NCBI GenBank assembly: GCA_027450145.1
Contig: DAIDKH010000025.1
Span: 1 to 53,781 of the forward strand
DNA: 53,781 nucleotides
Direction: 5' to 3'
Source: Chthonomonadaceae bacterium
GTDB lineage: Bacteria > Armatimonadota > Chthonomonadetes > Chthonomonadales > Chthonomonadaceae
The notes below the pieces were generated by a model. The model saw nothing but the letters and a program-made list of their open reading frames with translations, was not told where the DNA came from and ran no database searches. A program made the position numbers and the translations under genes. Positions within the stretch are counted from its first letter, which is position 1; every line of letters starts with the position of its first letter. Below, in pieces: positions 1-53,781 of this stretch.

Positions 1-1166
1 ACAATATCAGCCTCGGCCTCGATTGAACCGGATTCCCGCAGGTCCGAAAGAAGCGGGCGTTTGTCCGGGCGGTTTTCCACGGCACGCGACAACTGAGAAA
101 GCGCGATTACCGGTACTTTTAGTTCGCGGGCCAAGCTTTTGCATGCTCGTGCGATTTCCGAGATTTCCTGGTTACGATTGTCTGCCCTGCGAGAAGACCG
201 CATTAATTGTAGATAGTCTATCACAATAAGGCCTAGTCCATGCTCTGCCTTAAGTCTGCGGCATTTGGCGCGCATCTCCAAGGCGGATATATCAGGAGTA
301 TCATCAATGTAGATTGGAGCTTCATACAGGCGTCCCATGCCCTCACCAATGCGCGTCCAGTCATCCTGGGTAAGGTAGCCCGTACGCAGCCGGTGTGCAT
401 CTACGCGTGACTCGGAGCAGACCATCCTGACGACGAGCTGTTCCTTAGACATTTCCAGCGAAAAGATGGCTACCGGGAGCTTTTCTTCAATGGCTATAAA
501 CTGTGCAATCTGTACCGTAAGGCTAGTTTTGCCCATTCCGGGCCTAGCGGCTACAATGATGAGATCTGATGGCTGCAAGCCTGCTGTTTTGTAATTGAGA
601 TCGTCAAACGGCGTAATGCGGCCTGTGGGCTTCCCCATGTTCTTTGAGCGCTGCTCAATCCGTTCGAGTTCTTCGTTAAGCAGTGGGCCGATGGCGGAGA
701 ATCCCTGGCCGAGTTGGCGTTGGCCCACTTCGAACACCAGGCGCTCTGCCCGGTCCACCAAATCCCCAACCTGGTCATATTCTGTGTGTGCTAGTCCCTG
801 TATCCTGGTGCCAGCGTCCATGAGGTTACGCAGGACAGATTTCTCCTCGACCAGCTTTGCGTAAAACTCAACGTTAGCCGCCGTTGCAGGTGCGTCCATA
901 AGGCTCTGAAGGTATGCAATTCCGCCAACCTGATCAAGATTGTTTTTTGAGCGCAGCCAATCCGAAAGGGTGATCAGGTCCACAGGTTGATGCTGTTCAC
1001 TTAGAGCAACCATAGCCTCAAAAAGAATGACGTGCGTTCCATGATAAAAATCATTGGGGCGCAACATCTCCATTGCACGCTCTACGGCCGCATTTTCAAT
1101 AAGCATGGATCCAAGAACCGCTTGCTCAGCATCTAGATTGTTCGGGGGAATTCTATCTGACGACAA
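1..1166 (-). CDS. dnaB: replicative DNA helicase DnaB (C-terminus missing, runs off left edge)
   Basis: Hexameric helicase that unwinds DNA at the replication fork and loads primase. The reverse-strand translation starts LSSDRIPPNNLDAEQAVLGS, the usual DnaB N-terminal domain. It continues to the RecA-like domain with Walker A ARPGMGKT, Walker B IDYLQLM and the DnaB-type segment VPVIALSQLSRAVE. About 388 residues are present and the last 60 or so lie outside the window. The start is inferred as TTG at 1166: the frame is closed by a TAA shortly upstream, no ATG or GTG lies between, and a GGAG sits about 10 nt before the TTG. It follows rplI in the same direction, a common pairing. No intein is visible in the part present. 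Confidence 0.95.
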   Translation of the reverse strand, partial: MSSDRIPPNNLDAEQAVLGSMLIENAAVERAMEMLRPNDFYHGTHVILFEAMVALSEQHQPVDLITLSDWLRSKNNLDQVGGIAYLQSLMDAPATAANVEFYAKLVEEKSVLRNLMDAGTRIQGLAHTEYDQVGDLVDRAERLVFEVGQRQLGQGFSAIGPLLNEELERIEQRSKNMGKPTGRITPFDDLNYKTAGLQPSDLIIVAARPGMGKTSLTVQIAQFIAIEEKLPVAIFSLEMSKEQLVVRMVCSESRVDAHRLRTGYLTQDDWTRIGEGMGRLYEAPIYIDDTPDISALEMRAKCRRLKAEHGLGLIVIDYLQLMRSSRRADNRNQEISEIARACKSLARELKVPVIALSQLSRAVENRPDKRPLLSDLRESGSIEAEADI

Positions 1167-1222
1167 TGAACGGACACTCCGGCACGGTTAAGGCTCAACT
1201 TTCAGGTGCCTATAAATACAAT

Positions 1223-1250
1223 GGAGGTTAGACGGTGCCGTCCAACCTCC
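1223..1250. other. hairpin between rplI and dnaB
   Basis: Inverted repeat with arms GGAGGTT and AACCTCC around a second stem GACGG/CCGTC and a 2-nt loop. It forms a 12-bp stem with one internal mismatch, just upstream of dnaB and downstream of rplI. No clear U-tract follows on the minus strand, so it may be an inefficient terminator, a processing site or an mRNA stabiliser that separates rplI from dnaB expression. Confidence 0.5.
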
Positions 1251-1279
1251 AATTTGGAACCAATGGGATGGAGCAGCCC

Positions 1280-1831
1280 CTATGCGGAGGCTGCTGCTTC
1301 TTCAGCCGCTGCAGCTTCTGCCGCAGCCTTGGCGGCTGCCGCTGCCGCTGCTGCGCGCTCAGCGTCTCGGGTTTCGCGCTGCTCTGCCGTGAGAACGTCA
1401 ACAGTGAAAGAGGCCGAAACATCCGTATGCAGCTTCACAGAGAGTGAATAACTTCCCGTAAGCTTAATTGGATCAATCAGACTGATCTTTCTCTTGTCTA
1501 TCTCAAGCCCTGTAGCGCTTTGAAGCGCCTCGGCCACATCGGCCTCTGTTACAGATCCAAACAGCCTATTGGATTTGGGCGCTGTACGAGCGAGAATATC
1601 AAGAGTTAACCCCTCAATCTTGGTTGCATTCTGCTGTGCAGAGCTAAATAGCTGAGCAGTCCGCTCGCGCTCGCGATCCAGCCTATTCTGGTGCTCTCGT
1701 ATTGCTACTCCACGTGCTGGCACCGCTAACTGCCGGGTGAACAGGTAGTTTCGGGCATAGCCGTTCGCAACAACCACTACTTCCCCGTCTTTGCCGACGC
1801 GCGGTACGTCACGGGTTAAAATCACTTTCAT
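1280..1831 (-). CDS. rplI: 50S ribosomal protein L9 with alanine-rich tail
   Basis: Structural protein of the large ribosomal subunit that binds 23S rRNA. The N-terminal signature is clear: MKVILTRDVPRVGKDGEVV, then NGYARNYL. The C-terminal RNA-binding domain ends near residue 150. The protein is 183 residues, against about 150 for most L9. The excess is a tail of Ala with Glu, Lys and Arg (about residues 153-183), probably a charged helix of unknown role. A GGGAG lies about 12 nt upstream of the ATG. rpsF, ssb and rpsR, often next to rplI, are not adjacent; mlaD is the upstream neighbour instead. Confidence 0.97.
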   Translation of the reverse strand: MKVILTRDVPRVGKDGEVVVVANGYARNYLFTRQLAVPARGVAIREHQNRLDRERERTAQLFSSAQQNATKIEGLTLDILARTAPKSNRLFGSVTEADVAEALQSATGLEIDKRKISLIDPIKLTGSYSLSVKLHTDVSASFTVDVLTAEQRETRDAERAAAAAAAAKAAAEAAAAEEAAASA

Positions 1832-1948
1832 TAAATATGTCTCCCGAGAGCCTGTACAGCGTTAATCACCCAGGATCTCAAAGGGGCACGGTTACTAAGG
1901 GGGCGGCGACACCGCGCAACGCAAACGCTCCCATGCCCACACGTTAAA

Positions 1949-3412
1949 TTATGGTCTAACCTGAAATCCAACCAGCGGGATACCATGATGAAAAACGTTA
2001 TCACCGCCCAGCCAGAACCAGGTGCTATTATTTACCCTGAACATGGCCCTTAAGTCAAGACGTGCCTTGTGCGTATCGAATAGATCAGACGTCAAAATGG
2101 TGCTAGGATTGAGGTCCCAGTCGCCGCCAATACCGATGGTACCGGCATGAAATCCATAGCGCACGTCAAGGCTTTTGGTCAGCGCATGTTGAAGCTGCAG
2201 GTTCAGACGGTTTGTTTGGCCAACATCGTACAATCCGAGGTCCAGGCTATTAGTGTTGCTTAGGGCAACGTTGCCGTTAAGGTCGACTCTTAGGCGACCG
2301 GGGTCGAACTGCTGTGAAACATCGAGCGCACCAGTCACCTTCGGAGCCCGGACACCGCCAACGTGCTTCGCGCCGCCTTCCAGTTTATCTAACAATGAAT
2401 TAACCTTCGACATCGCGTTGGAAGCCTTGCCCGTTGCGTCCTTTAGGTTTATGATGGTGCTCTTAACGCCACTGGCTACAGCAGGGTCACCAGTGATCTG
2501 ATGCAGGTCGGATGTGATCTGACGCACACTTGCCAGTGTCGATCGCGCCAGCTCCAGCGTGTCTTGCAGAGACCTTTGCAACCGCGGATCGCTCACCTGC
2601 TGCGTTAGCTTCTTTACTACTTCCTGCGCATCATCAAGCGTGTTGCCCAGCTTTAACACGAGGTCGGTGGTCGCTGACGATAAGCGCGTAAGCTGGCCGC
2701 GGCCGTCTTTGACTAACCCGCTTAGCTGTCCGCTCAGACTTTTTGATGTGATGGCGGCTTGCTGTGAAACGATGAGAAAGTTTGCAATTGTCTTCTTAAG
2801 GTTTGCCTGAACTGTTGGGTCCCCCACTACAGACCGCGTCGATTTAAGCGTGCCGGTAGCGGTAACCACCATTTCATCGGTATGACCTAACAAGGTGTGC
2901 AACTGTGTGGTAAGCCCGTCAAGTTTACTCTGAAGGTTCTTCATGGATCCGTTGACGTTACCCAGTGTTTGTGAGAGCTGCGGGCTGAAAGAGGCAAGAG
3001 CATCCTCTGGGGCCTGGCCCTGCACGCTCGCGGAGCCATCCGTAGGCAGGGCTGCTACCTGCTCCGGATGCGCAGGAGGACTAATATTCACTTGCGCGGT
3101 ATTTATTAACAGTCCCGAGTTAATCGTCCACAGGTAGTCCGATGGGATCGTGTATTCACGGTGAATAGTAACGGTTACAACTGGACGAATTGGTATATGG
3201 CGCGTATCAAAACTAATGCTTTTTACTTCCCCCACCGCCACCCCTTGCATTCTCACCACCGATTGGGGAGCGAGCCCGTGGGTATTGTCGAAGGTGACTC
3301 GCACGGTATACGTATCCAAATTCGTGTGAGACAGGTAAAACAGCAGAGAAATCAGTAGTACCAGACTGACCAGAATAACAGCCCCAACTTTTGCTGCCGA
3401 TTTTACTTCCAT
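1949..3412 (-). CDS. mlaD: MCE-family lipid transport protein, MlaD type, with C-terminal beta-rich (barrel-like) region
   Basis: Substrate-binding component of an Mla-type phospholipid transporter. The 487 residues read in order as: an N-terminal membrane anchor (about 10-29); an MCE domain (about 36-115, with the family-typical stretch VVRMQGVAVGEVKSI); a long predicted alpha-helical region (about 145-350) rich in Ser/Thr/Leu/Gln heptads; and about 133 C-terminal residues made of some ten short alternating polar/hydrophobic strands (for example RLRVDLNGNVAL, NRLNLQLQHAL, KSLDVRYGFHAG, KARLDLRAMFRV). Escherichia coli MlaD is under 200 residues and lacks the last two regions. This layout matches the MlaD of Veillonella-type diderms, which is reported to span from inner to outer membrane and end in a beta-barrel. 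The gene starts 6 nt after mlaF. The MCE assignment is firm; the barrel is inferred from the strand pattern. Confidence 0.9.
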   Translation of the reverse strand: MEVKSAAKVGAVILVSLVLLISLLFYLSHTNLDTYTVRVTFDNTHGLAPQSVVRMQGVAVGEVKSISFDTRHIPIRPVVTVTIHREYTIPSDYLWTINSGLLINTAQVNISPPAHPEQVAALPTDGSASVQGQAPEDALASFSPQLSQTLGNVNGSMKNLQSKLDGLTTQLHTLLGHTDEMVVTATGTLKSTRSVVGDPTVQANLKKTIANFLIVSQQAAITSKSLSGQLSGLVKDGRGQLTRLSSATTDLVLKLGNTLDDAQEVVKKLTQQVSDPRLQRSLQDTLELARSTLASVRQITSDLHQITGDPAVASGVKSTIINLKDATGKASNAMSKVNSLLDKLEGGAKHVGGVRAPKVTGALDVSQQFDPGRLRVDLNGNVALSNTNSLDLGLYDVGQTNRLNLQLQHALTKSLDVRYGFHAGTIGIGGDWDLNPSTILTSDLFDTHKARLDLRAMFRVNNSTWFWLGGDNVFHHGIPLVGFQVRP

Positions 3413-3418
3413 AAGTGA

Positions 3419-4180
3419 CTATCTCGTTTCTGATGCTGCCAGATGCTCGTCATCGGCGTGCATAAACTCGCTCACAATCGGGTCGGTGGAGGTCATCATC
3501 TCATCGGGTGTCCCAATACAGTGGATGTCACCGTTGTAAAGAAGAGCTACCCGGTCGGATATACGCCTGACGGACGGAATATTATGCGATACCACTATTG
3601 AGGTTACACCAAAGCGCTTTCTGGTGTTTACGATGAGTGTATCGATTGCGAAGCAAGTTAGTGGATCCAATCCGCTGGTGGGCTCATCATAGAAAATAAG
3701 CGACGGCTGCATCGCCAACGCGCGGGCAAGCCCAACACGTTTTTGCTGCCCACCCGAAAGCTCGGCAGGATATCGATCCTGTAATCCCTCCAACTGTACC
3801 GCATCCAGCAACGTCGTCACAAGTTCATCCAGTTGCTTATGCGTCGTTTTTGGCCGATGCCGACGAACCGCAAAAACGATGTTCTCGTAAACCGTGAGCG
3901 AATCGAGAAGTGCAGCGTACTGAAATACCAGCCCCATCTTCAGACGAACGACATCCAGGCCGCGAGGAGTAAGCCGGCAAATGTCCTGTTCGTCAACACT
4001 TATCTGTCCAGACGTGGGGCAAACCAGGCCGGTCATCAGCTTGAGCAATGTCGTTTTGCCGCTACCCGATTGGCCCATAACCGATAATATCTCACCAGAT
4101 CGAACCTCTAGATTAATCTGGTTGAGGATTACCTTATCGTCCACCTCGTAGTGAACGTCCGTTAGCTTTATCCCGGTCAA
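3419..4180 (-). CDS. mlaF: ABC transporter ATP-binding protein, MlaF type
   Basis: ATPase of the MCE lipid transporter. Motifs present: Walker A GQSGSGKTT, signature LSGGQQKRVGLARAL, Walker B LIFYDEPTSGLDP and an H-loop in VVSHN. The frame stays open upstream to 4351, but that part lies inside mlaE and is not ABC-like. The start is therefore placed at TTG 4180, which overlaps the mlaE stop as TTGA and gives 253 residues, typical for MlaF. The 4-bp overlap suggests translational coupling with mlaE, and mlaD follows after 6 nt. The ABC family is certain and the Mla role follows from the neighbours. Confidence 0.93.
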   Translation of the reverse strand: MTGIKLTDVHYEVDDKVILNQINLEVRSGEILSVMGQSGSGKTTLLKLMTGLVCPTSGQISVDEQDICRLTPRGLDVVRLKMGLVFQYAALLDSLTVYENIVFAVRRHRPKTTHKQLDELVTTLLDAVQLEGLQDRYPAELSGGQQKRVGLARALAMQPSLIFYDEPTSGLDPLTCFAIDTLIVNTRKRFGVTSIVVSHNIPSVRRISDRVALLYNGDIHCIGTPDEMMTSTDPIVSEFMHADDEHLAASETR

Positions 4181-5016
4181 TGAGACCCGGCCGTATTGGT
4201 AAGCAGTAATGTGAGGAAGAAGTCTGAGATGAAAATCAGGACGACACAGAGTACTACCGATGAAATGGTGGCCTTGCCAACTCCGGCAGCCCCTCGCTCG
4301 GTGCGTAAGCCTTGGCGACACGCAGTTACTCCCACTATGAGGCCGAACCAAATCGCCTTACAGAGCCCGTTAGTTAGATCAGCGGCGTGAATGTAAACTC
4401 GAATGGAATTGACATATCCTGCGTGAGGGACACCGCTAAAACCTGAAACGTAATAGCCCACGACGACCCCAGCAATATCACCAAAGACAACCAGCACGGG
4501 AAGCATGAGAATGGTGGCCGCAAGTCGTGGCGCAACGAGGTAACGAACAGGCGACACTGCCATAGCCCGCAATGCATCAACCTGCTCTGTTACAACCATC
4601 GTGCCCAGCTCGGCGGCGATGGCGGATCCTACTCGTGATGCAAAAGCGACTCCGCCCAGTACGGGTCCAAGTTCATTCAGGAACGCATAGGCAACCCCGC
4701 TCCCAACAAACCCGCTGTAGCCAACCAGGTTGGATATATTGGAAATGTAGAACGCAAATACCGCACCGGTTGCGATAGATATGAGCAACACGATACCCAT
4801 AGAGTCAACTCCAAGTTGAGCCATCTGGGCTACGATGTCGGAAAACATTACTTCCCGCCGCGCAAGAGCCTTAAACGACTGCCACACGAGTACCCCGCAC
4901 TCGCCCACAAAAACAAATACTGGCCTCACGATTTTACGTAAAGTCAGGCCGCCTCGCGGTACTACCTGGCCTTCTGCAGGCGCGTTAGGAGTGGGATTCG
5001 CTACGGTATTTGCCAT
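4177..5016 (-). CDS. mlaE: ABC transporter permease, MlaE type
   Basis: Inner-membrane permease of the MCE lipid transporter. It has the MlaE-family core ELGPVLGGVAFASRVGSAI followed by AELGTM and EQVDALRAM, with several hydrophobic segments. The proposed start is the ATG at 5016 (MANTVANP), giving 279 residues. An in-frame ATG at 5049 also exists but has no ribosome-binding site. The 5016 ATG also lacks a Shine-Dalgarno sequence; instead a perfect TATAAT ends 7 nt before it, which suggests a leaderless or near-leaderless transcript. First gene of mlaE-mlaF-mlaD. No mlaA, mlaB or mlaC is nearby. Confidence 0.93.
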   Translation of the reverse strand: MANTVANPTPNAPAEGQVVPRGGLTLRKIVRPVFVFVGECGVLVWQSFKALARREVMFSDIVAQMAQLGVDSMGIVLLISIATGAVFAFYISNISNLVGYSGFVGSGVAYAFLNELGPVLGGVAFASRVGSAIAAELGTMVVTEQVDALRAMAVSPVRYLVAPRLAATILMLPVLVVFGDIAGVVVGYYVSGFSGVPHAGYVNSIRVYIHAADLTNGLCKAIWFGLIVGVTACRQGLRTERGAAGVGKATISSVVLCVVLIFISDFFLTLLLTNTAGSH

Positions 5017-5023
5017 AATGTAA

Positions 5024-5029
5024 ATTATA
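5024..5029 (-). promoter_or_regulatory. candidate -10 element of the mla operon (leaderless-type spacing)
   Basis: TATAAT on the minus strand, with 7 nt between it and the mlaE ATG at 5016. No good -35 hexamer is seen 16-18 nt upstream. Transcription starting about 7 nt after a -10 box would begin at or next to the start codon. Confidence 0.45.
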
Positions 5030-5114
5030 CCCGCTTGATATAACCACATTTGCGGCGTAAATCAACGGTTAAACCTAACCTTGGGCCCCAACAGCACTCG
5101 CGCTCAAACCAAAA

Positions 5115-8000
5115 TTAATCATCTAGCGCACCGGCAGCACTAAGCAAATCACCCGGAGAACAATCTTGTAGCGGTTCATAAAGCGCCTCTACGTTAGCTG
5201 CACTCATCCGTGTTAAAACCGAGTCCATTAGCTCCTTTGCCGCCACTGTATAACGTGAGAATTCCTGATCACTTAGGTTGAGTGCCGCCACCGAGAGCAC
5301 CGACGCTCCCATTATTCGGCCGCATTCAAGCATGTATTTTCCTGCAGTAACAAACACGTGGGCAAGGTGTGACGGTGTGGCCATCCCTCGTGACACCAGC
5401 ACCTCACTAAGGTGTTTAAGAATGGTGACGCCCTCTGTAATGCGACCGTCGGAAATGTGCAGCGATCCCTTTAAGAGCTCACAATTTGTTAGAATCCAGG
5501 CGTCGTCTAGCTCTTCCGATATCTGCACGGCATCTGCAAGAAACTCCTCGCACTTATCGCGTATACCGGCATCAAAATAAGCCGCCGCAAGATAGGCTGA
5601 CGTCAAGCCTATTTCATGCCTTGTTCCTAATCCCAAAAATATCTCAAGGCTCTCCTTCAGGGTCTCAATGGCGGCGACAAAGTCGTGGGTTGCTCGCTGC
5701 GTCTCGCCTAAATTCATCAGGGCGTCGGCGCATCCCCGCGCATTGCCCTGCGAACGGTGCAGAGCAACGCCTTGGGTATAGTACTCAGCAGCAGCCTTCC
5801 ACTGTGCCCGCTCGGCGCAAAGCACCCCCAAATTCCCCAGTGCAAATGCCTGATAGCGCATACTGCCTATTGACCGCGCAGTCTCTAATGCTGCCTGGTA
5901 CAAGTTCGTAGCATTCTCAAATTCGCCCTCCGCCCACGCAATATTTCCCAGGTTTAACCTAAGAGCTATCATCGAGTCCTTGTTATCGTCAGCTTCGCTT
6001 AGATCATATGCCTCCTGATAAAGTGCACGAGCAGCACCGATGTCGGCGCCTAGCCAAGCAACTCTACCCAGTTGCAAAAGCAGTTTAGCCAGGGACACAC
6101 GATCTTCAATGAGGCGGGCGGCCTGCTCTGAATACCTTAATCGTTGGTTGGCTTCTGCGTAGAAGCCAGATGTGATAAGGTGCCGCGCAAGAGCCAAGCC
6201 GTAATCCACAACCTCCTGATGAAGGCCGCGAGCGACTGCAAAATCCATTCCTGCGCGAAGATTTCCAAGCTCAATCGTGTAATTTAACGATGACTCAAGC
6301 TGACTAGCTCCAAATTCTTCTGTAGCCTTACTAAACTGCTGTGCGCGCAAAAGAAAGGCACGTGCATGGCGCGTGCAAACTATATCGCTATCCGTATGGT
6401 TTGCTAGGTGATCACCAGCGTATTGGCGCACACTCTCGAGCAGTCTATACCGACCGTCAGTAGATTTATCTCCAAAGATGACGAGGCTTTTGTCAACTAA
6501 CGAGGTAAGTAAATCGAGTATCTCCCAGTCTTCTAGTGGGTCACAGGCGCACACCTGCTCGCAGTCCTCCAAGCGCCATCCACCAACAAATACAGAAAGG
6601 CGTGCAAGGAGAACACGCTCCTGTTCGTTGAGCAAGTTATAGCTCCAATCCATCATCGCCTTTAACGTCTGCCTGCGGGGTAACGCCGTTCGACTACCGC
6701 TGGTTAGCAGGCGGAAACGATCATTAATGCGCTCCGCAAGCTGCTGAACAGGCATTGCCCGCACCCGCGCTGCTGCGAGTTCCAGCGCAAAGGGGATGCC
6801 ATCGAGCATGCGCACGAGGTGCCTCACGGCCTTTGCGTTCTCGGCGTCAAGTTCAAAATCCTGCCGCACTGCACGAACCCTGTCGACAAAGAGCTGAATG
6901 CTGGCGTATTGCAGTAGGTCAGAAGGTGTAACATGCTCCGCTTCATCCGGGACTGCCAGGGACGGCACGCGAAAGATACTTTCACCCGGAATACCCAGTG
7001 CCTCGCGGCTGCTAGCCAGAACTGTAACCTTGGGGCAGTTGCGAATAATCGCTTCGGTCGCTGCAGAACTATGGGAGATGAGGTGCTCGCAGTTGTCCAG
7101 AATTAGCAGTAGGGACTTCGACTTTAGCGATGTTATCAGTGTTTGCAGAATTGGGCGCTGCGGTTCTTCGCGAACGCCTACTACATCAGCGATGCTGTGG
7201 TAGACCGTTTCTCCGTCGGTCGCGGATGACAGGTCGACAAACCATACTCCGTCGGCATAGTTATCGGTGTTGTCCGCCGCAACCTGCATTGCCAGCCTGG
7301 TCTTGCCTACCCCTCCAGACCCAACCACGGTGACCAATCGCTGTTCTTTTAACAACTGTGCTAGCCGCAGAATTTCGAAATCCCTGCCAACAAAGGACGT
7401 CACTTGCTCGGGAAGGTTTGACAGCGCGACATCAAGCGAATTAAGACGCGGGAAATCGACAGCTAGGCCGGGGACAATAAGCTGCCAGACTTGCTCGGGG
7501 TGCTGAAGATCCTTTAAGCGATGAGAACCAAGGTCGCGTAGACTCCAGGTCGGCTCAGGAAGAGCGCTAATGAGCAGACGGGCCGCCTCAGAGAGTATGA
7601 CCTGGCCACCATGGGCGATAGACCTTAGGCGGGCACATCGATTGACTACTTGCCCATAAAAGTCGTTGTCACGGGCCTCTGCTTCACCGGCGTGGATCGC
7701 CATCCGCGACTTAATCTCAACCGGTGCCGGCCACTCCTCGGAAGCGAACTTCAACTGCAGCATGGCGGCGGCCCGTGCTGCATCAAAGGGAGCTTTGAAC
7801 ACAACGAATAGGCTGTCACCCTCGCCGCGGCTCTTAATCAGTCGCCCGCCACAAAAATCAATTACTTCCTGTGCAATAGCGTCGTGCCGTGCAAGAGCAG
7901 CCTGCATGCATTCTGGATGGGCTTCCCACTGTCGCGTACTACCTTCAACATCTGTCATTAGAAACGTGACAGTATGATTGCCGGAATCCACATTTGTCAT
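5115..8000 (-). CDS. class III nucleotidyl cyclase domain - STAND/AAA-like ATPase - TPR signalling protein
   Basis: Large cytoplasmic signalling protein of 961 residues. The N-terminal adenylate/guanylate cyclase homology domain (about 1-170) keeps both metal aspartates (D17 in MTDVEGST, D62 in GEGDS) and the VNRCARL stretch holding the catalytic Asn/Arg pair. It could therefore be active, though cyclic nucleotide specificity cannot be told from the sequence. A nucleotide-binding region follows, beginning LPEQVTSFVGRD, with Walker A GSGGVGKT and Walker B LLLILDNCEH, as in the regulatory ATPases related to AfsR/MalT. The C-terminal half is tetratricopeptide-like helices. No LuxR or OmpR-type DNA-binding domain is seen, unlike many relatives, so the output is either cyclic nucleotide or protein interaction. 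It stands alone between mla and the DUF2089 operon. Confidence 0.88.
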   Translation of the reverse strand: MTNVDSGNHTVTFLMTDVEGSTRQWEAHPECMQAALARHDAIAQEVIDFCGGRLIKSRGEGDSLFVVFKAPFDAARAAAMLQLKFASEEWPAPVEIKSRMAIHAGEAEARDNDFYGQVVNRCARLRSIAHGGQVILSEAARLLISALPEPTWSLRDLGSHRLKDLQHPEQVWQLIVPGLAVDFPRLNSLDVALSNLPEQVTSFVGRDFEILRLAQLLKEQRLVTVVGSGGVGKTRLAMQVAADNTDNYADGVWFVDLSSATDGETVYHSIADVVGVREEPQRPILQTLITSLKSKSLLLILDNCEHLISHSSAATEAIIRNCPKVTVLASSREALGIPGESIFRVPSLAVPDEAEHVTPSDLLQYASIQLFVDRVRAVRQDFELDAENAKAVRHLVRMLDGIPFALELAAARVRAMPVQQLAERINDRFRLLTSGSRTALPRRQTLKAMMDWSYNLLNEQERVLLARLSVFVGGWRLEDCEQVCACDPLEDWEILDLLTSLVDKSLVIFGDKSTDGRYRLLESVRQYAGDHLANHTDSDIVCTRHARAFLLRAQQFSKATEEFGASQLESSLNYTIELGNLRAGMDFAVARGLHQEVVDYGLALARHLITSGFYAEANQRLRYSEQAARLIEDRVSLAKLLLQLGRVAWLGADIGAARALYQEAYDLSEADDNKDSMIALRLNLGNIAWAEGEFENATNLYQAALETARSIGSMRYQAFALGNLGVLCAERAQWKAAAEYYTQGVALHRSQGNARGCADALMNLGETQRATHDFVAAIETLKESLEIFLGLGTRHEIGLTSAYLAAAYFDAGIRDKCEEFLADAVQISEELDDAWILTNCELLKGSLHISDGRITEGVTILKHLSEVLVSRGMATPSHLAHVFVTAGKYMLECGRIMGASVLSVAALNLSDQEFSRYTVAAKELMDSVLTRMSAANVEALYEPLQDCSPGDLLSAAGALDD

Positions 8001-8052
8001 TGAGCTAAAACCAACGACTTAGATGGCACGAGAGATAGCCCCTTTAAACTAG

Positions 8053-8094
8053 CACTCAGGAACCAATTCGCGTCTAGGGCTCGGCTCCTGAGTG
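8053..8094 (-). terminator. hairpin downstream of the DUF2089 operon
   Basis: Perfect 9-bp inverted repeat CACTCAGGA / TCCTGAGTG with a 24-nt loop, between the end of the SHOCT-like gene and the start of the cyclase gene. On the minus strand it is followed by CTAGTTTAAA, a weak U-tract. Likely terminator of the upstream operon. Confidence 0.45.
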
Positions 8095-8129
8095 ATGGTG
8101 CAACATTTGACTGGTATGAAGTACTACTA

Positions 8130-8708
8130 CTAACCAGCAGAAACCTTCTGCAGTTCCGCAACAAACATTAGATCAACCTCGTCTAGCAGGCGTTCCGCCC
8201 AGTCGGCTGTCAACCTGCCGTTCTGTATCATATCCAATATTCTACGCCTTGCGGCCCTTCGTTTCGCCTCCACGGCCTCCGCTGCGGAGGCGGCGCTATT
8301 TTCGATACCGCTGCCTCCCATCTTGCCTTTTACTGCGGCTTTTAGCTCATCGGTCTTGTTGGCCAAAAGAGCCTTGAAGCCCTGTAGCGTTTCACGCGAC
8401 GCAGTCCGGGCAGATTCCTTCATGTACACACCCACAATTTTCACAATTGCAGGTGCCAGACTGTCCGGCACCTGCATCGCATAGTGCGACCCATCCGGCC
8501 GCACTATGTCCACTACGGGCGCGGACTTTCGCTCAGGCTCGGCCTTGTCACTTGTGGAAGCATGCCCCGATGTTGTCGACGACGCTGCGCCGCCCTGCGC
8601 TTCATTGACCTCGGAGATAGCACTAAGAAGCCGTGCTGCCTCATCTGGTCTTATCGATCCATCTGCAACCATTTGCAGGATCGCCTGCCGCTCTGTCGAT
8701 GCACTCAT
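8130..8708 (-). CDS. SHOCT-like two-motif protein, last gene of the DUF2089 operon
   Basis: Protein of 192 residues without a close named family that I recognise. It carries two copies of a short helical motif resembling SHOCT-like domains: RQAILQMVADGSIRPDEAAR near the N-terminus and RRRILDMIQNGRLTADWAER near the C-terminus. A charged low-complexity linker and an amphipathic middle separate them. No signal peptide or membrane helix is seen. The start is the ATG at 8708, which overlaps the TGA of the DUF4097 gene (ATGA) and has GGAG about 10 nt upstream; an in-frame earlier start inside the previous gene is less likely. The same motif in both upstream genes suggests the three proteins act together, perhaps by shared oligomerisation. 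Confidence 0.75.
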   Translation of the reverse strand: MSASTERQAILQMVADGSIRPDEAARLLSAISEVNEAQGGAASSTTSGHASTSDKAEPERKSAPVVDIVRPDGSHYAMQVPDSLAPAIVKIVGVYMKESARTASRETLQGFKALLANKTDELKAAVKGKMGGSGIENSAASAAEAVEAKRRAARRRILDMIQNGRLTADWAERLLDEVDLMFVAELQKVSAG

Positions 8709-10108
8709 AGCAGGGACTCCACGGGACATTTGGTGATGCTGATGTCACCGCTTATAGTCTGGATGTTTAGCGTGCCGGTACCGTCACCCAACTGCCCCGA
8801 CCACAGAGTTTCACTGGATACAACTTCGGAAGCCTCATGTTCACATTTGAGGTCGCCTTGCGATGTAGAGAGTGCCGCCCGAACGCTGCTGCCGACGGGC
8901 ATAGCCAACCCGACATCTCCGCTCACCGTAGAAACGTGCACGGCACCGGTAAACGGCTGGCGTAGGCCAAGCTTAATATCACCGCTAACAGTTTGGGCGC
9001 GCACGCTAGAGGAATTAAGCAGGTTACCATTGAGGTCTCCGGAAACTGCCTTCAACGAAAGCGGACCATTCGCCCGACTGATATTCGCATCCCCACTGAT
9101 CGATTCACATAGTATCTCTACAGGAGCGTCAATTCCTACGTCGTGAACGGATACGTCACCAGACACAGACTTCGCTTCCAGCTTACCATTTTCCACGCCC
9201 ACTACGTTTATATCGCCGCTGGCCGAGTGGGCAACCAGCCCCTTTTTAAGTCGGGCAGTCGTAATGTTTCCACTGGTAGTGACAACATTGGCCTCTCCGG
9301 AAACTTCTTGCAGATCGACCGCGCCAGACGCTGTTTCAGCCCTGCAGTCACCATCGATATTCGATGCGGATACGGAGCCCGAAGCGGTATGCACTTCAAC
9401 ACTTGCCGCGAGTCCCGTTACAGATACGGTGCCAAACCGCGTTCTAACGTGCAATGACCTAAGGTTGCGCGGTACCCGCAACTCCATGTCCACAGTACCC
9501 TCCTTGAAGCTATCGGGCGCTGCGGCCTTAATGTCGAGCCTTACATCTGTGCCGTGAATCGTCACTTCCATCTGCGACGCTGCTGCGACTGCATCTTCCT
9601 GTTTCGCGGCCCACCCTGTTTTTCGCACCACTACACATGCATATCCTGCATCCGCAGGTGTTATCAGAACATTTCCGAGCGGGTTTTCAATTGAGACCTC
9701 TGCGCCGTCTTCCAGGTGGAACTCATGTTCATGTGACTCTTCATGTTCCGGAAGGTGGCCAGGATTTGATGGCCGTGCCTCGCCCCAATCTGCCCACGTT
9801 TTAATGCGGGTCGAAAATGAGCTCGACCACTGGGCTCCCGCCTTACTTGCAGATTTAAATTGCTCCTGCAGCTTTTGCACGATCTTCTCGGGTTGAAGTT
9901 TAGCGACCGATTTTGAGATTGTGTCACCCAGATTATCCAGGTCAATTCTAAATTCTGCCTTCTTTTTTGGCTCTGGTTTTGGTGCCGCGGGCGCCTCAGG
10001 AGGCGCCGGGGAGCTACCGCGCATTGAAGCGATCAGCTTCTCCGCTTCTTGGGCGCTAATTTTGCCTTCTTGAAGCATCTGAAGAACCGTCATTACATTG
10101 TCGTCCAT
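8705..10108 (-). CDS. DUF4097 family beta-strand repeat protein with N-terminal SHOCT-like motif
   Basis: 467 residues from the ATG at 10108, chosen because AAGGAG stands 7 nt upstream; the frame is open a further 12 codons without a binding site. The N-terminus (MDDNVMTVLQMLQEGKISAQ) is the short helical motif shared with its neighbours. After a Pro/Lys-rich linker, residues from about 130 to the end form a ladder of short beta strands with the repeated pattern xxxSGDxxx, about ten turns, typical of DUF4097/YvlB-type proteins. No secretion signal is visible. Relatives in Bacillota sit in envelope-stress operons, but a role here is only an inference. Middle gene of an overlapping operon. Confidence 0.85.
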   Translation of the reverse strand: MDDNVMTVLQMLQEGKISAQEAEKLIASMRGSSPAPPEAPAAPKPEPKKKAEFRIDLDNLGDTISKSVAKLQPEKIVQKLQEQFKSASKAGAQWSSSFSTRIKTWADWGEARPSNPGHLPEHEESHEHEFHLEDGAEVSIENPLGNVLITPADAGYACVVVRKTGWAAKQEDAVAAASQMEVTIHGTDVRLDIKAAAPDSFKEGTVDMELRVPRNLRSLHVRTRFGTVSVTGLAASVEVHTASGSVSASNIDGDCRAETASGAVDLQEVSGEANVVTTSGNITTARLKKGLVAHSASGDINVVGVENGKLEAKSVSGDVSVHDVGIDAPVEILCESISGDANISRANGPLSLKAVSGDLNGNLLNSSSVRAQTVSGDIKLGLRQPFTGAVHVSTVSGDVGLAMPVGSSVRAALSTSQGDLKCEHEASEVVSSETLWSGQLGDGTGTLNIQTISGDISITKCPVESLL

Positions 10109-10149
10109 GTACAACTCCTTCCGGCACGTTTGACGCCGGCGCACCAGAG

Positions 10150-10581
10150 TTACAAAAGTTTACGCAACTCTTCGGCAGCTTCTTCTGCATTAATCTCCCC
10201 ATTGGATAACCGATTCAAGACAGACCGACGTAGTTCAGCGGGATCTATAGCGCTATCGTCACTACCGTGCTCCACACCACCAGATGCAGCCTGTCCACCA
10301 TAAGCCAATGGGGAACCATTTTCTAGGTTGAGGGCAGCAAGCGCCGCTGCAAGCCTGTTGCGAACGGTAGGGTATGAAATGCCGAGCTCGTCACCCACCT
10401 TGCTAAGATTGCCCTCACATCGCAAAAACGTCTCTACGAAGGAGAGGTGTTCCGGTAGCAGCGAGCAAAATCGGCACGTATCAAATGGCGCCGATATGTG
10501 AGCGTCACAGCTTTTGCACTTCACGGCCGCCGGTTGCATTTCCCCACCGCACACAGGACATTGTGTGAGTAGCCTGGTCAT
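10150..10581 (-). CDS. DUF2089 family zinc-ribbon/HTH regulator
   Basis: 143-residue probable DNA-binding regulator. An N-terminal zinc ribbon (CPVC and CKSC pairs, then CRFC) is followed by the DUF2089 signature LLPEHLSFVETFLRCEGNL and a helix-turn-helix (VGDELGISYPTVRNRLAAAL). The C-terminus (RRSVLNRLSNGEINAEEAAE) repeats the SHOCT-like motif of the two downstream proteins. The ATG at 10581 has AGGAG 10 nt upstream. A TATAAT on the minus strand at about 10613-10618 is a candidate -10 box. First gene of the operon; it probably controls the DUF4097 gene, as its family commonly sits next to such genes. Confidence 0.88.
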   Translation of the reverse strand: MTRLLTQCPVCGGEMQPAAVKCKSCDAHISAPFDTCRFCSLLPEHLSFVETFLRCEGNLSKVGDELGISYPTVRNRLAAALAALNLENGSPLAYGGQAASGGVEHGSDDSAIDPAELRRSVLNRLSNGEINAEEAAEELRKLL

Positions 10582-10687
10582 TACGGTTAAACTCCTAGAG
10601 ATCTGTTACACTGCAATTATACATTACATTGCACATTAAGCATCGGTTTCATCAATTTTATTTAACTTCAACTTGAATATTTTGAAC

Positions 10688-11740
10688 TTAGTGCTCGGAG
10701 TGGTGAACTGTATGACCATGATTTGAGTTTGGCACCAGGCTAGATACAAGCTCATGTAAGTGAGCAGATGTGAATGCAGCAGTAATTAGAGGAGGATGTG
10801 CCGCTGGTGCCTGTGTGGTAGTAGACGAATTAACCTGCCTGGTTTGATTCTGTAGAGGTGCAGAGGTACCCGTCGATATCCTTGCGATGAGCTGTTGCGC
10901 CCGCTTCGATTGACTGTTGTAAAACAGTGCAACGCGAGCTTGGGTAATTGCCTCATCACGCTGACCTGCCTTTTCATTCACAATGGCTAGATGAAGGTAA
11001 ATCCTCGACTTTTCATCTGCAGGCGACGAAGTTGATAGGTCCGCTACGGCCTGGTTCAGCGCGGCTAAGGATTGCGACAAGCTGCTGGCAGATCCAATTT
11101 TTGATCCGTATAGGCTTAAGCGATATAGTCCCCAGCCATAACTATCCTCGCAAGCAGCCAAAATACTACGGCTCGTAAGGGGTGATGCGTTACATTTAGC
11201 CAATGCTTCTTCTACATATTGCATTCCCTGCGATATGACGACCGGATCCGTTGATTGTGCCAGGGTTACGTACCCCAGCGTATCGAGCACCTGAGGATCA
11301 GTTGCATCTAGTACATATGCCTGTTGTGCGGCTGCCAACGCCGGGCGAGCCATTGCGCCACCTTGCATATAACACGCCGTACTAAGCGCGGTGTACAGCA
11401 TGGCACGTTCATGAGCGGTAGTGTCATTGCATTGGCGAAGACCCTGCTGAGCGTAGCTCATTGCGGTTTGCCACTGCCTAAAGTTCATGCAGAGCCCAAC
11501 AACACGTTGAAACGCTCGCGCATTGGTGCTATGCTGCAGCAGGTATTGGTCTAACGTGGCATGAGCGGCCTCCGGATCGTTATGCACAAAATCGGCATTG
11601 GCAGTTTTGATCTGTTGAGGTACCTTGGTCAGATCCGATTGAAACCACACAAAAAGTAGCCAGGCGAGCATACCCAGCGTGGTTACCCGCAATAAGAACA
11701 TGAGCAGGCGCCACCCCGAATAGCCATTGGTTTTCTTCAT
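10688..11740 (-). CDS. membrane-anchored tetratricopeptide repeat protein
   Basis: 350 residues. One N-terminal membrane helix (about 11-31, LLMFLLRVTTLGMLAWLLFV) is followed by a soluble region of TPR-like helix pairs (for example WQTAMSYAQQGLRQ and DEAITQARVALFYN). The last 65 residues are Ser/Thr/His-rich and low in complexity. The topology suggests that the TPR domain faces the periplasm as a protein-binding scaffold. It starts 8 nt after the CPBP protease gene, so the two are probably co-transcribed. No specific partner can be named. Confidence 0.75.
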   Translation of the reverse strand: MKKTNGYSGWRLLMFLLRVTTLGMLAWLLFVWFQSDLTKVPQQIKTANADFVHNDPEAAHATLDQYLLQHSTNARAFQRVVGLCMNFRQWQTAMSYAQQGLRQCNDTTAHERAMLYTALSTACYMQGGAMARPALAAAQQAYVLDATDPQVLDTLGYVTLAQSTDPVVISQGMQYVEEALAKCNASPLTSRSILAACEDSYGWGLYRLSLYGSKIGSASSLSQSLAALNQAVADLSTSSPADEKSRIYLHLAIVNEKAGQRDEAITQARVALFYNSQSKRAQQLIARISTGTSAPLQNQTRQVNSSTTTQAPAAHPPLITAAFTSAHLHELVSSLVPNSNHGHTVHHSEH

Positions 11741-11748
11741 CTATCCAC

Positions 11749-12378
11749 TCATTTCAACGAAATCATTTTGAAATATAACAAGGCGAACATAGTTCCATTC
11801 AGCGTCATGTGCATAATCATACCCTGCCAAACGGACCCTGTTTTTTGGCGCGCTACCGCTATAAATACGCCCAGCACAAACAGAGTTGCAAACCGGATAG
11901 GGCCGCCGTGGGCAGCAGCAAATATCAATGAACTCACTATGATGGCCCATGTGCTGCTGCTGTGCCGTTCAACAAGGCGGTAAACTAAGCCTCGAAAGAA
12001 CAGTTCCTCAGCTACAGGAACCAGAAACGTGCCAACCAATACAACTCCCCAGAATTGTACAGGATGCCGGGTCACGGAGACGATTGTGGTAATGTCGGTG
12101 CGACGGTCAACTGCTGTTAGCCGCACCAATAGTCCGTGCATAGAAAACACGTTCGCAAGTACACCGTATACCTCTACCACCAGCTCTCCCAGTTCGAGAG
12201 CCACCAGTGTAAGTAACCAGCCAGCGATACATCCGCGTAACCATAGGTGTTTACCCGGTTTGCCTAGACCTGCGGAAGCGGCATTTTCTCCCATTGCACG
12301 CAACAATCCCAGGGCAAGTCCGGCCATGATGAACTCTTGAACTACTAGCAGTGCGGGTAATCTAAGTTGGTTCATCAT
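11749..12378 (-). CDS. CPBP family intramembrane metalloprotease
   Basis: 209-residue multi-helix membrane protein of the CAAX-prenyl-protease/bacteriocin-processing (CPBP/Abi) family. The catalytic motifs are present: EELFFRGLVYR (Glu-Glu and Arg), a His in FAAAHGGPIRF, and a later HMTLNGTMF segment. Substrates of most bacterial members are unknown. Two ATG codons stand in tandem (12378 and 12375) with only a weak ribosome-binding site. It precedes the TPR gene on the same strand. Confidence 0.88.
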   Translation of the reverse strand: MMNQLRLPALLVVQEFIMAGLALGLLRAMGENAASAGLGKPGKHLWLRGCIAGWLLTLVALELGELVVEVYGVLANVFSMHGLLVRLTAVDRRTDITTIVSVTRHPVQFWGVVLVGTFLVPVAEELFFRGLVYRLVERHSSSTWAIIVSSLIFAAAHGGPIRFATLFVLGVFIAVARQKTGSVWQGMIMHMTLNGTMFALLYFKMISLK

Positions 12379-12478
12379 AAACTTGGGTGCACTTTTCTTC
12401 CTGCCGTGCGCACTATCCCGTTTCCTTAATACATACGATGTCGGTGCGTAATTGAGGTTCCCGGCAGCAAGGCGCGGA

Positions 12479-12507
12479 TTGTTGCCTGGCGCTTATATGA
12501 GTATACT
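12479..12507 (+). promoter_or_regulatory. candidate sigma-70 type promoter of the UDP-glucuronate decarboxylase gene
   Basis: TTGTTG (12479-12484), a 17-nt spacer, then TATACT (12502-12507), 43 nt before the ATG at 12551. Spacing is ideal, and both hexamers are near consensus. Confidence 0.45.
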
Positions 12508-12550
12508 TCTTAACGTACCGGAGATTTAATAATAGATCAGGAGTGAAAAC

Positions 12551-13492
12551 ATGCCTCGAGCCGTAGTGACTGGTGGTGCCGGATTCCTGGGTTCGCACTT
12601 GTGTGACCGTTTGCTAAAGGAAGGATTCGAAGTTATTGCGCTGGACAACCTTATTACTGGCAGTACAGATAACTTGGCCCACCTTCTAGATAATCGCAAA
12701 TTCCGGTTCGTGTTCTACGACGTAACAGAATATCTTTACATTGACGGCGCCGTGGATTTTATTTTTCACCTTGCATCTCCTGCAAGCCCCGTTGACTTCC
12801 ACACACGTCCAATACAAATAATGAAAGTTAACGCCCTGGGAACTCACAAGGCTCTCGGCCTCGCGCGGGCAAAAGGGGCAACATTTTTTCTCGCTTCCAC
12901 GTCGGAGGTCTATGGGGACCCGCTCATACACCCACAGACTGAGGATTACTGGGGCAACGTTAATCCCATAGGTATCCGCGGCGTGTACGATGAAGCAAAA
13001 CGGTTTGCTGAGGCACTCACACTCGCCTACAAACGATCCCACGACGTTAACGTAAAAATCGTGCGTATATTTAACACCTATGGCCCCCGTATGAGACTGG
13101 ACGACGGTCGCGTAGTCCCGAATTTCATAGGGCAAGCACTTCGCGGAGAGCCTATCACTGTGTACGGAGACGGAAGCCAAACGAGGTCGTTCTGCTTCTG
13201 CACAGACCTTATCGACGGGTTCTATCGACTTGCAACGTCCGATCAAACTGGACCGATTAACATTGGCAACCCAACCGAACGAACAATGCTGGAGTTTGCA
13301 CGTGAGATCAAAGCGCTTACCAACAGCAGCAGCGAGATTGTGTTCGAACCTTTAAAAACGCCTGACGATCCCAAACAGCGCAAGCCCGACATCACCAAGG
13401 CGAAAGCACTCCTGGGATGGGAGCCTAAGGTAACGCTTGAGGAGGGTCTACGTCAGACGATATCGTACTTCTCCGGTCGATTGGCGCGATAG
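12551..13492 (+). CDS. UDP-glucuronate decarboxylase (UDP-xylose synthase)
   Basis: Short-chain dehydrogenase/reductase of 313 residues, predicted to convert UDP-glucuronate to UDP-xylose with bound NAD. The Rossmann motif is [10 protein letters not shown]. The UXS-specific stretch [14 protein letters not shown] is followed by YWGNVNPIG and the catalytic YDEAKR (YxxxK). The later segment [17 protein letters not shown] is also typical of UXS. The ATG has AGGAGTG 7 nt upstream. It is followed 2 nt after its stop by the nucleoside phosphorylase, so the two probably share a transcript. UDP-xylose would feed surface polysaccharide or glycosylation; a UDP-glucuronate epimerase gene lies at 49757-50809. 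Confidence 0.9.
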
Positions 13493-13494
13493 AC

Positions 13495-14820
13495 GTGTTT
13501 GATGCACTCGCCTTCCTAAGCGCGAAACGAGATCCTCGCGCACATACTGCCAGCGATATTGAGCAGTTTGTGCAGGCTCTTACACGAGGCGAAATACCAG
13601 ACTATCAAACGTCCGCATGGCTGATGGCGGTCAGAATCAACGGCCTAACTTCCGACGAAACGGCAGCACTCACCTTAGCCATGCGGGATAGCGGTGCCCT
13701 GGTCCGCGCCTCAGAGCGGTTGAATGGCCCCACTGTGGATAAACACAGCACCGGCGGAGTGGGTGATAAAACGACTCTGATAGTTATACCGCTCCTCGTG
13801 GCATGCGGGTTTAAGCTCCTAAAAATGAGCGGTCGTGGGCTTGGTATTACCGGCGGTACTATTGACAAACTAGAATCCATTCCCGGTGTGCGTACGGCTC
13901 TTAACGCTCGCGACGCGATAGCTCAGGCTAGTCGCGTTGGCGCCGCTATCGTTGCAGCTTCCAAGGACCTCGCCCCTGCCGACGGCATACTATATGCCCT
14001 GCGCAATGCCACCGCTACGGTCGACAGCATACCACTGATTGCAGCGAGTATTATGAGCAAGAAGCTGGCGGCAGGCGCACAATTCATTTTGCTTGACGTA
14101 AAAGTCGGCAGCGGTGCTTTTATGGGGTCACTCGAGGCAGGTCGGCAGTTGGCCACCCGCATGATTGAAATTGGGCAGCAGGTAGGTGTATCCACTAGTG
14201 CAGTGATCTCCGACATGGACGTACCGCTTGGCCGTTTTGTAGGAAATAGCCTGGAGGTTCGGGAAGCAGTGGCAACCCTGCTTCATCCGGATGCGGCGGA
14301 TCCTCGCCTGCTGCAGCTATGTATCTACCTGGTTGCCCATTGCCTTGTGGCCGCAGGGATGGCGAATTCGCACGAGGAGGCTCGTCAACGAGCGACCCAG
14401 ACATTATCGAGTGGCGCAGCAGCCGAGGCGTTAGCAAAAATAATCCACTCACAGGGCGGCCCCGCTAACCTGGATGGTGTGCTGGCCTCGTTACCACAAG
14501 CAGACGTCACACATCCTGTTACAGTCGACACTTGTGGTCGTGTAAGCAAAATCGATGCCTATACAGTGGGTGAGATCTCTCTGCATATGGGCGCCGGTCG
14601 AGTTACCAAACAGTCACCCGTCGATCACAGCGCCGGAATAGAATTCGTTCGCGGTTTGGGCAGCATTGTACAAGCTGGCGATGTAGTGGCATACCTTTAC
14701 TACTCAAGTGATCACAAAGAAGACTGCCCGACCTGGACAGCTCGATTGCGAAGTGCGATCACGATTGAACCTGTTGACAGCAACTGGCAAACTCCACCCG
14801 TTATACTTGATACGCTGTAA
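13495..14820 (+). CDS. pyrimidine-nucleoside / thymidine phosphorylase
   Basis: Cleaves pyrimidine (deoxy)nucleosides with phosphate to free base and (deoxy)ribose-1-phosphate in salvage. 441 residues, full length. The phosphate- and base-binding motifs are intact: VDKHSTGGVGDKT, SGRGLGITGGTIDKLESIPG and KKLAAGA. The C-terminal beta-rich domain is present. Sequence alone does not separate DeoA from the broader-specificity Pdp. The start is GTG at 13495, 2 nt after the upstream stop, so translation is likely coupled to the UXS gene. The pairing with a nucleotide-sugar enzyme is unusual. Confidence 0.92.
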   Translation: MFDALAFLSAKRDPRAHTASDIEQFVQALTRGEIPDYQTSAWLMAVRINGLTSDETAALTLAMRDSGALVRASERLNGPTVDKHSTGGVGDKTTLIVIPLLVACGFKLLKMSGRGLGITGGTIDKLESIPGVRTALNARDAIAQASRVGAAIVAASKDLAPADGILYALRNATATVDSIPLIAASIMSKKLAAGAQFILLDVKVGSGAFMGSLEAGRQLATRMIEIGQQVGVSTSAVISDMDVPLGRFVGNSLEVREAVATLLHPDAADPRLLQLCIYLVAHCLVAAGMANSHEEARQRATQTLSSGAAAEALAKIIHSQGGPANLDGVLASLPQADVTHPVTVDTCGRVSKIDAYTVGEISLHMGAGRVTKQSPVDHSAGIEFVRGLGSIVQAGDVVAYLYYSSDHKEDCPTWTARLRSAITIEPVDSNWQTPPVILDTL

Positions 14821-14853
14821 CCCAGACAACTACGCGCATCAACTCAACGGCAC

Positions 14854-16140
14854 CTACTCGTGTCTTAAGGCTTCGATAGGATCGAGCCGAGAGGCCCTAA
14901 TGGCGGGGGTCACGCCAAACACGACGCCCACTGAACAGCAGGTGAACATTGCGAAAAGCGATAGCTGCGGTGATAGCAGCGGCACCAACGGAGAATAGCG
15001 CGCGATTAGCGCGCAAACACCTGCCGATAAAATGAGGCCGATTAATGCGCCTGTAAGCGATAGCATGACCGCCTCGCTCAAAAACTGAACAAAGATATCG
15101 CTCCGCCTGGCGCCAACAGTTTTGCGGATGCCTATTTCACGGGTTCTCTCCGTCACAGTTACCAGCATGATGTTCATGATACCAATACCGGCCACAAATA
15201 GCGAAATGGCAGCTATGAGCACGAGCAGCGATTGAACCATGTTCACGAGTTTATCCACCATTGCAAGGGCCTTGTGCTGTGTTATCACTCCAAAATCATC
15301 GTTGCCGTGGTGTGTCTTCATTAACGTGCTGTTAAGCGTCGAAATCAGCCCGTCTGCGGGGTGTTTGTAATCCGTCTGAAGTACAATACGGTTTACCTCA
15401 CAACCCTTTACAAGTCTGGTAGCCTCGCGATCGGGAAGGTAGGCAAGTGTCGACAGGGGCATCATTCCCCCACTTATGCCGCCGTGTCCTTGCGGATTGG
15501 CAAGCACACCAACGACCTTCCATTTGAACCCTGCGATAGTGACAAACTTACCCACTGCTGGAGTATTCCCAAAAAGATCTTCGGCGGGTTTATAACCCAG
15601 GATACAGACCCTTTTTTCGTTAGAGCTAAAGTAACGACCGGTCGCAAGCGGCGTAGGATTCATCTGCACTCCAGCGCGGTTGGTCGCCACCACAAACGCA
15701 GAGGCCTGCTGCGATTTACTACGGGATATGGTTCCCGAAATAATATAGACAGGAGAAATTCTGGTAACGCCAGGCACTCTGCCTAAAGCTACTACATCAG
15801 CGGGCGTAAGTGTAGAGATACCTGCCATGGCAGCGAAGTTCGGCTGGCCGTTATCGTCCAATTTACTAGGAACGACCATAACCAAATTGGCGCCCAGACC
15901 GTCAACTTGCTCGTTGATCTGCTTTTTAACACCGGTAAGTATCGCAATGAGAGTTGTAATTGCCATCACGCCGATAACTATGCCGCTCACAGTGAGTATC
16001 GATCTAAGACCGTTTTGCCTCAATGCCAGGTACGCACTTTTCGCCTGCGAACCCAACGTAAATCCGCGATTACTCCTCACTGTATGCCGCAGCCCACTGT
16101 GATTCCATGCTCGTTGCAACTCGTCATTAACGTCCGCCAT
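14854..16140 (-). CDS. MacB/FtsX-type ABC transporter permease
   Basis: 428-residue permease of the MacB family. An N-terminal cytoplasmic part precedes TM1 (ILTVSGIVIGVMAITTLIAI). A large periplasmic MacB-PCD domain follows, then three C-terminal helices around VAGIGIMNIMLVTVTERTREIGIRKTVGAR, and the family ending RASRLDPIEALRHE. The ATG at 16140 has GAGAG 9 nt upstream and is preferred to an in-frame TTG 33 nt earlier. No ATPase or adaptor is adjacent, so it is an orphan permease here. It converges on the phosphorylase gene with a 33-nt gap. Confidence 0.9.
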   Translation of the reverse strand: MADVNDELQRAWNHSGLRHTVRSNRGFTLGSQAKSAYLALRQNGLRSILTVSGIVIGVMAITTLIAILTGVKKQINEQVDGLGANLVMVVPSKLDDNGQPNFAAMAGISTLTPADVVALGRVPGVTRISPVYIISGTISRSKSQQASAFVVATNRAGVQMNPTPLATGRYFSSNEKRVCILGYKPAEDLFGNTPAVGKFVTIAGFKWKVVGVLANPQGHGGISGGMMPLSTLAYLPDREATRLVKGCEVNRIVLQTDYKHPADGLISTLNSTLMKTHHGNDDFGVITQHKALAMVDKLVNMVQSLLVLIAAISLFVAGIGIMNIMLVTVTERTREIGIRKTVGARRSDIFVQFLSEAVMLSLTGALIGLILSAGVCALIARYSPLVPLLSPQLSLFAMFTCCSVGVVFGVTPAIRASRLDPIEALRHE

Positions 16141-16243
16141 AAAAAGACTCTCAGTTCCACACATGTTGTTCAATAAGTAGTACGAATAGCGGGCCGGCGT
16201 TGTAACTGTAATGTGTTATGCCAGTTTGGAAGCGAGGACGACA

Positions 16244-16287
16244 CTTCATAGTGATCGGCGCATTTCTCTTGGCCAATCACTATGAAG
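16244..16287. repeat. long inverted repeat upstream of the MacB permease
   Basis: Arms CTTCATAGTGAT (16244-16255) and ATCACTATGAAG (16276-16287) are perfect over 12 bp. Three more pairs (GGC/GCC) follow after one mismatch, around a loop of about 12 nt. It lies in the 272-nt gap between the VOC and MacB genes, 104 nt before the MacB start. It could be an operator, a leader hairpin or a terminator; no U-tract is visible. Confidence 0.55.
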
Positions 16288-16352
16288 AGCGCAACAGACA
16301 TTGTACTGCCATAGAGGCACCTGTTGTTACCCATAACAGAGGTTACTGGCAC

Positions 16353-16377
16353 CCTCCGCGGCTGTGGTTCGCGGAGG
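16353..16377. terminator. GC-rich hairpin downstream of the VOC gene
   Basis: Perfect 8-bp stem CCTCCGCG / CGCGGAGG with a 9-nt loop, 36 nt past the stop of the VOC gene. On the plus strand a T5 run follows about 9 nt later; on the minus strand, the direction of the VOC gene, there is no T-run. Probable terminator of the VOC transcript, but not a classical one. Confidence 0.4.
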
Positions 16378-16412
16378 ATATCAGTTTTTCATGTAACTAA
16401 ATGCGCAAACTA

Positions 16413-16889
16413 CTAGCCAGCAGCAGCGGCCTCTAGCGCAGCAGAATCGAGTTTTATCATATTGACCATCGCATCGAATACGCGAGCAACAACCGCTGGG
16501 TCAGAATTAGAAAGTAAGCGCGGCAGTATCTCGGGCACGACCTGCCATGGAATACCCCACCTGTCTCGCACCCAACCACACTGGATCTCTTCACCACCCT
16601 GTGACTTCAGTTGATCCCAAAGACTATCCACCTGATCTTGGGTCTCACACTGCACCGAGATCGATGCAGCAAAGCCGTATTCAGCTTTTGTGCCTCCGTT
16701 TAGGGCCATATACTTCTGGTCACCCAGATGAAAGTTGATAACTATCACATCGCCAGGTTCCCCTCCTGGCCACGTTGTTACAGCACGTTGTATGTTCTCG
16801 ATGCCGGAACCGGGAACAATCGCGGTATAAAACCTTACCGCAGCCTCTGCATCCTTAGCAAACCACAGGCACGTACGAACCTCGATCAT
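16413..16889 (-). CDS. VOC family protein, PhnB-like
   Basis: 158-residue vicinal-oxygen-chelate fold protein of the PhnB/3-demethylubiquinone methyltransferase-like group. Recognisable parts are the start IEVRTCLWFAKDAEAAVRFY, the central FHLGDQKYMALNGG and the late CGWVRDRWGIPWQVVP. Family members range from metalloenzymes to antibiotic-binding proteins, so no substrate can be assigned. The ATG has a strong GGAGGGG 6 nt upstream. Apparently monocistronic. Confidence 0.88.
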   Translation of the reverse strand: MIEVRTCLWFAKDAEAAVRFYTAIVPGSGIENIQRAVTTWPGGEPGDVIVINFHLGDQKYMALNGGTKAEYGFAASISVQCETQDQVDSLWDQLKSQGGEEIQCGWVRDRWGIPWQVVPEILPRLLSNSDPAVVARVFDAMVNMIKLDSAALEAAAAG

Positions 16890-17085
16890 GTTGAACCCCT
16901 CCGGGGCACCGATGTACCTTCACCGCAACTGTGACCAACTTGCGCGAAGGCAGTGTCCGGTTTCCAATGTCAGGCGGTGGCATATGCGGTCACAAGCCCG
17001 CCAACTGATTTTTGACGTCACTGCAGCAATTGAACAAAGAAATTCACGAACATTGTTTTGACGAGCCATTCTAGCACAACGCACA

Positions 17086-17108
17086 GCAGGTGGTACGCCT
17101 GCACCTGC
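17086..17108. other. hairpin after the GxGYxYP gene
   Basis: Perfect 7-bp stem GCAGGTG/CACCTGC with a 9-nt loop, 74 nt past the stop of the GxGYxYP gene (minus). No T-run follows, so a terminator role is only possible. The rest of 16890-17181 shows nothing recognisable beyond the VOC ribosome-binding site. Confidence 0.35.
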
Positions 17109-17181
17109 CGTGCGTGAATTTTAGTGCGGGCGGCAGTATCTGCAATTGACATGGCTCCCGCATTTACCGTGAATAATCTAC

Positions 17182-19581
17182 TCAGTGCGAGGCACGGTAC
17201 TCCCGATAGAGAGTATCTAACTGAGTAGGAAGTACCGGTACGTAATCTGGCCCTAGCAGTTTGAGCATGTGTTGCAGTCCCTGAAGCGTAGTGGACCAGT
17301 TCATGCAAAACACGTTCACAAATGCGGGGCGTGTATCGCCAATGCGCGCCTTAATAACCGAGGCTAGGTGCTCACCAGTTCCTCCGCCGGTAGCCGCGCG
17401 GAATACGTCTTGCCCCGTGGAAAGACGATAGGTTATTTGAGGGTAAGAGGTTTCCCCCTGAAATCCATAGTCGGCCATAAAGAACTTTGTCGCCGGCATA
17501 TAGTGGCCCACCTGTGCAATGGATGCGGCATTAACGCCCATCAACCGTACAGTGTGCATGTCCATTCTGTCCATGTATTTCTGGGTCCACCCATAGAATG
17601 CCTGGAAAGCCGCGCTCCGGTCGTCGAGAGCGGTTGCCCAGTCTGGGGGATAGATATATCCAACGCCTGAGACGTCACATATGAATTCGTCTGTGGGAAG
17701 CTCGTGATCGTAGTACCACTTTGCCCATGTAGGAGCACAGTCAATTAGGGTAGGTCCCATGCCCCACCCGATTGGAAACGTACCGTGCAGCGGGTTTTTG
17801 AAGTAATTCCGGAAGAAACCTCTCCATGTACAAAGGTTATCGCCGTCAGACATCGTGATTGCCAGATAGACCTTGTGAGGATCAAATGCCGGGGCAGGTT
17901 CAATATGTTGTGTGAGTTTCGCTATATGTACGCCACCGTAAACAGAGAAGTTGCTGACATAGTCACTTACCGTCGTCACCTTGCCGAATTGGCTGGCAAG
18001 CGATACGCCAGGTCCCTCATCAAGTCCTACTCCACCGCCGTGCCAATAAAAGCCGTGGACCACAGAGTCCAATGGCAATGCCGCCAACATCGCTTTTACC
18101 TGTTTCAGTTCCTGCGCCTCGTTGGCGCCAGGGCGAAACGCGGCCTTTGGCCCCGTTACCCACCAGGTAATTCCTTTCGCCGCGATAATCTCATCCTCGG
18201 CACCACTATTTAGAATAGTAGGATCAATGCATATCGATAAGTATCTGTTTAAATGCGGCATGATCTTAAGGCGCATGTATCTTAGTGCGTCGGCATCATT
18301 TCGAAACTTGCCGCGCAGATCCATTGCTATAGGTATGTGCAGCCTGCGAGCAAGTTGCGGTGTAGCAACTACGAGGTCATAGGCAGCAGCGGCATCCATA
18401 GCAATATCAGGGCTAACATAGACGTGCGGATCTGCAACAACCGCGCCTTTGTAACTACTGCGGAATTTTCTAAACAGGGACAGCGGATTCGCTACCTTAA
18501 TGGGCGTGGATGTACTACCCTGACGCTGCATTTCCGCCAACCAGAATGCGTCGTCCTTGGTAAAATTGAGGAAAATCCGGGGCTGCTTTCGGTTCACCAG
18601 CCCCTGCAGGGTAATGAGCATGATGGTTTCCGAATTAGGGAGGCCCTTCATGTTCACCTCATATAGGTGAGCCGCTGGTTTATTGAATGTGGGCTGAAAC
18701 GTTGCATACGGCCGAGGAACAATTGGCAGCTTTACGTTTTTATAGACCTTCGGACGGCGCATCGTGTTGAGAATATGATAGTCGTGCAGCAGCTGATGAG
18801 CACTTATACTGCCCTGTTCGTGAAGGATAAAGAGAGTGGCTCGATCGCACAACTGCCTTGAGTCCCAGGCTTCATAATCGCCGCTGTCGCCGTGATGCGT
18901 CCACACATCCATCGCAGGCTGGTACCCGTCGCCCACATGCTTAATAAGCGCCGCCACAGGAGCAGTACCTTCAGTGATGATGGGTACGACTATATCAGAC
19001 GTTGGTAGATTTTGCACGTCAATGGTCTGCAACTGCCCGCTGTCATTCCAGGTGCGCTTAAGGGGTGTAAGCCCTAACGGATCACCTGGTGCGACTACAA
19101 CTGGATCGTCCGAGCCTGATGAAAAGCCACCTATCCCGATCTGATTATCTCCAAAACCGTTGAGGCCGTTCACGTTACCGCTATCGTTCCAACTGCCATC
19201 GTGCTGTAATGCAACAGGATGGGTGAACGGAACACCCGTGGTAACAAAACTGCCACCCTCGTGGTGGTACCTTATCAGGTTAGGTAATGCAGAAGCAGGG
19301 AACGTGTTGCCATATGGCATTACAAGGATCTTGAAATTTCTCACATTGAGGACCGCCGGATTGCCCAGCGCTTCCACGTTTAGCTCACGGGCCTTCACGC
19401 CAAGTTTGTTAAGGTCGGCGGTAATTGAAGCGGGACTTAGTAGCGGAGACTCCATGTAGTAGGGAAACCCAGTCTGCCCGAACACTCCCACAATGGGGCG
19501 ATTTACCATAGCTAGCGAAGCGGTGGGTATTGCGGCCATGCAGACAACTGCCGTCCTAATACACCATCGTACAACATTCAT
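17182..19581 (-). CDS. secreted GxGYxYP-family putative glycoside hydrolase with N-terminal amidotransferase-like domain
   Basis: 799 residues with a signal peptide (cleavage near residue 24). Residues about 28-130 (VGVFGQTGFPYYMESPLL, then KILVMPYGNTFP and EGGSFVTTGVPF) look like a class I glutamine-amidotransferase fold, as in trimerisation domains of some glycosidases; no catalytic Cys-His pair is evident. The rest is the GxGYxYP family, with its N-terminal part from about 310 and the C-terminal domain carrying the name-giving motif GVGYIYP at 639-645 and SDGDN further upstream. The family is predicted to act on glycans but remains poorly characterised. AGAGG precedes the ATG by about 10 nt. 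It lies alone between the VOC gene and the PAP2 operon. Confidence 0.85.
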   Translation of the reverse strand: MNVVRWCIRTAVVCMAAIPTASLAMVNRPIVGVFGQTGFPYYMESPLLSPASITADLNKLGVKARELNVEALGNPAVLNVRNFKILVMPYGNTFPASALPNLIRYHHEGGSFVTTGVPFTHPVALQHDGSWNDSGNVNGLNGFGDNQIGIGGFSSGSDDPVVVAPGDPLGLTPLKRTWNDSGQLQTIDVQNLPTSDIVVPIITEGTAPVAALIKHVGDGYQPAMDVWTHHGDSGDYEAWDSRQLCDRATLFILHEQGSISAHQLLHDYHILNTMRRPKVYKNVKLPIVPRPYATFQPTFNKPAAHLYEVNMKGLPNSETIMLITLQGLVNRKQPRIFLNFTKDDAFWLAEMQRQGSTSTPIKVANPLSLFRKFRSSYKGAVVADPHVYVSPDIAMDAAAAYDLVVATPQLARRLHIPIAMDLRGKFRNDADALRYMRLKIMPHLNRYLSICIDPTILNSGAEDEIIAAKGITWWVTGPKAAFRPGANEAQELKQVKAMLAALPLDSVVHGFYWHGGGVGLDEGPGVSLASQFGKVTTVSDYVSNFSVYGGVHIAKLTQHIEPAPAFDPHKVYLAITMSDGDNLCTWRGFFRNYFKNPLHGTFPIGWGMGPTLIDCAPTWAKWYYDHELPTDEFICDVSGVGYIYPPDWATALDDRSAAFQAFYGWTQKYMDRMDMHTVRLMGVNAASIAQVGHYMPATKFFMADYGFQGETSYPQITYRLSTGQDVFRAATGGGTGEHLASVIKARIGDTRPAFVNVFCMNWSTTLQGLQHMLKLLGPDYVPVLPTQLDTLYREYRASH

Positions 19582-19714
19582 AATGAATTTCCTCTTGATT
19601 TGCGGCAGAGTAGAACATCACGCCGTTGAGGTACCGCAAAATCACCAATTGGTCATGCTAGAGTTGAGTAATATCCAGCATATCACCAGATACCTCTAAA
19701 ATTAGCCTAGATGC

Positions 19715-19742
19715 AACCATTTACCTGCATAGCCGCATGGTT
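19715..19742 (-). terminator. weak terminator-like hairpin after the PAP2 gene
   Basis: Stem AACCAT/ATGGTT with a 16-nt loop, followed on the minus strand, after about 15 nt, by ATTTTAG. Located between the PAP2 stop and the GxGYxYP start. Low stability, so tentative. Confidence 0.25.
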
Positions 19743-19776
19743 ACTTTTGGTATACCAATCATCTTTGACATTTTGC

Positions 19777-20451
19777 CTAGAAGCGATAGGCAAAACCAAT
19801 ACCAGACGAGCCGCGTTTAAGCCACGGTGTAATTAGCAGCCCTCTATCGCGAGAGAGTTCCCATCTGGCTGTAAGGGTCCCGATTACCGCACCGGCCAAC
19901 ACGTCTTGCACATAATGCCGACGCAGGCTTAATCTCGATGCACCTATCAATGTGGCGCCGGTGTACCACCACGCAGCCTGCCGCGGATGAAAGGCAGACT
20001 GCATTGCAGCAACGCAGAAAGCCGCATCTGTATGCCCACTTGGAAAGCTGTCGGTGGACGTCGCCGCAGGTCGCCTCTCTCTCACCGTAAGTTTCAGGAA
20101 TTCCGTGATTCCACCACTAACAACTAGAGCGTCTGCTATTCTGAGTGCATGCCTGCCACCGGATTTTCCGTCCAGGAAAAGCGGATCCAGTACGCCAATT
20201 GAAAGGTAACTGTAGGTCCCCACGTCGCTAATATTGCGATAGTCGGCCCGAGTGAGAAGATGCGGGAATGCCGAGAGAGTAATTGCCGTAACACCAATAG
20301 CTGCAATGCTGGGCACCGTAACTTTACTGCTGTCTAGCGTTGAGAAATGTGCGGGCTCAGCATTTGCTGCAAGTGAGCTTCCTACCAACAAACCAAGCAC
20401 TACCGAGACCGCAATACGTTTCAATTTGTGCACAATGTTCTCCATCAACAT
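19777..20451 (-). CDS. phosphatase PAP2 family protein
   Basis: 224 residues with an N-terminal signal or anchor (VSVVLGLLVGSSLAANA). All three PAP2 phosphatase signatures are present: KLTVRERRP, PSGH and SRLSLRRHYVQDV. It should therefore be an active membrane-associated acid phosphatase, dephosphorylating lipids such as undecaprenyl or phosphatidyl phosphates. Two ATG codons (20451 and 20445) are possible starts and neither has a clear ribosome-binding site. It begins 11 nt after the antiporter stop, so it is likely translated from the same mRNA. Confidence 0.9.
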   Translation of the reverse strand: MLMENIVHKLKRIAVSVVLGLLVGSSLAANAEPAHFSTLDSSKVTVPSIAAIGVTAITLSAFPHLLTRADYRNISDVGTYSYLSIGVLDPLFLDGKSGGRHALRIADALVVSGGITEFLKLTVRERRPAATSTDSFPSGHTDAAFCVAAMQSAFHPRQAAWWYTGATLIGASRLSLRRHYVQDVLAGAVIGTLTARWELSRDRGLLITPWLKRGSSGIGFAYRF

Positions 20452-20462
20452 TAGTTATCAAT

Positions 20463-22259
20463 TCATGGCACTGCTTGCGGGATAGACAGTGCTATGACCA
20501 CGTCCTCCGTCACTTCAGGTATACCAGATTCACTTGTGTTGAATGACACGTTGCCGTCCTGACCTACGCTGCAAAACACTGACGTCTTAAACGACTGAGC
20601 TTGACCCTGGTGGCCCGATAAGAACTCATTGGAAAGCTTTTCGTCCGTAAATCGGGCGCCAGCCCCTAAGGCTTCCTCGATCTCGTTAAAGTCGTACAGA
20701 CCTTTAAAGAGGTAAAGGCCGTGAAGGTGGTTAGTAATGGCATGACTATCCGTATCCTCGCCGCACGGCCGCAGCTGATAAACATGATGCCTATCTAATA
20801 GGTCCCGCATATGAAGGCATGCCAGAGCGTTAACCTCGTCGTTAGAGGTAAGGCAGATGAGGTGGGCAATTCCTTGAAGATCAAGCGACTGACGCTCGTG
20901 GTGTGATAAGATGTTAACTGAATAGGCTGGAATACCTGCTGCTCGAGCGAGCGACACATTGAGGAGATTGCTATCGACCATAACCACCTGCACGCCATGC
21001 TGAACTAACATACTGGCAAGCCGCCTAGCCCAATTATGCGCACCTAAAATGAGTACGCCCTGCCGCACAGTGTTTAGTCCCAACCATTTCGCCAATGGCG
21101 CCGCGGCAAGGCCGTACACCAATACTGTACCTATCACGACGGCGAACACGACTGGAACCAGCAATTCGGCATGTGGTTGCCCAGCTTGTTCTAACCGAAT
21201 GGCCAGCACAGAGGACACTGATGCGGCTACGATTCCCCGGGGCGCTATCAACGCAATGTACAGCCTCTCGTTCTTAGTAAGACTACTGCCAAGGGTCGAG
21301 ATATACACTACTGCGGGTCTTATAATCACAACCAGCACGACAGTAAAAAGTATCTCCCGCCATAGGTTCGTTGTTATCTCAGAGAGGTGTAGCCGTGCGG
21401 AAAGTACGATAAACAACGCGCCAATAAGTAACGTTCGCAGGGTTTCCTTGAACTCAACTATTGGGCGGACGTTGACCCGATTCTGATTGGCCAGTATCAT
21501 ACCCATAATCGTTACAGCAAACAGTCCTGATTCCGGTTGCACAGAATCCGCAGCAATGTAGACCCCTGCTACAAGTGCAAGCGTAAAGGGATTTACCAGG
21601 TGATCTGGTACAAGGTCACGCCAAAAAACCACCACGGCACAGAATCCGCCAAGTGCGGCGAAAGCTATGCCGGATACGGCCGTACGTAGGATACCGCGTA
21701 CAAGAAATATGGTAGCGGAATGCCCGTACGAATCCGAAAACATTCCTTCAAATACGAGCAGAGCCAGCAGGGCTCCGATTGGATCAATCACGATTCCTTC
21801 CCACCGCAACACAGCAGCAGCGGGTCCGCGCGGTCTTACCTGTTCCAGTAGAGGTACGATAACAGTTGGGCCGGTGACAACCAAAAGTGCCCCCGTAAGG
21901 ACAGAAAGTGGGATAGACATGTGGACAATCATGCGCGCGGCAATCGCTGTGAGAAGCCACCCAACAAAGGGTCCAATTGTAACCAACCTAGCAACTGCGG
22001 CGCCAGCACCCTCTAAATCCGCGAATCGGAGACCCAGTCCTCCCTCAAACATGATTACGGCAACGGCAGCTGTAACAGCAGGGAACAAGACGGCTCCGAA
22101 CACCTTTTCCGGTGCAATAAGGTGAAATACCGGCCCCGCTGCCAACCCTGCCACTATTAAAAGTAGAATAGAAGGTTGCCTAATTCGCCATGCCAACCAC
22201 TGTGCCGTGGTGGCCAGAACAACAATCAGCCCTATTTGCGTAAGCGGGGATGGAATCAT
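20463..22259 (-). CDS. NhaP-type cation/proton antiporter with C-terminal NAD-binding-like domain
   Basis: 598 residues. About twelve membrane segments of the CPA1/CPA2 fold occupy residues 1-390, including GPTVIVPLLEQVRPRG and IDPIGALLALLVFE, which hold the polar residues of the ion-binding region. A TrkA-N/Rossmann-like regulatory domain follows (GVLILGAHNWARRLASMLVQ). Its glycine motif is degenerate (GAHNWA in place of GxGxxG), so NAD binding is uncertain. The last 100 residues resemble a soluble regulatory tail. Predicted to exchange Na+ or K+ for H+ at the inner membrane. It starts 11 nt after the propeller gene. Confidence 0.88.
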   Translation of the reverse strand: MIPSPLTQIGLIVVLATTAQWLAWRIRQPSILLLIVAGLAAGPVFHLIAPEKVFGAVLFPAVTAAVAVIMFEGGLGLRFADLEGAGAAVARLVTIGPFVGWLLTAIAARMIVHMSIPLSVLTGALLVVTGPTVIVPLLEQVRPRGPAAAVLRWEGIVIDPIGALLALLVFEGMFSDSYGHSATIFLVRGILRTAVSGIAFAALGGFCAVVVFWRDLVPDHLVNPFTLALVAGVYIAADSVQPESGLFAVTIMGMILANQNRVNVRPIVEFKETLRTLLIGALFIVLSARLHLSEITTNLWREILFTVVLVVIIRPAVVYISTLGSSLTKNERLYIALIAPRGIVAASVSSVLAIRLEQAGQPHAELLVPVVFAVVIGTVLVYGLAAAPLAKWLGLNTVRQGVLILGAHNWARRLASMLVQHGVQVVMVDSNLLNVSLARAAGIPAYSVNILSHHERQSLDLQGIAHLICLTSNDEVNALACLHMRDLLDRHHVYQLRPCGEDTDSHAITNHLHGLYLFKGLYDFNEIEEALGAGARFTDEKLSNEFLSGHQGQAQSFKTSVFCSVGQDGNVSFNTSESGIPEVTEDVVIALSIPQAVP

Positions 22260-22270
22260 AGACTACCCAC

Positions 22271-24418
22271 CTACCAATGGGGAAGTATGGGCGGTGGCGC
22301 GCCAATTCCTGGTGCGTTGATGCACTGAACATCGTCCGCCATGGTGGTTGTATACACGTGATCGCCGTCATATGCAGGAGAGGATACGATGTTCCCGGGT
22401 CCGAGGCTATACCGCCAGTCTATATGGCCTGTACCAGTATCCAGGACTGCAACCGCTCCTCGTCCGCCCATTATCGCTAGTGATCGGCCATCTGGTGACA
22501 ATATCGGTGCGCACCCATTGATGGACTGCCCTAGGCCGGTCTTCCACTGGACCGCACCGTTTACAGCACTAAGCGAGTAGATATCACCATTGGGTCCGGT
22601 GCCGGCGACATAGACGTTTAGCCCCAAAATCACCGGCGTGGAGTGGAATGGCTCGTCACCTGGTGGGGCAGATATATGCCAGTTCACGGCACCCGTTGCC
22701 TCGTTAAGACTATACAATTTGCCAGCGCCATTAACAACATATACCTGCTGCTCACCAGCAGTCACCCTGCTCCGGTTCGCTTTGAGGTCATTTGCATCAC
22801 CAACTGCCGTCTTCCATAGCAGGCTGCCGGTGGAAGCATTGAAAGCATAAACAGTCCCGTCGGTGGAGTGAACAAAAACAACACCATGATTGGCAACAAG
22901 GTGGCCGTAACAAATTCCTGCTAACGTAGCGTGCCACATAACCCGCCCATTCCCTGTTGCAAGCCCGGTAACCGTTGATCCTGCCGACACGACGACAACG
23001 TCATGCGCCACGGCAACCGCAGCCTCAATAGGTCCGCGGGCGTTGAAATCCCAACGCCGCTCACCTGTCTGTCTATCGAGCGCATATAACATGCCGTTCA
23101 CCGCACCAGCGTAGACACTATTTCCGTCTTGCACGGGGCTTACTACGCACTGGTCGCCAAGGTCAAATCTCCAACGTGTCTTGCCGGTCTCCCGATTCAG
23201 ACAGTAACACCGATGGTCTAGGGATGTAACGAAGACATCCTGTCCGTCGACGACAGGCGTAGTAACAATGCCATCATTCAAGTTAATGGCCCACGATCGC
23301 GTAGCCTCGCTGTGGCTGCGCTCCACCTCAAAAATCAACTCGCCACCCAATACTTCATGGTTACTTGTTGTGAGTTGCACATCGCACACGTGAACGCCTA
23401 CAGAAACCGACTGAGGGTAAAACACGCGCTTCCATATATTTCGAATGTCCTGTGTCATCGGTAACCAGGGCATATCATCAATGCGCATCTTCGCTGTCTC
23501 GCCATCCGCACTATCACTGGGGGAACGGGGATCGAGTAAAGCAGCTACTCTTCGACGCGCCAAAAACGGATTGTTAGGGTCATTCCAGGCTACCTGAAGA
23601 ATACTCTGCATCGACTCGACCAAGGGCAGCCTAACGGTTGTGGGTTGCGTGGCGCTTGATGAGCGCTGTTCAATTGTGATAAGAGCTCGGTCTACAGTGA
23701 CATGAGCGACCTGCGGACCGTCGCCTAACGGTGGAGCAATTGTCAGAATTCCATCAGTTTTCCACCTGTCGGGCGAGTGCGGCTGACCGCAGAAAATTGC
23801 ACATACGTTGTGACCACGCATCATTGCCCGAAGGTCATACTCGTTGTCAACTGGGCGGCTAATTGCATTTCCGACACCTATATCGTGGTACAGAAAGATA
23901 AAGATGGGTGTTTCAGGGCGTTGACGCTTGAGATCACCAGCCAACCAGTTTTCTTCAGATGTGCTCAGATGGCCAAATTCGTGGCCTGGCACGGTACTAT
24001 CAAGCAAAATAAAATGGACTGACTGATAGTCAAAGGAACGGTAATTTGGCCCGCGGTATTTTGAACCGTAAATGGTCCGGAAAGTCTGAATGCTTTCGGG
24101 AGCAGCCAACGCATCAGGCTCGGTCGGTACCGCGAAGAATTCGGTACCAGAGGCCCGCAAAGTTGCAGCTTGTGTCGCGCCGTTCGCCCAACCGACACCA
24201 GCGCCACTATTATAAATTGGGCTTTCGGTCACCACGAATGCAGTGGTTAATGGGCTTTTTTCAGCATGCCAACTACCCAATGCATGGCCAAGAATCTGCT
24301 TACCGCTCAGTACATCGAACGCAAACGAGGGTCCAGGAGCAGCGGGTCGTGCACTCGCACGCAGGGTCATAAGACCAAGGAGGGTGATCGCAAATACCGG
24401 GCAGAACTTCACACGCAT
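22271..24418 (-). CDS. exported PQQ-type beta-propeller protein with a degenerate metallophosphoesterase domain
   Basis: 715 residues from the ATG at 24418 (AAGGA about 9 nt upstream; an in-frame ATG 24 nt earlier is weaker). A signal peptide precedes a calcineurin-like phosphoesterase fold (about 40-260) in which metal motifs are altered: VPTEPD stands where VPGNHD is expected and CGQPH where GHxH is expected. From about 360 on, repeated blades such as GKTRWRFDLGDQCVVSPVQD, TGERRWDFNARG and GSLLWKTAVGD form a PQQ/WD-like propeller with Trp-docking motifs. It probably binds protein or ligand in the periplasm and need not bind PQQ. First gene of a likely operon with the antiporter and PAP2. 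Confidence 0.82.
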   Translation of the reverse strand: MRVKFCPVFAITLLGLMTLRASARPAAPGPSFAFDVLSGKQILGHALGSWHAEKSPLTTAFVVTESPIYNSGAGVGWANGATQAATLRASGTEFFAVPTEPDALAAPESIQTFRTIYGSKYRGPNYRSFDYQSVHFILLDSTVPGHEFGHLSTSEENWLAGDLKRQRPETPIFIFLYHDIGVGNAISRPVDNEYDLRAMMRGHNVCAIFCGQPHSPDRWKTDGILTIAPPLGDGPQVAHVTVDRALITIEQRSSSATQPTTVRLPLVESMQSILQVAWNDPNNPFLARRRVAALLDPRSPSDSADGETAKMRIDDMPWLPMTQDIRNIWKRVFYPQSVSVGVHVCDVQLTTSNHEVLGGELIFEVERSHSEATRSWAINLNDGIVTTPVVDGQDVFVTSLDHRCYCLNRETGKTRWRFDLGDQCVVSPVQDGNSVYAGAVNGMLYALDRQTGERRWDFNARGPIEAAVAVAHDVVVVSAGSTVTGLATGNGRVMWHATLAGICYGHLVANHGVVFVHSTDGTVYAFNASTGSLLWKTAVGDANDLKANRSRVTAGEQQVYVVNGAGKLYSLNEATGAVNWHISAPPGDEPFHSTPVILGLNVYVAGTGPNGDIYSLSAVNGAVQWKTGLGQSINGCAPILSPDGRSLAIMGGRGAVAVLDTGTGHIDWRYSLGPGNIVSSPAYDGDHVYTTTMADDVQCINAPGIGAPPPILPHW

Positions 24419-24451
24419 TAAAGCATCCTTCCCTAGATCCATCGTATTAGT

Positions 24452-24466
24452 GGGTAGCGGCTACCC
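24452..24466. promoter_or_regulatory. perfect 15-bp palindrome between divergent genes
   Basis: GGGTAGC-G-GCTACCC lies between the divergent propeller gene (start 24418) and the M50 protease gene (start 24557). Its position suits an operator serving one or both promoters. No matching regulator is nearby. Confidence 0.4.
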
Positions 24467-24556
24467 TCACGCTCGGTAAGGCGGCTAACCAAACCTGTGG
24501 TAGACTCAAGCCACCAACGCGGCACTACTATACCGCGAAATCCGGAGAATATCGGT

Positions 24557-25678
24557 ATGACTGGAAATAACAGCAATGGAGCATCTGAACCGAAACACAA
24601 TGACTCTGGCTCATCATTTCTCATTGCCACTATAGCAGGCATACCAGTACGAGTACACTTTACGTTCCTTCTGCTATTGATATTTATAGCTGCTTACGGG
24701 CATGGGGACGTCAAGGGTCAGAGTGCCTACACGATAGTCTTCGTAATACTCCTCTTCACATGCGTTGCGCTGCATGAATTGGGGCATGCGCTCACGGCCC
24801 GAAGGTACGGCATAATGACCCGCTCAATCGTACTCTACCCTATTGGAGGCGTTGCGAGTATTGAGGGCATTCCCGAAGCTCGTCAGGAGCTCTGGATCGC
24901 TCTCGCCGGTCCAGCGGTTAATTTTCTGCTAGCCGCAGTTGGTATGGTCGTATACTACGCGTTTCGTAGCACCGGATTGCCCATAATCAGGACGATCTAC
25001 GAGTTGTCGCAGGCGAACCTTATCCTTGCTGTATTCAATCTTATCCCGGCATTTCCCATGGATGGCGGTCGAATTCTGCGAGCACTTATTGCTGGAAAAA
25101 TAGATAGAGTACGGGCAACGGAATTAGCGGCGCAGGTTGGAAAATTCATTGCTGTTGCGGGCGGTGCAGTCGCCCTATATCATCGAGATATGTTCCTCGC
25201 AATCCTCGCAGTGTTTGTATACATGGCGGCAGACGCAGAGAACAACATGGTCAAAACAAGGGCTCTCGTTTCCGGGCACAAGGTGAAGGAGGCCATGATT
25301 CGCCAATTCACTACGTTGAGCGTCGGTGATACGCTTCGCGAAGCGTCCGAGAAGATGCTACAGGGAACGCAGCACGACTTCCCAGTAATGATTGGCGAGA
25401 ATCTTGCCGGAGTGCTCTCACAACGTCAGTTAAGCTTAGGCCTGTTAGAAGTGGGACCCGACGCCTATGTAGCCGGCGTAATGACGCGTGAATATCCTAC
25501 GGCAGCGCCAGATGAAGCACTATCAGATCTCATCCAACGATTGGAAGGACCGGACGCAGTCATGGTCATCGATCCCAACGCACCCGGGCCCGCACCTGCC
25601 GGAATGATAACGCAAGAGAGAATAGTTGAGTTCCTCGTATTGCTGAATAACAGAAATATCGCAGCTAGCGGTAATTAA
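24557..25678 (+). CDS. M50 site-2 protease family protein with CBS domain pair
   Basis: Intramembrane zinc metalloprotease of 373 residues. HELGH (73-77) supplies the catalytic zinc ligands and glutamate, and NLIPAFPMDGGR supplies the third ligand Asp in the second motif. Six or so membrane segments are followed by a tandem CBS domain region (about 255-365), which in relatives binds adenosine nucleotides and tunes activity. Substrates could be a membrane-bound anti-sigma factor or similar; none is encoded nearby. The ATG at 24557 follows GGAG at a usable distance; an in-frame GTG at 24497 would add a non-conserved tail. Confidence 0.92.
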   Translation: MTGNNSNGASEPKHNDSGSSFLIATIAGIPVRVHFTFLLLLIFIAAYGHGDVKGQSAYTIVFVILLFTCVALHELGHALTARRYGIMTRSIVLYPIGGVASIEGIPEARQELWIALAGPAVNFLLAAVGMVVYYAFRSTGLPIIRTIYELSQANLILAVFNLIPAFPMDGGRILRALIAGKIDRVRATELAAQVGKFIAVAGGAVALYHRDMFLAILAVFVYMAADAENNMVKTRALVSGHKVKEAMIRQFTTLSVGDTLREASEKMLQGTQHDFPVMIGENLAGVLSQRQLSLGLLEVGPDAYVAGVMTREYPTAAPDEALSDLIQRLEGPDAVMVIDPNAPGPAPAGMITQERIVEFLVLLNNRNIAASGN

Positions 25679-25704
25679 TCACTACAGATACCTAAAGCAA
25701 CTGA

Positions 25705-25760
25705 ATGCTGAAAACCTAACTTATGTGCCTAAAGGAGCGCATGACTTAGGTCTTCAGCAT
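25705..25760. terminator. long imperfect hairpin between convergent M50 and trxB genes
   Basis: Arms ATGCTGAA/TTCAGCAT and ACCTAA/TTAGGT stack with one mismatch between them, and a further four to five weaker pairs lead to a loop of about 14 nt. Located 26 nt past the M50 stop and 42 nt past the trxB stop. Likely a bidirectional terminator, although no T-run follows. Confidence 0.5.
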
Positions 25761-25802
25761 CATTACGATAAGAATTTGAGCAATATCAACTACACAACCG
25801 TG

Positions 25803-26795
25803 TTACCAGGTCTCCATAGGGTCGGCGAGACCAGAATTCTCGGCTTCCAGCAAGCGTTCGGCCTGTATGGCCGCCATACATCCTGACCCAGCTGCTGTAA
25901 TTGCCTGGCGATATTCCGTATCCTGGACGTCACCGCACGCAAACACGCCATATTTGTTTGTACGCACATCGTTATGCGTAACAAGGTAGCCGCTATCGTC
26001 CGTCTCCAGCACACCCCTAAAGAGTGAGGTATTCGGTCGATGGCCTATCGCAACAAAAAGACCGGTTACTGGCAGCTCGCGCACCGCATTCGTCTTGACG
26101 TCCCGCAGGGTTAAAGACGTTACCGCGCCAGCCTGCGGGTCGTTAATTCTCTCTACAACAGCATTCCATTCGAATTTGATCTTTGGGTTTTTAAAGGCGC
26201 GCTCCTGCATTATTTTACTCGCCCTCAACGTGTCCCTTCTGTGAACAACAGTGACTGTCGAACAGTGATTTGTCAAGTAAATTGCCTCTTCCATCGCGGT
26301 ATCTCCACCGCCCACGACCGCCACGTCCTGGCCCCGGAAGAAGAAGCCATCGCAGGTTGCACAGGCGGATACACCTCGGCCGCCCAGTCCGCCTTCGTGC
26401 GCGGGGCGCTCTTCTGGCAGGCCAAGCCACATGGCTGAAGCCCCCGTCGCGATGATGAGCGTCTTGCATTTGTACTCTTGCCCACCTGCCGTTATAGAGT
26501 ATGGTCTGGCCGATAGGTCAACACGATCCGCCATCTCCTCTACGATCTGCACGTTAAACCTCTGTACTTGGCGCCGCATCACCTGCATGAGGTCTGGACC
26601 CTGAATGCCGTGTTCAAATCCGGGATAGTTCTCCACTTCAGTGGTAAGCATTAGCTGTCCGCCAGCGCCCTGCATCTCCTGGCCTTGGCCCACACCGCCA
26701 TCGATCATGAGAGGGTTAAGGTTGGCGCGTCCGGCATAAAGCGCAGCAGTATACCCAGCAGGTCCAGATCCTAGAACAATGACGTTATGAATCAT
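25803..26795 (-). CDS. trxB: thioredoxin-disulfide reductase
   Basis: FAD/NADPH enzyme of 330 residues that reduces thioredoxin in the cytoplasm. Present are the FAD motif LGSGPAGYTAALYAGRA, the redox-active CATC in SACATCDGFFF, the NADPH motif VVGGGDTAMEEA and the second FAD motif VFACGDVQD. The start ATG at 26795 (MIHNVIVLG) matches the family; a longer frame to 26837 is unlikely. It follows guaB after 78 nt on the same strand. The thioredoxin system also supplies electrons to ribonucleotide reductase, encoded at 30868. Confidence 0.95.
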   Translation of the reverse strand: MIHNVIVLGSGPAGYTAALYAGRANLNPLMIDGGVGQGQEMQGAGGQLMLTTEVENYPGFEHGIQGPDLMQVMRRQVQRFNVQIVEEMADRVDLSARPYSITAGGQEYKCKTLIIATGASAMWLGLPEERPAHEGGLGGRGVSACATCDGFFFRGQDVAVVGGGDTAMEEAIYLTNHCSTVTVVHRRDTLRASKIMQERAFKNPKIKFEWNAVVERINDPQAGAVTSLTLRDVKTNAVRELPVTGLFVAIGHRPNTSLFRGVLETDDSGYLVTHNDVRTNKYGVFACGDVQDTEYRQAITAAGSGCMAAIQAERLLEAENSGLADPMETW

Positions 26796-26873
26796 TTTCA
26801 GCTTTCCAGTTTTCAATTTTGTACAATCCCGTAACACTCAATCGGGCACAGCACCTCAGTAGCAGCGGCTATG

Positions 26874-28394
26874 CTACTCCCGCCCACTTTCGTTTAGTGC
26901 ATACTCGCTGCTATAGTTTGGCGGCTCTTTGGTGATCCATACGTCGTGCACGTGGCTCTCGCGCAGGCTGGCGCCAGTCTGGCGCATGAATCGTGCACGC
27001 GCATGGTATTCCTGCAGAGTAGCGGCGCCCACGTATCCCATACTCGAGCGGATACCTCCCAACAACTGGTAGAACGTATCCTGCAAGGCTCCCTTGTAAG
27101 GTACTCGTCCTTCCACTCCTTCAGGCACGTGCCTTGCATTCGAGTCGTGTCCATATCGATCACTAGACCCTTCCTGCATTGCCCCTTCGCTTCCCATACC
27201 GCGGTAATCTTTATATGCCCTGCCTTGGTAGAGGATGACCCCGCCGGGTGCTTCGTCTGTGCCGGCCAACATGTTGCCTACCATGACAGCTGCAGCACCT
27301 GCAGCCAGTGCCTTCGCGGCATCTCCGCTCCAGCGGATGCCGCCGTCCGCAATAATTGGAATACCGTACCGCCGTGCCTCCGTGGCACAATCCATGACAG
27401 CTGTAAGCTGAGGTACACCCACCCCGCTTACGATGCGCGTCGTGCATATGGACCCGGCACCCAACCCCACGCGGATGGCATCTGCACCGGCTTCTATGAG
27501 AGCCCTGGTGCCCTCCGCCGTGGCGACGTTACCAGCCATTACCGGAAGATCGGGAAACTCCCGCTTCACTGCCTCTAGTGCGGTCAGGACTCCTGCAGAA
27601 TGGCCATGTGCCGCATCTATAACTATGAGATCGACTCCGGCTTCAACCAGCACTGCAGCGCGGCCTACTGGATCGCGCAGAGGTCCAATAGCGGCGCCGC
27701 ACCGCAAACGTCCACGGCTGTCCTTAGTGGCATTAGGGTAGTCACGAACCTTTTGCAAGTCTTTAATGGTAATAAGGCCGAGCAGCCGTCGGCTCTCGTC
27801 CACAATAGGCAGCTTCTCAATCCTATGTTTCTGCAGGATGTCCTGCGCCTGTTCCAGCGTAATACCCGGCGGTGCCGTTACAAGGCCACCTGGGCGCGAA
27901 GCATCCGTTGTCATGATCTCGGAAATAGCACGCCGGTAGTTGGTCTCAAAACGAATATCGCGATTTGTTAGGATGCCCACCAAGATGCCAGAGACTGGTT
28001 CTGTGATTGGAACGCCAGAGATGTGATACCGTTCCATAATATCCAACGCATCCTGAATTGTTCGATCGGGCGGCAGGCTGATCGGATCGACGATAATACC
28101 GTGTTCGGACCGCTTTACCTTGTCGACCTCTTCGGCTTGGGCAGTGGGAGTAAGGTTTCTATGCAGAATTCCAATTCCACCCTCTCGCGCCATTGCAATG
28201 GCCATTCTTGCGCCCGTCACTCGATCCATGGGAGAGCTGATAATGGGTGATCTAAGCAGAATATCGCGTGCCACCACGGTACGCGGATCAGTTTGATCGG
28301 GCCGTACACTGCTCTCCCGCGGCTCAAGAAGCACGTCGTCAAAACTAAGACCTTCACGAATTTCGGTGATTGATCTTTCGCTCACGTCTTGCAT
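26874..28394 (-). CDS. guaB: inosine-5'-monophosphate dehydrogenase
   Basis: Rate-limiting enzyme of guanine nucleotide synthesis, oxidising IMP to XMP with NAD. Full length at 506 residues. The beta-barrel start is [15 protein letters not shown], a CBS pair is inserted at about 100-215, the catalytic loop [16 protein letters not shown] contains the active cysteine, and the phosphate loop and flap ([16 protein letters not shown]) are intact. The ATG has GAGG about 8 nt upstream. Probably co-transcribed with trxB. Confidence 0.97.
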
Positions 28395-28861
28395 GTTGAA
28401 ACCTCATGTATTTACGACAGGGTGGCCGCGCTGCCTTCCCATCTATTACGAAAAGTATACCATCATACGTTGTAGCCATTCTATTTGGTGCATTTACTGG
28501 CACTAACGCCACAATTATCCATAATTCGATAGATTGGCTACAGGAACTAGAAGAGCGCCCCCTCTGTTTAAAAAGTTTGTAACTGGCAGAAATCGCAGTT
28601 GCCGGGTCGTAGGTTCAGTGGTAACATCCTATTAGTGCCCGCTCATGCGCAGATTGATGTTGGACTACCATTCTACTACCTCGTATGGACTGTGAGTGTA
28701 TCGTCATATTAGATTGGTGGAAATTCCCGCGCAGAGGCGTCAAGCAACGCCTCCGAGCAGTTTATAGGCCGGAAACAGCAATTGTGCAAGATTTCCAATT
28801 GTATTCGTCCAACACCCGATTGCCGAAGCAAGTGTCATTTGGTTAGCAAAGGAATATGTTC
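28395..28861. promoter_or_regulatory. divergent intergenic region of guaB and the HAF-repeat gene
   Basis: About 467 nt without a gene. On the minus strand TGGTATACT (28454-28462) is an extended -10 candidate for guaB, about 60 nt before its start. On the plus strand a hairpin GAGGCGT/ACGCCTC with a 6-nt loop (28734-28753) lies in the likely leader of the HAF-repeat gene, whose ribosome-binding site AAGGA precedes 28862. No RNA gene or further frame with a binding site is recognised. Confidence 0.4.
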
Positions 28862-30061
28862 ATGCGTAAGACCTCTGCCCTTCGTGGGGCGCTCCAAGTC
28901 ACAGTCACCGTCTCCACACTACTTGTTGGCAGATGTGCTACGGCAGCGCCAATGCACTACAACTTGTCGGAGCTCCCTCTCATGTTTGGCGCCTTTGGAA
29001 GCACTGCCACTGGTATAAATGACTCGTCAGCGGTTACTGGCTATCAGACGACTTCATCGTTTTCAAGTGATGCGTATACGGCAAAGGGCAATACACTGGC
29101 GGACGTTAACGCGCTCAGTACACAATTCGGCAGTTTCCCACAAAACAGCCTCGGTTATGCTATTAACAACAGCGGAACAATCGTGGGATCCGAGGACGCT
29201 AGCGGCTCCACCACAGCGTTCGTGCTTAATGCTGGCGCTTCTGCCGTCACCGAGATCGGTACATTGCCCGGAATGCAGTACAGTGAAGCCCTCGGTATTA
29301 ACGACAACGGTGTCGTAGTCGGTGACTCGAGCGGCTTCACCAATTCGGGATTCACGATGCACGCATTTGTATACGCCAATGGAACGATGACCGACTTGAA
29401 CGCGGCCATAGCTGCCGGTAATGCAGGAGCGGTTGAAAGCAAAGCAAACGGCATAAACAGTAATGGCGATGTGACAGGCTACTGGCAGGATAGTGCGGGG
29501 GTTCAGCATGCATTTGTGTATAACCTTGCGTCGTCAACGCTCACTACGCTCCCAACGCTCCTTCCCTCAGCCAGTTCGCCGAACAGCACTGGCACCGCCA
29601 TCAATGCAAACGGAGTAGTAGTGGGCTCTGCGGATGCCGTAACGGGATCTACAGGCGCAATCCAACATGCATTCACGTACAATAATGGAGTAACCACAGA
29701 TCTTGGCGCCCTGGGGAGCGCCTCGAACTTTAGTTCTGCTCTTGCAATTAATTCTGCAGGTATCATCGTGGGAACCTCAAGCGACAACATTGGTAACCTC
29801 AATGCCTTTGTGGTTCAAGGCGGCACTATGTACAATCTAAATAATCTTGTGAACAGCTTGAACGGCTGGCAGTTACAAGGTGCCACAGGAATTAACAGCC
29901 AGGGAGACATTGTGGGTTACGGTATCGATCCTAACAGCACCCCTGCAGCCTTTATATTAACTCCTGACGCGCCGCCGGCCGTACCGGAAGCTCCCTCTTC
30001 TATGGCGCTCTGTCTGTTATCCGCGGTTGGTTTCGTCGCATTTAAACCTCGTCGCAGTTAA
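28862..30061 (+). CDS. exported HAF-repeat protein with PEP-CTERM-like sorting signal
   Basis: 399 residues. A signal peptide (LQVTVTVSTLLVGRCATA) leads into about seven repeats of the type AxGINxxGxVVGxx, alternating with AFVYxxGxxTDL, as in HAF-repeat extracellular proteins with a propeller-like fold. The C-terminus has a Pro-Glu motif (VPEAPSS), a hydrophobic segment (MALCLLSAVGFVAF) and a basic end (KPRRS), the layout of PEP-CTERM sorting signals recognised by exosortase. No exosortase is in the window. The ATG at 28862 is preferred to the one at 28856 because AAGGA lies 8 nt before it. A terminator follows at once. Confidence 0.8.
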   Translation: MRKTSALRGALQVTVTVSTLLVGRCATAAPMHYNLSELPLMFGAFGSTATGINDSSAVTGYQTTSSFSSDAYTAKGNTLADVNALSTQFGSFPQNSLGYAINNSGTIVGSEDASGSTTAFVLNAGASAVTEIGTLPGMQYSEALGINDNGVVVGDSSGFTNSGFTMHAFVYANGTMTDLNAAIAAGNAGAVESKANGINSNGDVTGYWQDSAGVQHAFVYNLASSTLTTLPTLLPSASSPNSTGTAINANGVVVGSADAVTGSTGAIQHAFTYNNGVTTDLGALGSASNFSSALAINSAGIIVGTSSDNIGNLNAFVVQGGTMYNLNNLVNSLNGWQLQGATGINSQGDIVGYGIDPNSTPAAFILTPDAPPAVPEAPSSMALCLLSAVGFVAFKPRRS

Positions 30062-30088
30062 CTGATTTAATCTACAGATTTTTGTTCG

Positions 30089-30120
30089 ATAGCCGGCAGC
30101 CCTTTGGGTTAGCCGGCTAT
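30089..30120 (+). terminator. rho-independent terminator after the HAF-repeat gene
   Basis: Perfect 9-bp stem ATAGCCGGC / GCCGGCTAT with an inner CCC/GGG pair, followed by TTCGTTTC. It starts 28 nt after the stop codon. Confidence 0.75.
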
Positions 30121-30209
30121 TTCGTTTCACTCTCACAGCTTGTTTCTCATGCGGTCACCAAGAGATTGCACGTGAATTTGCCGCGATTCCGATAGTACAA
30201 AAATTGGGA

Positions 30210-30261
30210 TTGACATACTAGATATAGTATGATATTCTATGTTATGCACTGTATACAGGCA
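30210..30261 (+). promoter_or_regulatory. nrdR promoter with two NrdR-box-like operators
   Basis: TTGACA (30210-30215), a 17-nt spacer and TATTCT (30233-30238) form a strong promoter. The spacer region carries the palindrome CATACTA-GATA-TAGTATG (30214-30231). Its 16-mer at 30215-30230 matches the consensus ACACWATATATWGTGT at 13 of 16 positions. A second palindromic 16-mer at 30246-30261, centred on TGTATACA, matches at about 10 of 16. The centres are exactly 31 bp apart, three helical turns, the spacing known for paired NrdR boxes. Autoregulation and control of nrdJ by NrdR are inferred. Confidence 0.8.
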
Positions 30262-30281
30262 TATTTAGGGAGAGTGGTCAT

Positions 30282-30758
30282 ATGAAATGTCCGTTCTGTG
30301 GGCAGGTTAATCATGACCGAGTGCTGGAAACACGCTCTGTGAATGATGGTGCCGCAATCAAGCGCCGGCGCGAATGCGAGATATGCGGTCGGCGTTTTAC
30401 CACAATGGAGGAGATTGAGGAAATGCGGCTCTTTGTGGTGAAGAACGACGGCAGGCGCGAGCCATTCGATCGGAATAACATTATCCACGGGATGCGCCTA
30501 GCATGCAAGGGACGTAACATCAGCACAGAAATGTTGGAGGACGCAGCACAAGAAATCGAGCGCATGCTATGTAACAGGCTGCAGCCCGAAGTCTCTACAC
30601 GCGAAATTGGCGAAATGGTCATGGATCATCTCAAATCGTTGGATCATGTGGCCTACGTAAGGTTCGCATCCGTTTATCGACAATTCGAGGATGCCACACA
30701 GTTCCGTGAGATTGTCACTATGCTGCGTCGAAGCACGGCCCGAAAAGAGTCAAACTAA
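30282..30758 (+). CDS. nrdR: transcriptional repressor NrdR
   Basis: Zinc-ribbon and ATP-cone repressor of ribonucleotide reductase genes, 158 residues, full length. The zinc finger starts MKCPFCGQVNHDRVLETR and has a second Cys pair in CEICGRRF. The ATP-cone (about 48-138) reads VVKNDGRREPFDRNNIIHGM. The ATP-cone senses dATP/ATP and NrdR then binds paired palindromes upstream of nrd genes. Two such boxes precede this gene, and the reductase gene lies directly downstream on the same strand. Confidence 0.97.
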   Translation: MKCPFCGQVNHDRVLETRSVNDGAAIKRRRECEICGRRFTTMEEIEEMRLFVVKNDGRREPFDRNNIIHGMRLACKGRNISTEMLEDAAQEIERMLCNRLQPEVSTREIGEMVMDHLKSLDHVAYVRFASVYRQFEDATQFREIVTMLRRSTARKESN

Positions 30759-30867
30759 CCGCAGATCATCTTCGTGTTTAGCATCAGCTGGTGGTTGGTA
30801 TTCGCATAGACTAGCTAATGCGGGATCATCCTCGGGAATCAGCAGTAAATCAGGGAGGGACTCATCG

Positions 30868-33717
30868 TTGGATCAAGATACATCCGCTCAGCAGACAGAT
30901 ATGTCAGCCGCGATTATGCCGGAGGAAACCGTGCAAGCGGTTGTGGCACCGGCAGGAGCACGCGAGGTGAAAGTAGCACGATCTTCTAGCCGCCGCGGAA
31001 ACGGCGCACCAGGACTACAAATTGAACGGCGGCATACCGAGCCAGGCTGCGACGTCTACTCCGGTGTGGAGTGGGAGCTCCGCGACGCGGTTATTTCAAA
31101 TGAACGCGGCGAGAAGGTCTTTGAACAGACAAACGTCGAAATTCCAAAAAGTTGGACACAACTTGCTACCAATGTAGTCGTCTCAAAGTATTTCCGCGGG
31201 CATGTCGGAACTCCTCAGCGAGAACGCTCAGTTCGTCAACTTATATCCCGCGTGGCCGACACTATCGCTGAGTGGGGCAGGCAGATGGATTACTTCGCCA
31301 CCCCAGAAGATGCGAGCGCGTTTCAAGACGAATTGACCTACCTGTTGCTCCACCAGATGGCCGCCTTCAATTCTCCCGTATGGTTCAACGTTGGGCTTGC
31401 TGATCAGCCCAGGCCACAATGTTCCGCCTGCTTCATTAATAGTGTCGATGACACGATGGATTCCATACTCACCTTGGCAAAAACCGAAGGGATGCTCTTT
31501 AAGTTCGGTAGCGGAACAGGTACCAACCTTTCGCCAATACGATCCTCCCGCGAACCGCTGCAAGGTGGTGGAACCGCAAGCGGGCCGGTGTCGTTCATGC
31601 GCGGGTTCGACCAGTTCGCAGGGGCCATTAAAAGCGGTGGAAAAACACGCCGTGCAGCAAAGATGGTGATGCTGGATATTACTCACCCGGATGTTGTGGA
31701 CTTCATAGAGTGCAAAGAGAAGGAAGAGCGCAAAGCTTGGGCGCTTATAGATGCCGGCTACAGCGGGATGTTCAATGTACCGGGCGGGGCATACGATTCC
31801 GTCAACTTCCAAAACGCTAACCACTCGGTGCGAGTGACCGACGAATTCATGGAATCGGTACAGGACGATGCGGAATGGTCCACTCGTTATGTACTTTCGG
31901 GTGAACCTGCCAACACTTACAAATCCCGTGAACTGATGCACAAGATTGCTCAAGCCGCCTGGGTATGCGGTGACCCTGGCTTGCAGTACGACAGCACCAT
32001 CAATCGGTGGCATACGTGCAAGGCGACAGACAAAATCTATGCCAGCAATCCCTGCTCCGAGTATATGTTTCTAAACGATAGCGCCTGCAATTTGGCGTCT
32101 CTCAACCTGATGAAGTTCAGGCATGCGGACGGTGAATTTGATACCGATACATTCCAGCATGCCTGCCGAATTCTAATCACTGCTCAGGAAATATTGGTAG
32201 ACAACGCCTCATACCCAACCCCGCTAATTCAGGAGAACAGCCACGATTACCGACCGCTCGGCTTGGGTTACGCCAACCTCGGCGCACTGCTCATGGCCCG
32301 TGGATTGCCTTACGATAGCCCCGAGGGCCGTGCCTACGCTGCTGCTATCACTGCCATAATGACCGGTACCGCGTATCATCAATCCAGCATTATTGCCAAA
32401 GACCACGGTTGGACTTTTGCGGGCTACAAAAAGAACCGCACATCCTTCCTAGAGGTTATGCGCATGCACCGTACGGCAGTTGAAGACATCGCACAGGATC
32501 TTGTACCGTCCGATATGCTGCATTGTTCGAGGAACTGCTGGGATGAGGCAATTGAAAGCGGTGAAAAACACGGCTATCGAAATGCGCAGGCTACCGTACT
32601 TGCACCAACGGGAACGATTGGCTTTTTGATGGATTGCGACACGACCGGTATTGAGCCAGATATTGCCATAGTGAAGTACAAGAGCCTTGTTGGCGGCGGT
32701 GTTATGAAGATCGTAAATAACACGGTCCCTGAGGCTCTCACCAAGCTAGGCTACTCAACGAATGAAGCAGCGGATATCATCGAATTCATCGACAAAAACG
32801 ACACTATTGAAGGAACTCCTCACCTTAGGGCAGAGCATCTGGCTGTTTTCGACTGCGCATTCAAGCCAGGGAATGGTTCACGGTCAATCCACTATATGGG
32901 TCACGTTAGAATGATGGCGGCGGCGCAGCCATTTATATCCGGAGCCATATCGAAGACGGTTAACATGCCGACCGAGGCGACGGCCGATGATATCATGGGT
33001 GTGTATCTTGAAGGGTGGCGCCTGGGACTTAAGGCTATCGCTATCTACAGAGATGGATCGAAACGAACTCAGCCACTCACAACCCGAAAGAGCGACGAGA
33101 CACCCGCTAATGAGGCACTACAAACTGTTAAATCCGCGGAACCCGTTGTAATCCATCAGCCATTAAGGCGAAAACTGCCGGATGAGCGCCGGGCTGTCAC
33201 CCACAAGTTCAGCATCGCAGGCCACGAAGGCTATATAACTGTTGGTCTCTATCCCGATGGGCAGCCTGGTGAGATATTCCTAACAATGTCAAAGGAAGGT
33301 TCTACCATCTCGGGCCTAATGGACTCGTTTGCTACGGCAATTTCCCTTGCGCTGCAATACGGTGTACCGCTGCAAACCCTCGTGGACAAGTTCGCACACA
33401 CCAGGTACGAACCGTCCGGATTCACCAACAATCCAGATATTCGGGTAGCGCGTTCACTTTCCGATTACATCTTCCGGTGGCTCGGTCTTAAGTTCCTGAA
33501 AGCGGAGACGCAGCCGGAACCGCCAACACTGTCTGGTCATCCCGTCGACGCTGTGGCAGCTATCGATCAACACGGAAAATCACGGGCTGAGGTAGAACAC
33601 GAGACGTTCCAAAACCAAGCCGATGCACCAATCTGCACCGAGTGTGGAAGCCTTATGGTGCGAAATGGCGCCTGCTTCAAGTGCTTAAACTGTGGTTCGG
33701 TTTACGGATGTTCATAG
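30868..33717 (+). CDS. nrdJ: adenosylcobalamin-dependent (class II) ribonucleoside-diphosphate reductase
   Basis: Makes deoxyribonucleotides by a B12-generated radical, independent of oxygen. 949 residues from TTG at 30868, chosen because GGAGG lies 9 nt upstream; the frame is open further back into nrdR but is not conserved there. Reductase motifs include FNSPVWFNVG, CSACFINSVDD, NPCSEYMFLNDSACNLASLN and ATVLAPTGTIGF. A TSCPD domain follows (about 780-880), and a C-terminal zinc ribbon (CTECGSLM, CFKCLNCGSVYGCS), both typical of long NrdJ. The 109-nt leader holds a small CGCAT/ATGCG hairpin but no cobalamin riboswitch. Regulation is probably through the NrdR boxes upstream of nrdR. Confidence 0.96.
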   Translation: MDQDTSAQQTDMSAAIMPEETVQAVVAPAGAREVKVARSSSRRGNGAPGLQIERRHTEPGCDVYSGVEWELRDAVISNERGEKVFEQTNVEIPKSWTQLATNVVVSKYFRGHVGTPQRERSVRQLISRVADTIAEWGRQMDYFATPEDASAFQDELTYLLLHQMAAFNSPVWFNVGLADQPRPQCSACFINSVDDTMDSILTLAKTEGMLFKFGSGTGTNLSPIRSSREPLQGGGTASGPVSFMRGFDQFAGAIKSGGKTRRAAKMVMLDITHPDVVDFIECKEKEERKAWALIDAGYSGMFNVPGGAYDSVNFQNANHSVRVTDEFMESVQDDAEWSTRYVLSGEPANTYKSRELMHKIAQAAWVCGDPGLQYDSTINRWHTCKATDKIYASNPCSEYMFLNDSACNLASLNLMKFRHADGEFDTDTFQHACRILITAQEILVDNASYPTPLIQENSHDYRPLGLGYANLGALLMARGLPYDSPEGRAYAAAITAIMTGTAYHQSSIIAKDHGWTFAGYKKNRTSFLEVMRMHRTAVEDIAQDLVPSDMLHCSRNCWDEAIESGEKHGYRNAQATVLAPTGTIGFLMDCDTTGIEPDIAIVKYKSLVGGGVMKIVNNTVPEALTKLGYSTNEAADIIEFIDKNDTIEGTPHLRAEHLAVFDCAFKPGNGSRSIHYMGHVRMMAAAQPFISGAISKTVNMPTEATADDIMGVYLEGWRLGLKAIAIYRDGSKRTQPLTTRKSDETPANEALQTVKSAEPVVIHQPLRRKLPDERRAVTHKFSIAGHEGYITVGLYPDGQPGEIFLTMSKEGSTISGLMDSFATAISLALQYGVPLQTLVDKFAHTRYEPSGFTNNPDIRVARSLSDYIFRWLGLKFLKAETQPEPPTLSGHPVDAVAAIDQHGKSRAEVEHETFQNQADAPICTECGSLMVRNGACFKCLNCGSVYGCS

Positions 33718-33739
33718 CCGCCTAGCGGTGAAACGACAC

Positions 33740-33776
33740 CGCCGCCGCCTGTTATTCGCGAGACCAGGTGGCGGCG
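33740..33776. terminator. strong hairpin between convergent nrdJ and LigB-type genes
   Basis: 12-bp stem (33740-33751 with 33765-33776, one G-U pair), GC-rich, loop 13 nt. The stop codon of the minus-strand gene falls at the edge of the loop, so the hairpin overlaps its coding end. Probably terminates nrdJ from one side and the LigB-type gene from the other. No T-run. Confidence 0.5.
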
Positions 33777-34603
33777 AGCATTCCAAAATAGGTGGGATGT
33801 TCATAGTGCAGAAATTCGTGCGTATACCTCGCACCGTTGTCTCGTTCAAAACTCAGCGCGCCGTACAGCATCGTGGTGGGCCACAGACCATCAATGGCCG
33901 CATCGGAAATGAGATCAACATCCAACCCAGCCAAATCACCAAGGCAATCAGACTGTACAGCCCTTACAACAAGTTTGTCGAGTTCGGCCGCAGACGGGTG
34001 AAACCCATAGGGCCCGTCTTCATGATGGCGGTGGGCCCAGTCGGACGAGGCTACAATGACCATTCTTCGCCCTAAGGTGCGCGCTGCTCGCGCAGCCGAC
34101 GCCCCAAAATCCATGTGCTGTTCCAGAGTTAAAGATGGGCAGGGCGTCACCAATACGATGCTCGGCGGTAGCTTGCTGGATCGGGTGCAGTACCAAAGTG
34201 GTATTAAGGCGCCCCAATCCAGCGGCATCTGCTGGTTGTCCTCCTCGCCAACATCCGGTACAAGACTAGCGGCGGGGACACCGTAACTTTGAAGCTCATT
34301 CCATAGGTGCTCAGATAATTCCGTGTCGATCTTGTAACAACCTGTTATATCCCCGCCATCCCCGTCTAAACTCCCTGAGGCTTGCCGGAAAAGACAAACC
34401 GTAAACATGTCATCAAGCACCATCCCGTGGGGCGTGATCACCAGGATGCAATCTGGTTGGCAGCGGCTTATTGTGCTCCCCGCTGCAAGGCAGGCGGAAT
34501 GCAGACGCGCCATTACATCAGTATGCTCTCCTGCAAGTTCAGGAATAGTACTTCCGTGGGGTAAAATTGCGCCCGCCACGATCCCCGTTTCAACTTTACT
34601 CAT
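33752..34603 (-). CDS. class III extradiol dioxygenase (LigB) fold protein
   Basis: 283 residues from the ATG at 34603 (GGAG about 11 nt upstream). The LigB-superfamily layout is visible: AILPHGSTIPEL near the start, ITPHG, then GEEDNQQMPLDWGALIPLWY in the middle, and SSDWAHRHHEDGPYGFHPS late, giving several His/Glu candidates for an Fe(II) site. The fold also includes MEMO-type and AmmeMemoRadiSam proteins, so ring cleavage is not assured. It stands alone with no catabolic genes around it. Confidence 0.75.
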   Translation of the reverse strand: MSKVETGIVAGAILPHGSTIPELAGEHTDVMARLHSACLAAGSTISRCQPDCILVITPHGMVLDDMFTVCLFRQASGSLDGDGGDITGCYKIDTELSEHLWNELQSYGVPAASLVPDVGEEDNQQMPLDWGALIPLWYCTRSSKLPPSIVLVTPCPSLTLEQHMDFGASAARAARTLGRRMVIVASSDWAHRHHEDGPYGFHPSAAELDKLVVRAVQSDCLGDLAGLDVDLISDAAIDGLWPTTMLYGALSFERDNGARYTHEFLHYEHPTYFGMLAATWSRE

Positions 34604-34833
34604 AATGCAAAATGCTCCAGATACTTCGGTAATATCGCCACACATGATTAGCAATACCGCAGCGCGATTCGATAATGTTCTTTAGGTAATCGTTCTGCAA
34701 AGGTCTAGTGCTGTATTCCCGTTAGAACAGGTACCGATCACTATACCTAGCCTTATTAGTTGTTGCACTATGCCATCATCTTTGCAGTAAATTTATGGTT
34801 GCGTGAGCAGCCGCTGAACAAAACACGAGGTAA

Positions 34834-36996
34834 ATGATGTCAACTGTTACCAGCGCGCCAGATGACGTACTGATAACTCTCGTTTCTGATATAGGAATGC
34901 AGGGTGAATTCGCTGCAAGAACCCTGGAAGTTACGAGCACCTTCCTGAGGACGATAGAATCGGACGGTACAGAGTCCCTGCGGATACCCCTGGAAGAGGT
35001 CATAGCCGCACGCAACGAGCCACTAATTGGTGGCGGTCGGATGGAGGTCACGTGCAAAGGTGGGAATATAATACCCGTCATCGCTTATTCGCTGACACAT
35101 ACTTCCCAATTTTCTGAATGTGCCAGAGGGATTGAACAACTTTCCTCTGGAAAACCGCTAAGCATCAAGATCTCCAGCAAACCACTCCGTTGCCAGAAGT
35201 GCGGCCGCCTGCTGCCAGATAGGGATGGCACATGTCCCGTTTGTGTCAACCGCAATCGTACTCTCTATCGCATCATTGGCTATCTGCGTCCCTACTCACG
35301 GCAGGCTCTGCTGCTGGTGGTTTTATCGTTGTGTACCACTGCAATCAACCTCGTACCCCCAGTACTTCAGGGCCACCTTGTTGACGCAGTGTTTAACAAG
35401 CACAAACACATCATCATCCTATACGAAACAATTGGGATTTGGGGTGTGGTCATCGGCGTTACCGCTCTGCTGCAAATAGCATCGGGCAGAACAACTGCCT
35501 ACCTCGCCGGCAGCATTGCGGCGGATCTCAGGGCGGCGGTTTTCCAGGCTATTGAACTTCTGCAGGTATCGTATTTCGACAAGAAACAGGTGGGAGCGAT
35601 CACCAGTCGGGTGACGCAGGACACCGACCGCGTTTGGGGGTTTCTGGTTGACGGTTTGCCTTACCTTGCCACCAACAGCCTGTTATTTCTAGGTATTACG
35701 GTCATGCTGCTGGTAACCAACTGGCGACTTGCGCTGGCGGTTATGGCGCCAGTGCCGCTTATGTTGCTTCTCAGTGCCGCGAGTTGGAGTAGCATAAGCA
35801 GGCTGTATTTCAAGGTGGGACAAAAGTGGGCACGCTTTCATATGCACCTGAATGAAGCACTCACCGGGATTAAGGTCGTTAAAATCTTCGCTCGCGAAGA
35901 GGCAGAGATGAACAAATTCCGGAGTCGAAATGGTGACTTGCGGAAAGCCGGCATCGAAGCAGATACCCGCTGGTTCACCGTGTTCGGCGCCATGACGCTA
36001 CTGGTTGCATCCGGTCAATTGATTAACTGGATTGTCGGCGGTGAAATGGTATATCACCACGATATTACTCTTGGGCAGTTCATACAAGTTAATTCATATA
36101 TCGCAATGGTTTACGGACCGCTGCAATGGTTTGGAGATCTTAACCAGTGGTTTAGCCGTGCGATGGCCGGGGCCGAGCGTATCTTTGAAGTTATCGATGC
36201 CGACACTGAACCCTATGCGGAGAGGCAACACGAGTCACCCATCGTGGGCCGAGTGGAATTCAATGGTGTTCGCTTTGGCTACGACAAGAGCAACCCGGTG
36301 CTTAACGGCCTGTCCTTCACAGCAGAACCAGGCGAGATGATTGGCCTTGTTGGCAAATCTGGCGCAGGAAAATCTACGACTATCAATCTCCTCTGTAGGT
36401 TCTACCAGCCCGATGCCGGCACCATTATGATCGACGGCGTAGACTACAACGACTTTCAACTTCAGGCCCTTCGAAAACAGGTAGGCGTAGTCCTGCAAGA
36501 CCCATTTTTGTTCAACGGGACGATTGCAGAGAACATCGCATATGCGCGACCAGATGCAGATTTCGAAGAAGTGGTTACTGCTGCACGCCAGGCGAATGCG
36601 CACAATTTCATACTTGCTAAACCCGACGGGTACGATACCATGGTAGGAGAAAAGGGAGCACAGTTATCCGGAGGCGAACGACAAAGAATATCCATCGCCC
36701 GCGCGATACTTCACAATCCACGCATTTTGATCTTGGATGAGGCAACGAGCGCTGTGGATGTGGAAACTGAACGGCAGATTCAGCAGGCCTTGGCCAATCT
36801 AGTTAAGGGACGAACCACATTCGCGATTGCCCATCGCCTTTCAACTCTACGGAATGCCGATCGCCTAATCGTTCTAGAGAAGGGGCGCATTGCAGAGATG
36901 GGCACGCATAATGAACTGCTTGATATGCAAGGTGTGTTCTACAACCTGGTGAAGACACAGAGCCAGGTTACCCAGATTATGGAGGTAGGTGAATGA
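34834..36996 (+). CDS. ABC exporter (fused permease-ATPase) with N-terminal PH-like domain and zinc ribbon
   Basis: 720 residues. Residues 1-110 form a small beta-rich, PH/GRAM-like domain (LEVTSTFLRTIESDG, IPLEEVIAARNE). A zinc ribbon follows (CQKCGRLL, then CPVC). After that comes a type IV ABC exporter with six membrane segments and a full ATPase: Walker A GKSGAGKST, signature LSGGERQRISIARA, Walker B ILILDEATSAVD. Two ATG codons stand in tandem; GAGG lies upstream. Its stop overlaps the DUF1854 start (ATGA). Similar ABC-DUF1854 pairs are annotated as cyanophycin-associated in proteobacteria, but no cyanophycin genes are seen here. Confidence 0.9.
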   Translation: MMSTVTSAPDDVLITLVSDIGMQGEFAARTLEVTSTFLRTIESDGTESLRIPLEEVIAARNEPLIGGGRMEVTCKGGNIIPVIAYSLTHTSQFSECARGIEQLSSGKPLSIKISSKPLRCQKCGRLLPDRDGTCPVCVNRNRTLYRIIGYLRPYSRQALLLVVLSLCTTAINLVPPVLQGHLVDAVFNKHKHIIILYETIGIWGVVIGVTALLQIASGRTTAYLAGSIAADLRAAVFQAIELLQVSYFDKKQVGAITSRVTQDTDRVWGFLVDGLPYLATNSLLFLGITVMLLVTNWRLALAVMAPVPLMLLLSAASWSSISRLYFKVGQKWARFHMHLNEALTGIKVVKIFAREEAEMNKFRSRNGDLRKAGIEADTRWFTVFGAMTLLVASGQLINWIVGGEMVYHHDITLGQFIQVNSYIAMVYGPLQWFGDLNQWFSRAMAGAERIFEVIDADTEPYAERQHESPIVGRVEFNGVRFGYDKSNPVLNGLSFTAEPGEMIGLVGKSGAGKSTTINLLCRFYQPDAGTIMIDGVDYNDFQLQALRKQVGVVLQDPFLFNGTIAENIAYARPDADFEEVVTAARQANAHNFILAKPDGYDTMVGEKGAQLSGGERQRISIARAILHNPRILILDEATSAVDVETERQIQQALANLVKGRTTFAIAHRLSTLRNADRLIVLEKGRIAEMGTHNELLDMQGVFYNLVKTQSQVTQIMEVGE

Positions 36997-37481
36997 ATAC
37001 CGGGCAACTGACTGCAAAGGATGTTCGGCTCATTTGCTGGCCAGAAACACAGTTGCGACTGACAATAAACGAACAGATGTCATATATCAGTGTTACGCCT
37101 GTGTGGGCCTCCCCTATGACGTATCCTGGAAGGTATCTTGCACTGCTCGACGGTAAGGGAGAAGAGATTTGCCTGCTTGCAAATCCTAATGACCTGGATA
37201 GAGAATCGCTTAAAGCAGTCAATGCCATACTTCGCAGGCGTACACTTACCGCGACGGTTACAGCAATCAACCAGGTAAAAGTGGAGTACGATGCTACATT
37301 TTGGAGTGTAGAGACGGACCGTGGAAGCCGCGAATTTGTGACCGTCAATCTGCAGGAGACCGCAAATTGGCTTAGCGCTTCCCACTTGCTTCTCTGCGAT
37401 GTAGATGGAAATAGGTTCGAGATTAAGGATGCGGAGCTTCTAGACGCACGAAGCAAGGCCCTGCTGGCGCGAGCACTGTAG
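36993..37481 (+). CDS. DUF1854 family protein
   Basis: 162-residue soluble protein of the DUF1854 family, function unknown. It shows the family's beta-rich pattern: PVWASPMTYPGRYLALLDGKGEEI, then NPNDLD and a C-terminal LLDARSKALL. The start ATG overlaps the exporter stop by 4 bp, which implies co-translation and a role with that exporter. No signal peptide or membrane segment. Confidence 0.85.
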   Translation: MNTGQLTAKDVRLICWPETQLRLTINEQMSYISVTPVWASPMTYPGRYLALLDGKGEEICLLANPNDLDRESLKAVNAILRRRTLTATVTAINQVKVEYDATFWSVETDRGSREFVTVNLQETANWLSASHLLLCDVDGNRFEIKDAELLDARSKALLARAL

Positions 37482-37531
37482 CCAGCAGGCCGAAAATAAA
37501 CAGGTACGATAAATCGGCAGGGGCTCAAGCG

Positions 37532-39322
37532 TTATGCTGCTTCCCTGCCCACCCTCCTGCTCCGTTTGTCCGCATACATTGCGCCATCCGATTTGCGCAA
37601 TAGCTCTTGGAGGTCCGTACCATCCTCAGGACATATTGCAATTCCAATGCTTAACCCAAGCAGGGGGAATTGAGGGTCACGCAGCATTACTTTCTGGGCA
37701 TACTTCTCAACAGCTTTGCGCAATTTTCCAGCCGCAATCTCTGCGCCGGTTCTATCTGCCCTAGAAAGAACCACTACAAACTCATCGCCAGCGTAACGAG
37801 CCGCTAGATCATAATTGCGGACATGACTCTGAAGTATGTCTCCGATATCCTTTAGGATTTGGTCCCCCATGGCGTGGCCATACTGATCATTGATTGGCTT
37901 GAACTGGTCTAGATCAATGTTGAGCACTGCCAGCGTGGAACCGTCCCGCGATATTCGGTTCGTCTCCTTCTCAAGATATTCTCTAAGATACCTATTGTTG
38001 CGCAACCCAGTAAGAGAGTCGGTGTATGCCGACTCCTGCGCCTCCTTAAAGCGTCGCGCGTTCTCTAGAGCATGTCCGGCCTGGCCCGCAATCAGCCGCA
38101 TTACGCGCTCGGTTTCATGGTCGAAAGCCTCCGGTGATACGCTGTAGAGATTAATCACCCCCACACAGTGTTCCCCCGCATTGAGTGGCACAATGAGTGT
38201 CGACCTAAAAGTTTCCCACGTTTCACTAACATTGCGAAGCATTATATCGTCCGCTAAAAATGAGGCATGAACGACCTCGTTGCGATAGTATGCTCGCCCC
38301 GTTAAATACGCACCTACTCGTGCGGAACTACCCAGCAAGTGACGCCTGTTGCACCCAAAAGCTCCTACTGCTCGCAGGTACTCCCCAGCAGGCTCCGGTA
38401 AAAACAGAACACATCCGTCACAACCTGTTATTGCAGATATGCTTTTCAGCAGTGTATCTGCAGCAGCCTCGAGATGAAGCGAGCCGGTCAATGCCCGAGT
38501 GAGTTCCTGAAGTACAAGCGACTCCTTCTGCGCCAGGGCAATATCCTGCAGTGCTGCCCTCCCATCCTCAATCGTCATGGCAAGCGACGGGTGTACAGAA
38601 GAGGAATCTTCCAGATGCATTTGCGACACTGCCGATCGGAAGGCAGCAACAACACCAGGATCAAATTGAGTACCAGAGCGAGCCTCAATTTGGGCGATTG
38701 CCTCCGTGGGGGTGAGCGCTGGTCTGTAGGGTCGCTCGTGCTGTAAGGCACTATAGGCATTCGCTACAGCTAATACCCTTGCTCCTACCGGAATATGTGA
38801 TCCCTTAAGACCATCAGGATACCCAGATCCGTCCCAATGTTCCGCGTGATGCCGCACCAGGTCAACCACCTGCCACGGGAATGGTACCGATGCGAGTATA
38901 CGAGCACCCAATACGGGATGTGTGCGAAGCTTTTCCATCTCGTCTGGCGTCAATGTATCGGCCTTCCGGAAAATGTGTTCAGGTACCCCGAGTCGACCAA
39001 TATTATGAAGTAGCGCGGCCACCCGTAAGGCAGTCATGTCCTGGTCATTTAGACCCATTACACGTGCTGTACTTAGGGCACAGCTCTGCACGCATTCAAG
39101 GTGGCCGGAACCATATGGATCTGCGGCATCCAGCGCGAAACCTAGTGCTTCAATAACCGAAATGCAGAGATGCCGGCCTGCTTCACGCTCCTCGGCGACC
39201 TTGGCGGCAGCGTATTTTTGCGCTGCACCCCGCACTCGCCGAACCATTAACAGCGCCCAAAACCCAACCAGCGCCGCAATTGTTATCACGATGAATGACG
39301 ATCCGTATATATCTGCTATCAA
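37532..39322 (-). CDS. diguanylate cyclase with degenerate HD-GYP and GAF domains
   Basis: 596 residues from TTG at 39322, chosen for the GGAGG 8 nt upstream and because it avoids overlap with the preceding gene. Order: one membrane helix (IVITIAALVGFWALLMV), an HD-GYP-like domain (about 50-240), a GAF domain (about 270-420) and GGDEF (about 430-590). The HD-GYP has lost metal ligands: HN107 for HD, A160 for the second His of HHE, N188 for the late Asp, so phosphodiesterase activity is doubtful. The GGDEF domain has an intact AGDEF (511-515) and an RNYD inhibitory site (502-505), so it should make c-di-GMP with product feedback. Last gene of the PilZ operon. Confidence 0.9.
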   Translation of the reverse strand: MIADIYGSSFIVITIAALVGFWALLMVRRVRGAAQKYAAAKVAEEREAGRHLCISVIEALGFALDAADPYGSGHLECVQSCALSTARVMGLNDQDMTALRVAALLHNIGRLGVPEHIFRKADTLTPDEMEKLRTHPVLGARILASVPFPWQVVDLVRHHAEHWDGSGYPDGLKGSHIPVGARVLAVANAYSALQHERPYRPALTPTEAIAQIEARSGTQFDPGVVAAFRSAVSQMHLEDSSSVHPSLAMTIEDGRAALQDIALAQKESLVLQELTRALTGSLHLEAAADTLLKSISAITGCDGCVLFLPEPAGEYLRAVGAFGCNRRHLLGSSARVGAYLTGRAYYRNEVVHASFLADDIMLRNVSETWETFRSTLIVPLNAGEHCVGVINLYSVSPEAFDHETERVMRLIAGQAGHALENARRFKEAQESAYTDSLTGLRNNRYLREYLEKETNRISRDGSTLAVLNIDLDQFKPINDQYGHAMGDQILKDIGDILQSHVRNYDLAARYAGDEFVVVLSRADRTGAEIAAGKLRKAVEKYAQKVMLRDPQFPLLGLSIGIAICPEDGTDLQELLRKSDGAMYADKRSRRVGREAA

Positions 39323-39368
39323 AACTTCATCCTCCGCAAAGCCGTCGTTAACATGCAAGCAATTATTC

Positions 39369-40001
39369 TTAGGCTGCAAACAAATCCGCTAACAACTTGC
39401 CTTGCCTGGTACTGATCATCTCGAACCTTATTGCAAGCTCCCACAAATCGCTGCCGGCAGCACGACATCGTCGGGTGACTCGTGCAACGATCACTTCACC
39501 GTCCGCAGACTCGCATCCGTGGTGATCCTCTGACACGGGTAACGCGACGTTGACGATGTCACCAACTGCGCAGGTTGCGCCGGTCACCAGGCGCATACCG
39601 CCGGCACCAATTTCCGTGCAGGTCGCAACCGAAATATCCTTATCCGCCTTACTGCCGGTCATCAGTTTAACTGCAACGTTCATATGCCGCCGAGGCAGTT
39701 TACGACGTTGTGCACTTACAAGGTGTTGCCAGCACCGTACCAGCAGCGTACAATGCCCAGCACTATCCATGCAAACCAGGGCGACGCCACCCTCTAATTC
39801 GGTGACAAATTCGCCATCCTCCAACTGCAGGCGCACGGTATCGCCCCAACGGGGAGAGCACTCGCCAGAGACCTGCACAACAGCTGTTCCTGACGATAAC
39901 CGAACAAGTACTGCGTTCCTCAGTTGGGGAGCAGCCTTTGAATGGTCCCGCAGCAGGATTCTTGCTTCCACAGGATCAATCGTTTCCATGGTAGGTATCA
40001 T
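39369..40001 (-). CDS. PilZ domain protein with altered second motif
   Basis: 210 residues. A YcgR-like N-terminal beta domain precedes a PilZ domain (about 98-205). The first c-di-GMP motif RxxxR is present (RRKLPRR), but the second, normally [D/N]xSxxG, reads EIGAGG, so nucleotide binding may be weakened or lost. Its ATG overlaps the stop of the upstream PilZ gene (ATGA), and the diguanylate cyclase gene follows 46 nt later. Probably a partner of the first PilZ protein in a c-di-GMP output. Confidence 0.82.
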   Translation of the reverse strand: MIPTMETIDPVEARILLRDHSKAAPQLRNAVLVRLSSGTAVVQVSGECSPRWGDTVRLQLEDGEFVTELEGGVALVCMDSAGHCTLLVRCWQHLVSAQRRKLPRRHMNVAVKLMTGSKADKDISVATCTEIGAGGMRLVTGATCAVGDIVNVALPVSEDHHGCESADGEVIVARVTRRCRAAGSDLWELAIRFEMISTRQGKLLADLFAA

Positions 40002-40621
40002 TGCGGTGCCTGCATTCTGGTAACGTATTTCTGAATCTCAAGCTGGTCAACCCTGGTTACCTTGGTAAAGCGAATAGAAACAAGGTAACGCCCTTGGGGT
40101 TCACCCGGCTTTTCCGGTGCGGCCGCGCTTCGAACGACAACACCTTCAACAATCATGAGGTGATCGTCCTCCGTCCGCACTTCCATCAACAGGTTCACAC
40201 CCGAACATAGAATGTGATCTAGCCGCATACGCAGACCGCCGATACTTAAATCCACGGTGTAAGCAGATTCGCTATCTCGAGCGAAGCAGGCCGGTGCATC
40301 CTCAATGTTGGCCCCGAGACAGAAGCGAACTGGAAGGTATCCAGCCACGCGTGTGGAGCGGCGGCGTTGAATTAAGCATGGTCGTGTCCGCTTCACAACA
40401 AACTGGCCCGCCTTCGCCTTTAGAACGCGGGTGTCCATCTGAAATAGTCCCTTGGTGTGCGCTAGAGTGAGACTAACGGGAACACCTTCCGCAAACAGAT
40501 CATCTGATCCGGGCGGAATGCAAATCAGCAGGTGGTCATCGTCGGTCTGTCGTACTAGCCCTGTGTACCGGTACTGCTGCCCCAGTACCTCTATTTCCAG
40601 TTTGTCACCGGCTTCAAACAT
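39998..40621 (-). CDS. PilZ domain c-di-GMP effector, YcgR-like
   Basis: 207 residues. The N-terminal YcgR-type domain (about 1-90, KLEIEVLGQQYRYTGLV) is followed by a PilZ domain with both c-di-GMP motifs intact: RRRSTR (RxxxR) and DLSIGG (DxSxxG). It should bind c-di-GMP in the cytoplasm and act on motility or envelope targets. No flagellar or pilus genes are in the window. First gene of the operon. Confidence 0.88.
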   Translation of the reverse strand: MFEAGDKLEIEVLGQQYRYTGLVRQTDDDHLLICIPPGSDDLFAEGVPVSLTLAHTKGLFQMDTRVLKAKAGQFVVKRTRPCLIQRRRSTRVAGYLPVRFCLGANIEDAPACFARDSESAYTVDLSIGGLRMRLDHILCSGVNLLMEVRTEDDHLMIVEGVVVRSAAAPEKPGEPQGRYLVSIRFTKVTRVDQLEIQKYVTRMQAPQ

Positions 40622-40783
40622 TCAGTTTTTGTCCTTGAAATCACCACATTTGCCGGGGCCATATTTAGCGCCTCGTAAACAGGATAATTAGCAATTGATT
40701 ACAATTTGCACCATGTTCTGTAATTCGGTTCGTGCGATTATCGGCCCGTTCAATCGAGATATGTAGAGGCACACTGGTGTTTT

Positions 40784-40813
40784 TTGACCAAAATCATCTA
40801 AACGTCATCTAAA
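40784..40813 (+). promoter_or_regulatory. candidate promoter with 11-bp spaced direct repeats
   Basis: TTGACC (40784-40789), 18-nt spacer, TCTAAA (40808-40813). Overlapping it are two direct copies of TCATCTAAA at 40794-40802 and 40805-40813, 11 bp apart, the spacing at which OmpR/PhoB-family regulators bind. It would drive a leader of about 300 nt before the beta-barrel gene. Confidence 0.35.
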
Positions 40814-40821
40814 TGAAACAT

Positions 40822-41081
40822 ACATGCCTGTTGGAGGTTTAAGGTGAAACCCTGCTGTGCCGCATCAAATTGCGCCGTGTGAACGTGAAGCTTCTCACTA
40901 TCTAACTAATCAATGCCATCGGGCATTTACATAACTTCTCCTTAATTAGATTATCGTTTTATTAAAATAATGTGGCCACGCCTTTTTAGAGCACGATACG
41001 CGGGCTGAATTATATGCTACGATGGTTTAGTTATGCATTCTGAGGCTACTTATTACATATAATGTCTCTAGTGGCTTTTTT
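40822..41081 (+). ncRNA. possible structured leader or small RNA ending in a terminator-like hairpin
   Basis: The interval contains GGTTT/AAACC (6-nt loop), then AATGCC/GGCATT with a 4-nt loop (40912-40926), and at 41043-41077 an 8-bp stem with two G-U pairs directly followed by T6 (41076-41081). The upstream genes are divergent, so this terminator-like hairpin has no plus-strand gene to end. That argues for an attenuated leader of the beta-barrel gene or a small RNA. The remainder of 40622-41131 is AT-rich and shows no gene. Confidence 0.35.
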
Positions 41082-41131
41082 ACCTAATTAAAGTCATGTT
41101 AAGTTATGGTATTAAATATTAAGGTATTATT

Positions 41132-41947
41132 ATGAAGCTGAATTTTGGCACCTACAAATACCCCAAAAGGAACAATCCTCGATTGAAATCTTTCTCCGGA
41201 TATCGTTGTCTTTGTATGGCAGCAATAAGTGCAGCCGTACTAACGCTGACCGCATGGTCCCCTGCAGTTGCTGGACCACCTTTCACCACGGATAATCCAC
41301 AGCCTGTGCCTACCGGTAAATGGCAGATTTTCGTAGTCGGTTCGGTGAATTCAGGACACGGCAGTTACGTTGCCCAGGTACCCTACGTTGAGGCGGATTA
41401 TGGCAGCAGTAGGAATGTGCAGTACCACCTCTCCATGCCGTTTATCTACAACTCGCCGCGTTCTGGTCATTCATACTTTGGCCCCGGCGACTTCGATTTC
41501 GCATTGAAGTACAGATTTGTACAGGAGGACGCCAAAACGCCCATGGTGGGCATCTACCCACATATCAACATCCCCACGGGTAACTACACCGAGGGCCTGG
41601 GCGCGGGCCATATCCAGCTATTTCTTCCGGTGTGGCTACAAAAATCGGAGGGGACTTGGAAATTCAATGCGGGCGGTGGCTACTTCTTAAACCCCGGCGA
41701 GAAAAACCGCGATTATTGGGTTTTTGGCGGCCTTGCCCAACATGATCTCAATCATCATCTCACCCTGGGTGGCGAGGTATTCTACAACTCTGCCACGAAG
41801 GTGGGCGCAAAGGAGCAAGTCGATTTTCGTGTAGCATTGGATTACCACAGGGATCCCAACCACCACGTATTCATTGCACTGGGTCGAAGCATTATTGGCG
41901 ACAATGATCTTCTTGCGACAGCAGGAGTAATGTGGTATACCCACTAG
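41132..41947 (+). CDS. outer-membrane beta-barrel protein, Phenol_MetA_deg-like
   Basis: 271 residues. An extended N-terminus with a signal peptide (AAISAAVLTLTAWSPAVAG) is followed by alternating strands characteristic of the MetA-pathway/transporter barrel family: PPFTTDNPQPVPTGKWQIF, FGPGDFDFALKYRF and a C-terminal strand ATAGVMWYTH. AAGG lies about 8 nt before the ATG. Substrate unknown. A hairpin follows the stop. It lies next to the c-di-GMP cluster but is transcribed away from it. Confidence 0.8.
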   Translation: MKLNFGTYKYPKRNNPRLKSFSGYRCLCMAAISAAVLTLTAWSPAVAGPPFTTDNPQPVPTGKWQIFVVGSVNSGHGSYVAQVPYVEADYGSSRNVQYHLSMPFIYNSPRSGHSYFGPGDFDFALKYRFVQEDAKTPMVGIYPHINIPTGNYTEGLGAGHIQLFLPVWLQKSEGTWKFNAGGGYFLNPGEKNRDYWVFGGLAQHDLNHHLTLGGEVFYNSATKVGAKEQVDFRVALDYHRDPNHHVFIALGRSIIGDNDLLATAGVMWYTH

Positions 41948-41960
41948 CGTTGCCTGGTCG

Positions 41961-41996
41961 CCCCTCATTACAACCTTTGCAGTAACTATTGAGGGG
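41961..41996 (+). terminator. terminator-like hairpin after the beta-barrel gene
   Basis: Stem CCCCTCA/TGAGGGG with an inner TTAC/GTAA stem. It starts 14 nt past the stop. A short CTGTTCG follows in place of a clean T-run. Confidence 0.5.
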
Positions 41997-42236
41997 CTGT
42001 TCGTTACGTACCTTCGGACCATCCCATCGTTTCTTGATGGAGGTTGCATACCACAGTGAGTTCCTCTTCGCTCTAGCTGCAGGGTTGCATTGACCAGCCA
42101 TATTACCCAATATTAACCCGGTTACCTGACCGCAAAATGTGAGCGCAGTGCATCTTAAACACTCATCAATGTTCGCGGCCTGCTCGCAATAAAACTACGT
42201 CCCGAACGTGGCTCACATCCATGTAATTATATTAGT

Positions 42237-42251
42237 TATTAGGTCCTAATA
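42237..42251. promoter_or_regulatory. palindrome upstream of the sucA promoter
   Basis: TATTAGG-T-CCTAATA, perfect over 15 bp, 40 nt upstream of the -35 box at 42291. A plausible operator or activator site; no known family is recognised. The rest of 41997-42290 holds no gene. Confidence 0.35.
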
Positions 42252-42290
42252 TGGCTTGGGCAGAGAAGTCATGAAATCGTTCCAGAATAA

Positions 42291-42320
42291 TTGACTAAAA
42301 GCACATAATGACGGTATGAT
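42291..42320 (+). promoter_or_regulatory. candidate promoter of sucAB
   Basis: TTGACT (42291-42296), an 18-nt spacer and TATGAT (42315-42320), about 70 nt before the sucA ATG. Both hexamers match the sigma-70 consensus at five of six positions. Confidence 0.55.
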
Positions 42321-42390
42321 GAGAAACTTTAGAACAATTTTCCATCAGTAGGATCCGTAGCGCAACTCAATATTTAGGCCAGAGCACCCC

Positions 42391-45240
42391 ATGAGTGATA
42401 TTCATCTATTCCACAGTTCAAACCAGGCATTTATGCTGGAAATGTACCAGCAATATCTGCAGGATCCCTCAAGCGTAGATCCTGAGTCTCGAGCGTTCTT
42501 CGATGCTTACTCCGTACAGCCACCGCCGGCAGCAGGAGAGGCCGTGCCAGCAGGGAGCGTTTCACACAGCGTTTCGGCGCCACTTGATGCCGCTATAGGT
42601 GCAGTGCGCCTTGCACGATTCATCCGGCTTAGGGGTCATCTCGAAGCTAATATCAACCCGTTGGCGACCACACAGCCGCACAGTGCCGAGCTTGATATTA
42701 GTACCCATGGTCTCACCTCCGAAACACTCGCGATGCTGCCGGGACGGATAATTGGCGGTCCTCTGGCATCCAATGCTTCCAGTGCCCTAGAAGCAGTTGC
42801 ACTTTTACGGCAGGCATATTCCGGCACCACAGGCTATGAAGACGAGCACATACAAGACGCTCGCGAGCGCTATTGGCTTCGGGAGGCCTCCGAGAGCGGT
42901 CGGTTTCTACAAGGTTTTGATCCCGCGAGAAAACGTGATCTGTTGATGCGCCTTACAGAGGTCGACATCTTTGAGGACTTCCTTCAGAAAAACTTCCAGG
43001 GTGAAAAGCGATTCAGCCTAGAGGGCTGCGATGCACTTGTTCCGGTACTCGACGAGATAGTTCGTCTTTCAGCGGAGGATGGGTGCCACGAAGTCGTGAT
43101 GGGGATGGCTCACCGCGGTCGCTTGAACGTTTTGGCCCACGTATTGGGCAAACCCTATGCAACGCTGCTTAAAGAGTTTAAGAAAAATCTCGCGGCTGCG
43201 ACCACATCGGTTTCGGGATCCGATGCTGCAGGCTGGTCAGGTGACGTGAAATACCATTTGGGCTACCAGCGTGCCTTCAGAGAATCTGGCGTCGCGGAGA
43301 TGCCTATCACGCTCGTCCCCAACCCCAGTCACCTGGAGTTTGTTAATCCGGTTGTCGAAGGGCACGCTCGCGCCGCACAGGAGCGTCGCAGTCGAGCAGG
43401 AGAACCGCTGCAGGACACGCATCGTGCATTGCCCGTAGTAATTCATGGAGACGCGGCATTCCCCGGCCAGGGCATTGTCGCCGAAACCCTTAACCTATCG
43501 AGGTTGCCAGGATACCGCACAGGCGGAACTATTCATATTATCGTGAATAACCAGATTGGCTTTACAACTCTTCCTCATGACGGTAGATCTACGCTATATG
43601 CAAGTGATCTTGCAAAGGGCTTCGAGATACCGATAGTGCATGTGAATGCCGATGACCCAATTGCTTGCGTAGGTGCTGCGCGAATGGCCTTTGCATACCG
43701 ACAGCAATTTGGGAAAGATTTTCTAATTGACCTTGTGGGTTACCGACGTTATGGGCACAACGAGGGTGACGAACCACGTACCACACAACCGCGCATGTAC
43801 ACTCGCATAGACGCTCATCCACGACCACGCGAGATTTGGGCTCGCGAGCTCGAAAAGCAGGGACTGGTTTCGCGCGATGAAGCACTGGAGATGGCCAATC
43901 AGGTTAGAACTCGCATGCGTGGAGCGTTGGATGCCGCCTCGCAGCCCGAGGACACCGAGACATCGAACGGAAACGGAACTGGAATTCAAAGTCCGAAAAC
44001 CGCAGTTCCTGCAACGCTCCTTACGGAATTGAATGAAGCGCTGCTGGCAAGACCATCCAACTTCACATTCCAGCAGGACACCGAGAGGCGCTTCTATCAG
44101 CCACGGCGCGAAGCCATTAAGCAGCCTGGCGGTATTTTGTGGGCGCATGCCGAGGCCCTAGCTTTGGCCTCCATCCTTAGCGAGGGAGTGCCTATTCGCC
44201 TGAGTGGACAGGACGTCGAGCGCGGTACATTCGACCAACGCAGGCTTGTTTTACACGACATTGAGAATGGGGCGAGATACGTGCCTCTGCAGCACATTTC
44301 CCAGGCTCAGGCATCGTTTGCAGTGTATAACAGCCCTCTATCAGAAAATGCCGCGCTGGGGTTTGAATATGGGTATAGCATTCATGCGCCGAGCGTCCTA
44401 ACGATTTGGGAAGCTCAGTTTGGTGACTTTTCGAATGGCGCGCAGGTTATTATCGACCAATTCATCGCCTCTGGGCGAGCTAAATGGAGGCAAACTCCTT
44501 CGCTAGTCCTGCTACTTCCACATGGCTACGAGGGCCAGGGGCCGGATCACTCCAGCGCCCGAATAGAACGATATCTCCAGCTTGCCGCCGAGGATAATCT
44601 CCGGGTTGCGAACTGCACATCGGCTGCGCAGTACTTCCATCTCTTGCGGCATCAAGCTGCACTGCTTGAGTCGGCGCCGCGCCCGCTCATTATCTTCACG
44701 CCAAAGAGTCTTTTACGAGACAAAAACGCCGCCTGTTCACTTTCAGACCTTAGCGATGGGAGCTTCCAACCCGTTCTTGCAGATACATCTAGCAACGAAC
44801 GAATGGACAGCGTCACGCGGGTAGTCATTTGCTCTGGTAAGGTCTACGTCAACCTGCGGTTTAAGGGTACGCAGATGCGTGAGGAATTGGCCAACGAACA
44901 TCGCATCGCTGTGCTTCGCCTTGAACAACTCTATCCCTTTCCACAGAAGGAGCTTACCGAAAAACTCGCCGCGTTCCCTAATCTTAAAGAGATTGTGTGG
45001 CTGCAGGAAGAGCCCAAGAATATGGGCGCCTGGAGTTATTGTGAGCCGCATTTGCGAGAGATTGCGAGGAGCCTGGAGTGGAATGGCGCTATTCTGTACC
45101 GTGGCAGGGATGCCGCAGCAAGCACAGCTGAGGGCTTTAGCCCGCGCCACCGCGCTGAACAGGAGCGGATTATTACCTCGGTACTCACCGATGTACCCAC
45201 TGCCCGCGCTTCGCGTGCGACGGTGAAAACAACTCGTTAG
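42391..45240 (+). CDS. sucA: 2-oxoglutarate dehydrogenase E1 component
   Basis: Thiamine-diphosphate enzyme of the TCA cycle that decarboxylates 2-oxoglutarate and passes the succinyl group to SucB. 949 residues, full length. The N-terminal docking segment (SNQAFMLEMYQQYLQDP), GMAHRGRLNVLAHVLGKP, NPSHLEFVNPVVEG, HGDAAFPGQGIVAETLN and the E1 C-terminal YPFPQKEL are all present. SucB follows after 82 nt. The E3 dihydrolipoamide dehydrogenase is not in the window. Confidence 0.97.
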   Translation: MSDIHLFHSSNQAFMLEMYQQYLQDPSSVDPESRAFFDAYSVQPPPAAGEAVPAGSVSHSVSAPLDAAIGAVRLARFIRLRGHLEANINPLATTQPHSAELDISTHGLTSETLAMLPGRIIGGPLASNASSALEAVALLRQAYSGTTGYEDEHIQDARERYWLREASESGRFLQGFDPARKRDLLMRLTEVDIFEDFLQKNFQGEKRFSLEGCDALVPVLDEIVRLSAEDGCHEVVMGMAHRGRLNVLAHVLGKPYATLLKEFKKNLAAATTSVSGSDAAGWSGDVKYHLGYQRAFRESGVAEMPITLVPNPSHLEFVNPVVEGHARAAQERRSRAGEPLQDTHRALPVVIHGDAAFPGQGIVAETLNLSRLPGYRTGGTIHIIVNNQIGFTTLPHDGRSTLYASDLAKGFEIPIVHVNADDPIACVGAARMAFAYRQQFGKDFLIDLVGYRRYGHNEGDEPRTTQPRMYTRIDAHPRPREIWARELEKQGLVSRDEALEMANQVRTRMRGALDAASQPEDTETSNGNGTGIQSPKTAVPATLLTELNEALLARPSNFTFQQDTERRFYQPRREAIKQPGGILWAHAEALALASILSEGVPIRLSGQDVERGTFDQRRLVLHDIENGARYVPLQHISQAQASFAVYNSPLSENAALGFEYGYSIHAPSVLTIWEAQFGDFSNGAQVIIDQFIASGRAKWRQTPSLVLLLPHGYEGQGPDHSSARIERYLQLAAEDNLRVANCTSAAQYFHLLRHQAALLESAPRPLIIFTPKSLLRDKNAACSLSDLSDGSFQPVLADTSSNERMDSVTRVVICSGKVYVNLRFKGTQMREELANEHRIAVLRLEQLYPFPQKELTEKLAAFPNLKEIVWLQEEPKNMGAWSYCEPHLREIARSLEWNGAILYRGRDAAASTAEGFSPRHRAEQERIITSVLTDVPTARASRATVKTTR

Positions 45241-45322
45241 GTTTTGGGTCATACTTTAATAGTTAGCAGGCAATGTTGCACTCTATTTGCAGCAGCCGTA
45301 TAAAGGGGAGCATCGCTTTACC

Positions 45323-46561
45323 ATGGCAGTAGAGATACGCGTACCACAGCTCGCAGAATCGGTAGTTGAAGCTACCGTTGGTAAATGGTTTAAAGCACCA
45401 GGTGAGTCGGTACAGCAGGACGAAGTTATCACTGAACTTGCAACCGACAAAGTGAACGTTGAAGTGTTCGCACCGGTAGCCGGCATACTCGCGAGCATTA
45501 CGCATCCCGAGGGTGACGTCGTTGGCCCCAATGAACTACTGGCGACGCTCACTGCCGTTGAAAGTGCTGGTAGCCCAGCGGCAACGCAAGAAGTCACGGC
45601 TCCCGTCAGTTCGTCCGCTGTACCTGCCGAGAGTCATAAGCCCGCCGCAACACCAGTGGCGGAAAAGATGGCCGCGGCTAGTGGAGTGAACATCGACCAG
45701 ATTCGAGGTAGCGGTCCTAACGGTAAGGTAACTATAGAGGACGTACGACAGCATGTTGCATCGCCGGCTACCGTTCCCACAGTCACCCCCATTGTTGAGA
45801 GGCAGGCACCTCCGCAACCAGCACTTCAGCCCATCGCTGCACTACTATCTACATCGCTTAATCGCCGTGAGGAGCGTGAGCCGCTTTCGCGACTGCGGCT
45901 CACTATTATACGCAACCTAAAGCAATCGGAAACGGATGCGGTAAGACTAACGACGTTCAACGAAGTGGATATGACCGCGATCATGGATCTACGGAAGCGC
46001 CGGCGCGACGCCTTCAAGGAAAAGCACGGCGTGAACCTCGGCTTCATGTCCTTCTTTACGCGAGCCTCAGTCGGCGCACTCAAAGCATTTCCCTATCTCA
46101 ACTCTGAAATTCAGGGTAACGACGTTATAAAGAAGTTCTTCTACGATATAGGCATCGCTGTCGGAACCGAGAAAGGCCTGATGGTTCCAGTTCTTCGCGA
46201 TGCAGACCGCAAGTCATTTGCCGAAATTGAGTCGGAGATTGTAGACCTGGCGCGTCGAGCGCGCGATGGCAAAATCTCGCTGCCAGAATTGTTGGGTGGC
46301 ACGTTCACGATTACCAACGGAGGCACTTATGGCTCGCTCATGTCGACGCCAATTCTAAATTCACCTCAAACGGCGATTCTAGGTATGCATAAGATACAGG
46401 AACGGCCAATGGCGATCAATGGCGAGGTTGTCATCCGACCAATGATGTATCTTGCACTTTCTTACGACCACCGCATCGTAGATGGCAGCGATGCCGTTCG
46501 CTTCCTCGTACGAGTTAAGGAGTTGTTGGAAGACCCAGAGGCACTTCTGCTGGAAGTATAG
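45323..46561 (+). CDS. sucB: 2-oxoglutarate dehydrogenase E2, dihydrolipoyllysine succinyltransferase
   Basis: 412 residues from the ATG at 45323 (AGGGGAG upstream; the frame is open 12 codons earlier without conservation). It has one lipoyl domain with the lipoylated lysine in [14 protein letters not shown], a peripheral subunit-binding domain ([20 protein letters not shown]) with Ala/Pro/Thr-rich linkers, and the catalytic domain ending in [14 protein letters not shown] with its active His and Asp. It forms the core of the complex started by SucA. Confidence 0.96.
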
Positions 46562-46592
46562 CTAACGATACTGCACTTCAGTTAGTATGCGC

Positions 46593-46630
46593 AAAGCGGG
46601 AACGAGTATGAGCAACCTCGCTCCCGCTTT
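46593..46630 (+). terminator. rho-independent terminator after sucB
   Basis: Perfect 9-bp stem AAAGCGGGA/TCCCGCTTT extended by CGAG/CTCG after one mismatch, starting 32 nt past the stop. Followed by GGTTTGAG, a weak T-tract. Confidence 0.65.
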
Positions 46631-46995
46631 GGTTTGAGATGACTGTAGTATTGCGGCTATAAACTGCTAATTTACAAACCTTATGCAACTGGTTCCCGAC
46701 GATAAAAAGCCTGACCCCCTATTCCTTACAATTCAACCCCGCCCCAAATATCGAAGCATTACAGGTTTGCTTTTCCACAATGAGAACCACCACGTTACCA
46801 AACCACAGATTTACCAAAACTAATCGCTGCTAACCATAATCCTGGTGTTTAAACCAGACTCACACTAAATGGTACACTAATCTAGAAGATTGGTTAAATA
46901 TCAGCTTTAACTTTGACGCTTACAGCAGAAAACCAATAGGAATTTTGAGCGTCGAAGTCGAATATTAGTCTATTAAAACACCCTGGAGTTTCTAA
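46631..46995. promoter_or_regulatory. promoter region of the DUF6785 gene
   Basis: 365 nt without a gene. It holds an operator-like element CTGGTGTTTAAACCAG (46842-46857), in which CTGGT/ACCAG flank an overlapping GTTTAAAC, reminiscent of LacI-family sites, and a ribosome-binding GGAG 8 nt before the ATG at 46996. No clear -35/-10 pair stands out. Confidence 0.3.
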
Positions 46996-48984
46996 ATGTC
47001 TGTTCCAAATTTGCCGGCGGATGATGAGGGCAAATCGCCTAACCGTCCAGGAGCAACTTGGATTAGTTGGCGTGTCATGATTCTGGCCTTTCTAATTGCG
47101 CCACTCACGGCATACTGGACGAGCGATCAGGTGGTAGACGTCATCTTCTCGTTGATGATTCCACCTGTAGTGATGACCTTTCTTGTAGTTCTCGCAAACC
47201 TCGTAATACGACGGTATGCACCAAAATATGCGCTGAGAGAAGAAGAACTCGTCATCTTCTACGGTATGCAAACTGTCATAGGGGCAATTGGAGCCGAGTG
47301 GATGAACACCATCAATCCACAGATATACTCCTATGCTCTTTACGGCGCAAACAACACAACCTATACGAATAAAATGCTTCCTTATCTTAGCAAATGGCTC
47401 GTTATACCGATGAAAGACGCGCCTAAGTTTAAGGATTTTAAGATTGGCGGCTTCGGCCTGGATTATACGCTCACCCATTTGCACCTGTGGGGCCGATACA
47501 TTATCGGCTGGACGGTGATCGTCACAATTATATGCTTCGCAATGCTGTGCATTAACAGCCTCATGCGCGATGAATGGACTTCGCGTGAAAAGTTATCGTT
47601 TCCCATTATTCAGCTTCCCATGGCCCTCGTACAGGCAGGCTCTGGAAAGCTTCCATTGTGGCGCAACAAATACTTTGTGGGTGCATTCATTGTAATGTTC
47701 GCCATTGATATGGTGAATGGGTTTCACTACCTTTATCCCAGTATTCCGCTAATTCAGGTCAGGTTCTTGGGGGATCTGTCCACATACTTTCCTAATCCGC
47801 CGTTTAACGCGATTGGTTGGACCCCCATTGGCATCTTCCCTTACATGGCGGTTATCGGCTTTTTTATGCCGACCGATCTGCTCTTTTCGTGCATCTTCTT
47901 CTTCTTCTTCCGCAAGATTGAACAGGTTGCTACCTATTCAATGGGCTTCACCGACAGCGCAGGGGTATTCGGCGGTGGCGGACTGGTGCCCAGTGCTCCC
48001 TACTTTAGTGAGCAATCTTGGGGCGCATTCATTGCCCTCTTTGTCTCGGCTGCCTATGTAGCCCGCGGATACCTTAAGGAGGTATGGGACCAGATACTGC
48101 ACGGGCACCCTGAGGGCGACACCGGCGTTCCACATCGGGTTGCATTCATTGGCTTGGTCTTTAGCATGATCCTGTTTTGTGTTGTTTCAACCGCACTTCG
48201 AGTGCCGCTTTGGATTACTGTCGTAAGCATGGTGCTGTTCCTTATATTCTCGACGGCACTTACCAGATTGCGGGCGCAAATTGGCGCGCCGTCCCATGAG
48301 ATGGCGTTTATGGGTCCGAACCAGATGATAGTCGACTTCGCAGGAACACAAAACCTTAGCCAATCTGCTGTACCACGAATGGTGAGCACATTCTTCTTTA
48401 TGAACAGGATCCATCGCACAGATCCAATGCCCCACCAATTAGAAGCAATGAAGATGGGTGAAACTGCACGTATAAACCAAAAGGCGCTATTTTTTGCCAT
48501 TTTGCTTGCCACAATTGCAGGGAGTTTTCTTGGCCACTTCATGCACATTCTGCAAGGATATCACTATGGGGCCGGTGACGGCGGGGGAGACATGTCTGGC
48601 GTGGTGGACACCCTCACGAGTAGACATCAACCACCGAACATTACGGCAATTTTATTCGTCGTAGTGGGTTTTGCTGTAGTCATGCTACTCGATACCATTC
48701 GATTCCAGGCACCGGGGTTCCCGCTGCATCCCATGGGCTTCGCGCTTGCCATGAACTTCGGTCTGGATTACTTCTGGTTTGGCCTGCTGATCGTATATAT
48801 CATCAAGCTTCTCGTTGAACGGTACCAGGGACTAAAGGGGCACCACATGCTGCACCAAGTAGCGCTCGGTATCATCCTCGCAGAATATTCTGCAGAGGCC
48901 ATTTGGGCTCTATACTCCATGACGCACCATAACATGCCAACCTATAGTATTTCCATTAATGGTAGGTTGGGCTGGAACCAGTAA
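46996..48984 (+). CDS. DUF6785/DUF6784-type polytopic membrane protein
   Basis: 662 residues with about 14 hydrophobic segments. The sequence resembles the large DUF6785 membrane family, distantly like oligopeptide transporters, found in Armatimonadota and Planctomycetota. Visible features are ALREEELVIFYGMQTVIGAIG near the start, SFPIIQLPMALVQAGSG, PTDLLFSCIFFFFFRKIEQV and a C-terminal GLKGHHMLHQVALGIILAEY. Family members often neighbour glycan-related genes; here the gene stands alone between terminators. Substrate unknown. Family assignment is from memory of its motifs. Confidence 0.7.
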   Translation: MSVPNLPADDEGKSPNRPGATWISWRVMILAFLIAPLTAYWTSDQVVDVIFSLMIPPVVMTFLVVLANLVIRRYAPKYALREEELVIFYGMQTVIGAIGAEWMNTINPQIYSYALYGANNTTYTNKMLPYLSKWLVIPMKDAPKFKDFKIGGFGLDYTLTHLHLWGRYIIGWTVIVTIICFAMLCINSLMRDEWTSREKLSFPIIQLPMALVQAGSGKLPLWRNKYFVGAFIVMFAIDMVNGFHYLYPSIPLIQVRFLGDLSTYFPNPPFNAIGWTPIGIFPYMAVIGFFMPTDLLFSCIFFFFFRKIEQVATYSMGFTDSAGVFGGGGLVPSAPYFSEQSWGAFIALFVSAAYVARGYLKEVWDQILHGHPEGDTGVPHRVAFIGLVFSMILFCVVSTALRVPLWITVVSMVLFLIFSTALTRLRAQIGAPSHEMAFMGPNQMIVDFAGTQNLSQSAVPRMVSTFFFMNRIHRTDPMPHQLEAMKMGETARINQKALFFAILLATIAGSFLGHFMHILQGYHYGAGDGGGDMSGVVDTLTSRHQPPNITAILFVVVGFAVVMLLDTIRFQAPGFPLHPMGFALAMNFGLDYFWFGLLIVYIIKLLVERYQGLKGHHMLHQVALGIILAEYSAEAIWALYSMTHHNMPTYSISINGRLGWNQ

Positions 48985-48989
48985 AATAG

Positions 48990-49025
48990 TAGCGCCCTGC
49001 CGGGTTAATTCTCGGCAGGGCGCTA
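48990..49025. terminator. bidirectional terminator between convergent genes
   Basis: Perfect 13-bp stem TAGCGCCCTGCCG/CGGCAGGGCGCTA with a 10-nt loop, 5 nt past the DUF6785 stop and 43 nt past the stop of the small minus-strand gene. The minus side is followed by CTATTTTAC. Confidence 0.75.
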
Positions 49026-49067
49026 TCCATAATCATCGCACTCTAGTTTGACGCTTGATTTTATAGG

Positions 49068-49361
49068 TTACAGCTTTAAACTCAAGCTATTTCCAATATT
49101 CTCATCTTGCGGATGCAAACCCTTGGCAGGGATGCCGTCCGATGTCTGCAGTACGTAGCGGGCACGGGCTGCACGAAGTTGTGCCAGCCGCTTAATCGTC
49201 CGCAGTCGGTACTCTCCGCTGTCTGACTCTGCATTGGTGTCGGCCACAGGGTCCATCAGCTTGATTAGCCGTTCAAGAGCTTCCTGCTGAGAGGCATCGT
49301 TTACCATTCTCAGCCCCCGCGCCATAAATTTGTCTTCGATGTGGGCCAGTAACGCAGTCAC
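49068..49361 (-). CDS. small hypothetical protein
   Basis: 97 residues, no family recognised. GTG start at 49361 with AGGAAAGGA upstream. The sequence is mainly charged helix (EALERLIKLMDPVAD, LRTIKRLAQLRAARARY) and has no signal or membrane segment. A good ribosome-binding site and a following terminator support a real gene, but there is no homology evidence from the sequence alone. Confidence 0.5.
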   Translation of the reverse strand: MTALLAHIEDKFMARGLRMVNDASQQEALERLIKLMDPVADTNAESDSGEYRLRTIKRLAQLRAARARYVLQTSDGIPAKGLHPQDENIGNSLSLKL

Positions 49362-49756
49362 TTTACCCGTCCTTTCCTACTATGAGAACATTGATCGTTC
49401 TCGATGGGCTCTATCGGGCCTGGTAGCCCGGCAGCTCAGCACAATAATGAGCAAAATGCTCTTCATCGCGATCAGGAGCCGGTATTCACCGCGCAATGCA
49501 TGTCATTGCTGGCATGCGGGTTTCGGCTCTCCTGTCGACTTATCTTCGTCTCATCACCATGGTTCATCACAATAGACATGTTACACAACTGGTAAGTTTC
49601 AGTTTTTATACGAATGATAATCGCTTTATTCGCAAATAAATGGTTATTTTGCTTCTCGCATCACTATTATGACACGAATATCATTATTTTATCGGTAATT
49701 AGGCACGGAATCTCTATATGAACAGCGTATGCAAGCCGGTAAATGTACCCGCGCTC
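49362..49756. other. intergenic region with clustered hairpins, then an AT-rich stretch
   Basis: Hairpins GAGAAC/GTTCTC (49384-49402), CGGGC/GCCCG (49415-49430) and a nested GGAGCCG/CGGCTC enclosing GCAATG/CATTGC (49475-49532) lie within 150 nt. Then comes an AT-rich tract (about 49600-49710). On the minus strand these would lie in the leader of the small gene. No RNA family is recognised. A 28-codon frame at about 49466-49380 (minus) lacks a ribosome-binding site and is not called. Confidence 0.35.
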
Positions 49757-50809
49757 TTAATCTAGTGCTGCTTGCATCCACCTCGTCGAAGGCGGCACGG
49801 CAGCGACCGCAGCCGTTATGGTACCGACTGGTAACTCCTCATAGAACGTATCCACACCAAATTGCGCCGCTCTATACCATCGCACATAGCGCCGGATACC
49901 TTCTCTAAAACTTGTGCAGGGACTGTAGCCCAGGTCCCGGGTGGCTGCCGAGATATCGGCACAAGTTGTGCGAACGTCTCCTGCCTGCTCTGGCATCCGT
50001 ACAATCCTGGGTTTGCTGCCCAGTTCCTCTGCAATGACCGCAACCATCTCACTAAGTGACACAGGCGTGTTGTTTCCTAAATTGTAGATACTATAGCCGG
50101 TCGCTCTTTCCATGGCTTTTACAATGCCGTCCACGGTGTCCAAAACAAAAGTATAGTCGCGGCTCGTGGTACCGTCACCAAACAGAGGCACCGGTTGATC
50201 CTTCGAGATCAGATCGGTAAAGCGTGCGATTGCCAGGTCGGGCCGTTGCCTGGGTCCATACACTGTAAAAAACCGTAGGCACGTGGTATTCATTCCATAA
50301 ACGTGATGAAAACTGTGAGCTAAAGATTCGCACGCTTTTTTGGAAGCAGCGTAGGGTGAAACGGACGTGTCCGTACGGTGTGCCTCTTTAAACGGTGTGT
50401 ACTCACTGTCACCATATACCGAAGACGACGAGGCTAAAACAACGTGTGAAACGCCGGCCAATCGGCTCGCTTCCAACACGCTTGCAGTGCCAGCTACATT
50501 AGTCATCATGTAGCCTCGCGGGTCACTTAACGAGGGCCGTACTCCTGCTTTTGCGGCCAGGTGTACAACCACATCGGGTTTAAAATCTGCCACAATACGG
50601 CACATCTCAGGCTCCTCTAGGATATCCTCATTTATAAATGTGAATGTATCCTGCGCCAGAGCTCTGCCCAGATTGCGGCGTTTGATCTCTACCGAATAGA
50701 ACGGATCAAAGTTGTCGACCCCCAATACCAGTAGACCGTCATTCAATAGCCGCTCACATAGGTGAGATCCGATAAATCCAGCGGCACCGGTTACGAGTAC
50801 TTTCTTCAA
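49757..50809 (-). CDS. NAD-dependent epimerase, UDP-glucuronate 4-epimerase-like
   Basis: 350 residues of the extended short-chain dehydrogenase family. Rossmann motif GAAGFIGSHL, then DNFDPFYSVEIKRRNL (typical of UDP-glucuronate epimerases), the Ser in SSSSVYGDSEYTPF and catalytic YAASKKACE. The C-terminal 30 residues beyond the usual end are extra. Predicted to make UDP-galacturonate for surface polysaccharide. Last gene of a run with an ABC exporter and a MacB-type permease. Confidence 0.85.
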   Translation of the reverse strand: MKKVLVTGAAGFIGSHLCERLLNDGLLVLGVDNFDPFYSVEIKRRNLGRALAQDTFTFINEDILEEPEMCRIVADFKPDVVVHLAAKAGVRPSLSDPRGYMMTNVAGTASVLEASRLAGVSHVVLASSSSVYGDSEYTPFKEAHRTDTSVSPYAASKKACESLAHSFHHVYGMNTTCLRFFTVYGPRQRPDLAIARFTDLISKDQPVPLFGDGTTSRDYTFVLDTVDGIVKAMERATGYSIYNLGNNTPVSLSEMVAVIAEELGSKPRIVRMPEQAGDVRTTCADISAATRDLGYSPCTSFREGIRRYVRWYRAAQFGVDTFYEELPVGTITAAVAAVPPSTRWMQAALD

Positions 50810-50876
50810 ATCACGAACTCCTTAAATAGTGATAATTGCAATTCGTCTATATACGAGTGCTTGTGTGGTAGACTTC

Positions 50877-52742
50877 TCAGGCAGTTACCGCAGTTTTAAG
50901 CGTTCCACTGTTCAGGCTGTGCTGCTGCATTTCATACAACCTTGCGAATTTTCCCCGAGACTCTAGTAATTCCTGCGGAGATCCACACTCAACAATCCTC
51001 CCATTCTCCATTACCACCACAAGGTCGGCAAACCTGGTAGTAGCGAGTCGGTGGGCAATCATAATCGTCGTTCTGCCTTCCGAGGCACGTTGCAGCGCCT
51101 CCATCACCAGCATCTCGGATACAGTGTCTAACCCGCTGGTTGGTTCATCGAGTATTAAAATGGATGCATTGCGCAGTACGGCTCGGGCAATTGCAATCCG
51201 CTGCTTTTGGCCGCCGGAGAGCGATGATCCCCGCTCAGCGACATAAGTATCTAAACCATTTGGCAGACTGCAAATGTAGTCCCAGATATTGGCGGTTCGC
51301 GCGGCCTGTTCTATTTCGTCATTTGAGGCGGCTTTACAGCCAAAAGTAATGTTATCGCGGATTGTGCCACTAAATAGCAGTGCATCCTGCAGAACCAGAG
51401 CGACTTGTTCCCTTATGGATTGCACGTGATACGCGCGAATATCTCGGCCGTCCATAAGCACAGCCCCGGTGTCTGCATCGTATAAGCGCGGAATAAGACT
51501 CGCGAGTGTGCTTTTACCCGCGCCAGTGGAACCTACAATCGCAACCTGCTGCCCCGCAGATATCTTTAGCGATATGTCATTAAGTACCGTACGACCTGCT
51601 GTATAAGCAAAGCTCACCTCGCGGAACTCTATTGCACCTGTAAACCTGGGAGCGGGTAAAGCGTCGGCGCCATCGTGCACTTCCGGTATCTCATCAAGCA
51701 CTGCGGCAACACGCTCTAACCCAATGACCGCCTTGTTTGCGATTAAGGACATGCGCGCAAGCTGCCGAAGCGGGCGGTACAGCCCGGTAACATAAGCAAA
51801 AAACAGTACGACGTCACCGGTCGTCAATGCACCACTCATCATCCTAACAGCGCCATACCGCATCACTATCACGAGTCCCACCGCGGCAAGTATGTCAACC
51901 ACAGGAGCGAGTTCAGCCTGAAAACGGTTAGTATCAAGGTAGGCGTTCAGGCTATTCTCCCCCTGCGCACGAAAGAGCTGCTCCTGGCGGTCCTCCTGCG
52001 ACAATCCCTGCACGATCCGAATCGACGTGAGGGTCTCCTGTGCAACCGAGGCGAGCAAGCCATCGCTCTGACGTGCCCGTCTGGAAGCAGATTTGATCAA
52101 CGTGGAGGACCTATAAACCGCAATACACAGTAACGGCACAATAAGTGTTGCAGCGATGGCAAACCGCCAATCTAACCAGAACATCATAGCAATCATGCCC
52201 ATGAGCACCGCCATATTGCTGATTAGGCTAAGAAGTCCGGTAGCAATAGCGTCTTGAATTGCCTGTATATCCGAGGTGAGCCTGGTAATTAGATCGCCCG
52301 TCCTATGCGAGTCATGAAATCGAAGCGATAGGCGTTGAATGTGGCCAAACAGCTCTTGACGAAGCTGAAAAACGACCTTCTGCCCTACTTCTCCCATAAT
52401 TCTGGTTGAAAGGTACGTGAGTGTTCCGGCTATCGCAGCAACTAACAATGCAGTGACACAGGCACCGTTCAGGATCTGCATTCGGCTTAAACCGCCATGG
52501 TTTAGCCAGTGACCTATAAATGGCACACGCGTGTGACGGCCCGTTAGTACACGGTCTATCACGATCTTGAGAGGCCAGGGCTTTACAACCGCAAGCGCTG
52601 CACTAAATAAAGTGCACACCGCTGCTCCGGTAATTGCGCCGGTGTACTGGCGGACAATTGGAAACAGGTAGAGTGGCCAATTGCGCGACCGGGCAGAGCG
52701 TCTGCCAGCTTCGACGGACTTATTAGCGCCAGCATTATTCAT
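50877..52742 (-). CDS. ABC exporter, fused permease and ATPase
   Basis: 621 residues, type IV exporter half-transporter. Six membrane segments in the first 330 residues, then the ATPase with Walker A GSTGAGKST, signature LSGGQKQRIAIARA, Walker B ILILDEPTSGLD and H-loop IAHRLATT. The MsbA-like size suits export of a lipid, peptide or glycan. The start ATG overlaps the stop of the MacB-type gene by 8 bp, so the two are co-translated. The epimerase gene follows after 67 nt. Confidence 0.9.
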   Translation of the reverse strand: MNNAGANKSVEAGRRSARSRNWPLYLFPIVRQYTGAITGAAVCTLFSAALAVVKPWPLKIVIDRVLTGRHTRVPFIGHWLNHGGLSRMQILNGACVTALLVAAIAGTLTYLSTRIMGEVGQKVVFQLRQELFGHIQRLSLRFHDSHRTGDLITRLTSDIQAIQDAIATGLLSLISNMAVLMGMIAMMFWLDWRFAIAATLIVPLLCIAVYRSSTLIKSASRRARQSDGLLASVAQETLTSIRIVQGLSQEDRQEQLFRAQGENSLNAYLDTNRFQAELAPVVDILAAVGLVIVMRYGAVRMMSGALTTGDVVLFFAYVTGLYRPLRQLARMSLIANKAVIGLERVAAVLDEIPEVHDGADALPAPRFTGAIEFREVSFAYTAGRTVLNDISLKISAGQQVAIVGSTGAGKSTLASLIPRLYDADTGAVLMDGRDIRAYHVQSIREQVALVLQDALLFSGTIRDNITFGCKAASNDEIEQAARTANIWDYICSLPNGLDTYVAERGSSLSGGQKQRIAIARAVLRNASILILDEPTSGLDTVSEMLVMEALQRASEGRTTIMIAHRLATTRFADLVVVMENGRIVECGSPQELLESRGKFARLYEMQQHSLNSGTLKTAVTA

Positions 52743-53781
52743 ATCGCAGTGCCTCTATGGGATTCATGGATGCTGCTTTGCGCGCCGGATATATGCCAAA
52801 AAAGAGCCCGACGAGAGCAGAAACCAACATTGATGTCACTACGGAACTCGCTGTAACCACGGCCGCCCAATGAAGTACATTAACGAAGAAGAATACACTT
52901 CCAACTCCAATGGATACACCGGTGAAACCACCTATTAGCGCCATGATCATGGCCTCGATGAGGAATTGCAGCAAAATATCCCGCCGACGTGCGCCAATGG
53001 CCTTGCGGACCCCAATTTCACGTGTTCGCTCCTGAACCGATACAAGCATAATGTTCATAATCCCGATGCCGCCGACTACAAGCGACACACTAGCGATACC
53101 TCCTAGCAGCACCGTCATGGAATTCGCCACACTGCTCGAAGCTTGTAAAACTGCTGTTTGATTTCGAACTGTGAAATCATCTGGGGCCCCGGCGCTCACG
53201 TGTATTTGGTGGCGGCGCTCAAGCAGTCTGGTAATCTGCTCCATGGCAACGGACATCTGACTTTTATGGGCTACTTGAATATCGATTTCGCTCAGCCATT
53301 TCTGATTTAGTACCCGATAGATTGCAGTCGACATGGGTACCATCACGATGTCGTCAAGATCATGCCCGGCCGAGCTGGTACCTCGGGGTTGAAGCACACC
53401 CTGAACAGTGAATAGTGCGCCGTTAATGTCAACGGTCTCTCCTATGGGGTTAACTCTTGGGTTGCCAAACAATGCGGCGACAACAGTAGTACCTAACAGA
53501 ACCACGCGCTTTCTAAGTTGCTCATCATCCGCGGTGATAAAGCTGCCAGCACGCACAGTGCGGTTCATCACTGAAGGAAACGAGGGTGTCGTTCCGGTCA
53601 GCTGTGCATTCGCTGCCTGGTCGCCCGTGCGCACCTGAACCATGCCTCGAACCAAGGGACATGCCGCGGTCACGAGGTCGGGAAACGAGCCCTGTATCAT
53701 GTGATAGTCTGCAATGGTCAGCGTGGTGGTTGTATCTGGACTAATACCGGGCAGGTGTTTGAACTTGGCGTTTCCCGGCGT
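52735..53781 (-). CDS. MacB-type ABC permease, N-terminus beyond right edge
   Basis: 349 C-terminal residues of a MacB/FtsX-family permease; the frame is open to the window edge. The periplasmic domain (LTIADYHMIQGSFPDL and on) is followed by three helices around VVGGIGIMNIMLVSVQERTREIGVRKAIGAR and the family ending NPIEALRYE. It overlaps the exporter gene by 8 bp. Its ATPase and adaptor may lie to the right. Confidence 0.88.
   Translation of the reverse strand, partial: TPGNAKFKHLPGISPDTTTTLTIADYHMIQGSFPDLVTAACPLVRGMVQVRTGDQAANAQLTGTTPSFPSVMNRTVRAGSFITADDEQLRKRVVLLGTTVVAALFGNPRVNPIGETVDINGALFTVQGVLQPRGTSSAGHDLDDIVMVPMSTAIYRVLNQKWLSEIDIQVAHKSQMSVAMEQITRLLERRHQIHVSAGAPDDFTVRNQTAVLQASSSVANSMTVLLGGIASVSLVVGGIGIMNIMLVSVQERTREIGVRKAIGARRRDILLQFLIEAMIMALIGGFTGVSIGVGSVFFFVNVLHWAAVVTASSVVTSMLVSALVGLFFGIYPARKAASMNPIEALRYE

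Follow-up and report, generated by a model that had tools for sequence, protein, structure and literature searches.

The mlaEFD operon of this armatimonad probably encodes a minimal lipid-transport system of the kind described in Veillonella, in which MlaD would form a tube whose C-terminal beta-barrels are inserted in the outer membrane as anchors, with lipid entering or leaving at the mouth of the tube.

Examination of positions 5016-1949 (minus strand) of the window, i.e., the whole 53,781-nucleotide stretch of DNA that was analysed, revealed mlaE, mlaF and mlaD to be three tightly packed genes forming one operon (Table 1). The coordinates and lengths given in a preliminary description of this DNA, including an MlaD of 487 residues, were thus correct. 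The reading of mlaE runs from an ATG at position 5016. For mlaF, the open reading frame as listed comprises 310 residues and extends back into mlaE; a candidate TTG start that overlaps the mlaE stop can be read from the sequence, and the gene ends directly upstream of mlaD. The match of the mlaF product to the NCBIfam MlaF model (3.8e-53) fell under the cut-off of that model, as did the match of MlaD to the NCBIfam MlaD model, both as expected of a distant member of these families.

Table 1. Features of the mlaEFD operon and of the MlaD protein (positions in the window)
Feature	Length or residues	Position	Strand	Evidence
mlaE, permease	279 aa	4177..5016	-	Pfam MlaE, 2.5e-64
mlaF, ABC ATPase	253 aa if TTG start	3419..4180	-	Pfam ABC_tran, 7.7e-34
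mlaD, long form	487 aa	1949..3412	-	Pfam MlaD, 1.8e-15, residues 34-113
MlaD, hydrophobic inner-membrane anchor	residues 8-29	3326..3391	-	Sequence; NCBIfam MlaD match starts at residue 8
MlaD, MCE domain core	residues 34-113	3074..3313	-	Pfam; family profile against solved structures
MlaD, amphipathic helical spacer	residues 130-345 (~215)	2378..3025	-	Helical period; near-constant length
MlaD, C-terminal domain, ten predicted antiparallel strands, probable outer-membrane beta-barrel	residues 358-487	1952..2341	-	Alignment, periodicity, AlphaFold, coevolution, conservation

The flanks of the operon hold no mlaA, mlaB or mlaC, as had been noted earlier, and no MlaB was seen within the operon itself. 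Downstream, mlaD is followed by rplI, and the order mlaE-mlaF-mlaD-rplI is kept in a relative of the same family whose 3.44 Mb genome is contained in one contig (locus L058). Directly upstream of mlaE, on the same strand, lies a large regulator (5115-8000) that combines a nucleotide-cyclase-like domain, a STAND/NB-ARC-type ATPase and TPR repeats. Elsewhere in the window, two overlapping genes at 8130-10144 (minus strand) share SHOCT-like DUF2089-C domains, one of them also carrying a DUF4097 'toastrack' domain; a gene at 41132-41947 (plus strand) gives a weak match to Phenol_MetA_deg, a family of the outer-membrane channel type, and probably encodes another outer-membrane barrel; and a membrane protein encoded at 46996-48984 (plus strand) consists of DUF6785 and DUF6784, strong matches to families of unknown function.

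The layout of MlaD proposed earlier, namely an anchor, an MCE domain, a helical stretch and a series of short strands, was borne out, with about 215 helical and about 130 strand residues. The MlaD family profile matches solved MlaD and Mce structures over the MCE domain. When the family-averaged hydropathy profile was considered, residues 130-345 presented a helical-period signal (peak at 104 degrees, equalled in 0 of 2000 shuffles) and residues 358-487 a beta-period signal (peak at 174 degrees, p = 0.0075), such that the layout goes beyond what chance would give. The length of the spacer is nearly constant across relatives: among 136 of these, the interquartile range of the distance from the end of the MCE domain to the second strand is 242-256 residues, and the present MlaD has 259. 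By simple arithmetic rather than from a model, 190-odd residues placed as end-to-end helices at 1.5 Å each would reach roughly 29 nm, sufficient for the periplasm. The spacer is also divided by DP breaks at residues 198, 275 and 309, each followed by similar sequence (DPxxxxxLxxT), hinting that it may be built of repeated helical units.

Alignment of relatives showed the C-terminal domain to comprise ten strand-like blocks separated by short turns. Of the 8-10 strands suggested previously, ten are therefore favoured by both these blocks and the two AlphaFold runs described below. Because a soluble lipid-binding barrel would give the same alternation along its strands, conservation was examined in 147 MlaD sequences. 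The strands alternate sharply, with the hydrophobic face being 74% hydrophobic and 7% charged across these relatives; as the faces were assigned from hydropathy, this contrast is partly by construction, while the conservation pattern is not. Twelve of the 17 C-terminal domain positions that are at least 80% conserved are found on the polar face, where the conserved residues are R, D, Q and G and include R375, D377, Q406, R418, D431 and D443. The hydrophobic face, by contrast, exchanges L, I, V, F and A among relatives. In the same proteins, the conserved columns of the MCE domain and of the helices are the hydrophobic ones, and the Spearman correlation between conservation and hydropathy, which is +0.60 in the MCE domain and +0.38 in the helices, drops to -0.10 in the C-terminal domain. 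Since the two faces of the C-terminal domain do not differ significantly in overall entropy (p = 0.16), the argument from the faces rests on this loss of correlation and on the list of conserved positions. A conserved polar face together with an interchangeable hydrophobic one matches what is predicted for a membrane barrel whose interior is packed with polar side chains. As such, the C-terminal domain appears, by its sequence pattern, to be of the outer-membrane type, with a membrane beta-barrel being favoured over a soluble lipid-binding domain.

The pairing of the strands was addressed by a pseudolikelihood coevolution analysis with an effective 125 sequences. All nine pairs of neighbouring strands ranked within the top 14 of 45 antiparallel scores, with a mean of 2.5 as compared to 1.4 for the other pairs (p = 5e-5). 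In the parallel control, the same neighbouring pairs were likewise above background, so that the hairpin signal in part reflects proximity along the chain. No coevolution signal was obtained for the pair that would close a barrel, strands 1 and 10 (score 0.6). Coevolution thus supports an up-and-down antiparallel sheet, and lends no such support to closure of the barrel.

Both AlphaFold runs on the C-terminal domain drew on three near-identical sequences and returned models of low confidence (mean pLDDT of 51.6 for the first and 38.7 for the second). The models agree on ten strands at largely matching positions but differ in fold. The best 50 matches listed by VIA-align for the first model are all membrane barrels, headed by KdgM (Z 13.3; 129 residues; 2.3 Å), while Foldseek returned no match to this model with an E-value below 0.001. 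The second, poorer model resembles soluble beta-sandwiches, again with no significant match. Given the three near-identical sequences behind them, these models cannot decide the fold, and the case for a barrel is not rested on either. When solved structures were searched with a profile of the C-terminal domain, no match was obtained up to E = 10, hence no solved outer-membrane protein, and the Pfam matches of C-terminal domains to barrel families were weak. Unlike the signal common in proteobacterial outer-membrane proteins, the last residue of the domain is not aromatic. Kinship with the C-terminus of TamB was also considered, given weak Pfam TamB matches in six of 46 C-terminal domains; the idea was dropped when a profile comparison with the TamB end encoded by this genome gave nothing. 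A search for MlaD relatives in viral contigs found none.

The genome, a draft of 168 contigs that is 96.65% complete, contains a single MCE gene (mlaD) and a single MlaE gene. The genome search for mlaA and mlaC that had been proposed earlier detected neither: the best MlaA candidate scored 11.8 bits, the cut-off being 25, and no MlaC or LolA was found, with E. coli and Caulobacter controls being positive in all three cases. At the same time, Omp85/BamA with POTRA domains, TamB and LpxC are all encoded, which marks the organism as a diderm with lipid A genes and no known Mla shuttle. The gene of the TamB-like protein (1668 aa) and the only Omp85/BamA gene of the genome lie near each other on contig C42 (locus L059, 10052-15058 and 6939-9041), with a sigma-factor-like gene between the two.

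To consider distribution, 291 genomes of the phylum (Armatimonadota) were searched. MlaD was matched in 270, with full-length relatives being found throughout, and the C-terminal domain in 271, while MlaA was detected in only one. That genome (G121) holds two copies of MlaA (on contigs C39 and C9), one of which is at a contig end, and shows 4% contamination; contamination or transfer possibly accounts for these copies. What is new here is accordingly breadth within the phylum, namely that the C-terminal domain is near-universal, MlaA is missing and the spacer is nearly constant in length.

The closest known parallel is the system of Veillonella parvula, with which the present one shares an mlaEFD operon and the lack of MlaA, MlaC and a Lol system. 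V. parvula MlaD, of 419 residues, is laid out in the same way and is predicted to have a ten-stranded barrel, and the barrel part of that protein fractionates with the outer membrane (Grasekamp et al., 2023; PMC10665443). Here, the two proteins were likened by layout, i.e., anchor, MCE domain, long helices and C-terminal ten-stranded domain. They differ in that the present MlaD is longer (487 residues), with about 215 helical residues as opposed to about 150 in V. parvula, and in that mlaD is followed by rplI rather than by tolC and tamB. The operon, anchor, MCE domain, helical region and absence of MlaA and MlaC bear out the Veillonella-type layout proposed in the preliminary description. The accompanying suggestion of an ancestral system is not novel, since an ancestral elongated, barrel-tipped MlaD within MlaEFD, widespread in diderm Terrabacteria, is the main conclusion of the Veillonella study. 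That survey took in all current bacterial phyla, with armatimonads not being named in its main text, and only about 10% of the MlaD sequences were predicted to contain a complete barrel (PMC10665443); given this low share, near-universality in one phylum is a useful addition. No literature joining MlaD with armatimonads in substance was found.

Other MCE systems are more distant. The E. coli Mla system (MlaFEDB, MlaC and MlaA) shares MlaE, MlaF and the MCE domain with the present one, whereas here MlaA and MlaC were not found, MlaB is not in the operon and MlaD is far longer. In mycobacterial Mce1 (PDB 8fed), an MCE domain is likewise followed by a long helical part, and the MlaD family profile matches 8fed chains over the MCE domain and part of the helices; Mce1, however, is built of six different Mce proteins rather than one and has no ten-stranded domain on each chain. 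LetB/YebT and PqiB are also periplasm-spanning MCE transport proteins, yet employ stacked MCE rings (with a coiled part in PqiB) in place of one MCE ring and long helices.

In the mechanism proposed, MlaE and MlaF, by family match, are the inner-membrane ABC engine. MlaD would be anchored beside MlaE, with the MCE domains presumably forming a hexameric ring, as in solved relatives. The helices, whose helicity and length are apparent from the family, would cross the periplasm as a tube or bundle whose length hardly varies, at the far end of which the ten-stranded domains would enter the outer membrane. There, the barrels most likely tie the tube to the membrane, their interiors packed with conserved polar side chains, with phospholipid entering or leaving at the mouth of the tube and not through individual barrels. 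By analogy to Veillonella, glycerophospholipid is the most likely cargo, and transport is probably retrograde. MCE proteins work as hexamers. As MlaE permease and MlaF ATPase are present as well, the earlier notion of a one-component conduit does not stand, a single MlaD chain being at most one stave. That the inward face is charged and conserved argues for each barrel acting as an anchor rather than as a lipid channel, and the narrowness of the Veillonella barrel (PMC10665443) points the same way. An extension of this reading, offered tentatively and on balance doubtful, is that a plugged barrel with a conserved R/D/Q interior is a pure anchor across the phylum, with lipid moving between barrels at the mouth, and that MlaD, given its near-constant spacer, is a fixed-length tether that could help to set the width of the periplasm in addition to moving lipid.

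Other readings of the C-terminal domain were weighed against insertion of one barrel per chain. The domain could instead be a soluble ten-stranded lipid-binding barrel of the fatty-acid-binding-protein kind, acting as a periplasmic cap that hands lipid to an outer-membrane protein. Some 130 residues and ten alternating strands would suit that fold equally well, Foldseek places a CrabP2 chain 33rd among its matches to the first AlphaFold model, the second model is like soluble beta proteins, and a closed barrel in the membrane is itself a proposal. Such a protein would, however, be predicted to have a conserved hydrophobic core and a variable polar surface, as does the MCE domain of the very same chains, while here it is the polar face that carries most of the strongly conserved positions, residues on the hydrophobic face being interchangeable and seldom charged. 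With the best 50 matches listed for the better model all being membrane barrels, a soluble cap is considered unlikely. Much the same standing is given to the idea that six MlaD chains pool their strands to build one or three larger barrels around a wider lipid pore, resembling TolC or the small Mce1 barrel. The authors of the Veillonella study raised a fused, TolC-like arrangement, a single barrel being too narrow for lipid (PMC10665443), and the lack of coevolution between strands 1 and 10 would be expected were the edges of the sheet free. Yet strand 1 belongs to the most variable strands, making the missing signal weak evidence, ten strands suffice for one closed barrel per chain and the conserved, charged inward face would end up lining the pore. 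Finally, the draft state of the genome prompted consideration of a classical six-component Mla system with MlaA and MlaC encoded elsewhere. With both proteins being undetected in this genome and MlaA lacking from 290 of the 291 phylum genomes, many of which are close to complete, this is extremely improbable.

Should the C-terminal domain indeed be an outer-membrane barrel, nearly the whole phylum would use a three-protein lipid bridge with no MlaA/MlaC shuttle, which would back the published view of the E. coli system as the exception. A large and diverse family is, moreover, available for testing whether lipid passes through the barrel or the barrel simply serves to anchor, with the conserved interior residues offering direct targets for mutation.
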